The notes beneath the pieces were generated by a model. It saw nothing but the letters and a program-made list of their open reading frames with translations, was not told where the DNA came from and did no database searches. From Nitrospirales bacterium (GTDB taxonomy: Bacteria > Nitrospirota > Nitrospiria > Nitrospirales > UBA8639), in contig BQIW01000010.1 in the NCBI GenBank assembly GCA_021604105.1, positions 1 to 64,000 of the forward strand: a stretch of 64,000 nucleotides of DNA, given 5' to 3'. Below are positions 1 to 64,000 of this stretch, one piece after another (the stretch's first letter is position 1; every line of letters starts with the position of its first letter). Both the position numbers and the translations under genes were made by a program.

Positions 1-1046
1 AATTCCTCCACCACGAAGCTGACACCATAATCATTGTCGGTGAGCGGTTGAAGCTCGATGTTGTCCATTTCAGTGCTCACTCCATAGCACACCAGCTTGT
101 CGTTCCGACAGATTCTGATGCCAACGTGAACACCTTCAACCTTAGCGGCCGGCGCCACGCGTGCGACCACGCGGATTTTGAGTGTCTGTCCTGTTTCGAT
201 GGCTCCGTCCCGGCAATCACCACCCAGTGTGACCTCGCGCAGGTGGGTCTCGCCCCCGAATCTTTGTCCTTCCGGGGGTACCGAATCGGATTGCAGGGAA
301 ACAGATTCCGTGTCTGCATCCCGGGATCGAGCGTAGTCTTGGTACTCCTCTATTACTTCCATGGTGGGACCGAGCATTGCCGGCTGGCCATTCCGCAGCC
401 AGAGACATTGATCACAGATTTGCTGGATGAAATACAGGTTATGCGTGCAGAAGATCAGTGTATTCCCCTGCTCCAGGAAGGCCATCATATGATCTATGCA
501 CTTTTTTTGAAAATGCTGATCGCCGACAGAGAGAGCCTCGTCCACCACGAGTATGTCCGGGTTCACCGACGTTGACACAGAGAAGGCCAGCCGGGCGTAC
601 ATTCCGGTCGAGTAGGTTCTTACGGGGCGATCGACAAACTTCTCTAGCTCAGAGAATGCGATGATTTCTGGCAGTCGTTTTTCTGTCTCGGATGGGGTAA
701 GGCCGAACATGGCGCAGCCCAGACGAATATTTTCCACCCCCGAGAGCTCCGGATGAAATCCCGAACCAAGTTCGAGGATGGCAGACGTTCTGCCGTTTCG
801 CTCGATGGTTCCGCAGGTGGGCGAGATGGTCCCCGCCAAGAGTTGCAGGAAGGTCGTTTTGCCAGCGCCGTTTTCGCCCACCACCCCTAATGAGGCGCCG
901 CGGGGGAGAGTGAGATTCACGTTCTGCAGGGCCCAAAAAGTCTTGTGGTAGCAACGTCGTAGCAGGAATTCCTTAAGTCCGTCGATGGGCTTGTCGAAGA
1001 TCTCATACGCTTTGCCCAGTTCATTGGCATAAATACTGTTGATCAC
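1..1046 (-). CDS. Polysaccharide ABC transporter ATP-binding protein (Wzt/TagH-like), truncated by window start
   Basis: Reverse-strand frame from GTG at 1046 reads VINSIYANELGKAYEIFDKPIDGLKEFLLRRCYHKTFWALQNVNLTLPRGASLGVVGENGAGKTTFLQLLAGTISPTCGTIERNGRT (Walker A GENGAGKTT). Frame is still open at position 1. 4-bp overlap with the upstream permease stop. Not listed as a single ORF in the track because of its GTG start and open end. Confidence 0.88.
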   Translation of the reverse strand, partial: MINSIYANELGKAYEIFDKPIDGLKEFLLRRCYHKTFWALQNVNLTLPRGASLGVVGENGAGKTTFLQLLAGTISPTCGTIERNGRTSAILELGSGFHPELSGVENIRLGCAMFGLTPSETEKRLPEIIAFSELEKFVDRPVRTYSTGMYARLAFSVSTSVNPDILVVDEALSVGDQHFQKKCIDHMMAFLEQGNTLIFCTHNLYFIQQICDQCLWLRNGQPAMLGPTMEVIEEYQDYARSRDADTESVSLQSDSVPPEGQRFGGETHLREVTLGGDCRDGAIETGQTLKIRVVARVAPAAKVEGVHVGIRICRNDKLVCYGVSTEMDNIELQPLTDNDYGVSFVVEE

Positions 1047-1939
1047 AGAAAGTCCTTTGCGCGTTCGATCGTTCGTCGAAAAAACCAGAGTCCAAAAGCC
1101 GACATGATAATCGCCCAAGGAATTAATCCCAGCAGAGCAGGCAGCGGGTTCTGGGTGTGCAGTATGACGGCACGATAGGCGGTGACCACGTAATACAAGG
1201 GGTTCAGTTTTACCAACCAGATCATACCCTCAGGGACGGCCTCGACCGGATAGAAGATCGGGGTCATGAACATCAATGTCAGCAACAATAGGCCCAGAAT
1301 TTGACCCAGGTCGTTAACAAATACGTTCAGCACGCTGACCAACCAGCCCAAACCCAGGCTGAGGACAATACGCAGGAGCACGATCACCGGCAGAAAGAAA
1401 AGCCACGCTGACGGGTGTATGCCAACGAAAGAGGCGAACACCACCAGCAAGACCAATCCGATTATCTCGGTCACCCCTGCGGTCAGTACACTCACAGCAG
1501 GCAAAACTTCGGCAGGGAAGATCACCTTGTCGAGCAGGCCGCGGTTGTCCGTCAGGCTGGTGCTTCCTTGTCGAATCGCATCGGAGAGTGCGTGGTAGGG
1601 GAAAAAACCGCACCCGAAGTAGAGCACAAATCCGAAGGTACTGGCTTCAGGGCCGAACTTCACATTCAGAATCCCTGAAAAAACAAACGTATACAGCAGC
1701 AACAACAGCAACGGTTGTAGCGCTGCCCACCCCACCCCTAGGAAGGTCGGCGCATAACGTATCTTGAAATCCCGACGCAGCATTGACCATAGGGGGTACC
1801 AATAGCGACGAAACAAAACAGACAAGCGGTGATGGGCATCGGGAGATTCGAAAAGTGAACGCGGAATTTCCATCACTTTTGTTTCTCCGGATCCTCGGAT
1901 GACTGTTGCATTCTCCCATCCTCTAGCCTCGACTTCCAA
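1043..1939 (-). CDS. ABC-2 type polysaccharide export permease (Wzm-like)
   Basis: 298 aa multi-TM protein with RRDFKIRYAPTFLGVGWAALQPLLLLLLYTFVFSGIL and LNPLYYVVTAYRAVI typical of the Wzm/TagG family. Adjacent to the Wzt-like ATPase. Confidence 0.9.
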   Translation of the reverse strand: MEVEARGWENATVIRGSGETKVMEIPRSLFESPDAHHRLSVLFRRYWYPLWSMLRRDFKIRYAPTFLGVGWAALQPLLLLLLYTFVFSGILNVKFGPEASTFGFVLYFGCGFFPYHALSDAIRQGSTSLTDNRGLLDKVIFPAEVLPAVSVLTAGVTEIIGLVLLVVFASFVGIHPSAWLFFLPVIVLLRIVLSLGLGWLVSVLNVFVNDLGQILGLLLLTLMFMTPIFYPVEAVPEGMIWLVKLNPLYYVVTAYRAVILHTQNPLPALLGLIPWAIIMSAFGLWFFRRTIERAKDFL

Positions 1940-2000
1940 AGCTCTCCACGATTCGAGCCAGAAAGTGCCGGATATTCCAAATTGGTTATCGGTGTTCCCG

Positions 2001-3995
2001 CTACGGCGAGCATGGTTTTCTAAATTTCAATTCAAGCCAGTCAACCCACTGAACCGGCGTTGCGCCTTCGTAGAGATCGAAATCATGGGTTTCGTCGAAC
2101 TTGTTCCATACTTCAAGATCTTGGATGAATTTGACTGGAGTGACAAAGACTTCCTCATACCCGAGATCCTTCATGATGCCGACTGCACAGTCGCAATCCG
2201 GTGTGATAGTTCGGAATGCCTGGTTTACTTTCATAATAACCCGGTCAATCCGGCCTTGTTCTTCCTCGTTGGCGCCACGTTTTCTGAAAAGGTCCTTGAT
2301 GTAGAGTACGCCACCAGGCTTCAGCACCTTGTATGCTCCTCGCAAGACATGCTCGGGGTTGATGGCATGAGAGAAGGATTCTAGAAAAAGAATGGTGTCA
2401 AAATAATTGGAAGGGAATAGGTCAGGGAGATGATGATAATCACCTTGTCGGACGTGGATTCTGTCTCTCAGTTCAAATTTCTCAATGTGCTCGAGTGCTT
2501 TCTCTTTTTGGAACGAGGATATCGTGACAGCCTCGATCTGTATTTTCCGTTTGCTGGCGAAGTAAATGCTGGGACCGCAAACGCCGCACCCTGCATCCAA
2601 CACTCTTTGTCCGTCGCGGAGGCCAGCCCGCGATAGGAAGTACTCGTGCAGGTCTTCGACCCTCGATGTTCTACAGGCCTGGAACGTGTCGCCAAATACA
2701 TCCATGTATCTTGACGTCCACTCATCGTAGTACTCACTGATTTGTTCCGGGCTCGTTATCTTTTGATTGCCATGGGTTGCCCCGGTGAAAACGCCGTCCG
2801 ACTTCAAAGGGCCGCTTCTTCCGTTATCCGGATTAGCTCCCATTGCCGATTCAGCATGTCGCAGCCGCGAAGCAGTGGTCGATTCACTCCTGTGTAACGG
2901 TTGGCCCGACGTCTCAGTTCCATCCTTGACGCGAACATGTTTCTGAAAATGCTTGCGCCACTGGACCACTACGACGGAAGCGACCTCTCGCGCCGCCATT
3001 TTTAAGCGCCGGTAGAAGAGCATAGGGAACAAGGCAAACAACGGCAAAAAAAGTGGGTGTCTCACGCTAAGCGTTGCCGCGAGAGTCATCGGAAACCATA
3101 CCTCGTAGAGATCAGCTGGCGGGGTATATGATCCACTTGCAGCGGGCGCCGGATCGAAGGGCATCCGCCAGGTTCTCAGCCTGAACGCGTCAAAGACGAT
3201 ATACGCGAGAACAACCCACAAGGTCGCCTGGGCAAAAGGAAATACGAGCCATATAAGCCAGACAAAAGTTAACATCTCCGCCGGAAAAACGATCCCTCGA
3301 ATAAGGCGACGGAATCGGTGAGGAGCCTGTCCTGACGCCAGAGTTGTTGTTCCCGCCTGAATGTCGTTTTGTCGATCCCATAGTTGGTGGATCATGATCC
3401 CTCTTAGGCCGGCCAGAAAGGACCACGCTACAGCCGCCAGGAGCAGCGGGAAGAACCCCTCCCCGGGAATTGACGCTACATGCAAAATAGCCAAAGCTAC
3501 GAATAGCGTCGGCATAGCGTGAACCCCCGCCGCGTCGGCCACGACACCAAAGATGCCCCGTTCCTTCAGTCGCAGCGGAGGGATGGAATAGGCCATTGGC
3601 AGCAGGTAGTTGGCAGCGAGCACGACTGCTGCGGCCGAGCCGAATTCCAACACCAGCCACGGAATGAAGCCCATGGCGACCAGCAGAAGGCACAGCGAGA
3701 CACGCTGGTGCACGGTTTTGCCAACCATTGTGTTGGGCTTGCCTGCCCGACGATCCTCTTCAATGTCAAACGCGTCGTTGACGATGTGACCATAGGAAGC
3801 CAGGCAACAGAGAGAAAACAGCACTCCCAAGAGAGTCGCGAGGGCGATCCCCGGCGGCGGCGGCTGTAGAAGGAGCACGGCATAGGCGATGGCGAGCAGG
3901 GGAGGGATCTTGGCGTACCACCAGTTGCTACCCCGAACAGTTCGGAACGCAGCGAGGAAAAAAGAGAAGGGACCTGTCACGCTACTGCTGGTCAT
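2001..3995 (-). CDS. UbiA-family prenyltransferase fused to a C-terminal SAM-dependent methyltransferase
   Basis: N-terminal multi-TM domain with UbiA-like acidic motifs IVNDAFDIEEDRRAGKPN and HQLWDRQNDIQAGTTTLASG. C-terminal class I methyltransferase with VLDAGCGVCGPSIYFA and LKPGGVLYIKDLF. Confidence 0.82.
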   Translation of the reverse strand: MTSSSVTGPFSFFLAAFRTVRGSNWWYAKIPPLLAIAYAVLLLQPPPPGIALATLLGVLFSLCCLASYGHIVNDAFDIEEDRRAGKPNTMVGKTVHQRVSLCLLLVAMGFIPWLVLEFGSAAAVVLAANYLLPMAYSIPPLRLKERGIFGVVADAAGVHAMPTLFVALAILHVASIPGEGFFPLLLAAVAWSFLAGLRGIMIHQLWDRQNDIQAGTTTLASGQAPHRFRRLIRGIVFPAEMLTFVWLIWLVFPFAQATLWVVLAYIVFDAFRLRTWRMPFDPAPAASGSYTPPADLYEVWFPMTLAATLSVRHPLFLPLFALFPMLFYRRLKMAAREVASVVVVQWRKHFQKHVRVKDGTETSGQPLHRSESTTASRLRHAESAMGANPDNGRSGPLKSDGVFTGATHGNQKITSPEQISEYYDEWTSRYMDVFGDTFQACRTSRVEDLHEYFLSRAGLRDGQRVLDAGCGVCGPSIYFASKRKIQIEAVTISSFQKEKALEHIEKFELRDRIHVRQGDYHHLPDLFPSNYFDTILFLESFSHAINPEHVLRGAYKVLKPGGVLYIKDLFRKRGANEEEQGRIDRVIMKVNQAFRTITPDCDCAVGIMKDLGYEEVFVTPVKFIQDLEVWNKFDETHDFDLYEGATPVQWVDWLELKFRKPCSP

Positions 3996-4713
3996 TTTTT
4001 TACATGACTTTCCACATGTCGTCCGAGGATCGAGGGGCGCAGAAAACCTTTGTCCTCCAGAGATTCCAAGGAAGGGGGCTTATACATGTTAGCTCGAGGA
4101 ATACCTTGTTTCACTTTTACATGCCGTCCCGATGTGCGCGCTTGGGTTCCACGAGAATCCTGTCGGGTTCACAGTGGTATCCCATTTTTAGAATGAACCT
4201 CATCTGGGAAGGGACGGGTATGAGCGAGGAAAGGGTAAAATACAAACCTTCTGAGCCGGTTTATTCCGTTAACTGAGTAAAGGAGTCCATTCACATCAAA
4301 TCTCGGGATGGGCACACACATAGCTTTCGCCATTTGTATCTCATTTCTCATCGGGATTGGCCTCTTACAACTTTAATTCAGAAGGATTTCTTGCCAGGAT
4401 AGTTTTTGCCACACCTTCCTATCGTGTTTCTCAAGCTCTTCACAGAAAAACATCCGGTACAGCTAAAGTTTTTCCACGGAACACTATTATGGATGCCTGG
4501 ACGGGCAAACAGACGGAGTTCCTGCGAAAGCAGGTCCTGAACAACGACTTGGGAGGCGGCCGCAAGCGTTGAGGAAAACAGATTAACAGCGGGAACTATG
4601 AAGGCAGCGACGCCAAAATTTTGACGAGTATGCCCGTCCTGCCGATAACAGTGTCGGTGAAAAAGGATCAAAAGGATGCTGGGCACGCAGAAAATCCTGC
4701 CGATGCCCCTGGA

Positions 4714-4786
4714 GAGTGTTGAATAATAAGGATGTTCAAGGGCAAATTTATGGCGAGAACGCCGCTGGCGGCTTTTTTCAACAGAC
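4714..4786 (-). repeat. Dispersed repeat copy A (short, internally deleted)
   Basis: GAGTGTTGAATAATAAGGATGTTCAAGGGCAAATTT joined directly to ATGGCGAGAACGCCGCTGGCGGCTTTTTTCAACAGAC. These are the two outer arms of the full copy at 6973-7185. Confidence 0.85.
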
Positions 4787-5180
4787 ACCATGAGAAAAAC
4801 GGAGTTACCAGTAAGAAGGAGATAAAGCAAATCTCACAGTCCGGTCACGTTGTTCATGGCGGGCTAGAAGATCAGCTGCTGAAGCTATACCTGAATTTTT
4901 ACAAAAGCGAAGGATTTATCGATGTGGATTTTAATGAAGAGGAATCCGCGGGCATGTCAGCCGGCGAATTGCGGGAAAGCGTGAAGGATATCCGCCACAG
5001 CAGCAGGGATTCTTTCACTTTCCTAAAAGCGTATATGAATATGGCCTATACCTCCTCAAAAAGGAACTCATCAACGAGATGCTGAACACCAACATGATCA
5101 GCCAATTAGATTGGCTCTATTACTCCGAGAAACAGATGATTTACCATACGGTGTCCTCCAATTTTTACTTTAAGTCTTAA
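4787..5180 (+). pseudogene. Frameshifted C-terminal remnant of an unidentified protein
   Basis: Frame 1: ...SGHVVHGGLEDQLLKLYLNFYKSEGFIDVDFNEEESAGMSAGELRESVKDIRHSSRDSFTFLK. It continues in another frame as VYEYGLYLLKKELINEMLNTNMISQLDWLYYSEKQMIYHTVSSNFYFKS* ending at 5180. The 5' part abuts repeat copy A. Confidence 0.5.
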
Positions 5181-5546
5181 GTGCTTGTCTGGGTTTTATC
5201 GATATCGACCATAAGGGATTCTCTATTCTTTTCTTTCCGTGCTTCATGGCGGAAGATGGATCCGTATTCTCGATCGTTCTGAACATAAATTCCCGCTCGT
5301 CCTCTCCCAGCGTTCTTTCCAACCCTTCCCACGTAGTTATTCTTCCACTTGCAGAAATTGAGAATGTAGGTCAATATGAAATTAGTGCAATACGGGGATT
5401 TTGTGGTTTTCGGGAATGCCTTTCCCTTTTTATTGGCCATTATTTGAACATCGCTGTGTTCACGTTGGCATACTGTCAATACTTGCTGAAATGAGAGTTG
5501 TCATGAGTATGGACAAAACCAAGCTCCGGGCAATCGAGATTGTGGA

Positions 5547-6965
5547 ATGCCACGCTATCGGGTCAGCCTGATGCACAGAAGATCTTTTACATCATTCGAG
5601 ATCCAAGGACCAAGGTTCATTGCAGACTTCCGTTTTTCTGGAATTGCGGTTTCACTGGTAAGTGTATTTTTATTGGTATCTTGCCAGAGTCCAAAGCAGC
5701 CTAAGACATCCGTTCCCTCGTATGTCCTGGGTCAAAGTTTTTATGGGGATAGCAGTGAGGCCTCCATTCCGGGTTTCGTCCATAAAGGGTACGAAGAAAT
5801 TGTAGGGGACATTATCAATCCGGATAGAGGATTCTTTAGGCGAATGAATCATGGATGGTATTCCGGCCGGTGGGATACTCCATATGAAGAAATCGATGGG
5901 ACGAGTCTTACTGATCTAGAGGCAACGGCGAGTAATATCCTTTTTAGCTCAAACTTGATGCATGTCTATTTTCATGTTCCATTATTCCGCGACAAAGATT
6001 TCTCCGGGGCATATCTTAATGAAGTTGAAGATGTTTTTAGGAAGTCCCAGGAATCAGGTATAAAGATTATTCCTCGATGGACGTACGATTTCCCCGGGAC
6101 CTTAAGCGAATATCCGGCGAGAGGACAGGACGGTGCGAACACTGCCAGCAAGGAACAAATTAAAAGACACATTCGCCAACTCGCGTCAATATTGAATAAA
6201 TACAAAAATACCATTGCCTTCATGGAGGCAGGATTCTTAGGCTACTGGGGGGAATGGCACGGAGATCAGCACGGAAATAATAAGGAATGGACCAAAACGA
6301 GGAAAGAGATAGTGGAAACTTTGCTCCAATCTCTGGACAAAAGCATATTTATTGCCATTCGTTACCAGGAGGATTTTATAAGACTGCAGAATCTCAAGGG
6401 AGCATTCCGGTTGGGATTACATCAGGACTGTCCGAATACGAAGTGGGATAATTATCTAAAATATGGTTTGGTTATGACTGATTCTCCTCAGGGTGGTGAA
6501 GTGTGTCAATTGCCACCACGGACCAACTATAACTGTCAAACGATGATAGAATATTTCGAACGATTTCAGTTTGACGTGTTAAACGGGACGGATTGGGTAA
6601 AATCCAATAGTCGGTTTGAACAACAGGGGTGCTTGACTGAAATCAGAAATCGCTTAGGGTATAGGTTTGTGGTGTCCGCTTCAAAATACATTGATGGCAT
6701 CCTGTACTTCCAGGTTGAGAACCGGGGTTTTGGAAAGTCGTATAAAAGTAGGATGGTTGCTATAAAAAATGGTCGTACTATTATACCTACTACTATTGAT
6801 GTGAAGGATTGGAAGCCCGGCACAATAACTATTGAACAAGTCTATATTGGATCGACAGACAATACCGTTGTTGAAATCATCATTGATGATGCAATCAAAT
6901 TCGCCAACACGACGGGTAACAAAATCTTCCTCCATAGAGAACCTTCAGTCCATGAGGCTAGTTGA
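5547..6965 (+). CDS. DUF4832/DUF4874-like lipoprotein (TIM-barrel-like, possible glycan-active protein)
   Basis: 472 aa. Lipobox-like LLVSC near the N-terminus (true start probably an internal Met such as MHRRSFTS). NPDRGFFR..., FMEAGFLGYWGEWHG and IAIRYQEDF resemble the DUF4874/DUF4832 architecture. Confidence 0.65.
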   Translation: MPRYRVSLMHRRSFTSFEIQGPRFIADFRFSGIAVSLVSVFLLVSCQSPKQPKTSVPSYVLGQSFYGDSSEASIPGFVHKGYEEIVGDIINPDRGFFRRMNHGWYSGRWDTPYEEIDGTSLTDLEATASNILFSSNLMHVYFHVPLFRDKDFSGAYLNEVEDVFRKSQESGIKIIPRWTYDFPGTLSEYPARGQDGANTASKEQIKRHIRQLASILNKYKNTIAFMEAGFLGYWGEWHGDQHGNNKEWTKTRKEIVETLLQSLDKSIFIAIRYQEDFIRLQNLKGAFRLGLHQDCPNTKWDNYLKYGLVMTDSPQGGEVCQLPPRTNYNCQTMIEYFERFQFDVLNGTDWVKSNSRFEQQGCLTEIRNRLGYRFVVSASKYIDGILYFQVENRGFGKSYKSRMVAIKNGRTIIPTTIDVKDWKPGTITIEQVYIGSTDNTVVEIIIDDAIKFANTTGNKIFLHREPSVHEAS

Positions 6966-6972
6966 TAGATGG

Positions 6973-7185
6973 GAGTATTGAATAATAAGGATGTTCAAGA
7001 GCAAATTTGTCCAGGATGAGATTACTCATCAAAGGCTCCGGGTCGGTTCAAAAAAGCATGCCCTGAGTCTTCCCGAAGGGTCCGTCCAGCAAGGCCGCAG
7101 CCGTTTTGACGCGCGGGGCGTACGCTGAGTACGTGAGCACGGGAAAATGGCGAGAACGCCGCTGGCGGCTTTTTTCAACAGACCC
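6973..7185 (-). repeat. Dispersed repeat copy B (full length)
   Basis: GAGTATTGAATAATAAGGATGTTCAAGAGCAAATTTGTCC...GCATGCCCTGAGTCTTCCCGAAGGGTCCGTCCAGC...GCGTACGCTGAGTACGTGAGCACGGGAAAATGGCGAGAACGCCGCTGGCGGCTTTTTTCAACAGACC. Confidence 0.9.
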
Positions 7186-7609
7186 TAGATTTATATGCCT
7201 TCAATTACCTGTAATGTTCTTCAGGGTTGCCTTGTGAGAACTTGATGGATCCAACCGATAAATTATCCGATGCCTGTGGCGGAGATCTTTATTCATAAAA
7301 TACCTCACCAAAATGTCCGTTATCTTGAATATCCCATGCCCATTCCACCCTCGAGAGAGGGGTTAGTATACCGAAGAGTACTTTTTCTGAATCAAAGAAA
7401 TATTGGGCTACCTGTATTCCCGGTATGCATAAAGGCGGTACGTCGATTGTCACCTGGGATTTAATCCTATAGGGGTATGTATTGGTGTTCAGAAATCTGG
7501 ATCAAAGAGGTGCATGAAAGGCTTGCATGAAATACCGCTTAACATCATTCGTAAGTAAGAAGCTGTGCTTCTTTGAGACCTCCTCTTTGAGGGGATTTTA
7601 AACAGTTCT

Positions 7610-9925
7610 ATGAGACATCTCATTGTTTGTTCAGAATATCCGCCAGCACACATTCCTCCCGGCGGAGTCGGGATGTATACCTACAACATATCGCGTCTTT
7701 TGGCCGAAGCCGGGGAAACGGTTCACGTCATTGGGCGACGGTGGGCTGGTGCACCTGACCCCCTCATCGAGTCTCATAACGGAAAGCTTATTGTGCACCG
7801 CGTGCCCATCGACGAGGTGATTCCTGGGACCCCTGAAGCCTTAGATCCTGACCGAGCGAGGAAAAAATTAGTTGGGCTTAGAGACAGCGATTTCTCTGAG
7901 CAGGTCTTTGCCTGGCAAGTGGCACTCTATGCTGAAAAGGTGGTACAGGACGAGTCCATTGATGTCATCGAATCACAGGAGGTCAATGCACCTTTCTATT
8001 TTTTTCAGTTGAGGCGTGCTCTTGGTTTTGGCCCTCAACGCCAGCCTCCCTGCTTTGTGCATCTTCACACCTCGAGTGAGCAGATGGTTCGCTACAACGA
8101 ATGGGACCCCGGTAATCCCTATTGGATTACGGCAAAACGACTCGAAGACTACTCCATTGCAGCTGCAGATGCTTTGCTATGTCCCAGCCAGTTTCTTGCA
8201 CAACAAACAGAAGTGGAGCTGGGTTTGGAAAAGGGGGCAGTCACCAGCATTCCGTTACCCATTGGCGACACTCCGCGACTGGAACGAAGTCACCATGTTT
8301 GGTCCTCTGGAACGATTTGCTATGTCGGTCGCCTGGAGCCGCGCAAAGGTGTCATCGAGTGGGTAGACGCAGCCATTTCAGTGGCTGATGACTTCAAAGA
8401 CGCCCATTTCGAATTCATTGGGGCAGACTTACCCTATACAGAGGACCAGTCCGTTCAACAGTTTATCAGCCAAAAAATTCCATCGCGCTTCAAAAAAAGA
8501 TTTCATTTTCGAGGATCTCAGTCTCGTGAAAGCCTTCTAAGTTATCTGAAGAAGTCCCGTATTGCTGTCGTTCCCTCCCGATGGGAAAACTTTCCTAACA
8601 CTTGCGTGGAAGCTATGTGCTCGGGATTGCCCGTCATCGCCTCCCCGAATGGCGGCATGGCGGAGATGATTGAAGATGATCAGACCGGCTGGATTGCCGC
8701 TCAATCAAGCAGTGAGGCCCTCGCTCAGGCACTACGGCGCGCCCTAAATACCCCACCGGCTCGGCTCGCGGACATGGGAGGACAGGCAGAGAAAAATATC
8801 CGCCAAATCTGTGACAATAACCAAACGGTACAGCGTCACCTAGAATTTAGACGATCAGTTTTCCAGAAGGGTGCACACCGATCATTGTTTCTTCCAATGA
8901 ATCTCCCCCACTCCGGCAAGCCTTTATTTGAAAGGGCCGCAATTCACCGGAAAAGTCATGCATCAGCCGATGGAATCGCCCTCATAGTTGATGCAACACG
9001 TGATATAAATGTCCTGCCATCTTGGATCGCTTCGATCGGGAAGCAACTGGAACAACCCGAGTTTCTCGTCTTTCTTGTCCCGCCCTCCCATGGAAACCAA
9101 ATTGATATTGAGAGGCACAAGCTCGCCAGAAATTTCTACGTCGTGACTGGTGAAGCCCCAGCCAGTTCGGCAATGAGGAACATCGGTATTCGAACGATTC
9201 TTAATACGGGGAAGAAGCCCATTGCATTTGGGTTTCTGGATATTTTAGACGAACTGCATCCTGAATTTCTGCGCACGTGTGCATCGGTTCTACGTCATTG
9301 CAGTGACCTTGGCATTGTGTCAACCTGGCGAGAGGATATTGAACAAAAGAATGGGTGGATCAGCAATCGAAGCCTGGTTGTTTATCCGTGCCCCACCTTT
9401 CCCCATCAGCTTATTGAAAATGAAGTGTCCTCCCCACTTGTGATTCGTACGGAGGCTTTGACTGAGGCAAACCTCATGCGAGGAGATATGGACTATGAAT
9501 TCGCAATCTGGAATCTCATCAATGTGACACTGGCTTCCAGTTGGAAAGCCGCAACCATTCCGGAGTTGCTTAGTAAGAGATCAATCCAAGCCCCTGGGGC
9601 ATTGCCTAGTCGAGAAATGATGTACCGCCAACTCCTAGCCAGCACACCAGAGGTAGTCGACGACCATGCCCAGCGTATTCTTCACCTCCTGCATGCCAGA
9701 GCGAGTCTAAACAAAGCTCTGTGGCGAAGGTATATGGGAATACCTATCTTTAGCCCCCAGGATATTCTTCGGGCACCTTTGTGGCAAAAACTGCGTATTG
9801 CGGGAAAGTTCATCCGGGACCCATGCCGGGGGTTCCAGTTCATGCTCTATCATGTGAATACCTACTTCAAAAGATTGTTTGCCAAAGTCCGATGGCCGTT
9901 GAGGGAACAACATCAGAAGGACTGA
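7610..9925 (+). CDS. Glycosyltransferase family 4 protein with large C-terminal GT-A/GT2-like domain
   Basis: MRHLIVCSEYPPAHIPPGGVGMYTYNISRLLAEAGE; YVGRLEPRKGVIEWVDA; VVPSRWENFPNTCVEAMCSGLPVIASPNGGMAEMI (GT4). The C-terminal ~300 aa resemble a degenerate GT2 fold. Confidence 0.85.
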   Translation: MRHLIVCSEYPPAHIPPGGVGMYTYNISRLLAEAGETVHVIGRRWAGAPDPLIESHNGKLIVHRVPIDEVIPGTPEALDPDRARKKLVGLRDSDFSEQVFAWQVALYAEKVVQDESIDVIESQEVNAPFYFFQLRRALGFGPQRQPPCFVHLHTSSEQMVRYNEWDPGNPYWITAKRLEDYSIAAADALLCPSQFLAQQTEVELGLEKGAVTSIPLPIGDTPRLERSHHVWSSGTICYVGRLEPRKGVIEWVDAAISVADDFKDAHFEFIGADLPYTEDQSVQQFISQKIPSRFKKRFHFRGSQSRESLLSYLKKSRIAVVPSRWENFPNTCVEAMCSGLPVIASPNGGMAEMIEDDQTGWIAAQSSSEALAQALRRALNTPPARLADMGGQAEKNIRQICDNNQTVQRHLEFRRSVFQKGAHRSLFLPMNLPHSGKPLFERAAIHRKSHASADGIALIVDATRDINVLPSWIASIGKQLEQPEFLVFLVPPSHGNQIDIERHKLARNFYVVTGEAPASSAMRNIGIRTILNTGKKPIAFGFLDILDELHPEFLRTCASVLRHCSDLGIVSTWREDIEQKNGWISNRSLVVYPCPTFPHQLIENEVSSPLVIRTEALTEANLMRGDMDYEFAIWNLINVTLASSWKAATIPELLSKRSIQAPGALPSREMMYRQLLASTPEVVDDHAQRILHLLHARASLNKALWRRYMGIPIFSPQDILRAPLWQKLRIAGKFIRDPCRGFQFMLYHVNTYFKRLFAKVRWPLREQHQKD

Positions 9926-10195
9926 CCGGAGAGGCGAAGGAGAAAGTTCTGAGGTCGGATCAGGTTGTTAAAAAACCCGATAAAGCATTTTGAACTATAA
10001 CAATAAATTCTCTGTAGTTAATGGAAGAACCTCTCATTTGCCCTTATCATCCCCATGAGTCAAGAGAAATCGAAGTCAAAGTGACCTTTAATTTGCGGAT
10101 GACGAGGCTTGGGAAATTGTCTCAGAATGATTAAAGCGCCGTCAGCGAAGTTGGGACAAAGGAGGAGATGGTCCTTCGAATGACTCCAGTTCCCG

Positions 10196-11209
10196 TCATT
10201 CTTTTTTTCCTGAAGCTTGGGGGAGCGTTGGCTGCTGAGCCGCCGAAAAAGCCTGCAAACCACGCCAACCATTCCACCACAAACGTAAAAGTATTCCAGA
10301 AGGCAAAGGATCCTGTCCAAGTACTCTTCGCCCCAGACGCACACCTGGCTTCATCAATCTCCACAACAGGAACATGAGAGCCCAAAATTTTTCAGGCCCA
10401 TGTTCCATTGCGACCACTTTGGTCAGCCAGGCAATCAATACCCTATTGTATTCAAGGATTTGATAGACGGCGGCCGCAAGTTCTCGCCTATGCTCATGAG
10501 CCGCTTGCACTCCAGGTTCGTAAACCACCTCAGCCCCAGCCTTTAGTGTTCGCCAGATAATATCAAGGTCTTCAGAGCCGGGAATTGCGGCTCCCATTCC
10601 AAGCATCTCGTCAAATCCTCCAATTTCAATTATTTTTTCCCTTCTCACCGCAAGGCTACAGCCCGTTCCTACGCTGATGGACCAGGCAATGAGCGGTGCA
10701 GGCAAGCCAGATAATCGCTTCTGAATATCTCTGGGGAGCCGAATGCGGGAATTGCCCCTCTCAAATCCTCCGTTGGCTTCAAACAAGAGTTGCCCGGCGG
10801 TTTCCAGGGACAGAGCCCTTACCTTTCCTGTACAAACCGCGATGGTGGGATTTTCATCAAATACGGCTTGGATCGCTACAACCCAATCGGGGTCGGCTAC
10901 TGCATCATCATCAATAAATGCAATGATTTTATAGCGGGACTCTCTTAATGAGCGGTTTCGTGCGCGGCTCAACCCTGGTGTAAGTTCTTGGACATACCGG
11001 ACGGTGGGAAATTCGTTTTCGACCATCCTTTTGGTGATATCATCCTTTGGAGCATTATCTACTACCATGACCTCCGAAGGGGCTAATGTTTGTTCCATAA
11101 GTGAGGTAAGCGCCCTTTGGAGTTGGGCCGGACGATTTCTCGTGCAGATCACCGCGCAAACATCCGTTGCTCTGCAAGGGGATTTGTTCCCTACTTGATT
11201 GCTCCTCAT
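10196..11209 (-). CDS. Glycosyltransferase family 2
   Basis: VCAVICTRNRPAQLQRALTSLMEQTLAPSEVMVVDNAP; IIAFIDDDAVADPDWV; GSEDLDIIWRTLKAGAEVVY. Confidence 0.9.
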   Translation of the reverse strand: MRSNQVGNKSPCRATDVCAVICTRNRPAQLQRALTSLMEQTLAPSEVMVVDNAPKDDITKRMVENEFPTVRYVQELTPGLSRARNRSLRESRYKIIAFIDDDAVADPDWVVAIQAVFDENPTIAVCTGKVRALSLETAGQLLFEANGGFERGNSRIRLPRDIQKRLSGLPAPLIAWSISVGTGCSLAVRREKIIEIGGFDEMLGMGAAIPGSEDLDIIWRTLKAGAEVVYEPGVQAAHEHRRELAAAVYQILEYNRVLIAWLTKVVAMEHGPEKFWALMFLLWRLMKPGVRLGRRVLGQDPLPSGILLRLWWNGWRGLQAFSAAQQPTLPQASGKKE

Positions 11210-11452
11210 AAGATCACTGAAATCTGCTTAATGATAATTTGCTGATACAAAAACCATCATTTCCTTGTTCTATAACTAAGGGCCTCAATAAATTCTTTGT
11301 TGTTATGGTATGCGGGTCTTCCAGGAGACATATAAGAGAGTCTAGGAATTGAGCCCAACTGGTATGAAATCTTATCGTACGCATTTTTAGCGAACACCTT
11401 TGTCAATCACTTATGATGACGAACGAAGAAGTTGGGTTTGTCGGAATAGGGT

Positions 11453-12379
11453 TCATGTTTTTTCCCTTTTCTTCCTGAGTGTTCGTATTCCACCAATGAC
11501 CATTCCACCGGCATATGCAAGCCTGCCCAAAAAAAGAAATGGGGTTAAAAACAAAGGCTCCATTTTCCCAGCCCTGACCCAACAATGAACAGTAAGCAAT
11601 GTGTGTACAATCGCAAAGGGCAGGGAAGCAATCATAAGAATTGGTGGTCTACGGAAGAGCCAAGGAAACCGGGAAACTGGAGCATTTGCTTTCACCACGA
11701 GGCAATTATACCCCCATCGATAGTTGTGATGGAGAAACCCAACGAGATTACCTCGGTCGACATGCCATACCACCGCTTGGGGTTCAAACCAAATTCGACC
11801 TCCTTGTTGCAGAAGTCTTCCCTGCCACTCCGTATCTTCGTGAACCCCTGCGCGTGGAAGATCCTCACAAAAAGGGCCAACTCGATTTAGCGTCGAGCGG
11901 GTAACACTCATGTTGGCACCAGGGTGGTTGGGAACCCAGCCTCGGGGTTGGCTCGGATGCACATTGTACCAGGAACAATAATGGTCGCATCGAGCCCAAA
12001 ATGGGGCCCCCGCTAGACTAGCAATGGATCCTCCTACCATTAACATCTCGCCCAATCGCTCATGAACACTGATGTGAGCCTTCAACCAATTCGGGGAAAC
12101 CCTGCAGTCTGCATCTGTGAAGAATAGGAGAGAGCCCGTGGATCTTTGTACTCCAATATTTCGGGCTGACGCCGGTCCTCTGCCATTACCATCAATGACT
12201 GTGACAGGATAGGGAGTTGCAATGTCGGCGAGGGTTTTCTCTCCTGCATCGTTTACTACAATCACCTCAACCTTTCCAGATTGCACGAGAGGCACGAGGG
12301 AATCCAAGGTCCCTATCAAGGTCTTGGACGCATCACGTGCCGGAATGATTACTGAAATTGAGATAGTAGAGGGGATCAT
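11453..12379 (-). CDS. Glycosyltransferase family 2
   Basis: ISVIIPARDASKTLIGTLDSLVP; GPASARNIGVQRSTGSLLFFTDADCRVSPNWL; HEDTEWQGRLLQQGGRIWFEPQAVVWH. Confidence 0.9.
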   Translation of the reverse strand: MIPSTISISVIIPARDASKTLIGTLDSLVPLVQSGKVEVIVVNDAGEKTLADIATPYPVTVIDGNGRGPASARNIGVQRSTGSLLFFTDADCRVSPNWLKAHISVHERLGEMLMVGGSIASLAGAPFWARCDHYCSWYNVHPSQPRGWVPNHPGANMSVTRSTLNRVGPFCEDLPRAGVHEDTEWQGRLLQQGGRIWFEPQAVVWHVDRGNLVGFLHHNYRWGYNCLVVKANAPVSRFPWLFRRPPILMIASLPFAIVHTLLTVHCWVRAGKMEPLFLTPFLFLGRLAYAGGMVIGGIRTLRKKREKT

Positions 12380-13635
12380 AGGGTGGAGGAGTTTGAAAAA
12401 GGAGAGTGCCCACTACTCGCTTTTCTTCCGCCTGTCTTCCTAGGACCGCGGTTATACAATTCGTAAATAAGTTTCATGAACGCATTCCATCCATTATGTT
12501 CTTTGGCAAAGGCTTTTGCTTTTTTGCCAAGGCTCTCTGCGTATTCTCGATCTTTAAGAAGTCGAACAATCCCTTCTTTTAATTCGCTTACTGAAGGACC
12601 TACCAACAGAGCTCGGTCACAGGCCAATACCGCTCGGTTAGTTGGAGAATCGATAGCGACAATAGGTCTTCCAGAAGCCAAATAATCAAAAATTTTGAGC
12701 GGCAAGTTTTCTGCGCTCATACGGGGTGAGACCACCACATCTGCCATGGACAAAAAGAGTGACATCATGGTCCTGGGTTGCCGGGAGATAAATTTCAACG
12801 CGCCTTGTTCATGAAGGATTTTGGCTTTTTGGGACAATGAGACCCCTTCGGATTCCGTACCCCCCACGAAAACAAATTGGATGTTGGGAAAGCAGGTATT
12901 TATTTCAAAAGCTGCCTCAATAAGTAGAGGTAAGTCCTGGTAAGGCGCAAAATTACCTGTATACAGCACTATAGGGGATCCGGAGGCAATGTTGTATTTT
13001 TCAGCAAGTTTCTTCACTTCTTCCGTTGAAACTTTTGTGGAAAGACTGGGGAATCTCCATTCCATAACTGGAACCGATGAATCGATATTTCGAACATGTG
13101 CTCCCAATCCAGCACTGCACACAACACTATCTACACGGTGGATAACCCACCGCTCACAAAATTGAAGCCAACGTTGAATAAAAGGAATCCGGAACAGGAA
13201 ATGGCCACTCAGTTGTTCGGGAAGACTAGATTGCATATCATAAATCAGAGGAATTCTGTACAATCTTCCAGCTAATATAGCTACGAATACTGCCTCCTCC
13301 ACTGCATGTATGTAATCATAGGATTTCTGGGCCAACCGCCACAGTACACTGATGGTTAATACGATATCCAACAAAACTTTTTTGTACGAAAATCCTATAG
13401 GGACCTGCTTTATATGGAATAAATTGGGAATTCGAAAAATTCGAAGCCTTGGGCACTCAATGGGCTCCCCCGAGGGATATGTCACAAGATCCACTTGTGC
13501 CCCATCTCGGATAAGGCCCTCAATTAGATACCTTACAGAGATAGGAGTCCCTCGATCCTCATAGAAGGGCTCCGGTGCGATAACCAGGACATGAGTCGAG
13601 GTAGATGTGGACGTTTTATGGGATCGTAAATTCAT
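12376..13635 (-). CDS. Glycosyltransferase family 4
   Basis: HVLVIAPEPFYEDRGTPISVRYLIEGL; VLYTGNFAPYQDLPLLIEA; PLKIFDYLASGRPIVAIDSPTNRAVL. 4-bp overlap with the downstream GT2. Confidence 0.9.
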   Translation of the reverse strand: MNLRSHKTSTSTSTHVLVIAPEPFYEDRGTPISVRYLIEGLIRDGAQVDLVTYPSGEPIECPRLRIFRIPNLFHIKQVPIGFSYKKVLLDIVLTISVLWRLAQKSYDYIHAVEEAVFVAILAGRLYRIPLIYDMQSSLPEQLSGHFLFRIPFIQRWLQFCERWVIHRVDSVVCSAGLGAHVRNIDSSVPVMEWRFPSLSTKVSTEEVKKLAEKYNIASGSPIVLYTGNFAPYQDLPLLIEAAFEINTCFPNIQFVFVGGTESEGVSLSQKAKILHEQGALKFISRQPRTMMSLFLSMADVVVSPRMSAENLPLKIFDYLASGRPIVAIDSPTNRAVLACDRALLVGPSVSELKEGIVRLLKDREYAESLGKKAKAFAKEHNGWNAFMKLIYELYNRGPRKTGGRKASSGHSPFSNSSTL

Positions 13636-14850
13636 GAATAGTGTTTTCCTTTAAAATGCCTTCAACTCTATCCTTTCGATTTGTTGAGAAAGAACCCATT
13701 AAGTGATCAAGGGTGACTCCGTATGCTCCACACTTTTAATCAGTGGCCGGGATGGTCAAAAGATTTCCCACGGCACCGTTAAGGTGAGGAAACATAATCC
13801 ATGATCTGCAAGGGGAATCGTTGTACCACCACTCCTGGAATGGGGTAGGACTGCCTGTCTTCCCGTATAGTCAAAAAACTCATTCAGCCTTGGCGAACCC
13901 AAACGGCTTGAAGAACTAACCCTCACAATCTGAAAAAAGAACGAGCCTGGCTGAAACCCGTTAGCCCATCTTGCTATTGTTTTCGGTCCAGCTGAAGCGA
14001 GAGTTAACTCGCATCAAGCAATAACGGGATTATTTAAATGACCTGGAGGTGTTCTTTGCCAAGGTCGCAATGCGAGATATGCCATGATTCAACGCTATTT
14101 CGACCGTTTTTCGATACGGATGTTGGGTCGGCTCTTATTGGTTTTGCTAAGTGACTACTAGATGAGACAACGGGGTGGGCTCAGGCAACGGCCTAGGGAG
14201 TATGTAGAACTGGTGTAGGAGATCAATGCCATCTATACAGAACAAGACAGAACTTCACAGAACATGACGGAATCTGTGTTAGCCCGGAATTCCGACAGGA
14301 ATTGCGGACACGGGGACAGTACCGTTGCCAGCATCGAATAACCCTGCTGATGAAACGGGAGAGACATGAAGGGAGAGATAGTGGCGAAGTCTAAAATGTG
14401 GTGACCATCCTCAGGTTGTGACGAATTATTTGGGTCGAAACTTTAGAGCTGAGACCCCTAGTACCACATGGATGACAGACTTTACCTGTACCGCATGACT
14501 GAAGGCTGGTGAATCTGGCTGTGGACTCGATTGGCTGAGTCAGGCAAATTTACCTCGGACGAGAGCTTGTCATGCAACCGGTCCTTATGGAGGTATGACA
14601 GGATAAAAAATGGGGGCTATGGAGGGGGCCAACCTACGACCCGCTGATTAAAAATCAGCTACTCAATTTACCGAATTCCTCATTCAAATTCTTCGGCTAA
14701 AGTACCGGACATTTTTTACTTTTCAAATTCGCGGTTTTGGCCATTCTACCTCTGATTTTTCTGGGCTACGAAAGCGGGAAAAACATACGAGGCGGCTGAA
14801 AAGTCTTGGATGTTTAGATGAAGTATACCTGGTGAGGTGTCTGATGAGAC

Positions 14851-15957
14851 TCACTCACACGAGGGGGCCGGCTCCAAGCCACGGCGATGCCGTTCGAAGA
14901 CCGCTGTTGAAGCCTGAACCACTTCGGGGGATTCGTCTAAAACCTCGGTGAGTAGCAACTCCACATCTTGGGGCGTGAGGCCATTGGAAGGGGCAATGAA
15001 ACGTTTCCGGGCGATCTGCCGTTCCTCCGGATCATCGGGTTCGTAGTAACCCAATAATTCCCCGGAGTTCACCGCATCCGTTAACCGTTGGGTCCATTGC
15101 TCGATGAGTGCCGGTGTCCAGCTTTTTGTGGTCAGGTGATCCTGGAAGAGTTCCAATTTGGTCCATAGCACCCAGCCGACAAAGACCGCCCAGGTTTCAT
15201 TCATGACTTCCCAGGTATCCTGATCCGAGAGAAATCGGAGTTCGGTGGCGCCTTTGAGCTGGCGAATAGGGTTGATCCGGACAAACCGGTAATGACAGGC
15301 CATCTGGTTGTTGGCGGCCTTCAATACCTGCTGGTCCTCCGCAGTCAACGCTTGTCCATGGTCGGTAGCGTAGAGGTAGTCCAAATAGGCATGCAGGAGT
15401 TCATGATAGAGCAGGGCAACATCATGGTGGGTCATCCGTGCCAGATCGGCCAATGCGCCGCCGGCTTCATTAAAGGACAGCCGCAGGTTGAGAATCATGG
15501 TGTGATCGTGTGGATGGTATTCTGCGGCGTACGTGCGGAGGTCTTCAAATTTTACTGTGACAAAGTTGGGATCGATGTGTTTGAGGAACCCCGTTGGCAA
15601 CCCCAGGGTGTCGGCTTGCTGCAGGAGGGCAGGCCAGGGATGACGAGGGTTTGGACGACTTGAGGGTGTGTCCTCAGCGGCCCAGGCGTGGATTGGCATG
15701 TTCACACTTATCAGGCTGACCAGAATGGCCAGGCCCAACATCTGACCGAAATATGTCACTAGCAGAGTGTTGAAAAAGTTCGCCAACTTCGTTCTCGGCC
15801 TTTTGTCGTGCTCACGTACTCCCCCGTACGCTCCGCCCGTCAAAATGCCTGCGGCTTTGATGGACGAGCCTATTTGAGCACTCTGCCACCGCTGATAAGA
15901 TAATGTGGTGTACTGAATACAGTTGAGCATTTTAGAGTTCTTTAGGCTTTTCGACAT
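14851..15957 (-). CDS. Secreted protein with HExxH motif (putative metallopeptidase-like); true start probably near 15740
   Basis: Signal peptide-like MLGLAILVSLISVNMPIHAWAAE and a putative zinc-binding motif YHELLHAYLDYL. The first ~65 residues of the called ORF are translated from repeat copy C, so the annotated N-terminus is likely an artefact. Confidence 0.6.
   Translation of the reverse strand: MSKSLKNSKMLNCIQYTTLSYQRWQSAQIGSSIKAAGILTGGAYGGVREHDKRPRTKLANFFNTLLVTYFGQMLGLAILVSLISVNMPIHAWAAEDTPSSRPNPRHPWPALLQQADTLGLPTGFLKHIDPNFVTVKFEDLRTYAAEYHPHDHTMILNLRLSFNEAGGALADLARMTHHDVALLYHELLHAYLDYLYATDHGQALTAEDQQVLKAANNQMACHYRFVRINPIRQLKGATELRFLSDQDTWEVMNETWAVFVGWVLWTKLELFQDHLTTKSWTPALIEQWTQRLTDAVNSGELLGYYEPDDPEERQIARKRFIAPSNGLTPQDVELLLTEVLDESPEVVQASTAVFERHRRGLEPAPSCE
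15762..15886 (+). repeat. Dispersed repeat copy C (divergent)
   Basis: GCAGAGTGTTGAAAAAGTTCGCCAACTTCGTTCTCGGCC...CGTGCTCACGTACTCCCCCGTACGCTCCGCCCGTCAAAATGCCTGCGGC...GAGCACTCTGC. Terminal inverted repeat GCAGAGTG/CACTCTGC. Confidence 0.85.
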
Positions 15958-15968
15958 ACTCCTAACAA

Positions 15969-17981
15969 TTACCTCCAGGAATAGGTTTGATCTTCTTCAA
16001 CTAAACTCCAGGTGTCGAAATAGGATGGCGGGATGTGATCCAGGTACCGTGAGGGTTTCGTGAGGACCGATCCGGTCATTTTATCGTAGACATTGATGGG
16101 GTAGGTGAGGAAGAGGTGCTGTTTGGCCCTGGTGACCGCGACGTAGAGGAGGCGGCGCTCTTCTTCCAGTTCTTCGGGGCCCATGAAGGAGTAGGCTGAG
16201 GGGAACCGTCCGTCCACCAGCCAGATGACAAAGACGCATTGCCATTCCAATCCCTTGGCCGAGTGAATGGTGGAAAGAATCAATCGCTCGTCGTCCCGAT
16301 CGGGGGCTTCGACGTCCACTACACTTTCATTCGGGGGTTCGAGCGTGAGATCGGCCAGGAAATCGTTGAGACTTTCGTATCGCTCCGCCATGACGGATAA
16401 ATGTTCCAGGTCTCGTATCCGTTTGGGGTAATCGTCATACTGATCTTTGAGGAGAGGGACATAGTATTCCATCATTTCCCCGAGCAGCACGGCCGGGGTG
16501 AGGGGATCTTTCGTTAATTGGTCCAGTGTGGCGGCCAGATGACGCAATCCGTTGGCGGAGCGGCCGGTGCTGTGTCTCAAGACCTCATACTGGCCATGGG
16601 CTTGGAGGATGGAAGCGATCAGATCTTTGGCTTTTTTGGGGCCGACCCCTTCGAGGAGCAAGAGGAGCCGGTTCCAGCTGACCGTGTCCAAAGGATTATG
16701 AATGATCCGCAAGTGGGCCATGAGGTCTTTGACATGGGCAGTTTCGATGAATTTGAATCCGCCGCGTTTAATGAACGGGAGGTTTCGCCGGGTGAGTTCC
16801 AATTCGAGGTCAAAGGCATGAAAGCTGGAACGGAACAGCACGGCGATCTCATGTAAGGGAGTGCCTTCTTCCCGCAACTCTAGAATTTTTTGAGCGATGA
16901 ATCGCGATTGGGCATTTTCCCCCATCGCCTCCACGACCGTGGGTAATGGCCCCTTTCCTTTTTGTGTAAAGAGCGTTTTGCTGTATTTTTCCGGTGCCGC
17001 TTCGATGAGCTTGTTCGCCAGTTGGAGAATCGGTTGCGTGCTCCGGTAGTTTTCCTCCAATTTGTAAATAATCGCACCAGGGAAAAGGTCGGGAAATTCC
17101 ATGATGTTGCGGAAGGTGGCGCCACGAAAGGCATAGATGGATTGGGAATCATCGCCCACTACCATAACATTGTCATGGGTGGCCGCCAGATTGCGGACCA
17201 GTGAGGCCTGCAGGCGATTGGTGTCTTGATATTCATCCACCAGAATATACCGAAAGATCTGACTAATGGTGTCCCGGGCCTGTTGGTCAATAACCAGGAG
17301 TTCGAGGAGTTTGACTAATAGGTCGTCGTAATCGACCAGTTGCCGTTGGCGCTTGGCTGCGTCATAGGCAGCCTGGAGTTTCTGGAGTTCACCAAGATAT
17401 TCACCGAAGTGGCTATATTCGTTGATGACAATGTCTTCCAGGCTTTCCAATGTGTTGGCCGTTTTCCCGAATATTTCGGCCAGGGTATGTTTGCGGGGGA
17501 ACCGTTTGCCGATGTCGTTAAGCCCTAATTGACCACGGAGGAGGCTTAAAAGATCTTCGGAATCTCCCCGATCGAGTATCGTAAACCCTGGTTCCAGTCC
17601 GACGGGGCGGCCATATCGGCGCAGGAGGATATTGGCCATCGAGTGAAAGGTCCCTCCGCCGACCTGTTGGGCGCGGAGTCCAATGAGGAGTCCGACCCGG
17701 CTAAGCATTTCCTGTGAGGCTTTTCGGGTAAAGGTCAGAAGTAAAATGGAGCTGGGGACAATGCCCAGGTCGATGAGCCTGGCGACCCGGTACACGAGCG
17801 TGCGTGTTTTCCCGCTGCCGGCCCCGGCGATGACGAGGGCTGGCCCTTGCACGGCTTCCACGGCGGCGAGTTGTTGGGGATTCAATTCTTCCGCGTAATT
17901 ACGCGATAATTTGGGTGGAGTGGACTCCTCCAGGGGGCGTTTCAGGACATAGACTTTGGATGGTGGTGACGTGGAATCCAT
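15969..17981 (-). CDS. UvrD/Rep-family ATP-dependent DNA helicase
   Basis: LNPQQLAAVEAVQGPALVIAGAGSGKTRTLVYR; ILVDEYQDTNRLQ; VVGDDSQSIYAFRGA; LSTIHSAKGLEWQCVFV; RRLLYVAVTRAKQHL. Confidence 0.93.
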   Translation of the reverse strand: MDSTSPPSKVYVLKRPLEESTPPKLSRNYAEELNPQQLAAVEAVQGPALVIAGAGSGKTRTLVYRVARLIDLGIVPSSILLLTFTRKASQEMLSRVGLLIGLRAQQVGGGTFHSMANILLRRYGRPVGLEPGFTILDRGDSEDLLSLLRGQLGLNDIGKRFPRKHTLAEIFGKTANTLESLEDIVINEYSHFGEYLGELQKLQAAYDAAKRQRQLVDYDDLLVKLLELLVIDQQARDTISQIFRYILVDEYQDTNRLQASLVRNLAATHDNVMVVGDDSQSIYAFRGATFRNIMEFPDLFPGAIIYKLEENYRSTQPILQLANKLIEAAPEKYSKTLFTQKGKGPLPTVVEAMGENAQSRFIAQKILELREEGTPLHEIAVLFRSSFHAFDLELELTRRNLPFIKRGGFKFIETAHVKDLMAHLRIIHNPLDTVSWNRLLLLLEGVGPKKAKDLIASILQAHGQYEVLRHSTGRSANGLRHLAATLDQLTKDPLTPAVLLGEMMEYYVPLLKDQYDDYPKRIRDLEHLSVMAERYESLNDFLADLTLEPPNESVVDVEAPDRDDERLILSTIHSAKGLEWQCVFVIWLVDGRFPSAYSFMGPEELEEERRLLYVAVTRAKQHLFLTYPINVYDKMTGSVLTKPSRYLDHIPPSYFDTWSLVEEDQTYSWR

Positions 17982-18145
17982 GAATCCATTGGCAGGAATT
18001 GAAGGGAGATAGACACCCGGGTTTCGTCTTTCGAAGACCTTCGGCCGTGTATAGCATACGTGGTGGTGTGTTGCAATGCGAGCGATTTTAGGCTTGGACA
18101 GGTCGCGAGCCCTCGGTTATACTTTACTTAATTACGGAGTTGAAC

Positions 18146-19045
18146 ATGGCCAAACCATCTGCAGAAAATTACGAGAGTGTCTTGAAAGATCTTGCTCATA
18201 CGATGATGAGCGTGGCCCGGGAATCGGTCGGCCTGATCAAACGGTCTGACCAACAGCTTGCCATGAAGCTACAGCGGAAGCAGGAATGGGAAATTTATTT
18301 GGAATTCCTGCGTATGCTGTTTAATCTAGTGGATCGGCTGTCTGGATTTTATATCCCGATTCAGGCCCAAAAGGAATTTATGAATAGCTTGGAAGATTCC
18401 GTGGCCCATCAGTTAAAAACGGTCCTGGCCCCCTCATTGAGCTCCAGTGAAGTGGACGACATGGAGGTGACCCTGTCCGTTGGCCAGGTGGTGGCGGATA
18501 GTCGAAAAACCTATGAAAAGTTTAAGTTTGTGGTCACAGACCAAACTAAAGAGCGGGATCAATATTTCCAGTTTTTTTCGGAGCGCATTGCCTCTAAAGC
18601 CGGAGCCCCGAGCAAGCAGGAAATTACCGCTGCGGCATTTTTGTGTGGAACGGCAGTCGTTCCGGCCCTTAAAAGTCTATTTGAAGATGCGACCACACCC
18701 AAAGTCGAACCGGCGACATCTGCGGCTCACTCCGTGGCCAAGGAAGAGTCCGGGGCGTCTGTGGCTGCTGAGAAAGGAAGCTCTTCGACACCATCCGGCG
18801 CCCCGGAGACAGCCGGGAAAAACCTGATCAAGCTGATCAGCGTGGTGTCCCGCGCACAAGGGGAGGAAGTTGAATCATGGTGGGGGCTGCATCCACAGTT
18901 TCGCCGCGACCTTCCTCCCGATGAAGCTAAGGAATTGGCCAAGCACATGAACCGGGCGACCCGGATCGTGGGCGAGCGGTTTGCGGTATTGGCTTCGTTG
19001 GCGCAAGCGGGGACGAACCCAAATCAACCTGTTGGGAATGCCTAA
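18146..19045 (+). CDS. Conserved hypothetical protein
   Basis: Long ORF with Met start (MAKPSAENYESVLKDLAHTMMSV). The track start at 18140 is TTG. No recognised domain. Confidence 0.7.
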   Translation: MAKPSAENYESVLKDLAHTMMSVARESVGLIKRSDQQLAMKLQRKQEWEIYLEFLRMLFNLVDRLSGFYIPIQAQKEFMNSLEDSVAHQLKTVLAPSLSSSEVDDMEVTLSVGQVVADSRKTYEKFKFVVTDQTKERDQYFQFFSERIASKAGAPSKQEITAAAFLCGTAVVPALKSLFEDATTPKVEPATSAAHSVAKEESGASVAAEKGSSSTPSGAPETAGKNLIKLISVVSRAQGEEVESWWGLHPQFRRDLPPDEAKELAKHMNRATRIVGERFAVLASLAQAGTNPNQPVGNA

Positions 19046-19156
19046 CCCTCTCTAACTGACTCTTCTGCGTGTTCTCTTTGACCACTTCAACATGTGTCCA
19101 TGATTGGTGAAGATCCTTCACCATTGGATGATGCCATCTTTTTGTGAGTATATCCT

Positions 19157-21310
19157 ATGAATCAAACTCGTACGTTGACGGAAGAATTTCGAAATCTATC
19201 TGAGTTAGCTCAAAATGTGTGGTGGAGTTGGTCTCCTGAAGGCCGGGCCGTCTTTTCTTATATCGACCCCACACTCTGGCGTCTGACCTATCACGATCCC
19301 ATTAAGCAGTTGCAGAAGATTGCCTCTGATCGGTTAGAGGCTCTTGGACAAGATGTGGTGTTTCTTTCTCTGTATCGTGAGGCCATGAAGGCGTTTCATG
19401 TCTATATGGAGGCCAAGGGGCACTGGTTTGGGCGAACGTATCCTCAGTGGCAGGATCGCACCATTGCCTATTTTTCGGCAGAATTTGGATTGCATCGTTC
19501 CGTTCCCCTCTATAGCGGGGGACTGGGGATTCTGGCTGGTGATCATCTCAAAGAGGCGAGTGATCTGGGAGTACCGCTGGTGGCTGTCGGATTTATGTAT
19601 AGCCAAGCCTATTTTCGACAGGTCGTGGATACCAATGGTTGGCAGGAGGCTGTGTATGATTCCGTCGATCCGATGATGATGCCGATTGAGTTGGCGCGGA
19701 CACCGGCCGGGGATTTGGCGAAGGTTCAAGTCCAATTGGGTTCCCGAATGGTCGCGTGTGTGATCTGGCAGATCCAAGTGGGCCGGGTTTCGCTGTATCT
19801 TTTGGATACCGATACACCGGAAAACTCACCAGAGGATCGTCATCTGACTGCCAGGCTCTATGGAGGAGATCATCGCACACGGCTTTGTCAGGAGTTGTTA
19901 TTGGGCATCGGCGGTGTCCGGGCGTTACGTGCCGTGGGACGTGACCCTCATGTGTGGCATGCCAATGAAGGACATCCGGCTTTTTTTCTAATTGAACGGA
20001 TCCGGGAACATCTCCATCAAGGGTTATCCTTGTCGGAGGCAGCCGCTCAGGTTCGCCAGAGTACGGTCTTTACAACCCATACGCCGGTTCCTGCCGGGCA
20101 TGATGTCTTTTCGGTTGACCTGATTCGTGAGCATTGTCAATGGTGGTGGGAAGAGGTCGGACTGAAGCCGGAAGATTTTATGGCGTTGGGGCGTCATCCG
20201 GAATTATCAACGGATCAATTTCATATGACGACATTGCCTATACGTCTAGCCTCATTCATTAATGGTGTGAGCAAGGAACACGAACAGGTTTCAAAAAAAA
20301 TGTTTCACATTTTGTGGCCGGAACGACCGCTGCAGGACGTGCCTATTCACAGCGTCACCAATGGGGTGCATGTCCCCACGTGGGTTGCCCAGGAAATGGA
20401 TGTGTTGTATCAGAAATATCTTGGCTCTGACTGGCGGGAACGGTGTGACGATTCGACCATGTGGCAGCGCATAAAAGAGGTGCCGAATGAGGAAATATGG
20501 GAGGTCCGGCAATTTTTAAAACGAAAGTTGTTGACGTTTATCAGGCAGCGGGCCCGGATGGGATGGATGGATGGGACGATGGAGCCTATCCAAGTGTTGG
20601 CGAGTGGTGCATTTCTTGAGCCGCATTCAATGACTCTGGGCTTTGCGAGGCGATTTGCCTCCTATAAACGGGCCACGTTGTTGTTTTCAGATCTGGACCG
20701 GCTGAAACAGATTCTGTTGAATCCATGGCGGCCGGTTCAAATTATCTTTGCTGGAAAATCTCATCCCGCCGACCAGGCAGGCCGCGAACTCATTCATCGT
20801 ATTTATCAATTTGCCAAAGCACATCATTTGGGTGGCCATATTGCCTTTGTCGAAGATTACGACATGCATGTGGCCAAATATTTGGTGCAAGGGGTCGATG
20901 TCTGGCTCAATAATCCTCGCCCGCCGTTGGAGGCGAGCGGGACAAGCGGCCAGAAAGCCGCCTTAAATGGCGTGCCCAATTTGAGCGTGTTAGATGGGTG
21001 GTGGAAAGAAGGCTATGATGGAAGCAATGGCTGGGCCGTGCCTCTCCCCGAAGAACCACTTGGCGATTGGGCCCAGGATGACCTGGATATGGTCGGCCTT
21101 TACACCAAACTTGAAAACGAGGTGATTCCGCTGTATTACGACCGTGGTGTTGATGGCATTCCACACGGGTGGTGCACCGTCGTCAAAAATTCCATTCGGA
21201 CATCGGCTCCAAGGTTCAGTGCCCGTCGCATGCTCAAAGAATACGTGAAGCGTGCCTATACCCCGTTGTTTTCAGAGACAGGAAAGGCGCGAGGCGAAAA
21301 GCTGGCCTGA
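19157..21310 (+). CDS. glgP: Alpha-glucan phosphorylase (GT35)
   Basis: LSELAQNVWWSWSPEGRAVF; YFSAEFGLHRSVPLYSGGLGILAGDHLKEASDLGVPLV; NNPRPPLEASGTSGQKAALNGVPNLSVLDGWW. Confidence 0.93.
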   Translation: MNQTRTLTEEFRNLSELAQNVWWSWSPEGRAVFSYIDPTLWRLTYHDPIKQLQKIASDRLEALGQDVVFLSLYREAMKAFHVYMEAKGHWFGRTYPQWQDRTIAYFSAEFGLHRSVPLYSGGLGILAGDHLKEASDLGVPLVAVGFMYSQAYFRQVVDTNGWQEAVYDSVDPMMMPIELARTPAGDLAKVQVQLGSRMVACVIWQIQVGRVSLYLLDTDTPENSPEDRHLTARLYGGDHRTRLCQELLLGIGGVRALRAVGRDPHVWHANEGHPAFFLIERIREHLHQGLSLSEAAAQVRQSTVFTTHTPVPAGHDVFSVDLIREHCQWWWEEVGLKPEDFMALGRHPELSTDQFHMTTLPIRLASFINGVSKEHEQVSKKMFHILWPERPLQDVPIHSVTNGVHVPTWVAQEMDVLYQKYLGSDWRERCDDSTMWQRIKEVPNEEIWEVRQFLKRKLLTFIRQRARMGWMDGTMEPIQVLASGAFLEPHSMTLGFARRFASYKRATLLFSDLDRLKQILLNPWRPVQIIFAGKSHPADQAGRELIHRIYQFAKAHHLGGHIAFVEDYDMHVAKYLVQGVDVWLNNPRPPLEASGTSGQKAALNGVPNLSVLDGWWKEGYDGSNGWAVPLPEEPLGDWAQDDLDMVGLYTKLENEVIPLYYDRGVDGIPHGWCTVVKNSIRTSAPRFSARRMLKEYVKRAYTPLFSETGKARGEKLA

Positions 21311-21573
21311 ATCCCTCAGCGTGCTCTATACGTTTTCGGCTCATGTGCCATAGGCTGAATCTTTGCTCAGAAGGTCATGGTGTATCCCATCTCAGAGTTG
21401 TACCTTCTGCCATGCAGTGATACCATCGATTTACGTATGGTGCGCCATTCCCTGTTTCATCGGTTTCTCCTCGAGCGATATGCGTTTCCCTTCCAGCCTT
21501 ATTCATGCCGTAAACAAGGGTCGATGTCTATTCAGCGAAGAACGGAACGCACCATGAGCCGGCGAGGTCCACT

Positions 21574-21999
21574 ATGAAAGTTTTACGAATATTGATCCTG
21601 CTAGGTATTGTATTTGGATTGGGTTATTACACGGGGCAAAAACCGGACGTTGTGAAACAGCGATTGCGGGACCTGTCGGGACAAGTTCTGGAGAATACGA
21701 TCGGATTTGATCAGAAGACCAACTTGCAGCGACAAATGCTGGCAGCAAAAGATGGCTTTTTGGAAGGCCGAGCGTATTTGTTAGATCATGATTTCAAAGA
21801 AGCTTCAGACGAATTTAAGCGTGCCCTTCACCATTTAGATCAAGCGGTGGAGTTGGACCCTCAAGGACCCATGGCCCAAAAAATCCAAATCGTTAAACAG
21901 AAGATTCAAGAGGCCCAGCAAAGTCTGGCCAAAGGCCATAGCCTTCCTCCTCACTTGTTGGACGACCTTCGTCAAGAGTTGCAATCGATTATGCCTTGA
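21574..21999 (+). CDS. Small membrane-anchored hypothetical protein (TPR-like)
   Basis: 141 aa. N-terminal TM VLRILILLGIVFGLGYYTGQKPDVV then helical region AYLLDHDFKEASDEFKRALHHLDQAVELDPQGP. Confidence 0.65.
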   Translation: MKVLRILILLGIVFGLGYYTGQKPDVVKQRLRDLSGQVLENTIGFDQKTNLQRQMLAAKDGFLEGRAYLLDHDFKEASDEFKRALHHLDQAVELDPQGPMAQKIQIVKQKIQEAQQSLAKGHSLPPHLLDDLRQELQSIMP

Positions 22000-22158
22000 T
22001 CAAGCCATTTCAATAGCCCGCCCGCCGCCATTTGTGTTCTTTGTTATTTCAGCCCCCTCATAATTCGGGATTTGTCCAGTTCCCATCGTCTTTTCGATGA
22101 TACCATATGTGGAATTGATGAGTCTGGCGGGAAGGCGTGATAGATTCATCTCATAAAA

Positions 22159-22192
22159 AGACCCCTCAATTGTCTAGACAATTGAGGGGTCT
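22159..22192. terminator. Bidirectional terminator-like perfect palindrome between convergent genes
   Basis: AGACCCCTCAATTGTCTAGACAATTGAGGGGTCT is a perfect 34-bp palindrome preceded by AAAA, lying between the + gene ending at 21999 and the - gene ending at 22226. Confidence 0.8.
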
Positions 22193-22225
22193 GGTATATT
22201 CACAACCCTGAAGGCTTAAACAGGA

Positions 22226-23098
22226 TTAAGCCGTGACAGCCTGTTTCTTCCATGCGGCCAACATGCGTTCGATGCGTAAACGAACCACCAAATCAGGATC
22301 TTTCATCAAGGGTTTGATCGCCTCACGGCCACGTGGATCACCAATTTTTTCTAGTGCGGCTGCCGACGAGAGTCGAATGAACCAGTCGGGGTCTTGCAAT
22401 CGCTCGATCAATAAATCAACGCTACTGGCATCCTTAATCTCGCCTAGAGCCAGAATGGCCTGTTTTCTAATCACTTCATCTTGATTCTTGAGGCATTCGA
22501 GTAATCGTCCAACAGCGGGTTGCCCGAGTTCTGCGAGTGCCCAGGTCGCATCGTCTTTAAATTCATCATTGTGAAGCATCGAAATTAAGGGATCGAGAAC
22601 TCGTTCATCGTTAATCTTCCCCAATACTTTGATCACGGATTTTCGCGCATCGTAGTCTCGTATATAGCGGAGTAGCAGGTCCACGGCTGGTGACCCAATC
22701 ATGGCAATGGCTTCAACTGCGGCCTCCCGAACCTGCCAATCACCGTCGCGAAGACACCGGACGAGGGGCTCGACACAGCGTTCATCTCCCATTTCGCCGA
22801 GGGTAATCACTGCTTCGCGTCGGACGACCCATTCTGAGTCATTCAAAAGATCGATTTGGATATCGATTTCATCTTTGACCTGTTCCTCGACCAATTCCTC
22901 TTCTTGTTCTGTGTTTTCCTCGGTTTCAGCTGAGGCGACGGTGTCGGCAGTTTCTTCCTCTGCTTCTGCCGTAATCGCTTCTGAGACTTCATCCACCTGT
23001 TCGTCTTGAGGCAGGGTTGTTTTGCCTTCTAACGATACAAACTCCTCTGTTTGATCTGAAAATGCATCATCGATATTTTTTTGGTCGTCTTGCATCAC
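22226..23098 (-). CDS. HEAT-repeat (PBS-lyase-like) protein
   Basis: Repeated DSEWVVRREAVITLGEMGDERCVEPLVRCLRDGDWQVREAAVEAIAMIGSPAV... units. Acidic N-terminal tail. Confidence 0.88.
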   Translation of the reverse strand: MMQDDQKNIDDAFSDQTEEFVSLEGKTTLPQDEQVDEVSEAITAEAEEETADTVASAETEENTEQEEELVEEQVKDEIDIQIDLLNDSEWVVRREAVITLGEMGDERCVEPLVRCLRDGDWQVREAAVEAIAMIGSPAVDLLLRYIRDYDARKSVIKVLGKINDERVLDPLISMLHNDEFKDDATWALAELGQPAVGRLLECLKNQDEVIRKQAILALGEIKDASSVDLLIERLQDPDWFIRLSSAAALEKIGDPRGREAIKPLMKDPDLVVRLRIERMLAAWKKQAVTA

Positions 23099-23139
23099 TC
23101 AATTCCTCCACATTCGCTGCAGGGTCGATCAGCAGAACA

Positions 23140-23340
23140 TTAGGCCTCTGCCACGATTTTTGATTTTCGGTGTTCCTCTCGCTGTTTGGCAGTCCGGACC
23201 TTCCGTTGTACCCGTCGTAATCGTTTTCGTAATGACCGGATGGTTGAATCTCCCTCAGGATTGTCGCTATCGGCTAGGGATTTCGTGACTTTGGCTTTTA
23301 GGGATTTTGCATCCTCCTGAAGTGATCGTCGTTTGGCCAT
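23140..23340 (-). CDS. Small basic hypothetical protein
   Basis: 66 aa MAKRRSLQEDAKSLKAKVTKSLADSDNPEGDSTIRSLRKRLRRVQRKVRTAKQREEHRKSKIVAEA. Highly charged, Met start, not overlapped by a better ORF. Confidence 0.6.
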   Translation of the reverse strand: MAKRRSLQEDAKSLKAKVTKSLADSDNPEGDSTIRSLRKRLRRVQRKVRTAKQREEHRKSKIVAEA

Positions 23341-23484
23341 ATGATTATGCTCTCCTTACACGAAAAAATTGTTTGACGAATAGTGGCATGGTTTTCTTCT
23401 ACCAGATTGAGTCTAGTCAAGGGATTTGAATGGTGTCAACGGGGAACCATGATTATTGGGAGAGGGGTAGGTTCTTCGCAAAAA

Positions 23485-23517
23485 AAACCCCCGCCGGGCT
23501 GACCCAGCGGAGGTTTT
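23485..23517 (-). terminator. Rho-independent terminator for the cytochrome c gene
   Basis: AAACCCCCGCCGGGCTGACCCAGCGGAGGTTTTT stem-loop with T tract, just downstream of 23544 on the minus strand. Confidence 0.7.
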
Positions 23518-23543
23518 TAAGAAGATAACTATTACTACTTGTA

Positions 23544-24005
23544 CTACTTCTTGCAGAAACTTCTTTCGTACGCAATGATCTTCCAAGCGTCTTCTTCACT
23601 GATAGTGGCTGGGACCAAAGGAACCATCCCTGTGCCCGGGCTACCATTCTTGATGACCCACATGAGTTCGCCATCTTTCCGTTTCTTGTGGAATTTGCAA
23701 TTGGTGAAATCGCGTGGACCTGGGGTTAAGACGGCCCCTGCCGGACCCTGGCCATCGCCTGCTTTGCCGTGACAGTTGATGCAGGTCCCTTTCCCCTCAT
23801 ACAAAGCTTTCCCTTCTGCCACAATTTCGGCCGGAGCATCTTTTGCTTTTTTGTACAAGGGAGATTTGTCCTTTTTGGCTGCAGAGCGTTTATCAGCTGG
23901 AACACGGGCTTTAAGCGGATCCTTCTCCGGTCCCGCAATGGCCATGCCGGTTGTCATAAACATCGCGGCCGTTAAGAAACCAAGCACTTTCATCGAAAAC
24001 GTCAT
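23544..24005 (-). CDS. Class I (mono-heme) cytochrome c
   Basis: Signal peptide VLGFLTAAMFMTTGMAIAG; CINCH heme motif in GKALYEGKGTCINCHGKAGDGQGPAG; distal Met region GSPGTGMVPL. Confidence 0.9.
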   Translation of the reverse strand: MTFSMKVLGFLTAAMFMTTGMAIAGPEKDPLKARVPADKRSAAKKDKSPLYKKAKDAPAEIVAEGKALYEGKGTCINCHGKAGDGQGPAGAVLTPGPRDFTNCKFHKKRKDGELMWVIKNGSPGTGMVPLVPATISEEDAWKIIAYERSFCKK

Positions 24006-24548
24006 GTAAGCCTCCTAGGTTAACAGAGTTGATGAGTCCATAAAAAAGCATGGGGATCCATAATCGCTTCCCCTTTTTTCCCTCTTTTTAAAGTGGTGTC
24101 GCTTGAGTGTCCTACCCTATTTTCTTAAGCATAGGCTAACTTTAAGCCACTCAAACTTCGTCATCATATCAATCAGTTTTTTGGCCTGTCAAGAATGTGA
24201 AACAGTGTTGGGGGGGGATATAAATTGACGACACGCCCCTGAACGGCCTAGGCATAAAGGCTGGAGGGAACAATCTCACGGGTTCTTTGGAAAAGGGATT
24301 GGAAAAGCGCACGGTGTTCCCAAAGAACCCCGGAAGGATCGGACTTTCAATTGAGAAATCCCATATAAACATTCCATCGCGGGTCAAGAGGGATGGATTC
24401 ACTCGAAGATTTGAGAGAGGTGCAATAATCCAGTTCTGGGTTTTTTTAGGCTTTATCCGGAAAATAGGGCGATTTGCGAATTGATGGAAATTTTGAAGGA
24501 CTTGAGGAGGGAAGATTATGTGGAGCCCTGGGTGTTCGTGTTGTGCAG

Positions 24549-25478
24549 TCAGGGCTTCAAGCGAATGTCTCGGACCACTTGGCCTGGCTTTCCAAATGGA
24601 CCTTGTGGTTCGCCATTAAGGCGGATGACCACACCGGCCGCGTTTCCTAGCGTGAGCAAGTATTGTGTGTTTGCCTTCCATGTGCTCTTTTGTCCGGGTT
24701 GTAATAAGGCCTCATGCGGAGCCTGATCGTCGGACTGCACCACCACCCAGGTCAGTTGTGTGGCTTCGATTTCTAGGACCAGCGTTTCATCGGATCCCGT
24801 GGTTTTCTCAGGAACGGGGGAAGGGGAAATGGGGCGGGGTTCAGGGGGTAGTGGTAAAGGTGTGATGCTTGTTGGAGGAGGAGAAGTGACCTGTTCCTCA
24901 TTGGGGACAGGGGCTTCTGATGAAACACGGTCGGGTAATTCTGTTATTGGAGGTGGGGGCTGAAGTAGGGCTTCTTTTTGACTCTCCTTAATTGGTAAAA
25001 GGGGTTCGGATTCAGGCATTGGTGAAAGGGGTTCCTGCTGTTCGGGTAGCAGATAAAAGAGAACTCCGCCGATGGCTAGAAAAAGAATGACAACAAAATT
25101 CCAATTGAATCGTTTACGATGGGCGGCTTGTAAGGTGACTTGGATGTGTTGTTGTTCTTCTTGGGTGCGATCATAGAAATTGCTGGAAGAGGTAAGGAAA
25201 AGCTGAATGGCATTCTCTTCATCCAGTCCCAACGAACGTGCATACGACCGAACGAATCCTTTCACGAACACTTTGGCCGGTAGGCTTGCGAAATCCTCTT
25301 CCTCAAGTGCTTGAAGGTGGTGCTGTTGTATGCGGGTTCTGGAAGCGATTTGCTCCAAAGATAAACGTTGTCGTTCCCGGGTCTGTCGGAATAATCCACC
25401 AAGAGTGTCCATGGCGTCATCCTGAATGGGAAAGGTCTTTCCGGTATTCATGTTGATTGACTTGTCATGGGAAGGCAC
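24549..25478 (-). CDS. RodZ-like protein: HTH (Xre) + TM + DUF4115-like C-terminus
   Basis: LGGLFRQTRERQRLSLEQIASRTRIQQHHLQALEEEDFASLPAKVFVKGFVRSYARSLGLDE; TM FVVILFLAIGGVLFYLL; proline-rich linker; C-terminal TQLTWVVVQSDDQ...LNGEPQGPFGKPGQVVRDIRL. Confidence 0.88.
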   Translation of the reverse strand: MPSHDKSINMNTGKTFPIQDDAMDTLGGLFRQTRERQRLSLEQIASRTRIQQHHLQALEEEDFASLPAKVFVKGFVRSYARSLGLDEENAIQLFLTSSSNFYDRTQEEQQHIQVTLQAAHRKRFNWNFVVILFLAIGGVLFYLLPEQQEPLSPMPESEPLLPIKESQKEALLQPPPPITELPDRVSSEAPVPNEEQVTSPPPTSITPLPLPPEPRPISPSPVPEKTTGSDETLVLEIEATQLTWVVVQSDDQAPHEALLQPGQKSTWKANTQYLLTLGNAAGVVIRLNGEPQGPFGKPGQVVRDIRLKP

Positions 25479-25516
25479 ACGTTATGTAAAAGGTGTGCGT
25501 ATCGAAATCCTGAGGC

Positions 25517-26431
25517 CTATGACAAATCCTCAAAATGAGTCAGATGTTTAAAGGATGTAAATCGGTTGTCAATTTCTTCACGGGTTAAATGCCGAAGTCG
25601 GTCCAGACTAAATTCCTCCACATTGAAGGACGCCATGACACTTCCAAAAATAATGGCCTGTCGAAGCCCGGCTTGTGAATAATTCTCCGTAGCAGAAAGA
25701 TACCCCATAAAGCCGCCGGCAAAGGTGTCGCCTGCGCCGGTTGGATCTTTTACCGCTTCCAGCGGATAGGCTGGAGCCCCGAAAATTTCCTGCTGATGAA
25801 ACATCAAGACGCCATATTCTCCTCGTTTAATAATCAGGGTTTTGGGGCCACGGGATAAGATCCGTTTCGCCACCTGTACGAGATTTGCGTCATTACCTAG
25901 TGCACGGGCCTCCCCGTCATTAATGACGAGGATATCGATATGTTCAAGGACTTTCCATAACGCTTCCCTTTTTCCCTCAATCCAAAAGTTCATGGTATCG
26001 CATGCCACGATCGATGGCCGCTTCACTTGATTCAGGACATCCAGTTGTAATTCTGGATCGATGTTGCCCAGAAACAAGGCGGACGGCGTGGTATAGCTGT
26101 CGGGAATTTTCGGTCGAAATGTTTCTAGAACATTGAGATGGGTTTCCAGAGTTTGAGCTTCGTTGAGTTGATAGGAATATTCTCCACGCCACCGAAAAGT
26201 TTTTCCAGCCCGTTTCTCTAATCCGTCCAGATTGATGCCTCGACTGTGCAGGAATTCAAGGTGTTCTGTTGGAAAGTCCTCACCAACGACCGCAATGAGA
26301 TTCACATCTGTAAAAAAACTGGCCGAAGTGGAAAAATACGTGGCGGATCCTCCAAGCACATTCGAGGCTTCGCCAAATGGCGTTCGTACAGAATCAAAAG
26401 CAACGGATCCGACTACTAATAAATTACCCAT
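25517..26431 (-). CDS. PfkB-family carbohydrate/nucleoside kinase
   Basis: LVVGSVAFDSVRTPFGEASNVLGGSATYFSTSAS and DPTGAGDTFAGGFMGYL (PfkB signature). Confidence 0.9.
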   Translation of the reverse strand: MGNLLVVGSVAFDSVRTPFGEASNVLGGSATYFSTSASFFTDVNLIAVVGEDFPTEHLEFLHSRGINLDGLEKRAGKTFRWRGEYSYQLNEAQTLETHLNVLETFRPKIPDSYTTPSALFLGNIDPELQLDVLNQVKRPSIVACDTMNFWIEGKREALWKVLEHIDILVINDGEARALGNDANLVQVAKRILSRGPKTLIIKRGEYGVLMFHQQEIFGAPAYPLEAVKDPTGAGDTFAGGFMGYLSATENYSQAGLRQAIIFGSVMASFNVEEFSLDRLRHLTREEIDNRFTSFKHLTHFEDLS

Positions 26432-26436
26432 AATGA

Positions 26437-27357
26437 TTAGGCCCTTTTTTTGGTGTGTAAGGTGGTCGATAATAAATGACGCCGTAACAGAAGCTGATAC
26501 CGCTTTCGCAAAATCGGACCGATTCGATTAAGCGGCGTGATAACGGCGTGATCTAATGCGGTCTGACAGGAGCAAGACTCAAGGTCTTTTGCAAGTGCTA
26601 ACGCGTGCCGTAGGACGATTTTAGCAGTTTCGACGTTTTGACGCATGATCGATAGGATGGCACCAACGGAAACGGCGTCTTCCGTCTCGTGCCAGCAATC
26701 ATAATCCGTGACCAGCGCCAGTGTGGCATAGCATATTTCGGCCTCACGAGCCAATTTCGCTTCAGGAATATTTGTCATTCCGATGACATCAACGCCCCAT
26801 TGCCGATAGAGAAACGATTCTGCTCGACTGGAGAATTGTGGTCCTTCTATGCACAGGTATGTTCCCGGACGGTGCATCCTGACGGAGACTCCCAGGCTAG
26901 CCTTTTCCAGCACACTCGATAAGGTCCTACATATGGGGTCTGCAAAAGCCACATGTGTGACAATTCCCTGGTCGAAGAACGTGTTGGCACGTTGAGTGGT
27001 TCGGTCAATGAATTGATCAGGAAGGACAAAATCTCCCGGTCGAATGGATTCCTTCATGCTTCCCACCGCGCTGATGGAAAATATTCGTGTCACACCCAGG
27101 GCTTTGAGGGCATGAATGTTCGCGCGATAATTTATGGCGGAAGGAAGTGTGCGGTGTCCTCGACCGTGGCGAGCCAAAAAGGCGACGCGCATGCCCTCAA
27201 AGGTTCCCAAAATAATGGCGTCCGAAGGTTTCCCAAACGGGGTGGCCACCCGGACTTCTTTGAGGTTGGTGAACCCTTCCATTTCATACAGTCCACTGCC
27301 TCCGATAATCCCGATTTGGGCCTGTTGGGGACGTAAAGATGGTCGTTTAGTCTTCAC
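26437..27357 (-). CDS. mtnP: S-methyl-5'-thioadenosine phosphorylase
   Basis: IGIIGGSGLYEMEGF; FLARHGRGHRTLPSAINYRANIHALKALGVTRIFSISAVGSM; GTYLCIEGPQFSSRAES; VIGMTNIPEAKLAREAEICYATLALVTDYDCW. Confidence 0.93.
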   Translation of the reverse strand: MKTKRPSLRPQQAQIGIIGGSGLYEMEGFTNLKEVRVATPFGKPSDAIILGTFEGMRVAFLARHGRGHRTLPSAINYRANIHALKALGVTRIFSISAVGSMKESIRPGDFVLPDQFIDRTTQRANTFFDQGIVTHVAFADPICRTLSSVLEKASLGVSVRMHRPGTYLCIEGPQFSSRAESFLYRQWGVDVIGMTNIPEAKLAREAEICYATLALVTDYDCWHETEDAVSVGAILSIMRQNVETAKIVLRHALALAKDLESCSCQTALDHAVITPLNRIGPILRKRYQLLLRRHLLSTTLHTKKRA

Positions 27358-27535
27358 TTACTCGTTCTCCGTCATGTAAGAAGGTCTCTCTGATTAAAGA
27401 GGCAAGACATGTGGTTTTGGGGGCATGCTAATTTGAGCCGAACTAATGGAGAGTCTTTCCTGACTCATCGGACTGAAATTTTTGGGATTGTATCATGAAT
27501 GGTCCTGTATGGTTAACCAGACGATAGGGTTGATT

Positions 27536-28543
27536 TTAATGGGACGTTGCTTCCGTAGGAAATGGTAAATTTACGAAGGTGTGCAGAAATTGATTGATGT
27601 GGTGCACAATTTTAGTAGCCGCTCGATCAGGGATGTCGGACTCTTCCAATGTCATCCACTGGATCGCGGATTCCTTCTGAAACCACGTCATTTGTCGTTT
27701 GGCGAAGTGACGCGTATCGCGTTTTAATAATCGTACAGCCTCTTTATAGGAATATTCTCCCGCTAAATACCCTGAAAACTGTCGATAGCCTAGCCCTTTC
27801 ATAGATCCGAGTTCTCGAGAAAATCCATGATTCAGGAGGGATTGCGTTTCTTCCACAAGCCCTTTCTGGATTTCCCATTCCACGCGGGTTTCTATTCGTT
27901 GATAGAGGGCCTGGCGTTCCATGGTGAGTCCAATCCATAAGGATGGATACGGAGCATCGTCAAAACGGTGTTGCTGCTGTAAAACCGATAGGGGCGTCCC
28001 AAGAATGCGGTACACTTCCAGTGCCCGCTGGACCTTGTGCTGATCATTGGGATGAAGCCGTTGCGCGAGTTCGGGATCCACCTGTTGTAGCTTTTGGTAT
28101 AGAGAAGCAGGTCCCTGAATTTTGGCTTCTTGTGCTAATTCACTCCGAATCAGCGGATTAGCCGGTGGACCAGGACAGAGGCCTCGTAAGAGAGCTCGGA
28201 TATAGAATCCGGTACCTCCGATGACAAGGGGCAGGAGGCCCTGACGATGCAGGCGAGCAATGTCTTGGGTGGCGTAACGCCTAAAATCACCTGCGTTAAA
28301 GGATTGGTTGGGATCGACGAGATCGATTAAGCGATGAGGAATATTTTGTCGTTCGCCTAATGAGGGTTTGTCCGTGCCGATGTCCATGCCACGATAAACC
28401 TGTCGGGAATCTGCGGTTAAAATTTCCGTGTTGAGCATTTTAGCGATTTCAATTCCAATGCGACTTTTCCCGATGGCGGTGGGTCCCACAATGGCGACGA
28501 TGGGTTTCCATGTTGAGATGATGTCGGCCTGTTTCATGAACAA
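27536..28543 (-). CDS. miaA: tRNA dimethylallyltransferase
   Basis: IVAIVGPTAIGKSRIGIEIAKMLNTEILTADSRQVYRGMDIGTDKPS; LVIGGTGFYIRALLRG; KRDTRHFAKRQMTWFQK. Confidence 0.95.
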   Translation of the reverse strand: MFMKQADIISTWKPIVAIVGPTAIGKSRIGIEIAKMLNTEILTADSRQVYRGMDIGTDKPSLGERQNIPHRLIDLVDPNQSFNAGDFRRYATQDIARLHRQGLLPLVIGGTGFYIRALLRGLCPGPPANPLIRSELAQEAKIQGPASLYQKLQQVDPELAQRLHPNDQHKVQRALEVYRILGTPLSVLQQQHRFDDAPYPSLWIGLTMERQALYQRIETRVEWEIQKGLVEETQSLLNHGFSRELGSMKGLGYRQFSGYLAGEYSYKEAVRLLKRDTRHFAKRQMTWFQKESAIQWMTLEESDIPDRAATKIVHHINQFLHTFVNLPFPTEATSH

Positions 28544-28556
28544 TCAGCGAACAGTC

Positions 28557-30344
28557 TTATTTCAATGGACGGGCAAACAGGGTGTGCAATTCTTCCAAGG
28601 AATGTCGAATAGCCACTCGCCTTCCATGGGGACAGGTCATGGGGAAATTTTCTTGTGCCCAATCCTGTAAAAGGATGGTGATTTCCGGTTGCGTCATGGG
28701 GCGTCCGGCTTGAACGGCACTTTGACAGGCCATGGTAGCCAGAATGGGTTTAATTGTGTTGTCCAGCGAATCTGTTGATTGCCATTCTGAGAGTTCATCC
28801 AATAATTCCAGGACCAGGGGACCTACAGATATATTTCCTAACATGGCTGGAATGGCTCGCACCACATACGATGTGGTTCCAAATCGTTCCACCTCCAATC
28901 CCGCTTGAGCCAGGGAGGGCAGCCATACTTCCAATAATTCTCCCTGGTGAGGAAGAAGTTCAACCGGCTCAGGGATGAGTAGGCGTTGTTGGAGAATTTC
29001 TTTTTTCTTCCATGACCGAAGCAGTCTCTCAAAGCGAACCCGTTCATGAGCGGTATGTTGATCGACAATAAACAGATCTTGATCGATTTGTCCGAGAAGA
29101 TACGTGTGATGAATCTGTCCAAGCGGGTGGATATCACATGCCTGGTCCCTCGAATAGACAGAGGACGGTTCCTGTACAAATAGAGAAAGAGTGGAATGTC
29201 GGTTGGTGCCGATTCCAGGGAATTCAGGGGCATGCTGGAATGGAGCCGGTGCGATGCTGAGGGAACTGGATGATGGTCTGGCCGAATGAAGAACTGGACC
29301 AGCTTTCTCCTTGTGTGCATCGGATAAAATGCCGGATGAGGGTTGCGTGAAAAAGAGAGCTTTGATGCCACGAAGAACGCTTGTATGAATGAATTCCGGA
29401 TGGGAGAAGCGAATCTCCCGTTTAGTCGGGTGGACATTGATGTCGATTGACTGTGGATCAAGATGGATAAATACCATAAATTGTGGATGTTTCCCTTTTG
29501 GTAAAAAGGATCCGTAGGCTTCATGTACCGCATGGGATATGGTCGAATTCTTTATAGGGCGTCCATTGACAAAAATTTCCTGTGGTGCACGAGACGTTCG
29601 TGCATGGTGTGGACTGACCGTATACCCCGTGAGTTGAAATGAACCAGCCTTATAGGTGACGGGGAGGAAGCGTTCAATGAAGTCTGGTCCGTAGATCTGT
29701 AATAATCGATCTTGAAGCGAGGATACGGCAGGGTATTCCAGCACCTTATGATTCTGGTGGCGTAATCGAAAATGGATCCCTGGATGAACGGTTGCGGCCT
29801 GTTGAACGACATAACAGACTTTAGAAAATTCAGTGGGAACGGTCTTAAGAAATTTCAGGCGCCCCGGAGTATTAAAAAAGAGATCACGCACCTCCACTTG
29901 GGTGCCTTGAGGCCCGGTATAGTCTTGAAACTCCCATGCTATGCCTCCCGTGGACAGTGTTTGGGTGCCAAGAGTGCTGTCGCGCGGAACTGTCTTTAAG
30001 CAAAAACGAGCAATGGAGGCAATGCTGGGGAGGGCTTCCCCTCGGAATCCCATCGTCATGAGTGTCAAGAGATCGTCTTCGGATCGAAGTTTGCTTGTTG
30101 CAAAACGTTGACAAGCCAATTGGGCATCCATTCGCGTCATGCCTGTCCCATTATCCGTGACGCGAATGACTCCTCGCCCACCTTCTTCGACTTCCACGGT
30201 GATTAAGGTGCTGCCGGCATCCAGGCTGTTATCGATCAGTTCCTTCACTACAGAGGCTGGTCGTTCCACCACCTCTCCTGCAGCAATGCGACACGACACA
30301 TGGTCTGGAAGAATCTGAACTTTTCCAGTTACGGTCGAACGCAT
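28557..30344 (-). CDS. mutL: DNA mismatch repair protein MutL
   Basis: IAAGEVVERPASVVKELIDNSLDAGSTLITVEVEEGGRGVIRVTDNGTGM; TMGFRGEALPSIASI; DQHTAHERVRFERL. Confidence 0.96.
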   Translation of the reverse strand: MRSTVTGKVQILPDHVSCRIAAGEVVERPASVVKELIDNSLDAGSTLITVEVEEGGRGVIRVTDNGTGMTRMDAQLACQRFATSKLRSEDDLLTLMTMGFRGEALPSIASIARFCLKTVPRDSTLGTQTLSTGGIAWEFQDYTGPQGTQVEVRDLFFNTPGRLKFLKTVPTEFSKVCYVVQQAATVHPGIHFRLRHQNHKVLEYPAVSSLQDRLLQIYGPDFIERFLPVTYKAGSFQLTGYTVSPHHARTSRAPQEIFVNGRPIKNSTISHAVHEAYGSFLPKGKHPQFMVFIHLDPQSIDINVHPTKREIRFSHPEFIHTSVLRGIKALFFTQPSSGILSDAHKEKAGPVLHSARPSSSSLSIAPAPFQHAPEFPGIGTNRHSTLSLFVQEPSSVYSRDQACDIHPLGQIHHTYLLGQIDQDLFIVDQHTAHERVRFERLLRSWKKKEILQQRLLIPEPVELLPHQGELLEVWLPSLAQAGLEVERFGTTSYVVRAIPAMLGNISVGPLVLELLDELSEWQSTDSLDNTIKPILATMACQSAVQAGRPMTQPEITILLQDWAQENFPMTCPHGRRVAIRHSLEELHTLFARPLK

Positions 30345-30399
30345 GAGATTCCAGGCACGGGGTGATTAGGGTGAATAGAATGCGAAGACTTGCAGAGAA

Positions 30400-31308
30400 T
30401 CAAGACAGCCCAGATTTTTTTAATTGTTCCTTCGCTTGGGTGGATTCCGGTGTATCTGGGTAATCTTGGATGATGGAGTTCCACAGTTCCTGAGCTTTTG
30501 ATCGTTGATCGATCTCAAGCATAATCTGTCCGAGCTTGTATAACGCGTGGCTCCGGTATTTGCTGCTTGGATAGCGGCTGATGAGTTGTTCTAGCGCTTG
30601 CTTGGCAGGGTCATACTGTTTTTGCACGTAAAACGATTCCCCAAGATAGTAATAGGCTTGAGGGGTTAAGGTGGTCGAAGGATAATTTGTGACAAATCGT
30701 TGGAACTCCACTGAGGCCCGGTCATATTTTCCATTAAGGAAAACTTTATAGGCTGACCGAAAGGCCGAGGCTTCGTTTTCTGCTCCTGCTCTTCCTCCAG
30801 GGGAAGTCGGTGATGTGGGGGCTCCTGTCTGGGTCGCTTTCGGATCGGCAGAAGGGCTTGTGGAGTCAGGCATAGTGTCTTCAGGAGATTCTGACACAGA
30901 TCGAGGTTGATGGATCACGTTGTCTATCCGGCCTTCCAAAGCCTTTACCCGAATGGACAGGTCCTTATCTCGGCGTTGAGTGGTAGTGCGGGTTTGTTCA
31001 ATTTGTTCCCGGAGTAGAGCACTGGTCCGTTCGAGCTTGTCTAGAAGGTGTCGAGTATCCAGGCTGGCTTCTTCTTCTGTCTTGATCAGTTCTCCCACTA
31101 AGAAATCATGTTCGTCCAATTGCGATTCAACCGTCTCCATTCGGTCGAGAATTTGTTTCTCCTGCTTGTGGGAGGCTTCCTGTTGTATTATGAGGGTTTG
31201 GACTTGTTTTTGGATGTCAGTCAGATTGGGCTCTGTTGCACAACCCCATCCGCCCGTCAGGGTTAACACCAGCAACGCAACCATTTTGGGACAAGTCTGA
31301 GTCATCAA
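30400..31308 (-). CDS. cpoB: Tol-Pal system protein CpoB/YbgF
   Basis: Lipobox-like LTGGWGCATEP; coiled-coil N-terminus; C-terminal TPR AYKVFLNGKYDRASVEFQRFVTNYPSTTLTPQAYYYLGESFYVQKQYDPAKQALEQLISRYPSSKYRSHALYKLG. Confidence 0.87.
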   Translation of the reverse strand: MMTQTCPKMVALLVLTLTGGWGCATEPNLTDIQKQVQTLIIQQEASHKQEKQILDRMETVESQLDEHDFLVGELIKTEEEASLDTRHLLDKLERTSALLREQIEQTRTTTQRRDKDLSIRVKALEGRIDNVIHQPRSVSESPEDTMPDSTSPSADPKATQTGAPTSPTSPGGRAGAENEASAFRSAYKVFLNGKYDRASVEFQRFVTNYPSTTLTPQAYYYLGESFYVQKQYDPAKQALEQLISRYPSSKYRSHALYKLGQIMLEIDQRSKAQELWNSIIQDYPDTPESTQAKEQLKKSGLS

Positions 31309-31454
31309 ATTCCGACTTCGGCTTCAAACCTGGGGAGGACAACTATCCGTTAGCTTAACATCTTATCAATTACCATGGACTTTAGACAAAGGGTCAAAGG
31401 GCGGTACAGAGATATACTCGGTCTTTCTTAGAGAATATTTAGTAATAATGTTCC

Positions 31455-33299
31455 CTATTTTTGCGATTTTGGTGTTTGCAAGCGGTTGACTCTCTGGGCT
31501 ATTTGGCCTAGACGATCTTCATGTTGGTCTACCCGCTCACCTAATTTAGTCCCTATGGTAGTAATCACATCACGCAATTTATTGACAGTTTCTGTTAACT
31601 GATTGAGGTGAGCCAGATTGTTTTGTGAAGTATCAGCGGTTCCCTGGACCTGTTGGAAAGAAGTCATGGCTCGATTCAGTCGCTGTTCCTGATTTTCAAT
31701 GCGAGCATTCAACTTCGTACTAACATTTTCCAAGGCCTGGGCGACGGATTGAATCCCGCTGTTGACTTCCTGGAGGTGGGTATTAGTCATCTGGGTGTCA
31801 GAGTCTATTTTCCCCACCAGCCCAGATTGATGAGTTTCCAGGTCCTTTAGTCGTGAGCCTAGGCGGTCGACCGTCTGATTGAGTTGATCTGTAATCTGAT
31901 TGACCGCCTGAGCTTGTTGCTTCTGGTCTTGGACATCTTGTTTCAACAGTTGGATTTGTTGAACCGACTGATTGAGTGATTGTCCCGTCTTTTCTTGTTT
32001 AGCCAGGCGTCTGGAGAGTGATTCCCTGGCTTGGTCAAGTGCTTGAGTAATGGAGGCCAGGCTGGCATTTACCTCGGCTAGATGGGTTGACGTTTTTTTG
32101 GTATTGGATTGGAGTTGTTCGGTTAGTGCCGTTTGGTGTGATTCAATCATATTCATGCGTTCGGAAATTCGTCCGGCTTGTTGAATAATTTCATCTCCTC
32201 GTTTCCCGAGTAGACTCCCCATGACTTCCTGTGCTTCGCGAAGCTTGAGAACTGATTGGGAAAGATCCTGCACGTGATTGGCATCCGCTTGCACGTGTGT
32301 TCCCAGAGCTTCCATATCTTTTTGTAAGGAATCAATTTGCGCTAATATTGGTCCTTGTTGAGTTTCGATTTCGGCGACTAACCCCGCCATAGACGCTTTC
32401 ACGTCCTGCTCCAGGTAGGAACGAAGAGCTTGGGTATCGGCGGTAAGTTTCTCTTGCAGGGTCGTGACCTGATTTTCCAGCCGAGTGATTTCTTTTGATT
32501 GCTCTTCAAGGCTCGCATTGAACAACTCTCCGGATTTCTCTAGACCTCCCTGAACCTGGAGCATCGAACCAGCCAGATTTTCTGTGCGAGATTGCACGGT
32601 TCCCAGGTCTTGCCGTTGTCCTGACAAATCTGTTTGGACCTGTCCAATTGTCGTTCCGAGGCTGGTCAGCGTTTCCTTAAATTGGGTTAGGGAATTCTGA
32701 AATTCGCCCATGTTTGTGGTTAACGCTACATTGTTTTCATCCACCTGTTGAGCGAGGTTCGTATTGTGGGTTTTTACCGTTTGCAGATCCTCCTCATGTG
32801 TTTGAATTGTTGATTGAATCGATTGGATATCAGCTTGCAATACGCCTGTTTGGTTCGTGAAATCCTTTTTGAGATCTTGGATGCTTTTTTCAGTTTCTTC
32901 AAGTTTTCCGTATAAACTCGCCATATCCTTTTCTTGGAGGAGCGTGGCTTTTTGATTAATAGAAGCCAGATTGCCCCGTGTTTTTTGGGCATCCTCATTC
33001 ATCTTGATCAGTTGCGCCTTGGTTTCGTCAACTTGTAAGCCAAGAGTCTTTTTTTCCTCTTTGATCTTGGCGATTTGCTGTTCTAAATCCTTTTGTATTC
33101 GGGCCAGATCAGCTTGTTGAGCCACGCAACCAGTAGCCAAAACACTACAGATGCCACAGACCACTACCCAATTGAACGAAAAAAATGATGGCCACCACCT
33201 GGAAACATGTTGCAAAGTCCACCCTATGTTCACTCTGGAATTATCCCTCCATGGTTTCCGAAAACTGGTCGATTGAAAGAAGTTGCTAGTTTTGAACAA
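31455..33299 (-). CDS. Long coiled-coil lipoprotein with internal ~100-aa repeats (unnamed)
   Basis: Lipobox CGICSVLATGC then ~550 aa of coiled coil. Internal repeats ESHQTALTEQLQSNTKKTSTHLAEVNASLASITQALDQ / ETHQSGLVGKIDSDTQMTNTHLQEVNSGIQSVAQALEN, 102 aa apart. Confidence 0.8.
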   Translation of the reverse strand: MFKTSNFFQSTSFRKPWRDNSRVNIGWTLQHVSRWWPSFFSFNWVVVCGICSVLATGCVAQQADLARIQKDLEQQIAKIKEEKKTLGLQVDETKAQLIKMNEDAQKTRGNLASINQKATLLQEKDMASLYGKLEETEKSIQDLKKDFTNQTGVLQADIQSIQSTIQTHEEDLQTVKTHNTNLAQQVDENNVALTTNMGEFQNSLTQFKETLTSLGTTIGQVQTDLSGQRQDLGTVQSRTENLAGSMLQVQGGLEKSGELFNASLEEQSKEITRLENQVTTLQEKLTADTQALRSYLEQDVKASMAGLVAEIETQQGPILAQIDSLQKDMEALGTHVQADANHVQDLSQSVLKLREAQEVMGSLLGKRGDEIIQQAGRISERMNMIESHQTALTEQLQSNTKKTSTHLAEVNASLASITQALDQARESLSRRLAKQEKTGQSLNQSVQQIQLLKQDVQDQKQQAQAVNQITDQLNQTVDRLGSRLKDLETHQSGLVGKIDSDTQMTNTHLQEVNSGIQSVAQALENVSTKLNARIENQEQRLNRAMTSFQQVQGTADTSQNNLAHLNQLTETVNKLRDVITTIGTKLGERVDQHEDRLGQIAQRVNRLQTPKSQK

Positions 33300-34302
33300 G
33301 CAGATGTCCCCGTCGGTTCAATTGGTGGCACACTTCTGTGATGTCCTGGCAAAAGGGCTTGTCCTTGCCATAAGAAATAACAGTCAATCTTGAAGGATCG
33401 ACACCCAATTGAGAGAGAAAATCCCGAACGGCCATGGCTCGTTTTTTCCCAAGCACCATATTATAGGCCTGCGTTCCGCGTTGGTCGGCATGTCCTTCAA
33501 TAATTAAATGTGAGGAGGGATCGTTGTTGAGCCACGCCATGTCCCGTTCGAGGGAATCCTTGGCTTCTGCGGTCAGAGCCCAACTGTCAAAATGAAAAAA
33601 TACGTCCTCCAAGCCAGCAGATACTGTGGCCAACTCTTCCTCTTGAATTTTTTCCAACTGTTCTCGAATGATGTCTGACGGCTCAGCTTTCGCTACTTGA
33701 AAGGTTTCAGGGATTGGTTCCAAGTCCTTTGGCAAATTCGAAAGATCATTTTGGAATTCCGTCTGGGAGGTAAAGGGGGAGGTCTCTGTTTGGTCGTGGG
33801 GTAAGCCGTTCATGTTTGAAGAACTGGATTGAGTCGAGATGTCATTTCTATCGTTGAACGGTGTCGACGAACTGGTACCGTTTTTCTCAATTGCAGAGTC
33901 ATTCCCAGATTCGGAGGCATTCCCAGGTTCAGAGTCATTCTTAGAAGGAATTCCAGCTTGGAGATTCTCCTTAAACGATTCATCCATATGGTTGGGGTCG
34001 TAACCAAAATTGAGAGGGTCAACCGGAGCGATTGGTTGACCCGCATCTGCCTGAACTTCATCGGTGGGGGTGCCTTGCCCTGGCAGGAGGGATTCATCAA
34101 TTGAGGTTCCTGTTAACCCTGCTGTATCAGTGGCCGAGGCTGATGCCTCGGTTTCTTCGCCTGGTGAGCCCGAAGCAGTGGAGACGTGAATCCGTTTTTC
34201 TCCACATCCCGAAATACTGACAAGTGAAAGACTGAGTATGCTAAGAAGTGAAATTATATGAATGGCTGGGCGCATGGAACGACTCCTTTTTTGGACTATC
34301 AC
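33286..34302 (-). CDS. pal: Peptidoglycan-associated lipoprotein (Pal) with extended low-complexity region
   Basis: Lipobox LSLVSISGCGEK; OmpA-like VFFHFDSWALTAEAKDSLERDMAWLNNDPSSHLIIEGHADQRGTQAYNMVLGKKRAMAVRDFLSQLGVDPSRLTVISYGKDKP. Confidence 0.93.
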   Translation of the reverse strand: MIVQKRSRSMRPAIHIISLLSILSLSLVSISGCGEKRIHVSTASGSPGEETEASASATDTAGLTGTSIDESLLPGQGTPTDEVQADAGQPIAPVDPLNFGYDPNHMDESFKENLQAGIPSKNDSEPGNASESGNDSAIEKNGTSSSTPFNDRNDISTQSSSSNMNGLPHDQTETSPFTSQTEFQNDLSNLPKDLEPIPETFQVAKAEPSDIIREQLEKIQEEELATVSAGLEDVFFHFDSWALTAEAKDSLERDMAWLNNDPSSHLIIEGHADQRGTQAYNMVLGKKRAMAVRDFLSQLGVDPSRLTVISYGKDKPFCQDITEVCHQLNRRGHLLVQN

Positions 34303-34319
34303 GGGTGGTGTCTCATTAT

Positions 34320-35678
34320 TTATTGTTGAAATGGCGACCAGGAGGGAGAGCTGAGATGTTCGCCTGCCAAGGAGATTTTCTCCAATCCTTTCCCCTCGCT
34401 CGTGATGATGTATAATTGACTTTCTCCTCTTCGAATCGAACTAAAGACAATATGGCGTCCGTTTGGAGCCCAGGAAGGCGAGTCATCAATGCTTTTCCCG
34501 TTGGTGATTTGTTTCCGTTGTTCCCCATTCGGACTGATGCGGCATAATTTAAATCCCTCGTTCGGTATCCGGCATACATAGACGATCCAATCTCCTTTTG
34601 GGGACCAGGCTGGCGCCGCGTTGTAGTCTCCATCATAGGTTAATCGACGGGCGTTCAAGCCATCGGCATCCATGATGTAAATTTGGGGGCGGCCTCCCCT
34701 ATCGGAGGTGAAGGCCAGATGCTGCCCGTCGGGAGACCATGACGGGGACAAATCTGCACTATTATGGGAGGTTAACTGCATCACACTTCTACTGTCCAAT
34801 TCTATCTGATAAATATCAGAGTTGCCATCTTGGGCCGCCGAATAGGCGATAGCTTTTCCATTAGGAGCAAAGGTGGCGGTGATGTTCAGACTGGCTGGGG
34901 AGACCAAAACTTCCTCCCCACCGGTAGCCAACTCCCTTTTTATAATCAGTTGTTTCCGATCTCGATACGCGGTGTAAATAAGCGATTTTCGGTCCGGGGC
35001 CCAGGTAGGCATGAGGTTTAAATACCCATCAGCGGTGACCTGTTGCGGATTATACCCATCGTAATCCATGACGAAAAGCTCTCGTCCATTGTCCTTTTGA
35101 CCTACAAATGCGATTTTCGTTCTGGCAATTCCCTGCTCGCCGGTATACCGATAAACCAGTTCGTCTGCCCACCTGTGGGCCATTAAGCGAGTGAGGGTTT
35201 CTGTCGTTTTAAGGGAAAAGTACCGTTTCCCGGTCAACACATCCTGCTGTCCAGGATCAAATGCGCAGGCATCAAGGATGAGTCCCTGGACTCCGGTTGA
35301 TGTCCCTCCTACTCCTATTCTTCCCCAAGTGGAGACTGTCACCTTTTGAAAGTGTGGAGCTAAATTTGAAGAAAGACTCATGCATTTATTGTCAGAAAAA
35401 TTTCCCTTGGAAGGAGGCAATTCAGCAATCGAAAAAATTTGGGAGCGTTTGAGATCCGCTTTAAGGACCGAGGCGACTTGGGACTCGAGGTCTTCTGAAA
35501 GGCCGGTATCTGGTTGAACGGGTGAGAACCCCATTACCCAAATGGGGATTTTTTGAAACTCTGATCGTGTAGCTTTAAGATCCGCTTCTTCCCCATGTAG
35601 AAAGGCCGGAGATACAGAAATAACAGAAAAGGCCAGAAGAGCCAGAATGGCATATATAGGGTTGAGTGCTTTCTTCAT
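34320..35678 (-). CDS. tolB: Tol-Pal system beta-propeller protein TolB
   Basis: KIAFVGQKDNGRELFVMDYDGYNPQQVTADGYLNLMPTWAPDRKSLIYTAYRD; repeated LSPSWSPDGQHLAFTSDRGGRPQIYIMDADG. Confidence 0.95.
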   Translation of the reverse strand: MKKALNPIYAILALLAFSVISVSPAFLHGEEADLKATRSEFQKIPIWVMGFSPVQPDTGLSEDLESQVASVLKADLKRSQIFSIAELPPSKGNFSDNKCMSLSSNLAPHFQKVTVSTWGRIGVGGTSTGVQGLILDACAFDPGQQDVLTGKRYFSLKTTETLTRLMAHRWADELVYRYTGEQGIARTKIAFVGQKDNGRELFVMDYDGYNPQQVTADGYLNLMPTWAPDRKSLIYTAYRDRKQLIIKRELATGGEEVLVSPASLNITATFAPNGKAIAYSAAQDGNSDIYQIELDSRSVMQLTSHNSADLSPSWSPDGQHLAFTSDRGGRPQIYIMDADGLNARRLTYDGDYNAAPAWSPKGDWIVYVCRIPNEGFKLCRISPNGEQRKQITNGKSIDDSPSWAPNGRHIVFSSIRRGESQLYIITSEGKGLEKISLAGEHLSSPSWSPFQQ

Positions 35679-35696
35679 AATATAGCTGGTGTCCTT

Positions 35697-37190
35697 CTAA
35701 TCTTTTTTGATGAATCGAAACCGTACTTCAAAGAATGAATCAGAAATGTCTGGTGGAAAAGGTGGTAATGGATTCACCGCAGATACCGCCCGTTTAGCTG
35801 CAGAATCGTAGTTACTGTTTCCTGAACTTTCATCAATGCGAATATTAGAAATCTCTCCAAATCGGGAAATACGAAATTTGAGGACCACGACCGGAGGGTT
35901 TGTGACGAGTGGAAGGGCCCTCCACTCGTGATCAATTCTGTCCTCGACCATCGCCAAATATTGGTTTTTGCCAGGGGAAGCCGGAGACGAAGATTTTCCT
36001 GGTTTTGAGTTGGGCTGCACTTCGAGCCGTTGGAATCGTTCCTTGATTGATTCGACGGATGTGACATTGGGAATAGATAATTTTGCAATTCGTTGATCAA
36101 TTTCCGTCTGCACCTGCTGAGCTGATGTGGAAGAGGAGGGCAATGGTTGTTGTGAGGGGGGTGAAGCTGGAGACGATTGTAAATGTGGGACTTTAGCTTC
36201 TTCCATTAATTGCTTCATCATATCGGACATTTTCTCACGTTGGGGAGATTTTTCCAGTGGTGGGGAGGGAGGTATTTTGGCTAATTGAGGAGCCGAGACT
36301 TCAGGGACCAAAGGTTTTTCCTTTGTTGGCGTAAAGCTTTTTGGCTGTTTTTTGATTTTTCGATTTGGCGCAGGTTTTGGAACTGTTGGGATAGTTCGTT
36401 TGAGAGATTCCTCAAGATTGTTTAATGGAGAAACGTCGTTGGGTTTTCTTTCTTTTTTGGATGTCCTGAATGGGGTCACCGAACTTAATTTCGGTAACAC
36501 AGGAGCTAGTTTGACAGTTGGTTCAATTTTAGGATGCTGAGGTTGTGATTCCGAACCTTGAGGCTCGGGAGGAACCGTTGTTGGGGGCGCAGCCTCTTTA
36601 GGAGATGCCGCTGGAGTTGGAGCAGGTTTGGGAGTGACTAAAGGTTGTGAGGAATATAAGCGTTTGGGGCGGGAAATTTGTGGAGCAACCGGGGGCATGC
36701 GAAGGTTTTCAAATAAGGGTGACTGGTCATTCAAGGGAGGTTGTTCGTCTACTGTGGGAGGTAGGGCCGGAGAAGCCATATTTTGTTTGTGAGGCATTAC
36801 AATTGAGCCAACAGCCCCTTCCAAGAAATCCGATAATCGCTCGGATGCTTTTGGGACTGGCAACGGAGGAAGGGTGACTTCTCTTGGTTGCGGCTTTGTT
36901 GGTTCTATTTTTTTAGTTGGTTGGGTTTTTTGTTGGGATGGCGGTGGGGGGGAAGATTTTTTTTGGCTAGGAGCCGGAGCTTGTGCCTCCGGTACAGAAA
37001 TAAGGGTGACATCGATAGCTCGGAGAGGTTCATCAACTGTGGATTGAAATCGTAGGAACAGGGCCATCATAATGACGACAGCATGGAAAAGTCCTGAGGT
37101 GGCGAGTCCCCAACGGAATGAGGAGTCTTCCTGAGAAACGTCAGTAGCGAGCCCAAGGGAAATTAGACTTGGGGATTCAGCATGTCCCAT
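35697..37190 (-). CDS. tolA: TolA/TonB-like C-terminal domain protein, proline-rich
   Basis: N-terminal TM SGLFHAVVIMMALFLRF; Pro/Lys-rich spacer; C-terminal TonB/TolA domain YLAMVEDRIDHEWRALPLVTNPPVVVLKFRISRFGEISNIRIDESSGNSNYDSAAKRAVSAVNPLPPFP. Context in tol operon. Confidence 0.85.
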   Translation of the reverse strand: MGHAESPSLISLGLATDVSQEDSSFRWGLATSGLFHAVVIMMALFLRFQSTVDEPLRAIDVTLISVPEAQAPAPSQKKSSPPPPSQQKTQPTKKIEPTKPQPREVTLPPLPVPKASERLSDFLEGAVGSIVMPHKQNMASPALPPTVDEQPPLNDQSPLFENLRMPPVAPQISRPKRLYSSQPLVTPKPAPTPAASPKEAAPPTTVPPEPQGSESQPQHPKIEPTVKLAPVLPKLSSVTPFRTSKKERKPNDVSPLNNLEESLKRTIPTVPKPAPNRKIKKQPKSFTPTKEKPLVPEVSAPQLAKIPPSPPLEKSPQREKMSDMMKQLMEEAKVPHLQSSPASPPSQQPLPSSSTSAQQVQTEIDQRIAKLSIPNVTSVESIKERFQRLEVQPNSKPGKSSSPASPGKNQYLAMVEDRIDHEWRALPLVTNPPVVVLKFRISRFGEISNIRIDESSGNSNYDSAAKRAVSAVNPLPPFPPDISDSFFEVRFRFIKKD

Positions 37191-37201
37191 TGGTCAAACG
37201 T

Positions 37202-37642
37202 TTAGCGGGAAATCCCGATGGTCTCGTCCTCGATTAGTGTTTCGGTCTTCGGGCCGGTAATCATTCCGAGACGTTCAATTTTGGCCCCTTTGACCTCATC
37301 CATCACCTGCACAACAGTTCCATAGGGCACCGTTTGGTCCGCTCGCAGATACACTGAAATCAAGGGATTTAGGGTCTTGGCTTCTTGAAGTTTGGCTCGT
37401 AAATTGACCAAACTTATGGTGTCATTGCCCAGGGATAAGGTGTGATCCCGCTGAATTGTCACAATCAAACGTTCTTCGGCCTTTATATTGTTGGCAGTTG
37501 TTGTCGGGAGGTTAATGTCCAATCCCCGATGTAGCATCGGGGCGGTAACCATGAATATCACCAAGAGAACCAGGACGACGTCGACGAGAGGAATAACATT
37601 GATTTCAGAGAGAAATTGCCGGGGCTTTTCTCCAATGTTCAT
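37202..37642 (-). CDS. tolR: TolR/ExbD-family protein
   Basis: [42 protein letters not shown]. Confidence 0.92.
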
Positions 37643-38487
37643 CGGGTTACTTCCACTTCAAAGGCTTTTTCCGCTTCCTCAATGGTATTGAGAAATTCAA
37701 TCGTAAACGCTTCAACTCTGAAGGACATCCTTCGAATTCTAGAGAGAAAATAGTTGTAGGCCATTACGGCAGGAATTGCGGCAAATAGCCCAGCAGCAGT
37801 GGCCACAAGTGCTTCAGAGACTCCGGGAGCAACTGCGGCAATGCTTGCTGAACCTTGTAGGCCGATTTCATGGAAGGCATTGATAATGCCCAAGACGGTT
37901 CCGAGGAGACCAATAAACGGAGTCAGATTTCCTGTGGTCGCCAAAAAAGGCAAATAGGCTTCCTGTTGGCCAATTTGGTTCTGGATGATGTATTGGGCGA
38001 CCTTTTCCAGGTACTGTCGGTTAGGAGAGCGCTCTCCTTGTTTTGCATCCAGAGGAGGTCTTGAGGTGAATAGATCGGAGGATTCGGGTAAACGATCCGT
38101 TATGCCCAAATACACCACTGAGCTTGGGCTATAAACTAATGATTGGGCCTGGCTTCTTAAGGTGTGCTGGTCGATTGGGTTCTGTTCGTACAATTGTAAA
38201 AATTGTGATTCTTCCTGTCGAATGCGATTAAATCGCCTAAGTCTGTTCACGATGATTCCCCATGAAATCACGGAAAAAATTGACAGGATAAAAAGAATAA
38301 CTATGGATAGCAGGCCCAAAGACCCAAAAAACTCAGAAGGGTTGGCAGCAAAGGTCATAGATTGTGTTTCGACCTCCTCTAGGCTGGTAGAAGCTAAACA
38401 GGGGATTATTGATTCTGAAATAAACCACTGAGAGATGAGGTATGGCGGGGCCGACGGGATTTGAACCCGCGACCTCCAGATTGACAA
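37639..38487 (-). CDS. tolQ: TolQ/ExbB-family proton channel protein; real start probably internal near 38358 ([11 protein letters not shown])
   Basis: [67 protein letters not shown]. The N-terminal extension [15 protein letters not shown] is translated tRNA-Asp sequence. Confidence 0.9.
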
Positions 38488-38521
38488 TCTGGCGTCCTAA
38501 ACCTAGCTGAACGACGGCCCC
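38446..38521 (-). tRNA. tRNA-Asp (anticodon GTC)
   Basis: RC reads GGGGCCGTCGTTCAGCTAGGTTTAGGACGCCAGATTGTCAATCTGGAGGTCGCGGGTTCAAATCCCGTCGGCCCCG. 7-bp acceptor, anticodon stem CCAGA/TCTGG, loop TTGTCAA. Confidence 0.96.
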
Positions 38522-38641
38522 GAAAATTTTTTTGATCTTGGGCAAATAGCCCACACATTCATTCAAAGAGGATATGGAGTCTATGAAGAATTTCGTAATA
38601 TATCAGATCAAGAAGACCATAAGCCAAAAAAATATATTTGG

Positions 38642-38714
38642 TAGGCGGAACAGGGATCGAACCTGCGACATCTGCCGTGTAAAGGCAGCGCTCTGCCAGC
38701 TGAGCTATCCGCCT
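38642..38714 (-). tRNA. tRNA-Val (anticodon TAC)
   Basis: RC reads AGGCGGATAGCTCAGCTGGCAGAGCGCTGCCTTTACACGGCAGATGTCGCAGGTTCGATCCCTGTTCCGCCTA. Cloverleaf intact, loop TTTACAC. Confidence 0.96.
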
Positions 38715-38896
38715 AAAAATAAAAACACTGCAATTATTCTATTATAACAGTGAGTTAGGGCTTGTCAACTCAAATGGAATAGTGTGGAATACTGTTTGAC
38801 ATAACCCCGACACGTGGGTATAAGGCAGCACGCCTTAGTGAATGCGTAATGCCAGAAAAATTGTGGTCGTCCTGGTGACGAGAGGGAAGAATAATT

Positions 38897-39706
38897 ATGG
38901 GATATAAAATAAAAGACCTTGGCAATAAACCTCCGATGGTGGAACAAGCTCAGTTTCTGTCTAGTAAAGAACGGTTTTTGTTTTTTGTCGAAGAGAATCG
39001 AACTTTGGTCTGGGGAGGAATTTTACTTGGTCTGGCGGTGATTGTGGCGATTGTGACCTTGAGTTGGCTTAATCAAAATAATCAGGAACTGGCATGGGAA
39101 TTAGAGGGCCAGGCGCAGACAGTCTATTTGGATCGTCCTCTGGATGATGTCCAGAAGGGCCAGGAGAATATTCAAAAGGCTTCAGGGATGTTTAAAGACA
39201 TTCTTAATCAATTTCCAGGAACTCCCAGCGCGGCAGTCTCTTCGTTTTTATTGGCAAACAGTATGATGGAGGAGAAAAATTACCAAGGGGCGATAGAAGT
39301 ATACAATTCATGGATAAAGGAATATGGACAAGATCAAATCTTTCTCGGATTAGTACAGCAACGATTGGGGTTTGCCTATTTACTTAATGACAATCGAGAG
39401 GCTGCCCTGCAAGCTTTTGACGCGGTCTTGGCCAATCCACATGCGTTAAATAAAGACCAGATAGTTTTTGAGCTAGCGAAGCTGGCGGAGGCTGATGAAA
39501 ACATTGCTGAAGCGGTGAAGCAGTATAAAAAGGTTATTCAGGAATTTCCTTTATCTCCTTTTGCCTCGGAAGCTGAACTTCGGATAAAGGTATTAGCCCC
39601 AGAAGAAACCACAGATTCACCTTCATCGGAAACAAGTGACTTGGACGCGAGCGAGAAGAGCAGTCCTGAAAACCCACAGGTTCAGGACGAAGGTGAGGGA
39701 AAATAA
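38897..39706 (+). CDS. YfgM-like TPR membrane protein
   Basis: TM LVWGGILLGLAVIVAIVTLSWL followed by TPR-like SAAVSSFLLANSMMEEKNYQGAIEVYNSWIKEYGQDQIFLGLVQQRLGFAYLLNDNREAALQAFDAVLA. Confidence 0.75.
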   Translation: MGYKIKDLGNKPPMVEQAQFLSSKERFLFFVEENRTLVWGGILLGLAVIVAIVTLSWLNQNNQELAWELEGQAQTVYLDRPLDDVQKGQENIQKASGMFKDILNQFPGTPSAAVSSFLLANSMMEEKNYQGAIEVYNSWIKEYGQDQIFLGLVQQRLGFAYLLNDNREAALQAFDAVLANPHALNKDQIVFELAKLAEADENIAEAVKQYKKVIQEFPLSPFASEAELRIKVLAPEETTDSPSSETSDLDASEKSSPENPQVQDEGEGK

Positions 39707-39739
39707 TATGGGTTCAGTTGCTTAGCCCGAATAGGCAGG

Positions 39740-41725
39740 TTATTGGCTCACCATTAACATGCGGCCAGCCTGGATAATGCTGGAAGAGAGGTTGTTGAGT
39801 GCTCGCAAATCATTCACACTCATACTAAATTGTCGGGCAATCGTCCATAAACTATCTCCACGTCTGACCTTATACCATTTAGAATTGTTTTTGCTCGAAG
39901 AGCCGGTCGAAGGCTTTCCTTTTACGCGTAAGCGATCTCCTGGATGAATGATATGGCTCGAGAGGTTGTTCATCCTCATCAGTGAATTGACGGATTTTCT
40001 AAATCGATTGGCAATGCTTCCTAGGGAGTCCCCGGATCGAACACGGTACCAGGTGACAGTGGCAGCGTAATCCTCATCGACCTCTCCACGAACCCGGAGT
40101 TTGGTTCCTACTCGTATAATATTGCTACGCAAGTTATTCATTTGCTTCAGTTGACGGACTTTCATTCTATATCGTTTGGCAACAACCGATAAACTCTCTC
40201 CTCGTCTGACCGTATGCCATTCGGTTGGTGGGGGAGGTGGTTGGGTCCAGACAGTGAGGGTCGAATGGAGTTCCTCAACAAGCGAAGCCATTCCAAGGGG
40301 TACTTTCAGATAATAACCGGGAGCCGTAAGGCTGGGCACAATACTGCGTCGAAGTTCAGGGTTCAACCGCTTGAGTTCCTCAACCGGAATCCCGGTTTGT
40401 TTGGTGACGGCCGAAAGATGAACGCGTTTCGTAATTAGGACTTCTTCAAATTCATGGCGATCACCGTCAGGAATTGTGAATCCATAGGCCGTAGGATTTT
40501 GGGCAATAAGGGTTGCCGCAATAAAGCGAGGCACATAGTCTTTAGTTTCCCGTCTTATGAAGCGTGACCGTCGTATCTTCCAAAAGTCACGGGTGCCCGT
40601 TTTTTTGATGGCCCGCGAAATCTTTCCACTTCCCGCATTATATGCCCCGAGCGCCAGAGGCCATGAGCCAAATTGATCATATAAATCACGAAGATGATGA
40701 GCGGCAGCAACTGTTGATTTAATCGGATCCCGCCGTTCATCCAAATACCAGTCAACATCGAGGCCATACACCCGTCCCGTCCCTTTCATAAACTGCCAGG
40801 GGCCGGAGGCACGGGATCGAGAAAATGCACGTGGGTTGAACCCACTTTCTACGAGTGAGAGATACATGAGTTCCGGGGGGAGGCCCAGTTCGCGAAAAAC
40901 GGGTTCCACAAGATCTTGGTAATGATGAAAGCGGTCAAGATAGGTTTGAAATCGTTCATGAATTCCATACTGAAAATATTCAAGATTTTTCTCTACGGAA
41001 TCGTTCAGGACAAGGGGAATGGTGCCATATGCTCCTGGTCTTCTCTGTTGGGGTGATTCCCAAGCATAATCGAAAACTTTGGCAAATCGAGCTAGGACAA
41101 CCTGCGACCGTTCCTCAGGTGTATCAGCCGGGTAAAAACGTAATTTCGTAGAGGAGTTGACTGAAAACCGAGTTTGAGTGTCGAGGGCTTCAAGCTTGCT
41201 CTCATCAGGTAAAAATCTTCGCTTGTTTTGAGAAGTATTCGATTCCTGAGGGTCATCAACGGATAAGGGACCAAGGGATTTTCCAATATCGGATGCTTGA
41301 ATCTGTTGCCCTGGTGTTTGCACTAGGGCTTTTGCAGAAGACTGATTCGGGATATCTTCGGTGGATAGCCCTGTCATGCCTGATGTTGTTTCCCGAGTAT
41401 TATCTAAGGGAATAAGCGATTGTTGGTCGTGAGGGTTGGTATTCGTTGAAAACGCTTGAGGCTCAACTGAGGTTGCCGGGCGAGGGTACCTATTTGCAAC
41501 GGCATAATTTAACGTAAGAGTCTCTGTGGAATCTTTTGAAGATAAAAAAGAGGCTTCGCCGAGGGTTGGTTGAGGACAAAGGGTTAACGGGATAAAAATC
41601 ACACTGAAGCCAATCAGTAAGTTGCGGGCAAAACCAGTGGCTCGCATTGGCAGAAAGAAGGGTGAAACCTGTAATGTTTTATCTAAGTGGCTCATTTTAT
41701 AAGAGTTTTCGGCGAATTTGTACAT
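39740..41725 (-). CDS. Membrane-bound lytic transglycosylase (MltD-like) with three LysM repeats
   Basis: SLT domain LPPELMYLSLVESGFNPRAFSRSRASGPWQFMKGTGRVYGL...LGAYNAGSGKISRAIKK. Three C-terminal LysM (WHTVRRGESL, WYRVRSGDSL, WYKVRRGDSL). Confidence 0.92.
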   Translation of the reverse strand: MYKFAENSYKMSHLDKTLQVSPFFLPMRATGFARNLLIGFSVIFIPLTLCPQPTLGEASFLSSKDSTETLTLNYAVANRYPRPATSVEPQAFSTNTNPHDQQSLIPLDNTRETTSGMTGLSTEDIPNQSSAKALVQTPGQQIQASDIGKSLGPLSVDDPQESNTSQNKRRFLPDESKLEALDTQTRFSVNSSTKLRFYPADTPEERSQVVLARFAKVFDYAWESPQQRRPGAYGTIPLVLNDSVEKNLEYFQYGIHERFQTYLDRFHHYQDLVEPVFRELGLPPELMYLSLVESGFNPRAFSRSRASGPWQFMKGTGRVYGLDVDWYLDERRDPIKSTVAAAHHLRDLYDQFGSWPLALGAYNAGSGKISRAIKKTGTRDFWKIRRSRFIRRETKDYVPRFIAATLIAQNPTAYGFTIPDGDRHEFEEVLITKRVHLSAVTKQTGIPVEELKRLNPELRRSIVPSLTAPGYYLKVPLGMASLVEELHSTLTVWTQPPPPPTEWHTVRRGESLSVVAKRYRMKVRQLKQMNNLRSNIIRVGTKLRVRGEVDEDYAATVTWYRVRSGDSLGSIANRFRKSVNSLMRMNNLSSHIIHPGDRLRVKGKPSTGSSSKNNSKWYKVRRGDSLWTIARQFSMSVNDLRALNNLSSSIIQAGRMLMVSQ

Positions 41726-41907
41726 AACTTAATAGGCTACCCTCGCAAGAAAAAATTGTCAAACCTATTCATCAATTTTTGACATTCTGTACATGGGTGG
41801 AAATCTTGCACGAATCGCACCAAAAAGTAAGTGTGTGAAAGAATAAAAAAATATGGTGGGTGGGTCAATAAGAGTGGCTTCTTTCTTCCAGTTGTTGGGC
41901 AAAAATG

Positions 41908-43869
41908 TCACCGATGAGGGTTAACCGGTAGGGCCAGAGTAAAATACCGCCCTCCTTCCGCATGCAATAATCTTTTCCCCTGCAATGTTGTGAGGATATC
42001 CGTGAGTGGCACGATGATGTCTTCCTCCGGTCCAGGAAAGGAGCAAACCTGCAAGGCTTTGCGAATTTGTTCGATGGACTTGGGTTGCTCATTGCAAAAT
42101 TCTAGGATGAAGGCTTGCGGTCCTTCAAATCGTTCACTGGTCGGAGTTAGGCCTCTCCCATCATAGACGGTGAGATAACTCAAGGCTTTTGCAAAGAAGA
42201 GAAAAGGCCGATTGGAAGAGTGATAACGCTGTTTCCACTCTTCAACCAGTCTGACAAGTTCCTTATAGAGATGTGGAGCGACTTTCCAATCGATTGTATA
42301 CTCAAAATCATAGGCGATTTTGTTGAGATCAACCTGTCGGTCGTCATACACATAGGCATAGGCTAACCCCGGTCCTGTCTGGTGAATGCCATATCGTTCA
42401 GGCCATTTAAAATAAGGACTAAACCGTTCGAGCCAGAGCTTGGCTGTGGATTCTGGCGGTTGGAGGTGGATCAATGAGGGAATGAGGTTGATTTGTTGTT
42501 GGTAATCGGCATCTGTTTCCTGTGGAAAACCCAATAAAATATTCCAGGAGAGGTCAATATTGTAATAACGGCTCCATTTTAAGCATTCGATGTTTTGCAG
42601 TGGGCTGACACCTTTATCCATTTCCTTTAGTTGCGCCAGACTCAAACTTTCGATGCCCGGTTGCATGCATTTAACCCCGCCCTTCGCCAGTGTCTGAATT
42701 TGTCGTTTATTGAGATTGCTTTTCGTCTCCATAAACACGTCCAGATCCACGTGTTCTTGGGCCAGTTTTCCGAAGAGACCGTCTACATATTTCATGTCAA
42801 TAATATTATCGACCAAGCGAAAACGGGTGGTGTCGTAGCGACTGGAAAGATAGTCCAATTCTGAAGCGACCTGAGCGGGATTCTTTGCGCGGAATTCCAT
42901 CGCTTGAGCATTTAATCCGCAAAAGGTGCAATGATGCTTTTCTCCCCACCAGCATCCACGAGATCCTTCATAGAGCAAAATCCGGTTCAATCCGGTAGAT
43001 CCCTGCTTGGCTAATTCCTTGAGCTCTGCAAAATAGTCGTCGTAATCCGGTGGAGGCGTTTCTGCAAACTGTGTATATAGGGTCTCCTGAGGGGTAAAGT
43101 GGATCTGTCCTTCCCTTCGAAAGGCCACTCCGGGAGGAATATCCGTTTCATCGTCTAAAAGGATGCGTTGAACCAATGGAGGAAAGGTGTGTTCACCTTC
43201 TCCGATTACGACGTAATCAATCCAGGGAAATGCCCGAAAATGTTCCAGCCCCATTTCTCCGTCGAAGTTTGCTCCCCCAAAAACGATCCGAACATCGGGA
43301 TAAATGTCCTTGATCAATTTGGCCAGACTTAAACTTGCGATATTTTGATCGAACGTGGAGGTGAAGCCCACCACTTTGAATTGACTCCAATCCACTGATG
43401 TCAGGCACCAGGTTAAAAATTGAGGAGCAAATGATCGGGCAATCTCTTCTAAATGACTGATCGAACAGCTGGCTTCCCGAGCCGTGTCTTCGAAGATGGG
43501 TTTAAACACAATAGGGTATTCCCTGTGTTTCGGGTTGTTCCGAAACAGGAGTGCAGAGAACAGCCATTCGCCAAATAGTCCACGTTTCTCGCACAAGATT
43601 TCATATAAGGGCACCCCGATTTTATGGGCGAACTGGAGATTGAAATGATAGGTTTGGGTACCAATCCCTTGTGCTTTAAGTAAGGATGAGAGGGTCCCTA
43701 ATTGGATCGAGGGAAATCTTGAATAACTAAATGGCATGGTTATCAGGGCGACCTTCGTTCCGAAAGATCGAAAATCGGTGGTGCCCTGATAGGCTGCATC
43801 CTGGGTCCGTTTTGCTTTTGCAGCGACCGGGTGAATCAAAATCGGGCTGGTGGCCATAAGAGCCTTCAA
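41908..43869 (-). CDS. B12-binding radical SAM protein of the RiPP-maturation class (rSAM_ocin_1-like)
   Basis: N-terminal B12-like fold KVALITMPFSYSRFPSIQLGTLSSLLKAQGI and IRIVFGGANFDGEMGLEHFRAFPWIDYVVIGEGE; rSAM cluster motif GCWWGEKHHCTFCGLNAQ (Cx7Cx2C); LGFPQETDADYQQQ. Confidence 0.85.
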   Translation of the reverse strand: MKALMATSPILIHPVAAKAKRTQDAAYQGTTDFRSFGTKVALITMPFSYSRFPSIQLGTLSSLLKAQGIGTQTYHFNLQFAHKIGVPLYEILCEKRGLFGEWLFSALLFRNNPKHREYPIVFKPIFEDTAREASCSISHLEEIARSFAPQFLTWCLTSVDWSQFKVVGFTSTFDQNIASLSLAKLIKDIYPDVRIVFGGANFDGEMGLEHFRAFPWIDYVVIGEGEHTFPPLVQRILLDDETDIPPGVAFRREGQIHFTPQETLYTQFAETPPPDYDDYFAELKELAKQGSTGLNRILLYEGSRGCWWGEKHHCTFCGLNAQAMEFRAKNPAQVASELDYLSSRYDTTRFRLVDNIIDMKYVDGLFGKLAQEHVDLDVFMETKSNLNKRQIQTLAKGGVKCMQPGIESLSLAQLKEMDKGVSPLQNIECLKWSRYYNIDLSWNILLGFPQETDADYQQQINLIPSLIHLQPPESTAKLWLERFSPYFKWPERYGIHQTGPGLAYAYVYDDRQVDLNKIAYDFEYTIDWKVAPHLYKELVRLVEEWKQRYHSSNRPFLFFAKALSYLTVYDGRGLTPTSERFEGPQAFILEFCNEQPKSIEQIRKALQVCSFPGPEEDIIVPLTDILTTLQGKRLLHAEGGRYFTLALPVNPHR

Positions 43870-44210
43870 GAGGAGACAGGAAGATGAAAGGCGCGATCGG
43901 CTTTGGCAGCTAAATAAAAATCACTTTCGGTGAGGCCTTGAATCTTGTGAGTCCAAATTTCTACCTTGCATTTGCCCCAGGCTAAATATATATCAGGGTG
44001 ATGGCCCTCAAGTTCCGCCACATTCCCTACTCGATTAGTAAAAGCCAGGGCATCGGCAAAGTTGTCAAAGGTATAGGTTTTCTCAATATGTCCTTGAGCA
44101 TTGAGCGCCCATCCTGTTTCTAATTGAGCAAGCAGGTCCTGGATTTTTCGAGGTTCCAACGGAGGTACGCCCCCACGACAAGGAACGCATGTGTTATCTG
44201 CTAGACTCAT
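43866..44210 (-). CDS. Pterin-4-alpha-carbinolamine dehydratase (PhhB-like)
   Basis: CVPCRGGVPPL N-terminus and ELEGHHPDIYLAWGKCKVEIWTHKIQGLTESDFYLAAKAD active-site region. ATGA overlap with the rSAM gene. Confidence 0.92.
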   Translation of the reverse strand: MSLADNTCVPCRGGVPPLEPRKIQDLLAQLETGWALNAQGHIEKTYTFDNFADALAFTNRVGNVAELEGHHPDIYLAWGKCKVEIWTHKIQGLTESDFYLAAKADRAFHLPVSS

Positions 44211-44656
44211 GTGCTTCCTCCTTACATTCTGAACATTTCTGGTGGATTGCCTTTTACCCTATTCATGCCTTGTGCCAGGGAAAGCCTGTCTTCTTCCCAC
44301 CTCCTTCGTAAAAATAATATTGGAAGAGGTAAAAACTCCAGGCAATTGTGCGGTCATCCCATACCCCCTGGCAGACCACTAATTATAGACATCACCAGGT
44401 TCGGTGCACAATTCCAGCTAGGGGAGAGGAAGGTTTTTGTAGAAATGGACAGGGCATGCAGCCTTTTCCTTCCTTGCCTAACGATCATTTGACAACCTGA
44501 ATCCTGGACAGGTAGAAAAACACTCCAAAAGCTTAGGTCCTGCTGCTATTGGGCATTCTCGTCGTTATTCAGGACTCAAAGCTACCGTATGACAGATATC
44601 CTTCCCTCTTGAAATGAGCCGCGGAAGCCTATGCTAAGCGATCAGGGAGTTGTGTA

Positions 44657-45217
44657 ATGCCAGTGAATGCTCTGCGAAAACCCGGGGCGAGAATGAGTCT
44701 GCATGAAGCTCTTGAGCGAGTGGAGAAACTCAAGCGGTTATCAGAAAGCAGTAATCCTCATGAGGCGGCATTGGCGGCCATGCGGTTGAAAGATTTTGAT
44801 GTGGAGGTGGCCAGATTTCCCCGCCCCGAACCTGTTGCCGAAGAAGTTTCCCCACCCGAGGACCAGGCTTACCTTAATAAAGTTGTGGAAATACTTGAGG
44901 AAATGCCCATTGTTCCCTACGAAACGTTAGATGAGATAGAGGTAGAACAATCTTCTGATAAATCGAAAGTCAATTGGGATGAACTCCATTTTGCCCTGGT
45001 GAAGAAAGCGCAGCGTATGGGGGCAGATGCCTTGATCCATATTCAATTAAAGGGAACCGCTGAGAAAAAGGTGCTTGGAGCCACGGCATTAAAATATCTC
45101 ACTCCCAAAGAGGTCTTGGAAATTCAACAATCCACGGCATTAGAGGATGCTGAGAAAGCCTACAAGCAGGCTCAAAAAGAGCGGCTTGATGAAGATCTAG
45201 CTCCTGGTATTGGCTAA
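44657..45217 (+). CDS. Hypothetical protein with possible YbjQ/DUF74-like heavy-metal-binding C-terminus
   Basis: 186 aa. HEALERVEKLKRLSESSNPHEAALAAMRL helical N-terminus; RMGADALIHIQLKGTAEKKVLGATALKYL C-terminus. Confidence 0.6.
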   Translation: MPVNALRKPGARMSLHEALERVEKLKRLSESSNPHEAALAAMRLKDFDVEVARFPRPEPVAEEVSPPEDQAYLNKVVEILEEMPIVPYETLDEIEVEQSSDKSKVNWDELHFALVKKAQRMGADALIHIQLKGTAEKKVLGATALKYLTPKEVLEIQQSTALEDAEKAYKQAQKERLDEDLAPGIG

Positions 45218-45545
45218 CCAACAAATTTTTGTCAAAGTGAAAAAGACCTGGTAGGCTTCTAGGAGGAAACGAAAATAGGCAGCCACCCTCAAATTTTGGA
45301 TGGAGGACCTTCAATGAGTCGGAAGATTCATTGAACGCCATACTGCCTGCTAAAAAACAAAGGGACGACATGCACATGAGAATATGATATATTTTCTGAC
45401 GTGTTGACCCTCTCATCGCACCCTTGGCATTCTTTTTTTAATCCCCTCTTGTAATTTTTTCTCCTAGACTTCGGCTACGAGCAGAGAGAAATTTCACGGG
45501 TGGAAAAACCGTGAAAGCCGTTGCTATGGTCTCAAGTGGCGAAGT

Positions 45546-46241
45546 GTGAAGGAAGAGACCATGGCGTACTCAAGTCAGGGTTCATGCAGATTACTGTCAA
45601 GTTGTGGTGTGCTTGGCTGTTGCCACAACTCAACAAAAGGACCAACTGTGGAGAGAGGCAAAATTGTGTCCAAAGTTCCAGCGACTACAACCAGTGTCCT
45701 TGTGTTGACAGTGTGGCTCACGGTAATCCTTTCGGGCTTGGCCCACACAAAAGAGACTGAATTGGTTTCCGTTGGGATACGGGGAGGGATCAATTCTGAA
45801 ACCCTTGGCATTCCGCCGACCGAAAAGGAAGATTTTGAGCAATATGATGTATTTGCTGTGATCGGAACTCCTTGGAGTTGGGATTTTCCCTCTTCTGGAT
45901 GGGATATCCGTTTTATGTTTAATGTGGCCGCCGGGACGTTAAGGGCAGCAGGAGATTCCGGGTTTATTGGAGAGTTAGGTCCCGGCTTTGCATTCACGAA
46001 GTCAAGCTGGAGACTCACCTTCGATATTGGCGGCGGTCCGGCGTATCTGAGCGAGGAGAAGTATGGCCGCCAAGATATAGGAGGACCCGTTCAAATTATT
46101 GGGCACGGCGGCCTTACCTATCATCTTCCCTGGAACGTATCTGCCGGGTATCGATTCCATCATATGTCGGATGCCTCGATGTACGGCAGTAATAATCGCG
46201 GAGTTGATCTACATATGCTCGAACTGAGCTACCGGTTCTGA
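45546..46241 (+). CDS. PagL-like lipid A 3-O-deacylase / acyloxyacyl hydrolase; start GTG 45546 or ATG 45561
   Basis: Beta-barrel pattern ending ...WNVSAGYRFHHMSDASMYGSNNRGVDLHMLELSYRF (PagL His-Ser signature and terminal F). Confidence 0.78.
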   Translation: MKEETMAYSSQGSCRLLSSCGVLGCCHNSTKGPTVERGKIVSKVPATTTSVLVLTVWLTVILSGLAHTKETELVSVGIRGGINSETLGIPPTEKEDFEQYDVFAVIGTPWSWDFPSSGWDIRFMFNVAAGTLRAAGDSGFIGELGPGFAFTKSSWRLTFDIGGGPAYLSEEKYGRQDIGGPVQIIGHGGLTYHLPWNVSAGYRFHHMSDASMYGSNNRGVDLHMLELSYRF

Positions 46242-46309
46242 AGGTGTTTAAGAAGATTTCTGCCATTATGGGGATTGCGCTCCGTGAAGGAACTCCCGCT
46301 TTACCTTAC

Positions 46310-46523
46310 GGGTCGGTTCAAAAAATCCGCCAGCGGCGTTCTCGCCATTTTCCCGTGCTCCCGTACTCAGCGTACGCTCCGCGCGTAAAAACGGCTGCGG
46401 CCTTGCTGGACGGACCCTTCGGGAAGACTCTGGGCATGCTTTTTTGAACCGACCCATAGCCCTTGATAAGGAATCTCATCCTGCGCAAATTTGCCCCTGA
46501 ACATCCTTATTATTCAACACTCC
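46310..46523 (+). repeat. Dispersed repeat copy D
   Basis: GGGTCGGTTCAAAAAATCCGCCAGCGGCGTTCTCGCCATTTTCCCGTGCTCCCGTACTCAGCGTACGCTCCGCGCGT...TGCGCAAATTTGCCCCTGAACATCCTTATTATTCAACACTCC. Confidence 0.9.
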
Positions 46524-46611
46524 CCTTATTTCTCTTTCAGTGGCGGAATCATTCATCTGATGACGGTGGCTGTCTGGGAAAAGAACATCCGAATAAAAAG
46601 AGACTCGTTGT

Positions 46612-48018
46612 TTAGCGCTGGCGTTGCTTGGCGATGTCGAGTGCGGCAACCCGGTAGGTTTCGGCGAGAGTGGGGAAGTTAAAAATGTTGTCAATGAATC
46701 GGTCGATAGGCATATTATGCAGCAATCCCATCTGGCCAATATGAATCAGTTCGGTTGCTCCTTCCCCGACGATATGAATGCCTAAAAGGAGCTCGCCTTT
46801 TGGGTCGGCGATCATTTTGAGTAACCCATTGGTCATGCCGGAGATCTGGCCTCTGGCAATTTCATGAAACCTCGCTCTTCCCACTGTCGCTCCGCCGTAG
46901 GTGGCGGTGGCTTCCTGCTCGCTTAATCCCACGCTCGACATTTCAGGAATAGTATAGATTCCCAGGGGAATATGCTCAGGAGCGATGCCGGCGTCGAGAG
47001 CCAGAGCATGACAGACGGCACGTCGGCCCTGTTCCATGGAGCAGGATGCCAGCGACGGGGGGCCAATGACGTCACCGACGGCATAGATATGGGGAACCGG
47101 AGTTTGGCAGTGGTTGTTGACCGGAATGAGCCCACGAGTCGTCGGGTGTATACCGGTGGCCTGTAAGTGTAAATGTTCCAGATTGGCCACTCGTCCGAGG
47201 GCCACCAACACCTTTTCACTTTCCAGCGTTTCACCACTTTCTAAAACGGTGGTTACTTTAGAGCATCCGTCCCACTGGACTGTGTCGATTTTTTGTCCAC
47301 CCCGATAGTGCCCTCCGGTTTTTTTAAACCCTTCACAAAATTCATCGGTAAGTTCTTGATCCAAAAATTTGAGCGGGCGGTCCGCCGTATCCACCATGGT
47401 GACTTGCACGCCCAGTAAGGCAAAAATTGAGGCGTATTCACTGGCGATGACGCCACCTCCCAAAACGGTCAGGGATTTCGGCAAATACACCAGGGAGAGA
47501 ATGGAATCGCTGTCCAGAATATGTTCGTGGTCGATGGGAATATTATCAGGGATACGTGGACGCGAGCCGGTGGCGACGAGGATAATCGGAGCTGTGACGA
47601 GCGCGGCAGTGCCGTCAATTTTTTGGATTCGCACTTCATGGTCGGACACAAAGCCCGCGCGACCATGAAGGCAGTCAATTCCATTCCGGGTGAGTTGGTC
47701 CTTCATGAATTTCCCATGCGCGCGCACGACCCGATCCAAGCGGGTCATCAGGTTAGTGATTTTGACATCGTCGCGCATGCGGAATTCAAAGACCTCAGTT
47801 GTCTGGAGAAATCGCACCATTTGAAGGGCGCTTTCCCGTAACGTTTTACTGGGAATGGTTCCCTGATAGACGCACGCCCCTCCCACCTCGCGGGTTTGCT
47901 CGATAAGGGCTACCTGCTTTCCGGCTTTGGCGCCTTGAATGGCGGCTTTTTGTCCTGCCGGGCCGCTCCCGATCACAATAAGATCATATGGGGCAGGTGA
48001 CGTCATGGCAAAAAACAC
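46612..48018 (-). CDS. sthA: Soluble pyridine nucleotide transhydrogenase (Si-specific NAD(P)+ transhydrogenase)
   Basis: YDLIVIGSGPAGQKAAIQGAKAGKQVALIEQTREVGGACVYQGTIPSKTLRESA. The Thr replacing one Cys of the redox pair (VYQGTIPSK) is typical of SthA. Probable start at internal MTSPAPYD. Confidence 0.93.
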   Translation of the reverse strand: MFFAMTSPAPYDLIVIGSGPAGQKAAIQGAKAGKQVALIEQTREVGGACVYQGTIPSKTLRESALQMVRFLQTTEVFEFRMRDDVKITNLMTRLDRVVRAHGKFMKDQLTRNGIDCLHGRAGFVSDHEVRIQKIDGTAALVTAPIILVATGSRPRIPDNIPIDHEHILDSDSILSLVYLPKSLTVLGGGVIASEYASIFALLGVQVTMVDTADRPLKFLDQELTDEFCEGFKKTGGHYRGGQKIDTVQWDGCSKVTTVLESGETLESEKVLVALGRVANLEHLHLQATGIHPTTRGLIPVNNHCQTPVPHIYAVGDVIGPPSLASCSMEQGRRAVCHALALDAGIAPEHIPLGIYTIPEMSSVGLSEQEATATYGGATVGRARFHEIARGQISGMTNGLLKMIADPKGELLLGIHIVGEGATELIHIGQMGLLHNMPIDRFIDNIFNFPTLAETYRVAALDIAKQRQR

Positions 48019-48878
48019 TCCACACTTGCCCTGACGGACTCGCGCAATTCCAGAAGGGCCGCCATGTCTTCAGGGTAAAAATTCAGATCCTGCACGATCG
48101 GGAGTGTGAGCAGGGTATGTTCGTCATGTGTTGAATCCCCAAGCATGACAGAGGCCAGATGATGAGCAAGGCAGGTGATCATGGCTCCTTTTGTGGGGGA
48201 AAGGCCTTGGTGGTACTGGTCGTCCTGGTAGTAGCGGATCGTTTCCTGTACCGGATCGGGCAGTTGCCAGACTGCGGCCAATTTAGAGCCTGCTATGACG
48301 TGAAACTCTTCGAAAAGGGATTCAACGGTGGTCCAGGAAAACGGCTCCGCTGATTGGTGGGGTGATTGGGAGAGCAGATGAAGAATGGCAGGTTTCCCGA
48401 TGGTATGCAGGAGCCCGCACAAAAAGGCGTTTTCCACATTATGACGGATGCGTCTGGCGATTTCTTTTCCGAACAGTCCTGTCGCTAAGGCGTGCCGCCA
48501 GAGGTTCCGTACTTCTTTCTCATAGCCGGTCGTATGAAATATGCCATTTTGAACCGACACCGAAAATGCTAACCCGGCCAACATCGTCAACCCTAACCAT
48601 GTAACGGCTTGTTGCAGCGAGACGATAGGGGTGCGAGTCGAATAGGCAGGGGAATTGGCAATGCGGAGGATCTGTCCCGCAAGGGCTTGATCCTGTTGAA
48701 TCAATGCAGACAGTTTTGAGGCGTCCGCATCCGGATCGTTTGAAAGCAGAAGAACCCGATTGGCCACCACGGGTAGGAGAGGAAGATCCAGATTGCCTCG
48801 TCCCAATTGATCGATCAGAAAGGAACGAAGGGTTTCCCTCTTTTCTTCTGCCAAAGGAGTGATCATGGAGTGTGCCAT
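48003..48878 (-). CDS. HDOD domain protein
   Basis: LPLLPVVANRVLLLSNDPDADASKLSALIQQDQALAGQILRIANSPAYSTRTPIVSLQQAVTWLGLTML; NAFLCGLLHTIGKPAILHLL. Confidence 0.92.
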   Translation of the reverse strand: MAHSMITPLAEEKRETLRSFLIDQLGRGNLDLPLLPVVANRVLLLSNDPDADASKLSALIQQDQALAGQILRIANSPAYSTRTPIVSLQQAVTWLGLTMLAGLAFSVSVQNGIFHTTGYEKEVRNLWRHALATGLFGKEIARRIRHNVENAFLCGLLHTIGKPAILHLLSQSPHQSAEPFSWTTVESLFEEFHVIAGSKLAAVWQLPDPVQETIRYYQDDQYHQGLSPTKGAMITCLAHHLASVMLGDSTHDEHTLLTLPIVQDLNFYPEDMAALLELRESVRASVECFLP

Positions 48879-49191
48879 GTCTCAACTTGTCGGTTTTCGA
48901 GAAACAACCTTTAGAATTGTCCAGTTATGCCGGGTATCGGATAAAAAAGAAAAATGAAATCGGGTGGCGTGGGCCGCCAGCTCAACTTGTCGGAGTCTCA
49001 CCAATGAGTGGCAGTAATGACAGCCCTCTTTATTGGCCGAAGGAGTCCTCTCACATCCCTGTCCGATGCGACCAAGTCTTTCAGTAAAAATGCTTCTCTA
49101 AAATATAAGCTATCCTCTTGATGAGGTTTCCCTATGTCTGTCGAGACCTGGATGAGATCTCATCCTCACCATCGGGGTATGGTTTATCATC

Positions 49192-49445
49192 GGGCCGTTG
49201 AAAAAAGCCGCCACCGGCGTTCCCTGCCTTCGCCGGAGCGGCTTCGCGCAGGCAGGCTGCCATTTTCCCGTGCTCACGTACTGGAAGTACGCTCTGCGCG
49301 CAATACAAAAGTTGTGTCCTTCAGGACACGGCAGACAATGTGCGGCCTTGCTGGACAAGCTTTTTTGAACTGCCCAGAGGCCTCAAATATATGAGGGGCC
49401 TGTGGGTCAAAATGCCCTTGGAAATTATTATTATTCAACACTCCC
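49192..49445 (+). repeat. Dispersed repeat copy E (longest, with extra internal hairpins)
   Basis: GGGCCGTTGAAAAAAGCCGCCACCGGCGTTCC...CGTGCTCACGTACTGGAAGTACGCTCTGCGCGC...TTGTTGGACAAGC-like core...GGAAATTATTATTATTCAACACTCCC. Carries additional hairpins such as GTGTCCTTCAGGACAC. Confidence 0.88.
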
Positions 49446-49552
49446 ATCATGGTTGGCCTGGACTGACGGGGTGGTCTACAGTCAATCGAAGGGTCGATTG
49501 GCAAAGGGTCTGAAGCAGTGGGTTGAGGAGAGGCCTGAAAAAGGAGATAGCT

Positions 49553-50272
49553 ATGAAACGGTTGGAAGGTAAAATCGCGGTGGTCACGGGAAGTAGCAGC
49601 GGGATTGGAAAAGCCATTGCCCTTCGATTCGGGGAAGAGGGAGCCACGGTAGTAGTGGCTGCCAGGCGATTCGATTTATGTCAAAAAACTGCGAAGAAAA
49701 TTAAAGAGGGTGGCGGAAACGCCCATGCTCAACAAACGGATATTTCTCAGGAAAAACAAGTCGACCTGCTTATACAGGAAACCCTAAAGCGTTTTGGGCG
49801 TCTCGATATTCTTGTCAATAATGCCGGAGTGGTTGGAGGAGGACGGGTGGCTGATACCTCTACAAAAATGTTTGATGAGGTGGTGGGTACCAATTTGCGA
49901 GGGACCTTTTTCTGTTGCCGAGCCGGGTTTCAACAGATGAAAAGACAAGGAGGCGGGCTTATCATTAATATCTCCAGTGTAGCCGGTGTTCAGGCCTGGG
50001 CAGGAACAGGCACATACAGCGCCACCAAGCATGGCATCATGGCATTAACCAAGTCGCTGGCCGATGAAGGGCGTGCCTTTCATATTAAAGTGAGTGCGAT
50101 CTGCCCGGGTGGTGTAGCCGATGAATTGGTGGATGCGACACCTGAGGAAATCCTCAACAGTGAAAAGATCAATCCCTATGATGTGGCCGAAGCCGCCATA
50201 TTTTTGGCGACATTGGGGTACCATACGGTTGTGCATCAGATTGTGCTGGATCGGTTAGGGGCTGATTGGTAA
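49553..50272 (+). CDS. SDR-family oxidoreductase
   Basis: GKIAVVTGSSSGIGKAIALRFGEEGATVVVAAR; DILVNNAGVVGGGRV; YSATKHGIMALTKSLADEG. Confidence 0.93.
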   Translation: MKRLEGKIAVVTGSSSGIGKAIALRFGEEGATVVVAARRFDLCQKTAKKIKEGGGNAHAQQTDISQEKQVDLLIQETLKRFGRLDILVNNAGVVGGGRVADTSTKMFDEVVGTNLRGTFFCCRAGFQQMKRQGGGLIINISSVAGVQAWAGTGTYSATKHGIMALTKSLADEGRAFHIKVSAICPGGVADELVDATPEEILNSEKINPYDVAEAAIFLATLGYHTVVHQIVLDRLGADW

Positions 50273-50308
50273 GGAACGGCTAGACTTGAATTGAGAAAAC
50301 ATGCCCAT

Positions 50309-50350
50309 AAAAAAACGACCTTCCTGGATAAGCCTTGGAAGGTCGTTTTT
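50309..50350 (+). terminator. Rho-independent terminator of the SDR gene
   Basis: AAAAACGACCTTCC TGGATAAGCCTT GGAAGGTCGTTTTT stem-loop. Confidence 0.85.
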
Positions 50351-50400
50351 CAATCAGACTGACAGACTGAAAGAAAAATTATGTAGACCAAACGAAAAGA

Positions 50401-50610
50401 CTACTTCTCGTCTTTTTCTCCCTCAGTTTCATCGTCTTTTTCGTTCATCTTTTGATCGTCCTTTTCGCCTTCTTCATCCTTATCCCCATCTGAGCCTAAG
50501 GGAAAGGTGTTCTGAATGGACGAATTGTCAGCCAAGGACCCGGCGAAGGTCATTCCGCCAAAGGACAAGGCAATAAGTAAGGTCAATAAAACAGTGAATA
50601 ATTTAACCAT
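50401..50610 (-). CDS. Small secreted, highly acidic protein
   Basis: 69 aa MVKLFTVLLTLLIALSFGGMTFAGSLADNSSIQNTFPLGSDGDKDEEGEKDDQKMNEKDDETEGEKDEK: clear signal peptide plus D/E/K-rich tail. Confidence 0.65.
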   Translation of the reverse strand: MVKLFTVLLTLLIALSFGGMTFAGSLADNSSIQNTFPLGSDGDKDEEGEKDDQKMNEKDDETEGEKDEK

Positions 50611-51142
50611 GATTCAGCCCTCCAAAATTAATAAAGGTTAACTACGTTCTCCCTAAGAATCATCTTGGGAGAAGGAAACTGAACACTCACAGGGTGAGTT
50701 AAGACAGCAAAACTTATTCCACGGTTTTTGAAAAGATCAAAAACCGTAACGCATTGTTTTTGTTGGTAAAATTTAACTGTCATCCCTGGTGAATTTATGA
50801 AGAAATTCTAATAATTTCACCAAAAATAAAATCAAGTCCAGAAAACAATCAGAAAATTCACAAAAAACGATTAAAATACAATGGCTTGTTTGACAATATA
50901 TTTAGAAAAATTCTTTTGAGTTCTCATCCTTCCACACTGTATGGGTTGCCCTCCATGAGTATGGTTTTCACTTCATCTGTTTTCAGACCTAACCACTGGC
51001 GGGGAGCAGAAAAATGAACAAAAATAAGTCTAAAGGACTAGAGAGCCAATCACATAAAAGCGATGGTTCAAAATGATATGACCGAGGTGACTAAGAAGGG
51101 AAATTGAGTCGGGGAACAGCCAGACCCTGAAGATCATGGCAA

Positions 51143-51333
51143 GGGTCTGTTGAAAAAAGCCGCCAGCGGCGTTCTCGCCCTTTTCCCGTGCTCACGTACT
51201 CAGCGTACGCTCCGCGCGTACAAACGGCTGCGGCCTGGCTGGACGGACCCTTCGGGAAGACTCAGGGCATGCTTTTTTGAACCGACCCGTAGCCTTTGAT
51301 GAGGAATCTCATCCTGCGTTATTCAACACTCCC
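51143..51333 (+). repeat. Dispersed repeat copy F
   Basis: GGGTCTGTTGAAAAAAGCCGCCAGCGGCGTTCTCGCCCTTTTCCCGTGCTCACGTACTCAGCGTACGCTCCGCGCGT...CATCCTGCGTTATTCAACACTCCC. Confidence 0.9.
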
Positions 51334-51540
51334 TGGCAACGAAAATGGGGGAATGATCAACGTCGAAAAAAAGGAGCCCTGAAAAAACGAATCACGGGTC
51401 CTTTTCTGGTCCTTTTTGGGATGGGTCCACATTTCCCTTTTGTTTGAAATAATCTCACCAACCTCCGCGAGATTTAACAGCCGATGCTCGCGGCAAAGCT
51501 TGCGAACGGAATCGAGGGTTTTTTCAGTAGATATCGCCGG

Positions 51541-51894
51541 TCACATCGCGGTATGTGCGGCGGTATGTGCGCTGAAATACGGCGAAGGCACAGTGGGGTA
51601 GGCACGATAGATATGGCGGAAGACGTCCTCGGTTTTGATCTCCACATCCTGTTCGGCAAAGCAACCTACCGGCAGGCCGGTACTTTCATTCCAGAGAAAA
51701 TCATATATCGCCTGGCGAACGGCATCCCGGGTCGCTTCTTTCTCACGCCACTGATCTACCCGCAGCTTTTCTTCCTTCAAGCGAGCAAGTAATTTTGTCG
51801 CAACCGCCTTGATACGTTGGATTTCGGATGGCTTCAAGTCCGGCTTTTACAGCAGGTCGAAAATGGCCAGGGACCACTCAATTGCATTGTTCAT
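51541..51894 (-). pseudogene. C-terminal remnant of type I restriction enzyme R subunit (HsdR)
   Basis: KPSEIQRIKAVATKLLARLKEEKLRVDQWREKEATRDAVRQAIYDFLWNESTGLPVGCFAEQDVEIKTEDVFRHIYRAYPTVPSPYF is typical of the HsdR C-terminus. Upstream in-frame TAA at 51847-51849. No N-terminal helicase/nuclease sequence nearby. Confidence 0.75.
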
Positions 51895-52296
51895 GTTTCA
51901 TGAACAGGGTAATTTCATGAACATGAAGGTATAGGAAAGGAAACTCAGCTTATTGCAGGTTTTCATAGCAAATGCTCCGCATCGTCCAACGATCGGGTGT
52001 ACTCTTCAATTTGTCAGGGCTTGTTTCTGTGGCCTCCATGAGAACGCATGTTTGGGAGGATGTTCCGCTGTTTCCTTTTTACAGGTTTAAAGAAATATGC
52101 CGCTTGACTGGTCTGGTGCCATTCAACCAAGCCAGTATTTTCTTACGAGCTAACTGGAGCAAAGAGTGGATTGCTGCAGACACGTGGGCCCAAATGCAGA
52201 TTCATTTTGTTATAACGATTTGGTTTTCCCTAAGCCTTCCGTCAACGCGGCAGTTCCCCAATCCTTAAGCTTCTGTTTTCTCTGATCACCCATTGG

Positions 52297-53466
52297 CTAT
52301 GGCTCCGGAAGTTCCGTGCCCCGGTTTATGATCTCCACATATCCGCTGTAACTGAACAGTCGATTGCGTTTTTGGGCAGTGAGCTCCTGTACGACGCCGA
52401 GTTTCTCTAAGTGTGCCAGGGCCTTGTTCACGGTGGCCGGGGTTATGCCGGTTTTTTCAACCAGCCAGTTGGAAGTAGCGATGGGGTGTTCCATCAAGGC
52501 CCGGTGAATCTGGAGGGCAGAAGCCGTGGCACGGCCCAGGCTGCTGATGTTGTCACGATCCTGGTTGGACACGGTGAGAAGCTGCTGGGCCGTTTCCACC
52601 GCCTGGGTGGCGCTGACCGTGACCGCCTCGGCAAAAAATTCAAGCCAGGCTTCCCAATTGCCAATCATGCGGACTTGGTTGAGCAATTCGTAATACTGTT
52701 GTCGATGTGTTTTGAAATAGAGGCTCAGGTACAGCATCGGTTGCCGTAACATCTTCCGTTCGCAGAGCAGCAGCGTGATCAAGAGACGGCCAAGACGGCC
52801 ATTCCCATCCAGAAACGGGTGGATGGTTTCGAACTGCACATGCGTCAGCGCCGCCTTGAGTAGCACCGGCGTGGGTTCGGGTTTGTCGTGGACGAAAAGT
52901 TCGAGGGCACCCATGCACGACAACACCTCTTCGGCTGGAGGCGGTACAAAAATGGCGTTGCCGGGACGAGTGCCGCCGATCCAATTCTGGCTGCGCCGGA
53001 ACTCTCCGGGGGTTTGGGTACTGCCGCGACCCTTGGTCAGCAACACACCGTGGATTTCCTGGATCAACCGAAGGGAGAGGGGGAATCCCTCCGCCAAACG
53101 GCGCAACCCATGATAAAGGGCCGCCACGTAGTTACTGACGTCCCGTACGTCGTCCATCGGGACACCGGGTTCCTGATCCAGCTCGAATAGCAACAGGTCC
53201 GATAACGACGACTGTGTTCCCTCTATCATCGAAGAGAGCACTGCCTCTTTGCGGACATACATGTAGAGGAATATGGAGGTGTCCGGCAGGAGCGTTGAGA
53301 CGCTGTCCAATCGCCCAATCGCCAACAGCGCCTGGTCGAATTTACTTCGCAAATCCGGTGTCCAATCGATGGGTGGATGTGGTGGGAGTGGGGCCGGGAC
53401 AAAAGCCTGTACGTTTTCGCCGGTCGTCGTCACCGTCAGGTAATGGCCTTGGAGGTCGCGTTTCAT
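52297..53466 (-). CDS. Fic family protein (Fic_N + Fic + C-terminal wHTH)
   Basis: HPFLDGNGRLGR Fic motif; inhibitory-helix-like SSMIEGTQSSL; C-terminal winged-helix STSNWLVEKTGITPATVNKALAHLEKLGVVQEL-like segment. Confidence 0.92.
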   Translation of the reverse strand: MKRDLQGHYLTVTTTGENVQAFVPAPLPPHPPIDWTPDLRSKFDQALLAIGRLDSVSTLLPDTSIFLYMYVRKEAVLSSMIEGTQSSLSDLLLFELDQEPGVPMDDVRDVSNYVAALYHGLRRLAEGFPLSLRLIQEIHGVLLTKGRGSTQTPGEFRRSQNWIGGTRPGNAIFVPPPAEEVLSCMGALELFVHDKPEPTPVLLKAALTHVQFETIHPFLDGNGRLGRLLITLLLCERKMLRQPMLYLSLYFKTHRQQYYELLNQVRMIGNWEAWLEFFAEAVTVSATQAVETAQQLLTVSNQDRDNISSLGRATASALQIHRALMEHPIATSNWLVEKTGITPATVNKALAHLEKLGVVQELTAQKRNRLFSYSGYVEIINRGTELPEP

Positions 53467-53492
53467 TCATTTTTCTCGATATTACCAATAAA

Positions 53493-53543
53493 CCTAAAAT
53501 AACCGTAATTATTATTTTAGGATATCTACTTTACCTAAAATAA
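53493..53543. promoter_or_regulatory. Candidate operator: three 10-bp half-sites upstream of fic
   Basis: CCTAAAATAA (53493-53502), inverted TTATTTTAGG (53512-53521), direct CCTAAAATAA (53534-53543), immediately upstream of the fic start on the minus strand. Confidence 0.65.
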
Positions 53544-53977
53544 AATAGAATGACGAAAAAGGCAAGGGAATTCAGGTATTTAGTTTCCTGGATTCATTAA
53601 AACGAGATGAGAAATTAGGTTATGCACATATTAAAACCAGAAAATCTGCCATAAGCGAATCAAGATGGCATGGTCGCTGTTAGATGATGCCAAGGGCAAC
53701 ACACCATGAAAATCCATTATGTTATAGCGGAATTTCATGGTGTGTTTGGTCGTTTCAGCGAGGGTGTCGCAAGGGATGTTCTCAAGCATGCGCTTTAGGT
53801 GATTCCTGTTCGGTTGAGATGACCCTTGGAAGAGGTGTTCAGATCAGGCCAAATAGCAGGAGAATTTTACCGAGTGGCCATGTCTTAGCAGACAGCCTCG
53901 TGGTGTGCGATGAGAGTGTTTATGTTTGGTCGTTGATGAAACAATGAGTGACGAGAGATTTGGGTTGTTTTCCCAAA

Positions 53978-54010
53978 AAATGGCCCCTGGATCATTGGAT
54001 CCAGGGGCCG
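53978..54010 (-). terminator. Rho-independent terminator of ssrA
   Basis: GGCCCCTGGATC-ATTG-GATCCAGGGGCC perfect 12-bp stem followed on the minus strand by T tract (AAAAAA on plus). Confidence 0.88.
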
Positions 54011-54012
54011 AT

Positions 54013-54363
54013 TGGTGGAGGTGAGGGGAATTGAACCCCTGTCCGAGAACATTCAGCGCAACAGCCCTACGTGTGTAGCCGATGATTTGTTATTCGCAGT
54101 TGCCCACGCCCACCGACCGGCTTAGAGCACCCGCTAGCCCAGAATGTTCTCGTCCGCCGCCGCTGAGCACCGGCATTGGACCAGCCTGCAGTGTGACGCC
54201 CCTTCCTCACCCGCAGGCAAAGAGAGGAGGGACGGCGCGGTCAATTAAGCCGCGAGAGCCAAGTTATCGTTGGCACTTAATGTTTTCCCGAAGGTTTTAC
54301 GAGACTCCGAGAGCTCGACACGCTCTGTTGACCTCTTGATTCCCGTCGAAGCCAGTCACCCCC
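54013..54363 (-). ncRNA. ssrA: tmRNA
   Basis: RC begins GGGGGTGACTGGCTTCGACGGG and ends GGGGTTCAATTCCCCTCACCTCCACCA (tRNA-like domain with encoded CCA). Tag ORF GCCAACGATAACTTGGCTCTCGCGGCTTAA = ANDNLALAA*. Confidence 0.96.
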
Positions 54364-54757
54364 TTGTTAAAATTCAAAATTTTCTCCCTACTTATCAGAG
54401 AGTTCCTTATATTATACACTGATCCTCCCTTTAAATTCACAAACACATCTTTAGGGAGAATTGTTCTTTTTACAAGATAGCCACTAAAGAAGAAAGATCA
54501 AGCAAATACGTGACAAGCGGACAAGACCTTCAACTTCGTCATCTTTTTTCTGTTGAAACCCTAGAGCCCTTTGAGGCGCTCTCAAGCTTCCGTTCATTCC
54601 AGGGTAGGTTTTTTTAAGGTGTTCTGGGATCCCTCTTTTGGGATAATCTCCTTCCGTTGTGATTTTTTCGTACCCTCTGATACAGGTGAAGAATGCTTTT
54701 TAGGGTGGGTGATGCAATTCAATTTAATGAGCAGAGAAGAGGAAGGAGTAGAAGCCT

Positions 54758-55078
54758 ATGGCGTGGACGTTGTTGGTGGTGGCAGGAATTTTTGAGATTA
54801 TCTGGGCCACGGGATTGAAATATACGGATGGGTTTACCAGGTTATGGCCGAGTGTTGGCACTGTGGTGGCCATGGCCGTCAGTATGATTTGCCTGTCGTT
54901 AGCTTTCCGGGTCATTCCGATGGGAACCGCTTACACGGTATGGACGGGTATTGGTGCCGTGGGCACGGTTCTCTTGGGTATTTTGTTATTTGATGAGCCG
55001 AAAAATGCTGCCAGATTAGTCTGTATAACCCTCATTATTGTGGGCATTGCGGGACTAAAATTGTCCGATCCTTCCTGA
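54758..55078 (+). CDS. SMR-family transporter, SugE/Gdx-like
   Basis: MAWTLLVVAGIFEIIWATGLKYTDGFTRLWPSVGTVVAMAVSMICLSLAFRVIPMGTAYTVWTGIGAVGTVLLGILLFDEP. Confidence 0.92.
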   Translation: MAWTLLVVAGIFEIIWATGLKYTDGFTRLWPSVGTVVAMAVSMICLSLAFRVIPMGTAYTVWTGIGAVGTVLLGILLFDEPKNAARLVCITLIIVGIAGLKLSDPS

Positions 55079-55318
55079 TGGAAACCGGTTTGTCCTATTT
55101 GATTTCACTGTTTTGAAATTTGAAATTCTTTGAGAAGATTCATTTACGAAAGAAGGAATGTCCGGAATTTATTGATTCTATGTATTTTTTTATCGTGATG
55201 AATTCAATGGCTTAGTTTTCGGTCGAGTGTTGAAGGATCGCGTCAATCAGTTCTTGATGCCCATGTGCGCGAAAGTAAGATACCGATTCACGAGGTCTGA
55301 TAGGAAACGGAGGATAAT

Positions 55319-58300
55319 GTGAAACATCGTTGGTTGTCCCGTTCTGTTACGTGTTTCTGTCTTCTGCTGCAGACATGTATCAGTAGCTCCTCTTCGCTGG
55401 CGGAATCCATTACCGATACATTGCAGAGGAAAGCAATCATGATCATGTCCCCGACGAATGCCTCGGCGCATACCACCACACCCATCACCATCAAGGTGCA
55501 CGCTGCACACCATGCGGCAAAGGCCATGCAGGTATGGCTGGATGGCGTCGATATCACCTCGCGGTTTATGCCGACCGACCGCAAAGGTGTCCACCGGGCC
55601 GAGGTCGACCGGCCTGTAGTCAATTGGGGCAAAAATCAGATTGTCGTGACATCAGGAGCGCACCGGAAAAGGAGTCATTTTTTTCTTGATGAGTATCAGA
55701 GTGGAAGTCCCGCTGCGGCCAATCTGCCGCGGCTGATCCCCATTGAGACCCGTGTGGTCACCGGCTCAGGCGACCAGGCGACGGATTACCATATCGCGCT
55801 CTACAAGGATCCAGACGATCCCACGGCAGCCACGCTGATACCGGCGCCTACCCCCAAGGACGGGTCGAATGTCGGCTTCCAGGTGGTCTATTTGAAGCGC
55901 TCGGATTTGTCGGTGGTGTCCAATGTTTCGGTAGGCAAGCCCTCCAGCAAGACGCCGTTTAGCGACTCACCACTGTATCATGCATTAGTTGACACGCCTG
56001 CAGACTGCGGCTCCGTCGGATGCATTCGACTCATCCAAAGTCTTGAAACTATTGGCTTTACCCCATGCTATCATTCTAATGATAAGAATACTGATTGCTC
56101 AGACTTTACAACGCTGTTGAAGAATGACTTAGGCCTTTCCTCGAGACTGGCCTACGTCAACGGTGATGAGGCGCACATCGCGTTCTCTTCCATTTCAAAC
56201 ACCACACCTTCCACAAACACAAACAATTTCCCGGCCGGGACGTTTTTTGAGAGCCTGACGTGCAGCGGCAGCAATTGGGACAGCGGCCCGGCATGTGATA
56301 GCCTCGGCAATCCCAATACGTCGCACACCGCACCCACGGGGGCGACACCGTCACAGCTCGGCAAGATCGCCGGCGTGCTCATTCTCGATAATCACCATAA
56401 TTTCACCTTTGCCCAGAACGCCCCCCTCGTCAGTTTTTCAACCTCTACGATCGGCATGGGTACTGATGTGACCAATACCATTACCGTGGACGGGAAGCCC
56501 TATGTGTCGGGCCCGCTATACCCCAGCCAAGGCGGTTTCCACCTCCTGATTGTGAACAGCAAGAATTTGGCCGTTGTCCAGCACCAGACCTTTCCCAGCA
56601 AGGGTGACGCGAGTGAAATCGAGGCGCTGTCTAAGGCGATCGACCTACACAAATCCTATGGGTATCTCTTTTTCATCGCCGGGTTTGGATATACCAATTA
56701 TAACTGCCAACCCGGTACGAGCGGGCCCTGTGGGGCGCGTGGTAATTGGTACCAAGCTTCACAAGTGATGGCGGATTTGGGGGGAACGCAACAGGTGTTC
56801 TACCTCGCCAACAATCCCAATAGCGACCCATACCAGTATGACGACTACACCCTGGTCGGGTCGTTTATGGATGGTATGAAAGGAGGCACAGACACGGGAC
56901 TCCACCAGATCGGCGCCGAGATGAGCTCGGTCATCTCGCGTGAAACGGAGGCGTTTCCGCCGCCCACCGGTCAGGGCCAGGGCGCAGACATGGAAGGGTT
57001 CCTGCACATGAACCACCAAGGGTTCTACAGTCCGGCATCGTTCGGACACCGCCTCAACCTGAGCAAGACCACGATCGCGGATATCTTGTCGGCGTCCTTG
57101 CTGAATCCCACGCCCTGGCCGTTTCCCGGACCCGATGCCAAGGGATCGAAAGCCGCTTACGATTGGATCAGCCGGCAGCTGTGTTGCCTCGATATTCGCT
57201 CGGCCTATGTCAATCTGAATATTTCACCGGCCATTTGGCTGGCGGACCTGCGACATCTGGCGTACGACCCCTCGAGCATCCCCAATTCCAGCCAGGCCGA
57301 TTTTAATGCCATGGTGCAGCAGCTCACCACCGAGTTCCAATACGTCACGCTGGCGCGTCTCTTCCAACGCAATGTCGTCGGCCTGTACCAGGATCAGCAG
57401 GCCAACGTTTCCCTGCTATTGCAAGATGATGGCGACAAGATTTTGAAGAACCTGCAAGTCGGTCTCACCACCCCGGCGCATGCCGCCTCATGGACAGGCA
57501 TATTGAATGACGTCTTCAGTATTGGGTCCAGCTTGCTCAATGCCATTCCCGGTGGAGGAATTGTGACGGCGGGCACCGAGGTCGCGCTGACCGTCGGCAC
57601 CGCGATTGCCTCTCAGGCCGCGTCTCATACCAATTCGCCCGCCGGCACGCCCCTGCAGGCACAGGAGAACCAGGAAATCGCGGCGGGCAATTTGGCGAAC
57701 CAATTGGCGAATCAGTTCTCGGCCACCCTGATCTCTCTCGGAAGTGAATTCGATCGCGTGGTGACCGACTGGGGACGGCTCAAGACCCTGGCCGGGCCAC
57801 TCCTTGCCGATCAAGTTCCCTGGGACAACAATGCCACGGGCCTGCTGTTGCAGAGCTACGATCGGGCGGTCCAGCGCGAACTGTACGTGCAACTCCTCCC
57901 AACCAACTTCGTGGTTCAGCATCTTCCATACACAGGCCATGACCTGCACGTACAAAAGACGTCGGATGGTAGCGACTATATCTGCGACTGGGAACATTTC
58001 GCTAACAATAAAGCGGTGCTCTACTACCCGAACGGCCGCATAAACGATGACCACCATGATGCAGACGCCGGCAAATATCCCAAGCACTTCCAATGGGGCA
58101 TCTGGGCGTTGACGCTTGCCAAGCAACAAAATGAAGGTTGTCCCGGCAACAAGGGAAACTACCCGAACACGTATGACTATCCGGACACGTTTGGCCTGTT
58201 CCAGCCGCTGGATCCCGGCAATCCGGATGCCCTAGGCGCCTATCGTTTCTGGTTCTACACGCGCGGCAGCTTTCAAACTATTGAAAATAACCACAACCAG

Positions 58301-58324
58301 CCGTGCTACGACGCAAGTTGCTGA
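55319..58324 (+). CDS. Large secreted hypothetical protein (1001 aa) with possible ILEI/FAM3-like domain
   Basis: Signal peptide-like N-terminus from GTG start; continuous 1001-aa ORF. ITVDGKPYVSGPLYPSQGGFHLLIVNSKNLAVVQHQTFPSKGDASEIEALSKAIDLHKSYGYLFFIAGFG resembles the ILEI fold pattern. Confidence 0.8.
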   Translation: MKHRWLSRSVTCFCLLLQTCISSSSSLAESITDTLQRKAIMIMSPTNASAHTTTPITIKVHAAHHAAKAMQVWLDGVDITSRFMPTDRKGVHRAEVDRPVVNWGKNQIVVTSGAHRKRSHFFLDEYQSGSPAAANLPRLIPIETRVVTGSGDQATDYHIALYKDPDDPTAATLIPAPTPKDGSNVGFQVVYLKRSDLSVVSNVSVGKPSSKTPFSDSPLYHALVDTPADCGSVGCIRLIQSLETIGFTPCYHSNDKNTDCSDFTTLLKNDLGLSSRLAYVNGDEAHIAFSSISNTTPSTNTNNFPAGTFFESLTCSGSNWDSGPACDSLGNPNTSHTAPTGATPSQLGKIAGVLILDNHHNFTFAQNAPLVSFSTSTIGMGTDVTNTITVDGKPYVSGPLYPSQGGFHLLIVNSKNLAVVQHQTFPSKGDASEIEALSKAIDLHKSYGYLFFIAGFGYTNYNCQPGTSGPCGARGNWYQASQVMADLGGTQQVFYLANNPNSDPYQYDDYTLVGSFMDGMKGGTDTGLHQIGAEMSSVISRETEAFPPPTGQGQGADMEGFLHMNHQGFYSPASFGHRLNLSKTTIADILSASLLNPTPWPFPGPDAKGSKAAYDWISRQLCCLDIRSAYVNLNISPAIWLADLRHLAYDPSSIPNSSQADFNAMVQQLTTEFQYVTLARLFQRNVVGLYQDQQANVSLLLQDDGDKILKNLQVGLTTPAHAASWTGILNDVFSIGSSLLNAIPGGGIVTAGTEVALTVGTAIASQAASHTNSPAGTPLQAQENQEIAAGNLANQLANQFSATLISLGSEFDRVVTDWGRLKTLAGPLLADQVPWDNNATGLLLQSYDRAVQRELYVQLLPTNFVVQHLPYTGHDLHVQKTSDGSDYICDWEHFANNKAVLYYPNGRINDDHHDADAGKYPKHFQWGIWALTLAKQQNEGCPGNKGNYPNTYDYPDTFGLFQPLDPGNPDALGAYRFWFYTRGSFQTIENNHNQPCYDASC

Positions 58325-58604
58325 TCCCCCATTGTGTCACCGGGACGCGAAGCCTTCGCAGACCGGCTCGCGCTCGCCTCCGCTCACTGGGCAGGAATAA
58401 CGAGTGCAATTCATCCACGTTCTCTCTCGTGTGACACAAGTTTTCAGTCTGATGGTGCCTACGAAAGAAGTAAACGGATGGATTCTTGTCTGCCAAAAGG
58501 ATAGGTCTGGATGAATGGGCGGTCTTCGCCCCTGAGCGACCGTGTGTTCCACGAGGGGGAATGGTGGGTTCAGTCAGTCATCCTTGTGGGAACTGACGAT
58601 TGTC

Positions 58605-60479
58605 TTAAATGGAGTACTGGAAGTCGGCACGGCCCCTGGGCGGTTCAGCCAGAATCTTTCTGGATTTGAGCAAATCAATGATTTGGTGGGTGCAGTCATC
58701 GAAATTTTCCGGCCCAGCGAAAATCAGATCGGTATCGGGCTGAGGCCCTTGTAAATCCTTGGCCATGTGGATGGTGATGACTGGGATCGGGTTCACCAAC
58801 GTTTGCACGGTTTGCACGATGTGTTTCATCGGTTTTTTGAGGGCATTGGTTGTGGAAATCACCAGGGATCCTGTATCGGTCAGCAACCGTACGACTTCGC
58901 CAAATCGTCGGATGATTTCATCAGGTTTCGTGTCAACGAGATCAGCATCAAGACCCCGTTGCAGATTCTCCGGCGCGAGAAGGTAGGCATGTCGGCCTTC
59001 CGCGACTAAGACGGTTTCCAGTTTTCGAGCCAGAAATCCTTTCGCGGTGGTATCTGGGCCGGTGAGTAAGACCACAGCCGCTCGATGTCCATAGTGTTGA
59101 GCGCGGTCTTCTGCTCCCACATCTCCCTTGACCCATGCGGAATCCCGTTCGCGTGCCTCCGTTCGAAAATCTTCCTGATCATCCTGGACCAGTTCCGTGA
59201 TGATTCCCCCTCCTGCCACATCGTATTCGTCCACCAACACGAAGCGGCCGGTGGTCTCGAACTGCGCATAGAGATCAAAAGCGATGGGAGATTTGGTCCG
59301 AAGCGTGATATCGGCCACTTCATTCCGTTTCACGGTGGTTTGCGTCTGTCGGTCGTCTAAATTGGAGGCGTCCACTATGCGATGAATGATGGCCACTTCG
59401 CAGGGGACTTCCCTGGTGGCCAGTCGTAAGACATAGGGCCGGCGGGTTTCTAAGGGACGCCCTCCTAACCAGAACAAGTTGGCACGAATGCGGGTAGAGA
59501 CCAACGGCCTGGCATCATCGTGTGTCGCAAATTCCCCTCGTTCTACAAAAATTTGTTCGTCCAGGGTGATGCCGACGGATTGACCGGCTTCGGCTTGAGT
59601 GGGCGGTGGATCGAGATTGAAGGCTTCAATCGTTTGGATATTGGCTGACTTGTTGGAAGGGGAAAAAACCAGCCGGTCACCAATCTTAAGTTTCCCTGCC
59701 GTGATCCGGCCAACTAAAATCCGGCGGGCGTCGAATTTATACACGTCCTGAATGGGAAGACGAAGCGTTTGTTCGGCACGTTTGGATTCCAGATGGAAAT
59801 GCGCCAGGGAATCCAATACGGATGGTCCGGTGTACCACGGAGTTTCCGGACTTGATTTGATGATATTGATGCCCTGTTTGGCGCTCGCGGGGATGACATA
59901 TTGGGGAATGACGTTCAATTGGGTGAGAAATTCCCGGTATTCTTTTTCGATGGCGTGGAAGGTGTCTTCCCGATAATTGACCAGATCCATTTTATTGACC
60001 ACCACGGTCACCTGTTTGACTCCTAACATGGAGAGCAACAGCCCATGGCGTTTTGATTGGTCGCGCACGCCTTCCAGGGCATCAATGACCAGAAGTGCCG
60101 CTTCCGCACGAGCGGCACCTGATACCATGTTTTTCAAGAATTCCTTATGACCAGGTGCGTCAATGATAATGTATTGTCGCCCTCCCCAGGAGAAGAAGGT
60201 TCGGGCTGTATCGATGGTGATTCCCTGTTGTTGTTCTTCCAAAAACGCATCAAAAAGAAAAGCGTATTCGAATTCTTTGCCTTGTTTTTTGCAAATGGCC
60301 TGGATTTTTTCAATTTTGCCGGTTGGTAACGTCCCGGTGTCAGCATACAGACGGCCCAATAACGTGGATTTGCCGTGGTCGACGTGACCCACGATGACGA
60401 TATTCATTCTCTCCCGGATGGAATTGTCCTGGGGAGTGTCGGGAGATTGGCCTATGGCTGGTGTGACCGTCATCTTCAC
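58605..60479 (-). CDS. cysN: Sulfate adenylyltransferase large subunit (CysN) with degenerate adenylyl-sulfate kinase-like C-terminus
   Basis: GTPase motifs [33 protein letters not shown]. The C-terminal CysC-like part has GPDTTAKGF at the P-loop position. Confidence 0.93.
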
Positions 60480-61276
60480 ATGTATCCATCTTTGCGTAAT
60501 TGTTCCATCCCTCGTCCTTCGTCTTGTGCGCGTCCTGCCCGTTCCGCCACCTTGGTGTTGCGTAATTCAATGATGACTTCATCCACATTTTTCGAGGTGG
60601 AATCAATTGGTGTCGTGCATGGGGCGCATCCCAGACTGCGATAGCGTTTACCGGTGCCTTGATCCAGGTACAGATTATCCAGAAAGGGAATATTTTCTAA
60701 TTTGATGTACTCCCAAATATTGATCTCTGTCCAATCCAAAAGGGGATGAATCCGGATATGGGTGCCCGGAGGAAACGAAAGTTTATATTGATCCCAAAGT
60801 TCGGGGGGTTGGTCGCGAAAATCCCATTCATTGTTTTTGTCGCGCGGGGAGAAGTACCGCTCCTTCGCCCTGGTACTATCTTCGTCAGATCGCACACCCA
60901 AAATGACCCCTGTGTAACCCTTCTCTTCCAGCAATTGTTTTAATCCTAGGGTTTTTAAGGCGGTGCAACATTCCACTCGTCCCTTTGTGTGGTTCATCCC
61001 TTCGGCCAAGGCTTTTTTATTTTGTCCCACGATCAGATTTAATCGCCATTCGCGTGCGAGGCGATCCCGATATTCAATCATTTCAGGAATTTTATAGCTT
61101 GTGTCGACATGGAGGAGCGGGAAGGGCACATGGCCAAAAAAGGCTTTTCTGGCCAGCCACAATAGCACCGTTGAATCTTTGCCCATGGACCACAGCATGG
61201 CCAGGTTATCAAAGTTTTTGTACGCCTCACGCAGGATATAGACGCTTTGATCTTCTAACTGGCGGATATGGTTCAT
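60476..61276 (-). CDS. cysD: Sulfate adenylyltransferase small subunit
   Basis: [82 protein letters not shown]. Confidence 0.95.
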
Positions 61277-62361
61277 GCGGGTACCACCGCTGGTGCAGGG
61301 GAAACGATGAATTTGGACTGTGGGGGGCGTCCTTGGACCAAGGCGGTAAAGAACGCTCCGGCTTTGCCGGAATCCAGTGTGTCCTGGGCGAGAGGTGCGG
61401 CCTGCGCGAGAGAGGAGGCCAATCCTGCGGCATACATCAGTAAGGCTGCATTCATGATCACCCAGTTCCGTCTGTCGCCTTTCGGGCGATCGACGAGTAA
61501 TTGCGTCATCAATTGGGCTTCATGTTGGGGGTTACCCGATCCCGGCCCATTGATGGTCGAACTCATGGCTTGAAATGGTCCGGATCGGAATCCGGCATCA
61601 TCGGGACGAAAGACTAACGATGAAATATGCCCGCTTCGTAATTCGCGCGCTAAGGAAGGCGCGGAGAGGGACAGTTCGGGAAACCCTTCGACTCCTTGAA
61701 TAATCAGGGCCCGCTTCGAGCCCAGCATGTCCAAGGCTTCCACCATTTTATCCAGGTATGGAGGATGGGAAATGCCAATGACTTGTGAGCCGACCCTGGC
61801 CGGGTTCAGTAGTCTGGACACCTGATGGGAAAGGTTTTGCAGTCCGAATGCCTGACGCAGGTCCAGTAATTTGGTTAACGGCGCATGATATCCCGCTAAA
61901 TCCATGTACACCCAGGGCGATTGAGCGCCATGTTCAATTGCTTCAGCCGCAGAATTGGCGATAGGAAGCTGTAAGTGACGAAGGACTTGAGGGAGATCGT
62001 AGGGGAGGTCGGGGTTTTCTACCCCATGCATGAAGAGACCTGCGCCGGCTGCAGCCGCGACAAGGCTTGCGGCGATGACCACATGGATGGTGTTGTGCTT
62101 TTCTCCATAGAGAGGAAGGTCCACCATGTTTTCGGCATGCGGGAGGGGAATCGGTGGCGCCCACTTGCGGACCGTTGTGGAGAACGCGGCGAGTTCGCTG
62201 ATGGATTCGGTTTTGATGCGCATAGCCATCAAAAACGCTCCCACCTGAACGTCGGTGGCTTGCCCTTCAATGATGGTGGTAAGAGCCACCTTGGCCTCGT
62301 CCCAGGTCAAATCCTTGGCACCCTTCAGCCCCTTTCCAATTTTTGCAATCAGATGATCCAT
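61273..62361 (-). CDS. TrpD2/YbiB-like glycosyltransferase family 3 protein (not a canonical anthranilate phosphoribosyltransferase)
   Basis: [45 protein letters not shown] is the TrpD N-terminal helical domain. The canonical GTGGD and KHGNR motifs are not preserved. Confidence 0.82.
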
Positions 62362-62375
62362 GCCATGGTTCCGGG

Positions 62376-62789
62376 TTAAAAGGTCAAAACCTGGTCAGCC
62401 GGAAGAATAGCTTCCGTCCAGAAGGCCTCTGCAGTTTGCACTTCATCTAATTCCGGAATGAGTTCTTCGACTTTCACTCCAAAATATTTCAGAGAATCCG
62501 TACACACCGAAAATTTGACGTTTCCTTTTTCTTTGGAAGTTTGCATGAGTTTCGAAAGGTCCGCTTTATTCTCTTTTTTCATGAGTTCACGAACAAAGCC
62601 TTCTCGCCCTTTAAATTCCGGGGACATGGTCAGTTCTTTGATCTTGGTTTTGGTCATTCGACCTGCGGCTTCGTCACGGAAATAGCCACTCACCTCGATC
62701 CCACTGGCCGCTGCCAGGGCTATCCACTCGCAGGCTTGGAAAAGGTTGTTCCACCCCCCTCTAGTAATAATGACGGCAATTTTTTTCAC
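62376..62789 (-). CDS. DsrE-family sulfur-relay-like protein
   Basis: KKIAVIITRGGWNNLFQACEWIALAAASGIEVSGYFRDEAA; conserved Cys in VKFSVCTDSLKYFGV. Confidence 0.75.
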   Translation of the reverse strand: MKKIAVIITRGGWNNLFQACEWIALAAASGIEVSGYFRDEAAGRMTKTKIKELTMSPEFKGREGFVRELMKKENKADLSKLMQTSKEKGNVKFSVCTDSLKYFGVKVEELIPELDEVQTAEAFWTEAILPADQVLTF

Positions 62790-62865
62790 TGGCGGTCTCC
62801 ATTAGCTACTTGATTAAGAAAAATGCATGTGAACTCATGAATAACGGCATGGTCACGTGGCTGGA

Positions 62866-63582
62866 TTATCGATGAAGCCCACATTCGGTTTTTCCCGAAC
62901 TTTTCCATCGTCCGGAGCGTGGGTCCTCTCCCGGCATGACAGGTGCTGTGCAATGGGTACATCCAATGCTGGGATAGTGTTGATCATGCAAGGCGTTATA
63001 CGGAACGGTATTCGTGCGAATGTATTCCCACACCTGTTCCCATGACCAGGAGGCCAAGGGATTAAATTTCACAAGGCCAAATTTTGTATCCCAATCGACA
63101 ATGCCGGCATTGGCACGCGTGGGTGATTGATCACGCCGAATACCCGTAATCCACGCTGCATACTTTGCCAGGGTGCGTGTGAGGGGCTCAACCTTTCGCA
63201 GTGAACAACATTGATCGGGATCCCGCAGCCATAAGGCTTCCCCAAACGCTGTGGCTTGTTCGGAAGGGCTGAGCGTTGATTTGACCTGGATAATCTGATC
63301 ATCCCTTAACTGATAGTGTTGAATCATCTGATTCCGAACGGCATGGGTTTCAGAAAATAAAAAATCAGTATCTAAATAAAAGAGTGTGCTGTTTGGATTT
63401 GAGCGAAACATCATATCGGCCAGAACAACATCCTCGGCACCAAAACTACAGGCCAGAATAATCGTTTCCCCATATTCCGCAATCGCCGTCTCGACAATCT
63501 TCATGGGAGTCTGGCCCTCCATGGATCGATTGATCGCAACGAGTTCTTCTGGAGTTGGATGGGTATTGAGGAAAAGAGCCAT
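62866..63582 (-). CDS. cysH: Assimilatory adenylyl-sulfate (APS)-type reductase
   Basis: ILACSFGAEDVVLADMMF; FYLDTDFLFSETHAVRNQ; 4Fe-4S cysteines DQCCSLRKVEPL...GCTHCTAPV; C-terminal KTECGLH. Confidence 0.94.
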   Translation of the reverse strand: MALFLNTHPTPEELVAINRSMEGQTPMKIVETAIAEYGETIILACSFGAEDVVLADMMFRSNPNSTLFYLDTDFLFSETHAVRNQMIQHYQLRDDQIIQVKSTLSPSEQATAFGEALWLRDPDQCCSLRKVEPLTRTLAKYAAWITGIRRDQSPTRANAGIVDWDTKFGLVKFNPLASWSWEQVWEYIRTNTVPYNALHDQHYPSIGCTHCTAPVMPGEDPRSGRWKSSGKTECGLHR

Positions 63583-63588
63583 GGCGTT

Positions 63589-64000
63589 TTACGGTTCCAC
63601 TTTCTCCACTAACACTCGGAAATGCTGCTCCTGGGCGTCTATGGGTTCCTGTTTGAGCACATTGTGCCCATCGTTTCGAAGGCTCACCGGGACGTTGCGA
63701 ATCGGATCGCCCCCGTCCAACCAAACTTCCAACTGATCACCGTGGTCCATCATTTCTAATTTTAATTTGGTTTTCACATAATTCATGGGGCAGGCCACGC
63801 CACGGAGGTCGTAGACGGGTGCGCCTGACGGGGCGGATTCCTTGTCAGATGAAGTGGGTACCGTCTTGGTTGATCCAGTGGGCTGTTGTTCCGGTTCAGC
63901 AGGAGCCAGCTTGAGGTCTTGGCCGATTTGGTCCGAAACGGTCCGGCAGAGGTCCACGAAACCTTTTGTAAATGCGATTTTTCCTTGTGTCAGGTCAGCC
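63589..64000 (-). CDS. Protein with C-terminal TusA/SirA domain, truncated by window end
   Basis: VYDLRGVACPMNYVKTKLKLEMMDHGDQLEVWLDGGDPIRNVPVSLRNDGH (CP motif). The frame stays open upstream of the track's GTG (ADLTQGKIAFTKGFVDLCRTVSD) to the window edge, so this is probably the tail of a longer protein. Confidence 0.75.
   Translation of the reverse strand, partial: ADLTQGKIAFTKGFVDLCRTVSDQIGQDLKLAPAEPEQQPTGSTKTVPTSSDKESAPSGAPVYDLRGVACPMNYVKTKLKLEMMDHGDQLEVWLDGGDPIRNVPVSLRNDGHNVLKQEPIDAQEQHFRVLVEKVEP

Follow-up and report, generated by a model that had tools for sequence, protein, structure and literature searches.

The PCD and rSAM genes

The window, i.e. the whole stretch of 64,000 nucleotides that was analysed, carries two adjoining genes, a gene for a pterin-4a-carbinolamine dehydratase (PCD) followed by a gene for a B12-dependent radical-SAM enzyme, referred to here as rSAM (Table 1). 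Both genes reported in the first-pass annotation are present, on the minus strand, but the ATGA in which start and stop were said to overlap is TTGA in the actual letters, a TTG start over the TGA stop of PCD. The in-frame ATG appears to be the likelier start of rSAM than this TTG, since it lies just past the PCD stop, is preceded by GAAGG, a Shine-Dalgarno-like run, and most rSAM orthologues outside the window's genus align only from about residue 35. The PCD gene is intact, as had been stated, matching PF01329 with 2.2e-30 and keeping the family motif EGHHPD..W...WTHK. The other neighbours, namely TonB/ExbBD-like genes, a LysM transglycosylase, a PagL-like protein, an NAD(P)/FAD oxidoreductase and an HDOD protein, differ from genus to genus, and no further nearby gene of the window appears to belong with the pair.

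Table 1. Features at and near the PCD-rSAM locus of the window
Feature	Position	Strand	Remarks
B12-dependent radical-SAM C-methyltransferase (predicted), TIGR03975	41908..43869	minus	653 aa from TTG 43869; 649 aa from ATG 43857
Pterin-4a-carbinolamine dehydratase (PCD, COG2154)	43866..44210	minus	114 aa; catalytic motif intact; overlaps the TTG start of rSAM
C-terminal domain of rSAM, last 105 aa	41911..42225	minus	winged-helix model; weak PqqD match
In-frame ATG, likelier start of rSAM	43855..43857	minus	8 nt past the PCD stop; GAAGG ahead
Protein of 186 aa without confident family	44657..45217	plus	kept in genera g1, g3 and g5 of the window's family
PagL-like lipid A 3-O-deacylase	45546..46241	plus	PF09411, 3.8e-19

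Family and predicted fold of the rSAM protein

In a profile search, the rSAM protein matched TIGR03975 over the full length of the model (positions 1-606 of 606) with 607.5 bits, twice the cut-off of 281.85, which bears out the earlier call of a TIGR03975-like B12 enzyme; PF04055 (43 bits) and the B12-binding domain PF02310 (32.6 bits, threshold 32.1) were matched as well. The Fe-S motif C-X7-C-X2-C corresponds to Cys302/310/313 (numbered from the ATG), and all three cysteines are invariant in 54 homologues. An AlphaFold2 model generated from these 54 homologues (pLDDT 89.9, pTM 0.88) was compared with known structures using Foldseek, and the top matches were cobalamin-dependent rSAM enzymes: OxsB (E-value 9e-17), TokK (2e-15), TsrM (4e-14), CysS and MgmA (4.5e-12). 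The modelled protein has the fold of the cobalamin-dependent rSAM methyltransferase class, and methyl transfer is its predicted activity.

The last 105 residues are predicted to form a winged-helix domain in the order strand-strand-strand, three helices, strand-strand, and such a C-terminal domain is common to rSAM and other members of the family. The PqqD model, which is RiPP-recognition-element-like, matches it below the cut-off (E=0.0076; seen in 5 of 34 members), and a fold search with the isolated domain gave no significant match. The modelled winged helix and the weak PqqD match are as expected of a putative peptide- or protein-binding domain, an assignment that is not proven.

With the RiPP-maturation C-methyltransferases of TIGR03975 (rSAM_ocin_1), the enzyme of the window shares the full-length match, the B12 domain, the CX7CX2C motif and the C-terminal winged-helix domain. 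In contrast to these, it is accompanied by no precursor, transporter or protease and belongs to a single lineage-core clade that stands beside PCD, a molybdate operon or nxrAB. The second-best NCBIfam match is ApyD, a Tyr C-beta methylase that is likewise of the RRE-containing B12-rSAM type and methylates a RiPP precursor (PMC11117315); however, rSAM scores 69 bits against a cut-off of 750, and ApyD adjoins its precursor in a RiPP cluster.

Distribution and phylogeny

Three samples were used: 296 genomes of the phylum, the whole order Nitrospirales with 236 genomes, 154 of them good ones, and a family sample of 118 genomes. Within the phylum sample, the rSAM orthologue is confined to one order, while homologues in three outside genomes have at most 41% identity. 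Across the order, rSAM was matched in 194 of the 236 genomes, two of these (G200 and G291) by distant paralogues only, and in 135 of the 154 good ones. A hand count of the family sample gave 40/49 genomes in f1, the window's family, 49/57 in its sister family f2, 6/8 in f3 and 0/4 in f40. NxrA, recognised by 1568 bits to subunit A of the Kuenenia nitrite oxidoreductase (NXR; PDB 7b04), was found in f1, f2 and f3 and not in f40, so that the family in which all four genomes are without rSAM is also the one without detected NxrA. UBA2166 is stated to be the only family of the Nitrospirales without NXR, and 140 genes are reported to mark the NXR-bearing members of the order (PMC12342949). f40 fits UBA2166, and f1, f2 and f3 would then be UBA8639, Nitrospiraceae and NS-4. 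The PCD-rSAM pair is also carried by Nitrospira moscoviensis (locus L200).

Counted by hand in the 118 genomes, with G200 taken as rSAM-less, both NXR and rSAM are present in 82, rSAM only in 13, NXR only in 9 and neither in 14. The count is suggestive, but phylogeny and missing NXR contigs act as confounders. Because NXR has several copies and tends to drop out at contig ends in MAGs, as PMC12342949 also notes, its absence from a genome carries little weight. Losses of rSAM are scattered: two end fragments are left in G191 and one fragment in G169, and the PCD neighbourhood is present without rSAM in G204, G050, G208 and G222. Among the genomes that bear NXR, G191 with its remnants, G193 and G204 lack rSAM and G200 has the distant paralogues only; rSAM is therefore not essential for NXR.

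A tree was built from 139 members of the family, drawn from many phyla. In it, all 68 sequences of the studied type from the order group together in a single clade, which has top SH-aLRT support and a stem of 1.45 changes per column; families f1 and f3 are monophyletic. This long-stemmed clade follows the family groupings and represents the vertical descent of a core gene of the order, not a travelling RiPP cluster. Among other NXR lineages, one Brocadia genome contains a family member (L128) that falls on another branch and has a different gene neighbourhood.

Gene neighbours across the order

The context of rSAM was examined in 69 loci of the order, including the window. PCD lies directly upstream of rSAM in 23/23 loci of f1; in the 40 loci of f2, PCD is upstream in 25, a PBP-HTH regulator with a molybdate operon is directly downstream in 6, nxrB is directly upstream in 3 and other genes are found in 6. 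None of the three stands beside rSAM in the 6 loci of f3, and genera g144, g146 and g150 show contexts without a link to molybdenum. Beyond the order, 65 family members were examined for neighbours up to 7 kb away, and none had a PCD there. The two genes had been described as a unit, and this holds: the pair is conserved in relatives and persists through many genera with differing surroundings, which argues that the pairing is not due to chance. Directly upstream of the pair, much of f2 and the f1 genera g6, g137 and g138 carry an unannotated protein of 330-346 aa (L200:5535-6527, L084:6000-7040), which has no Pfam match and is ParB-like by eye.

The molybdate context was found in genera g9, g12, g152 and g153, in which rSAM is directly upstream of a PBP-HTH regulator followed by ModA, ModB and ModC. 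ModA (218 bits) and ModB (228 bits) are both above the NCBIfam cut-offs, and the best match of the regulator, below cut-off, is a molybdopterin biosynthesis protein model. The order nxrA-nxrB-rSAM on one strand was found in G165 (g14) and G341 (g16), and in G239 (g16) the C-terminus of NxrB lies just ahead of rSAM at a contig edge. This adjacency, which comprises three genomes of two genera only, was noticed after the fact; the G341 locus was then chosen deliberately to test it, and bore it out. Between nxrB and rSAM there is a strong GC hairpin with Ts behind it, so that transcription of rSAM at these loci probably relies on read-through or on a promoter of its own. In G125, nxrAB is about 4 kb from rSAM and convergent.

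PCD and its partner

Aromatic-amino-acid hydroxylase (PF00351) was not found in the 118 genomes of the order, with a positive Caulobacter control, which leaves PCD without its textbook recycling partner. PCDs of COG2154 have been described with a role in molybdenum cofactor (Moco) metabolism (PMC3223725). The present case resembles these in that an intact PCD occurs in organisms without a detected hydroxylase, and differs in the pairing with a B12-rSAM, which was not found outside the order. PCD predates the pair, as it occurs without such adjacency in families f40 and f3, and it is retained in genomes in which rSAM was lost. PCD was also considered as a precursor peptide and rejected, since the protein does not extend past the domain at its C-terminus and varies freely there, and the N-terminal CVPCRGG occurs in rSAM-less genomes too.

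Search for a precursor peptide

The first-pass annotation had seen no precursor, transporter or protease nearby, in agreement with our analysis, in which no conserved small ORF was found in or around the pair. A 48-aa ORF over the rSAM stop (41765-41911, minus strand) was rejected as its frame is not kept in relatives. Leaders of the NHLP (TIGR03793) and Nif11 (PF07862) types, for which a genome-wide scan had been proposed, were not found in the window's genome or genus, and substrates of these types were discarded; NHLP leaders are limited to genus g2, and Nif11 was seen in a single f40 genome, which lacks rSAM. Of the three options offered for the missing precursor, a remotely encoded substrate or a role outside RiPPs fits best, and the small precursor by the pair was not found. 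A RiPP cluster in the window's genome is not supported, as rSAM is a lineage-core gene, not part of a sporadic cluster, and no leader of these two types was found.

Two further observations concern RiPPs in these and related genomes. One to seven precursor-like peptides with an NHLP leader above the NCBIfam cut-off are encoded in the g2 genomes G279, G229, G173 and G199 (L214-L217); these are RiPP candidates and do not adjoin the rSAM studied here. Another TIGR03975 unit, consisting of a 586-603-aa protein, an rSAM and a 137-265-aa protein, occurs in Candidatus Brocadia carolinensis (L128:5188-9681), where ABC-exporter-like genes follow, in G200 of the Nitrospira order (L081:8580-12433) and in a Bryobacteraceae MAG (L130), and is possibly a true RiPP-type cluster.

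Substrate of rSAM and possible link to NXR

The explanation we favour, at a probability somewhat short of even, is that rSAM would be a protein C-methyltransferase serving the maturation of NXR or a molybdenum enzyme, comparable to MgmA and Mmp10 for methyl-coenzyme M reductase (MCR). NXR is the leading candidate client on account of the neighbours across genera, i.e. PCD, molybdate uptake and nxrAB. MgmA (TIGR04014, PDB 9ccb) is a B12-rSAM that methylates a glutamine of MCR, with mild effects on growth; in some lineages its gene is found beside the mcr operon, and many methanogens lack it (PMC11796369). rSAM shares with it the B12-dependent fold, the absence from some members of its lineage and the position next to the operon of the substrate, here putative, in some lineages. 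However, the profile match to MgmA is weak (48 bits against 360), and NXR is a molybdenum and not a nickel enzyme. Mmp10, which C-methylates an arginine of MCR, is likewise a B12-dependent rSAM acting on a residue of a large enzyme of central metabolism (PMC8828468), but no sequence or fold match to rSAM was obtained, so this is an analogy only. The loss of rSAM in a few Nitrospirales is compatible with a tuning modification like that of MgmA.

The proposed mechanism would start from SAM and methylcobalamin, which would feed the radical C-methylation of a residue in a client protein and not in a locally encoded RiPP precursor. The client may be held by the C-terminal winged-helix domain, and is most likely a subunit of NXR or an assembly partner of it, methylated during cytoplasmic maturation before Tat export. 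PCD would work in pterin and molybdenum cofactor metabolism, and the two genes may have stayed together on account of serving one and the same molybdenum enzyme. The link to a pterin that had been suspected at first gains some support from this molybdenum cofactor and NXR context, though not as a pterin substrate. rSAM would have arisen, or been acquired, when the Nitrospirales took up nitrite oxidation as a lifestyle, with vertical inheritance from then on. The more specific proposal that Nitrospira NXR carries a C-methylated amino acid installed by rSAM with the help of a dedicated PCD, as a bacterial molybdenum-enzyme counterpart of the MCR methylases, we regard as doubtful. No paper linking radical SAM to Nitrospira NXR was found among those searched, and we know of no modification of NXR.

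A candidate site in NxrA was also considered. Position 883 (G165 numbering), singled out in hindsight among about 1,570 columns, is Val in 26/26 copies from rSAM-positive genomes and Ile in 6/8 copies from rSAM-negative ones; Ile is Val plus one methylene. Strict co-variation with rSAM was broken by a pattern search in the 236 genomes, which found Ile883 in about 20 rSAM-positive genomes, including G027 with several copies and G317 in the only copy listed. In the NxrA copies L222-L271, Val or Ile stands at 883 in the otherwise nearly fixed HHDDK.[VI]RN, sometimes differing within one genome. This failed site counts against a role in NXR maturation, as do the rSAM losses, the presence of nxrAB beside rSAM in three genomes only, the hairpin, and the contexts in f3, g144, g146 and g150.

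That rSAM is an orphan RiPP enzyme, with a short precursor peptide from another part of the genome as the target of its C-methylation, is unlikely. The family name of TIGR03975, the PqqD/RRE-like C-terminal domain and the activity of the related ApyD (PMC11117315) would fit this, but rSAM is near-universal, single-copy and vertically inherited, there is no conserved small ORF by it, and the leaders looked for are missing from the window's genome and genus. In addition, BGCs called by the TIGR03975 rule were judged likely false positives on manual inspection (PMC9426513). We consider it quite unlikely that the substrate is another conserved protein of nitrite oxidisers, such as a cytochrome, an rTCA enzyme or a ribosomal protein, with the molybdenum neighbours being incidental. 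Such a substrate agrees equally well with the distribution and the protein-binding domain, the 140 lineage genes, many of unknown function, offer candidates (PMC12342949), and several rSAM contexts contain no molybdenum genes; it leaves the nxrAB and molybdate operon neighbours in six genera unaccounted for, however.

That rSAM C-methylates a small molecule (either a pterin or the molybdenum cofactor), and that PCD provides or shields the pterin, seems very unlikely. PCD and molybdate uptake do adjoin rSAM, and TokK, OxsB and CysS are among many B12-rSAM relatives with small-molecule substrates, but the closest characterised relatives in the family libraries, ApyD and MgmA, act on peptides or proteins, the C-terminal domain is one found in other family members, and PCD is kept where rSAM is lost. 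Finally, the adjacency of PCD and rSAM may be inherited gene order with no shared function, which would be compatible with any substrate and which we hold to be rather improbable. The persistence of PCD in rSAM-less genomes and, non-adjacent, in f40 and f3 is consistent with this, as is the fact that the pair was not found outside the order; against it, the pair has stayed intact in every f1 locus and in most of those of f2 while the flanking genes changed between genera.

Implications

A family named for RiPPs thus contains a housekeeping-like clade, and a TIGR03975 match is not by itself grounds for calling a peptide cluster. NXR is the enzyme behind most of the nitrite that is oxidised biologically in soils and wastewater. 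rSAM appears to track the nitrite-oxidising lineage, and in six genera its neighbour is nxrAB or a molybdate uptake operon, which makes it a concrete candidate for an NXR maturation factor, and such a role would give vitamin B12 a possible direct part in nitrite oxidation.
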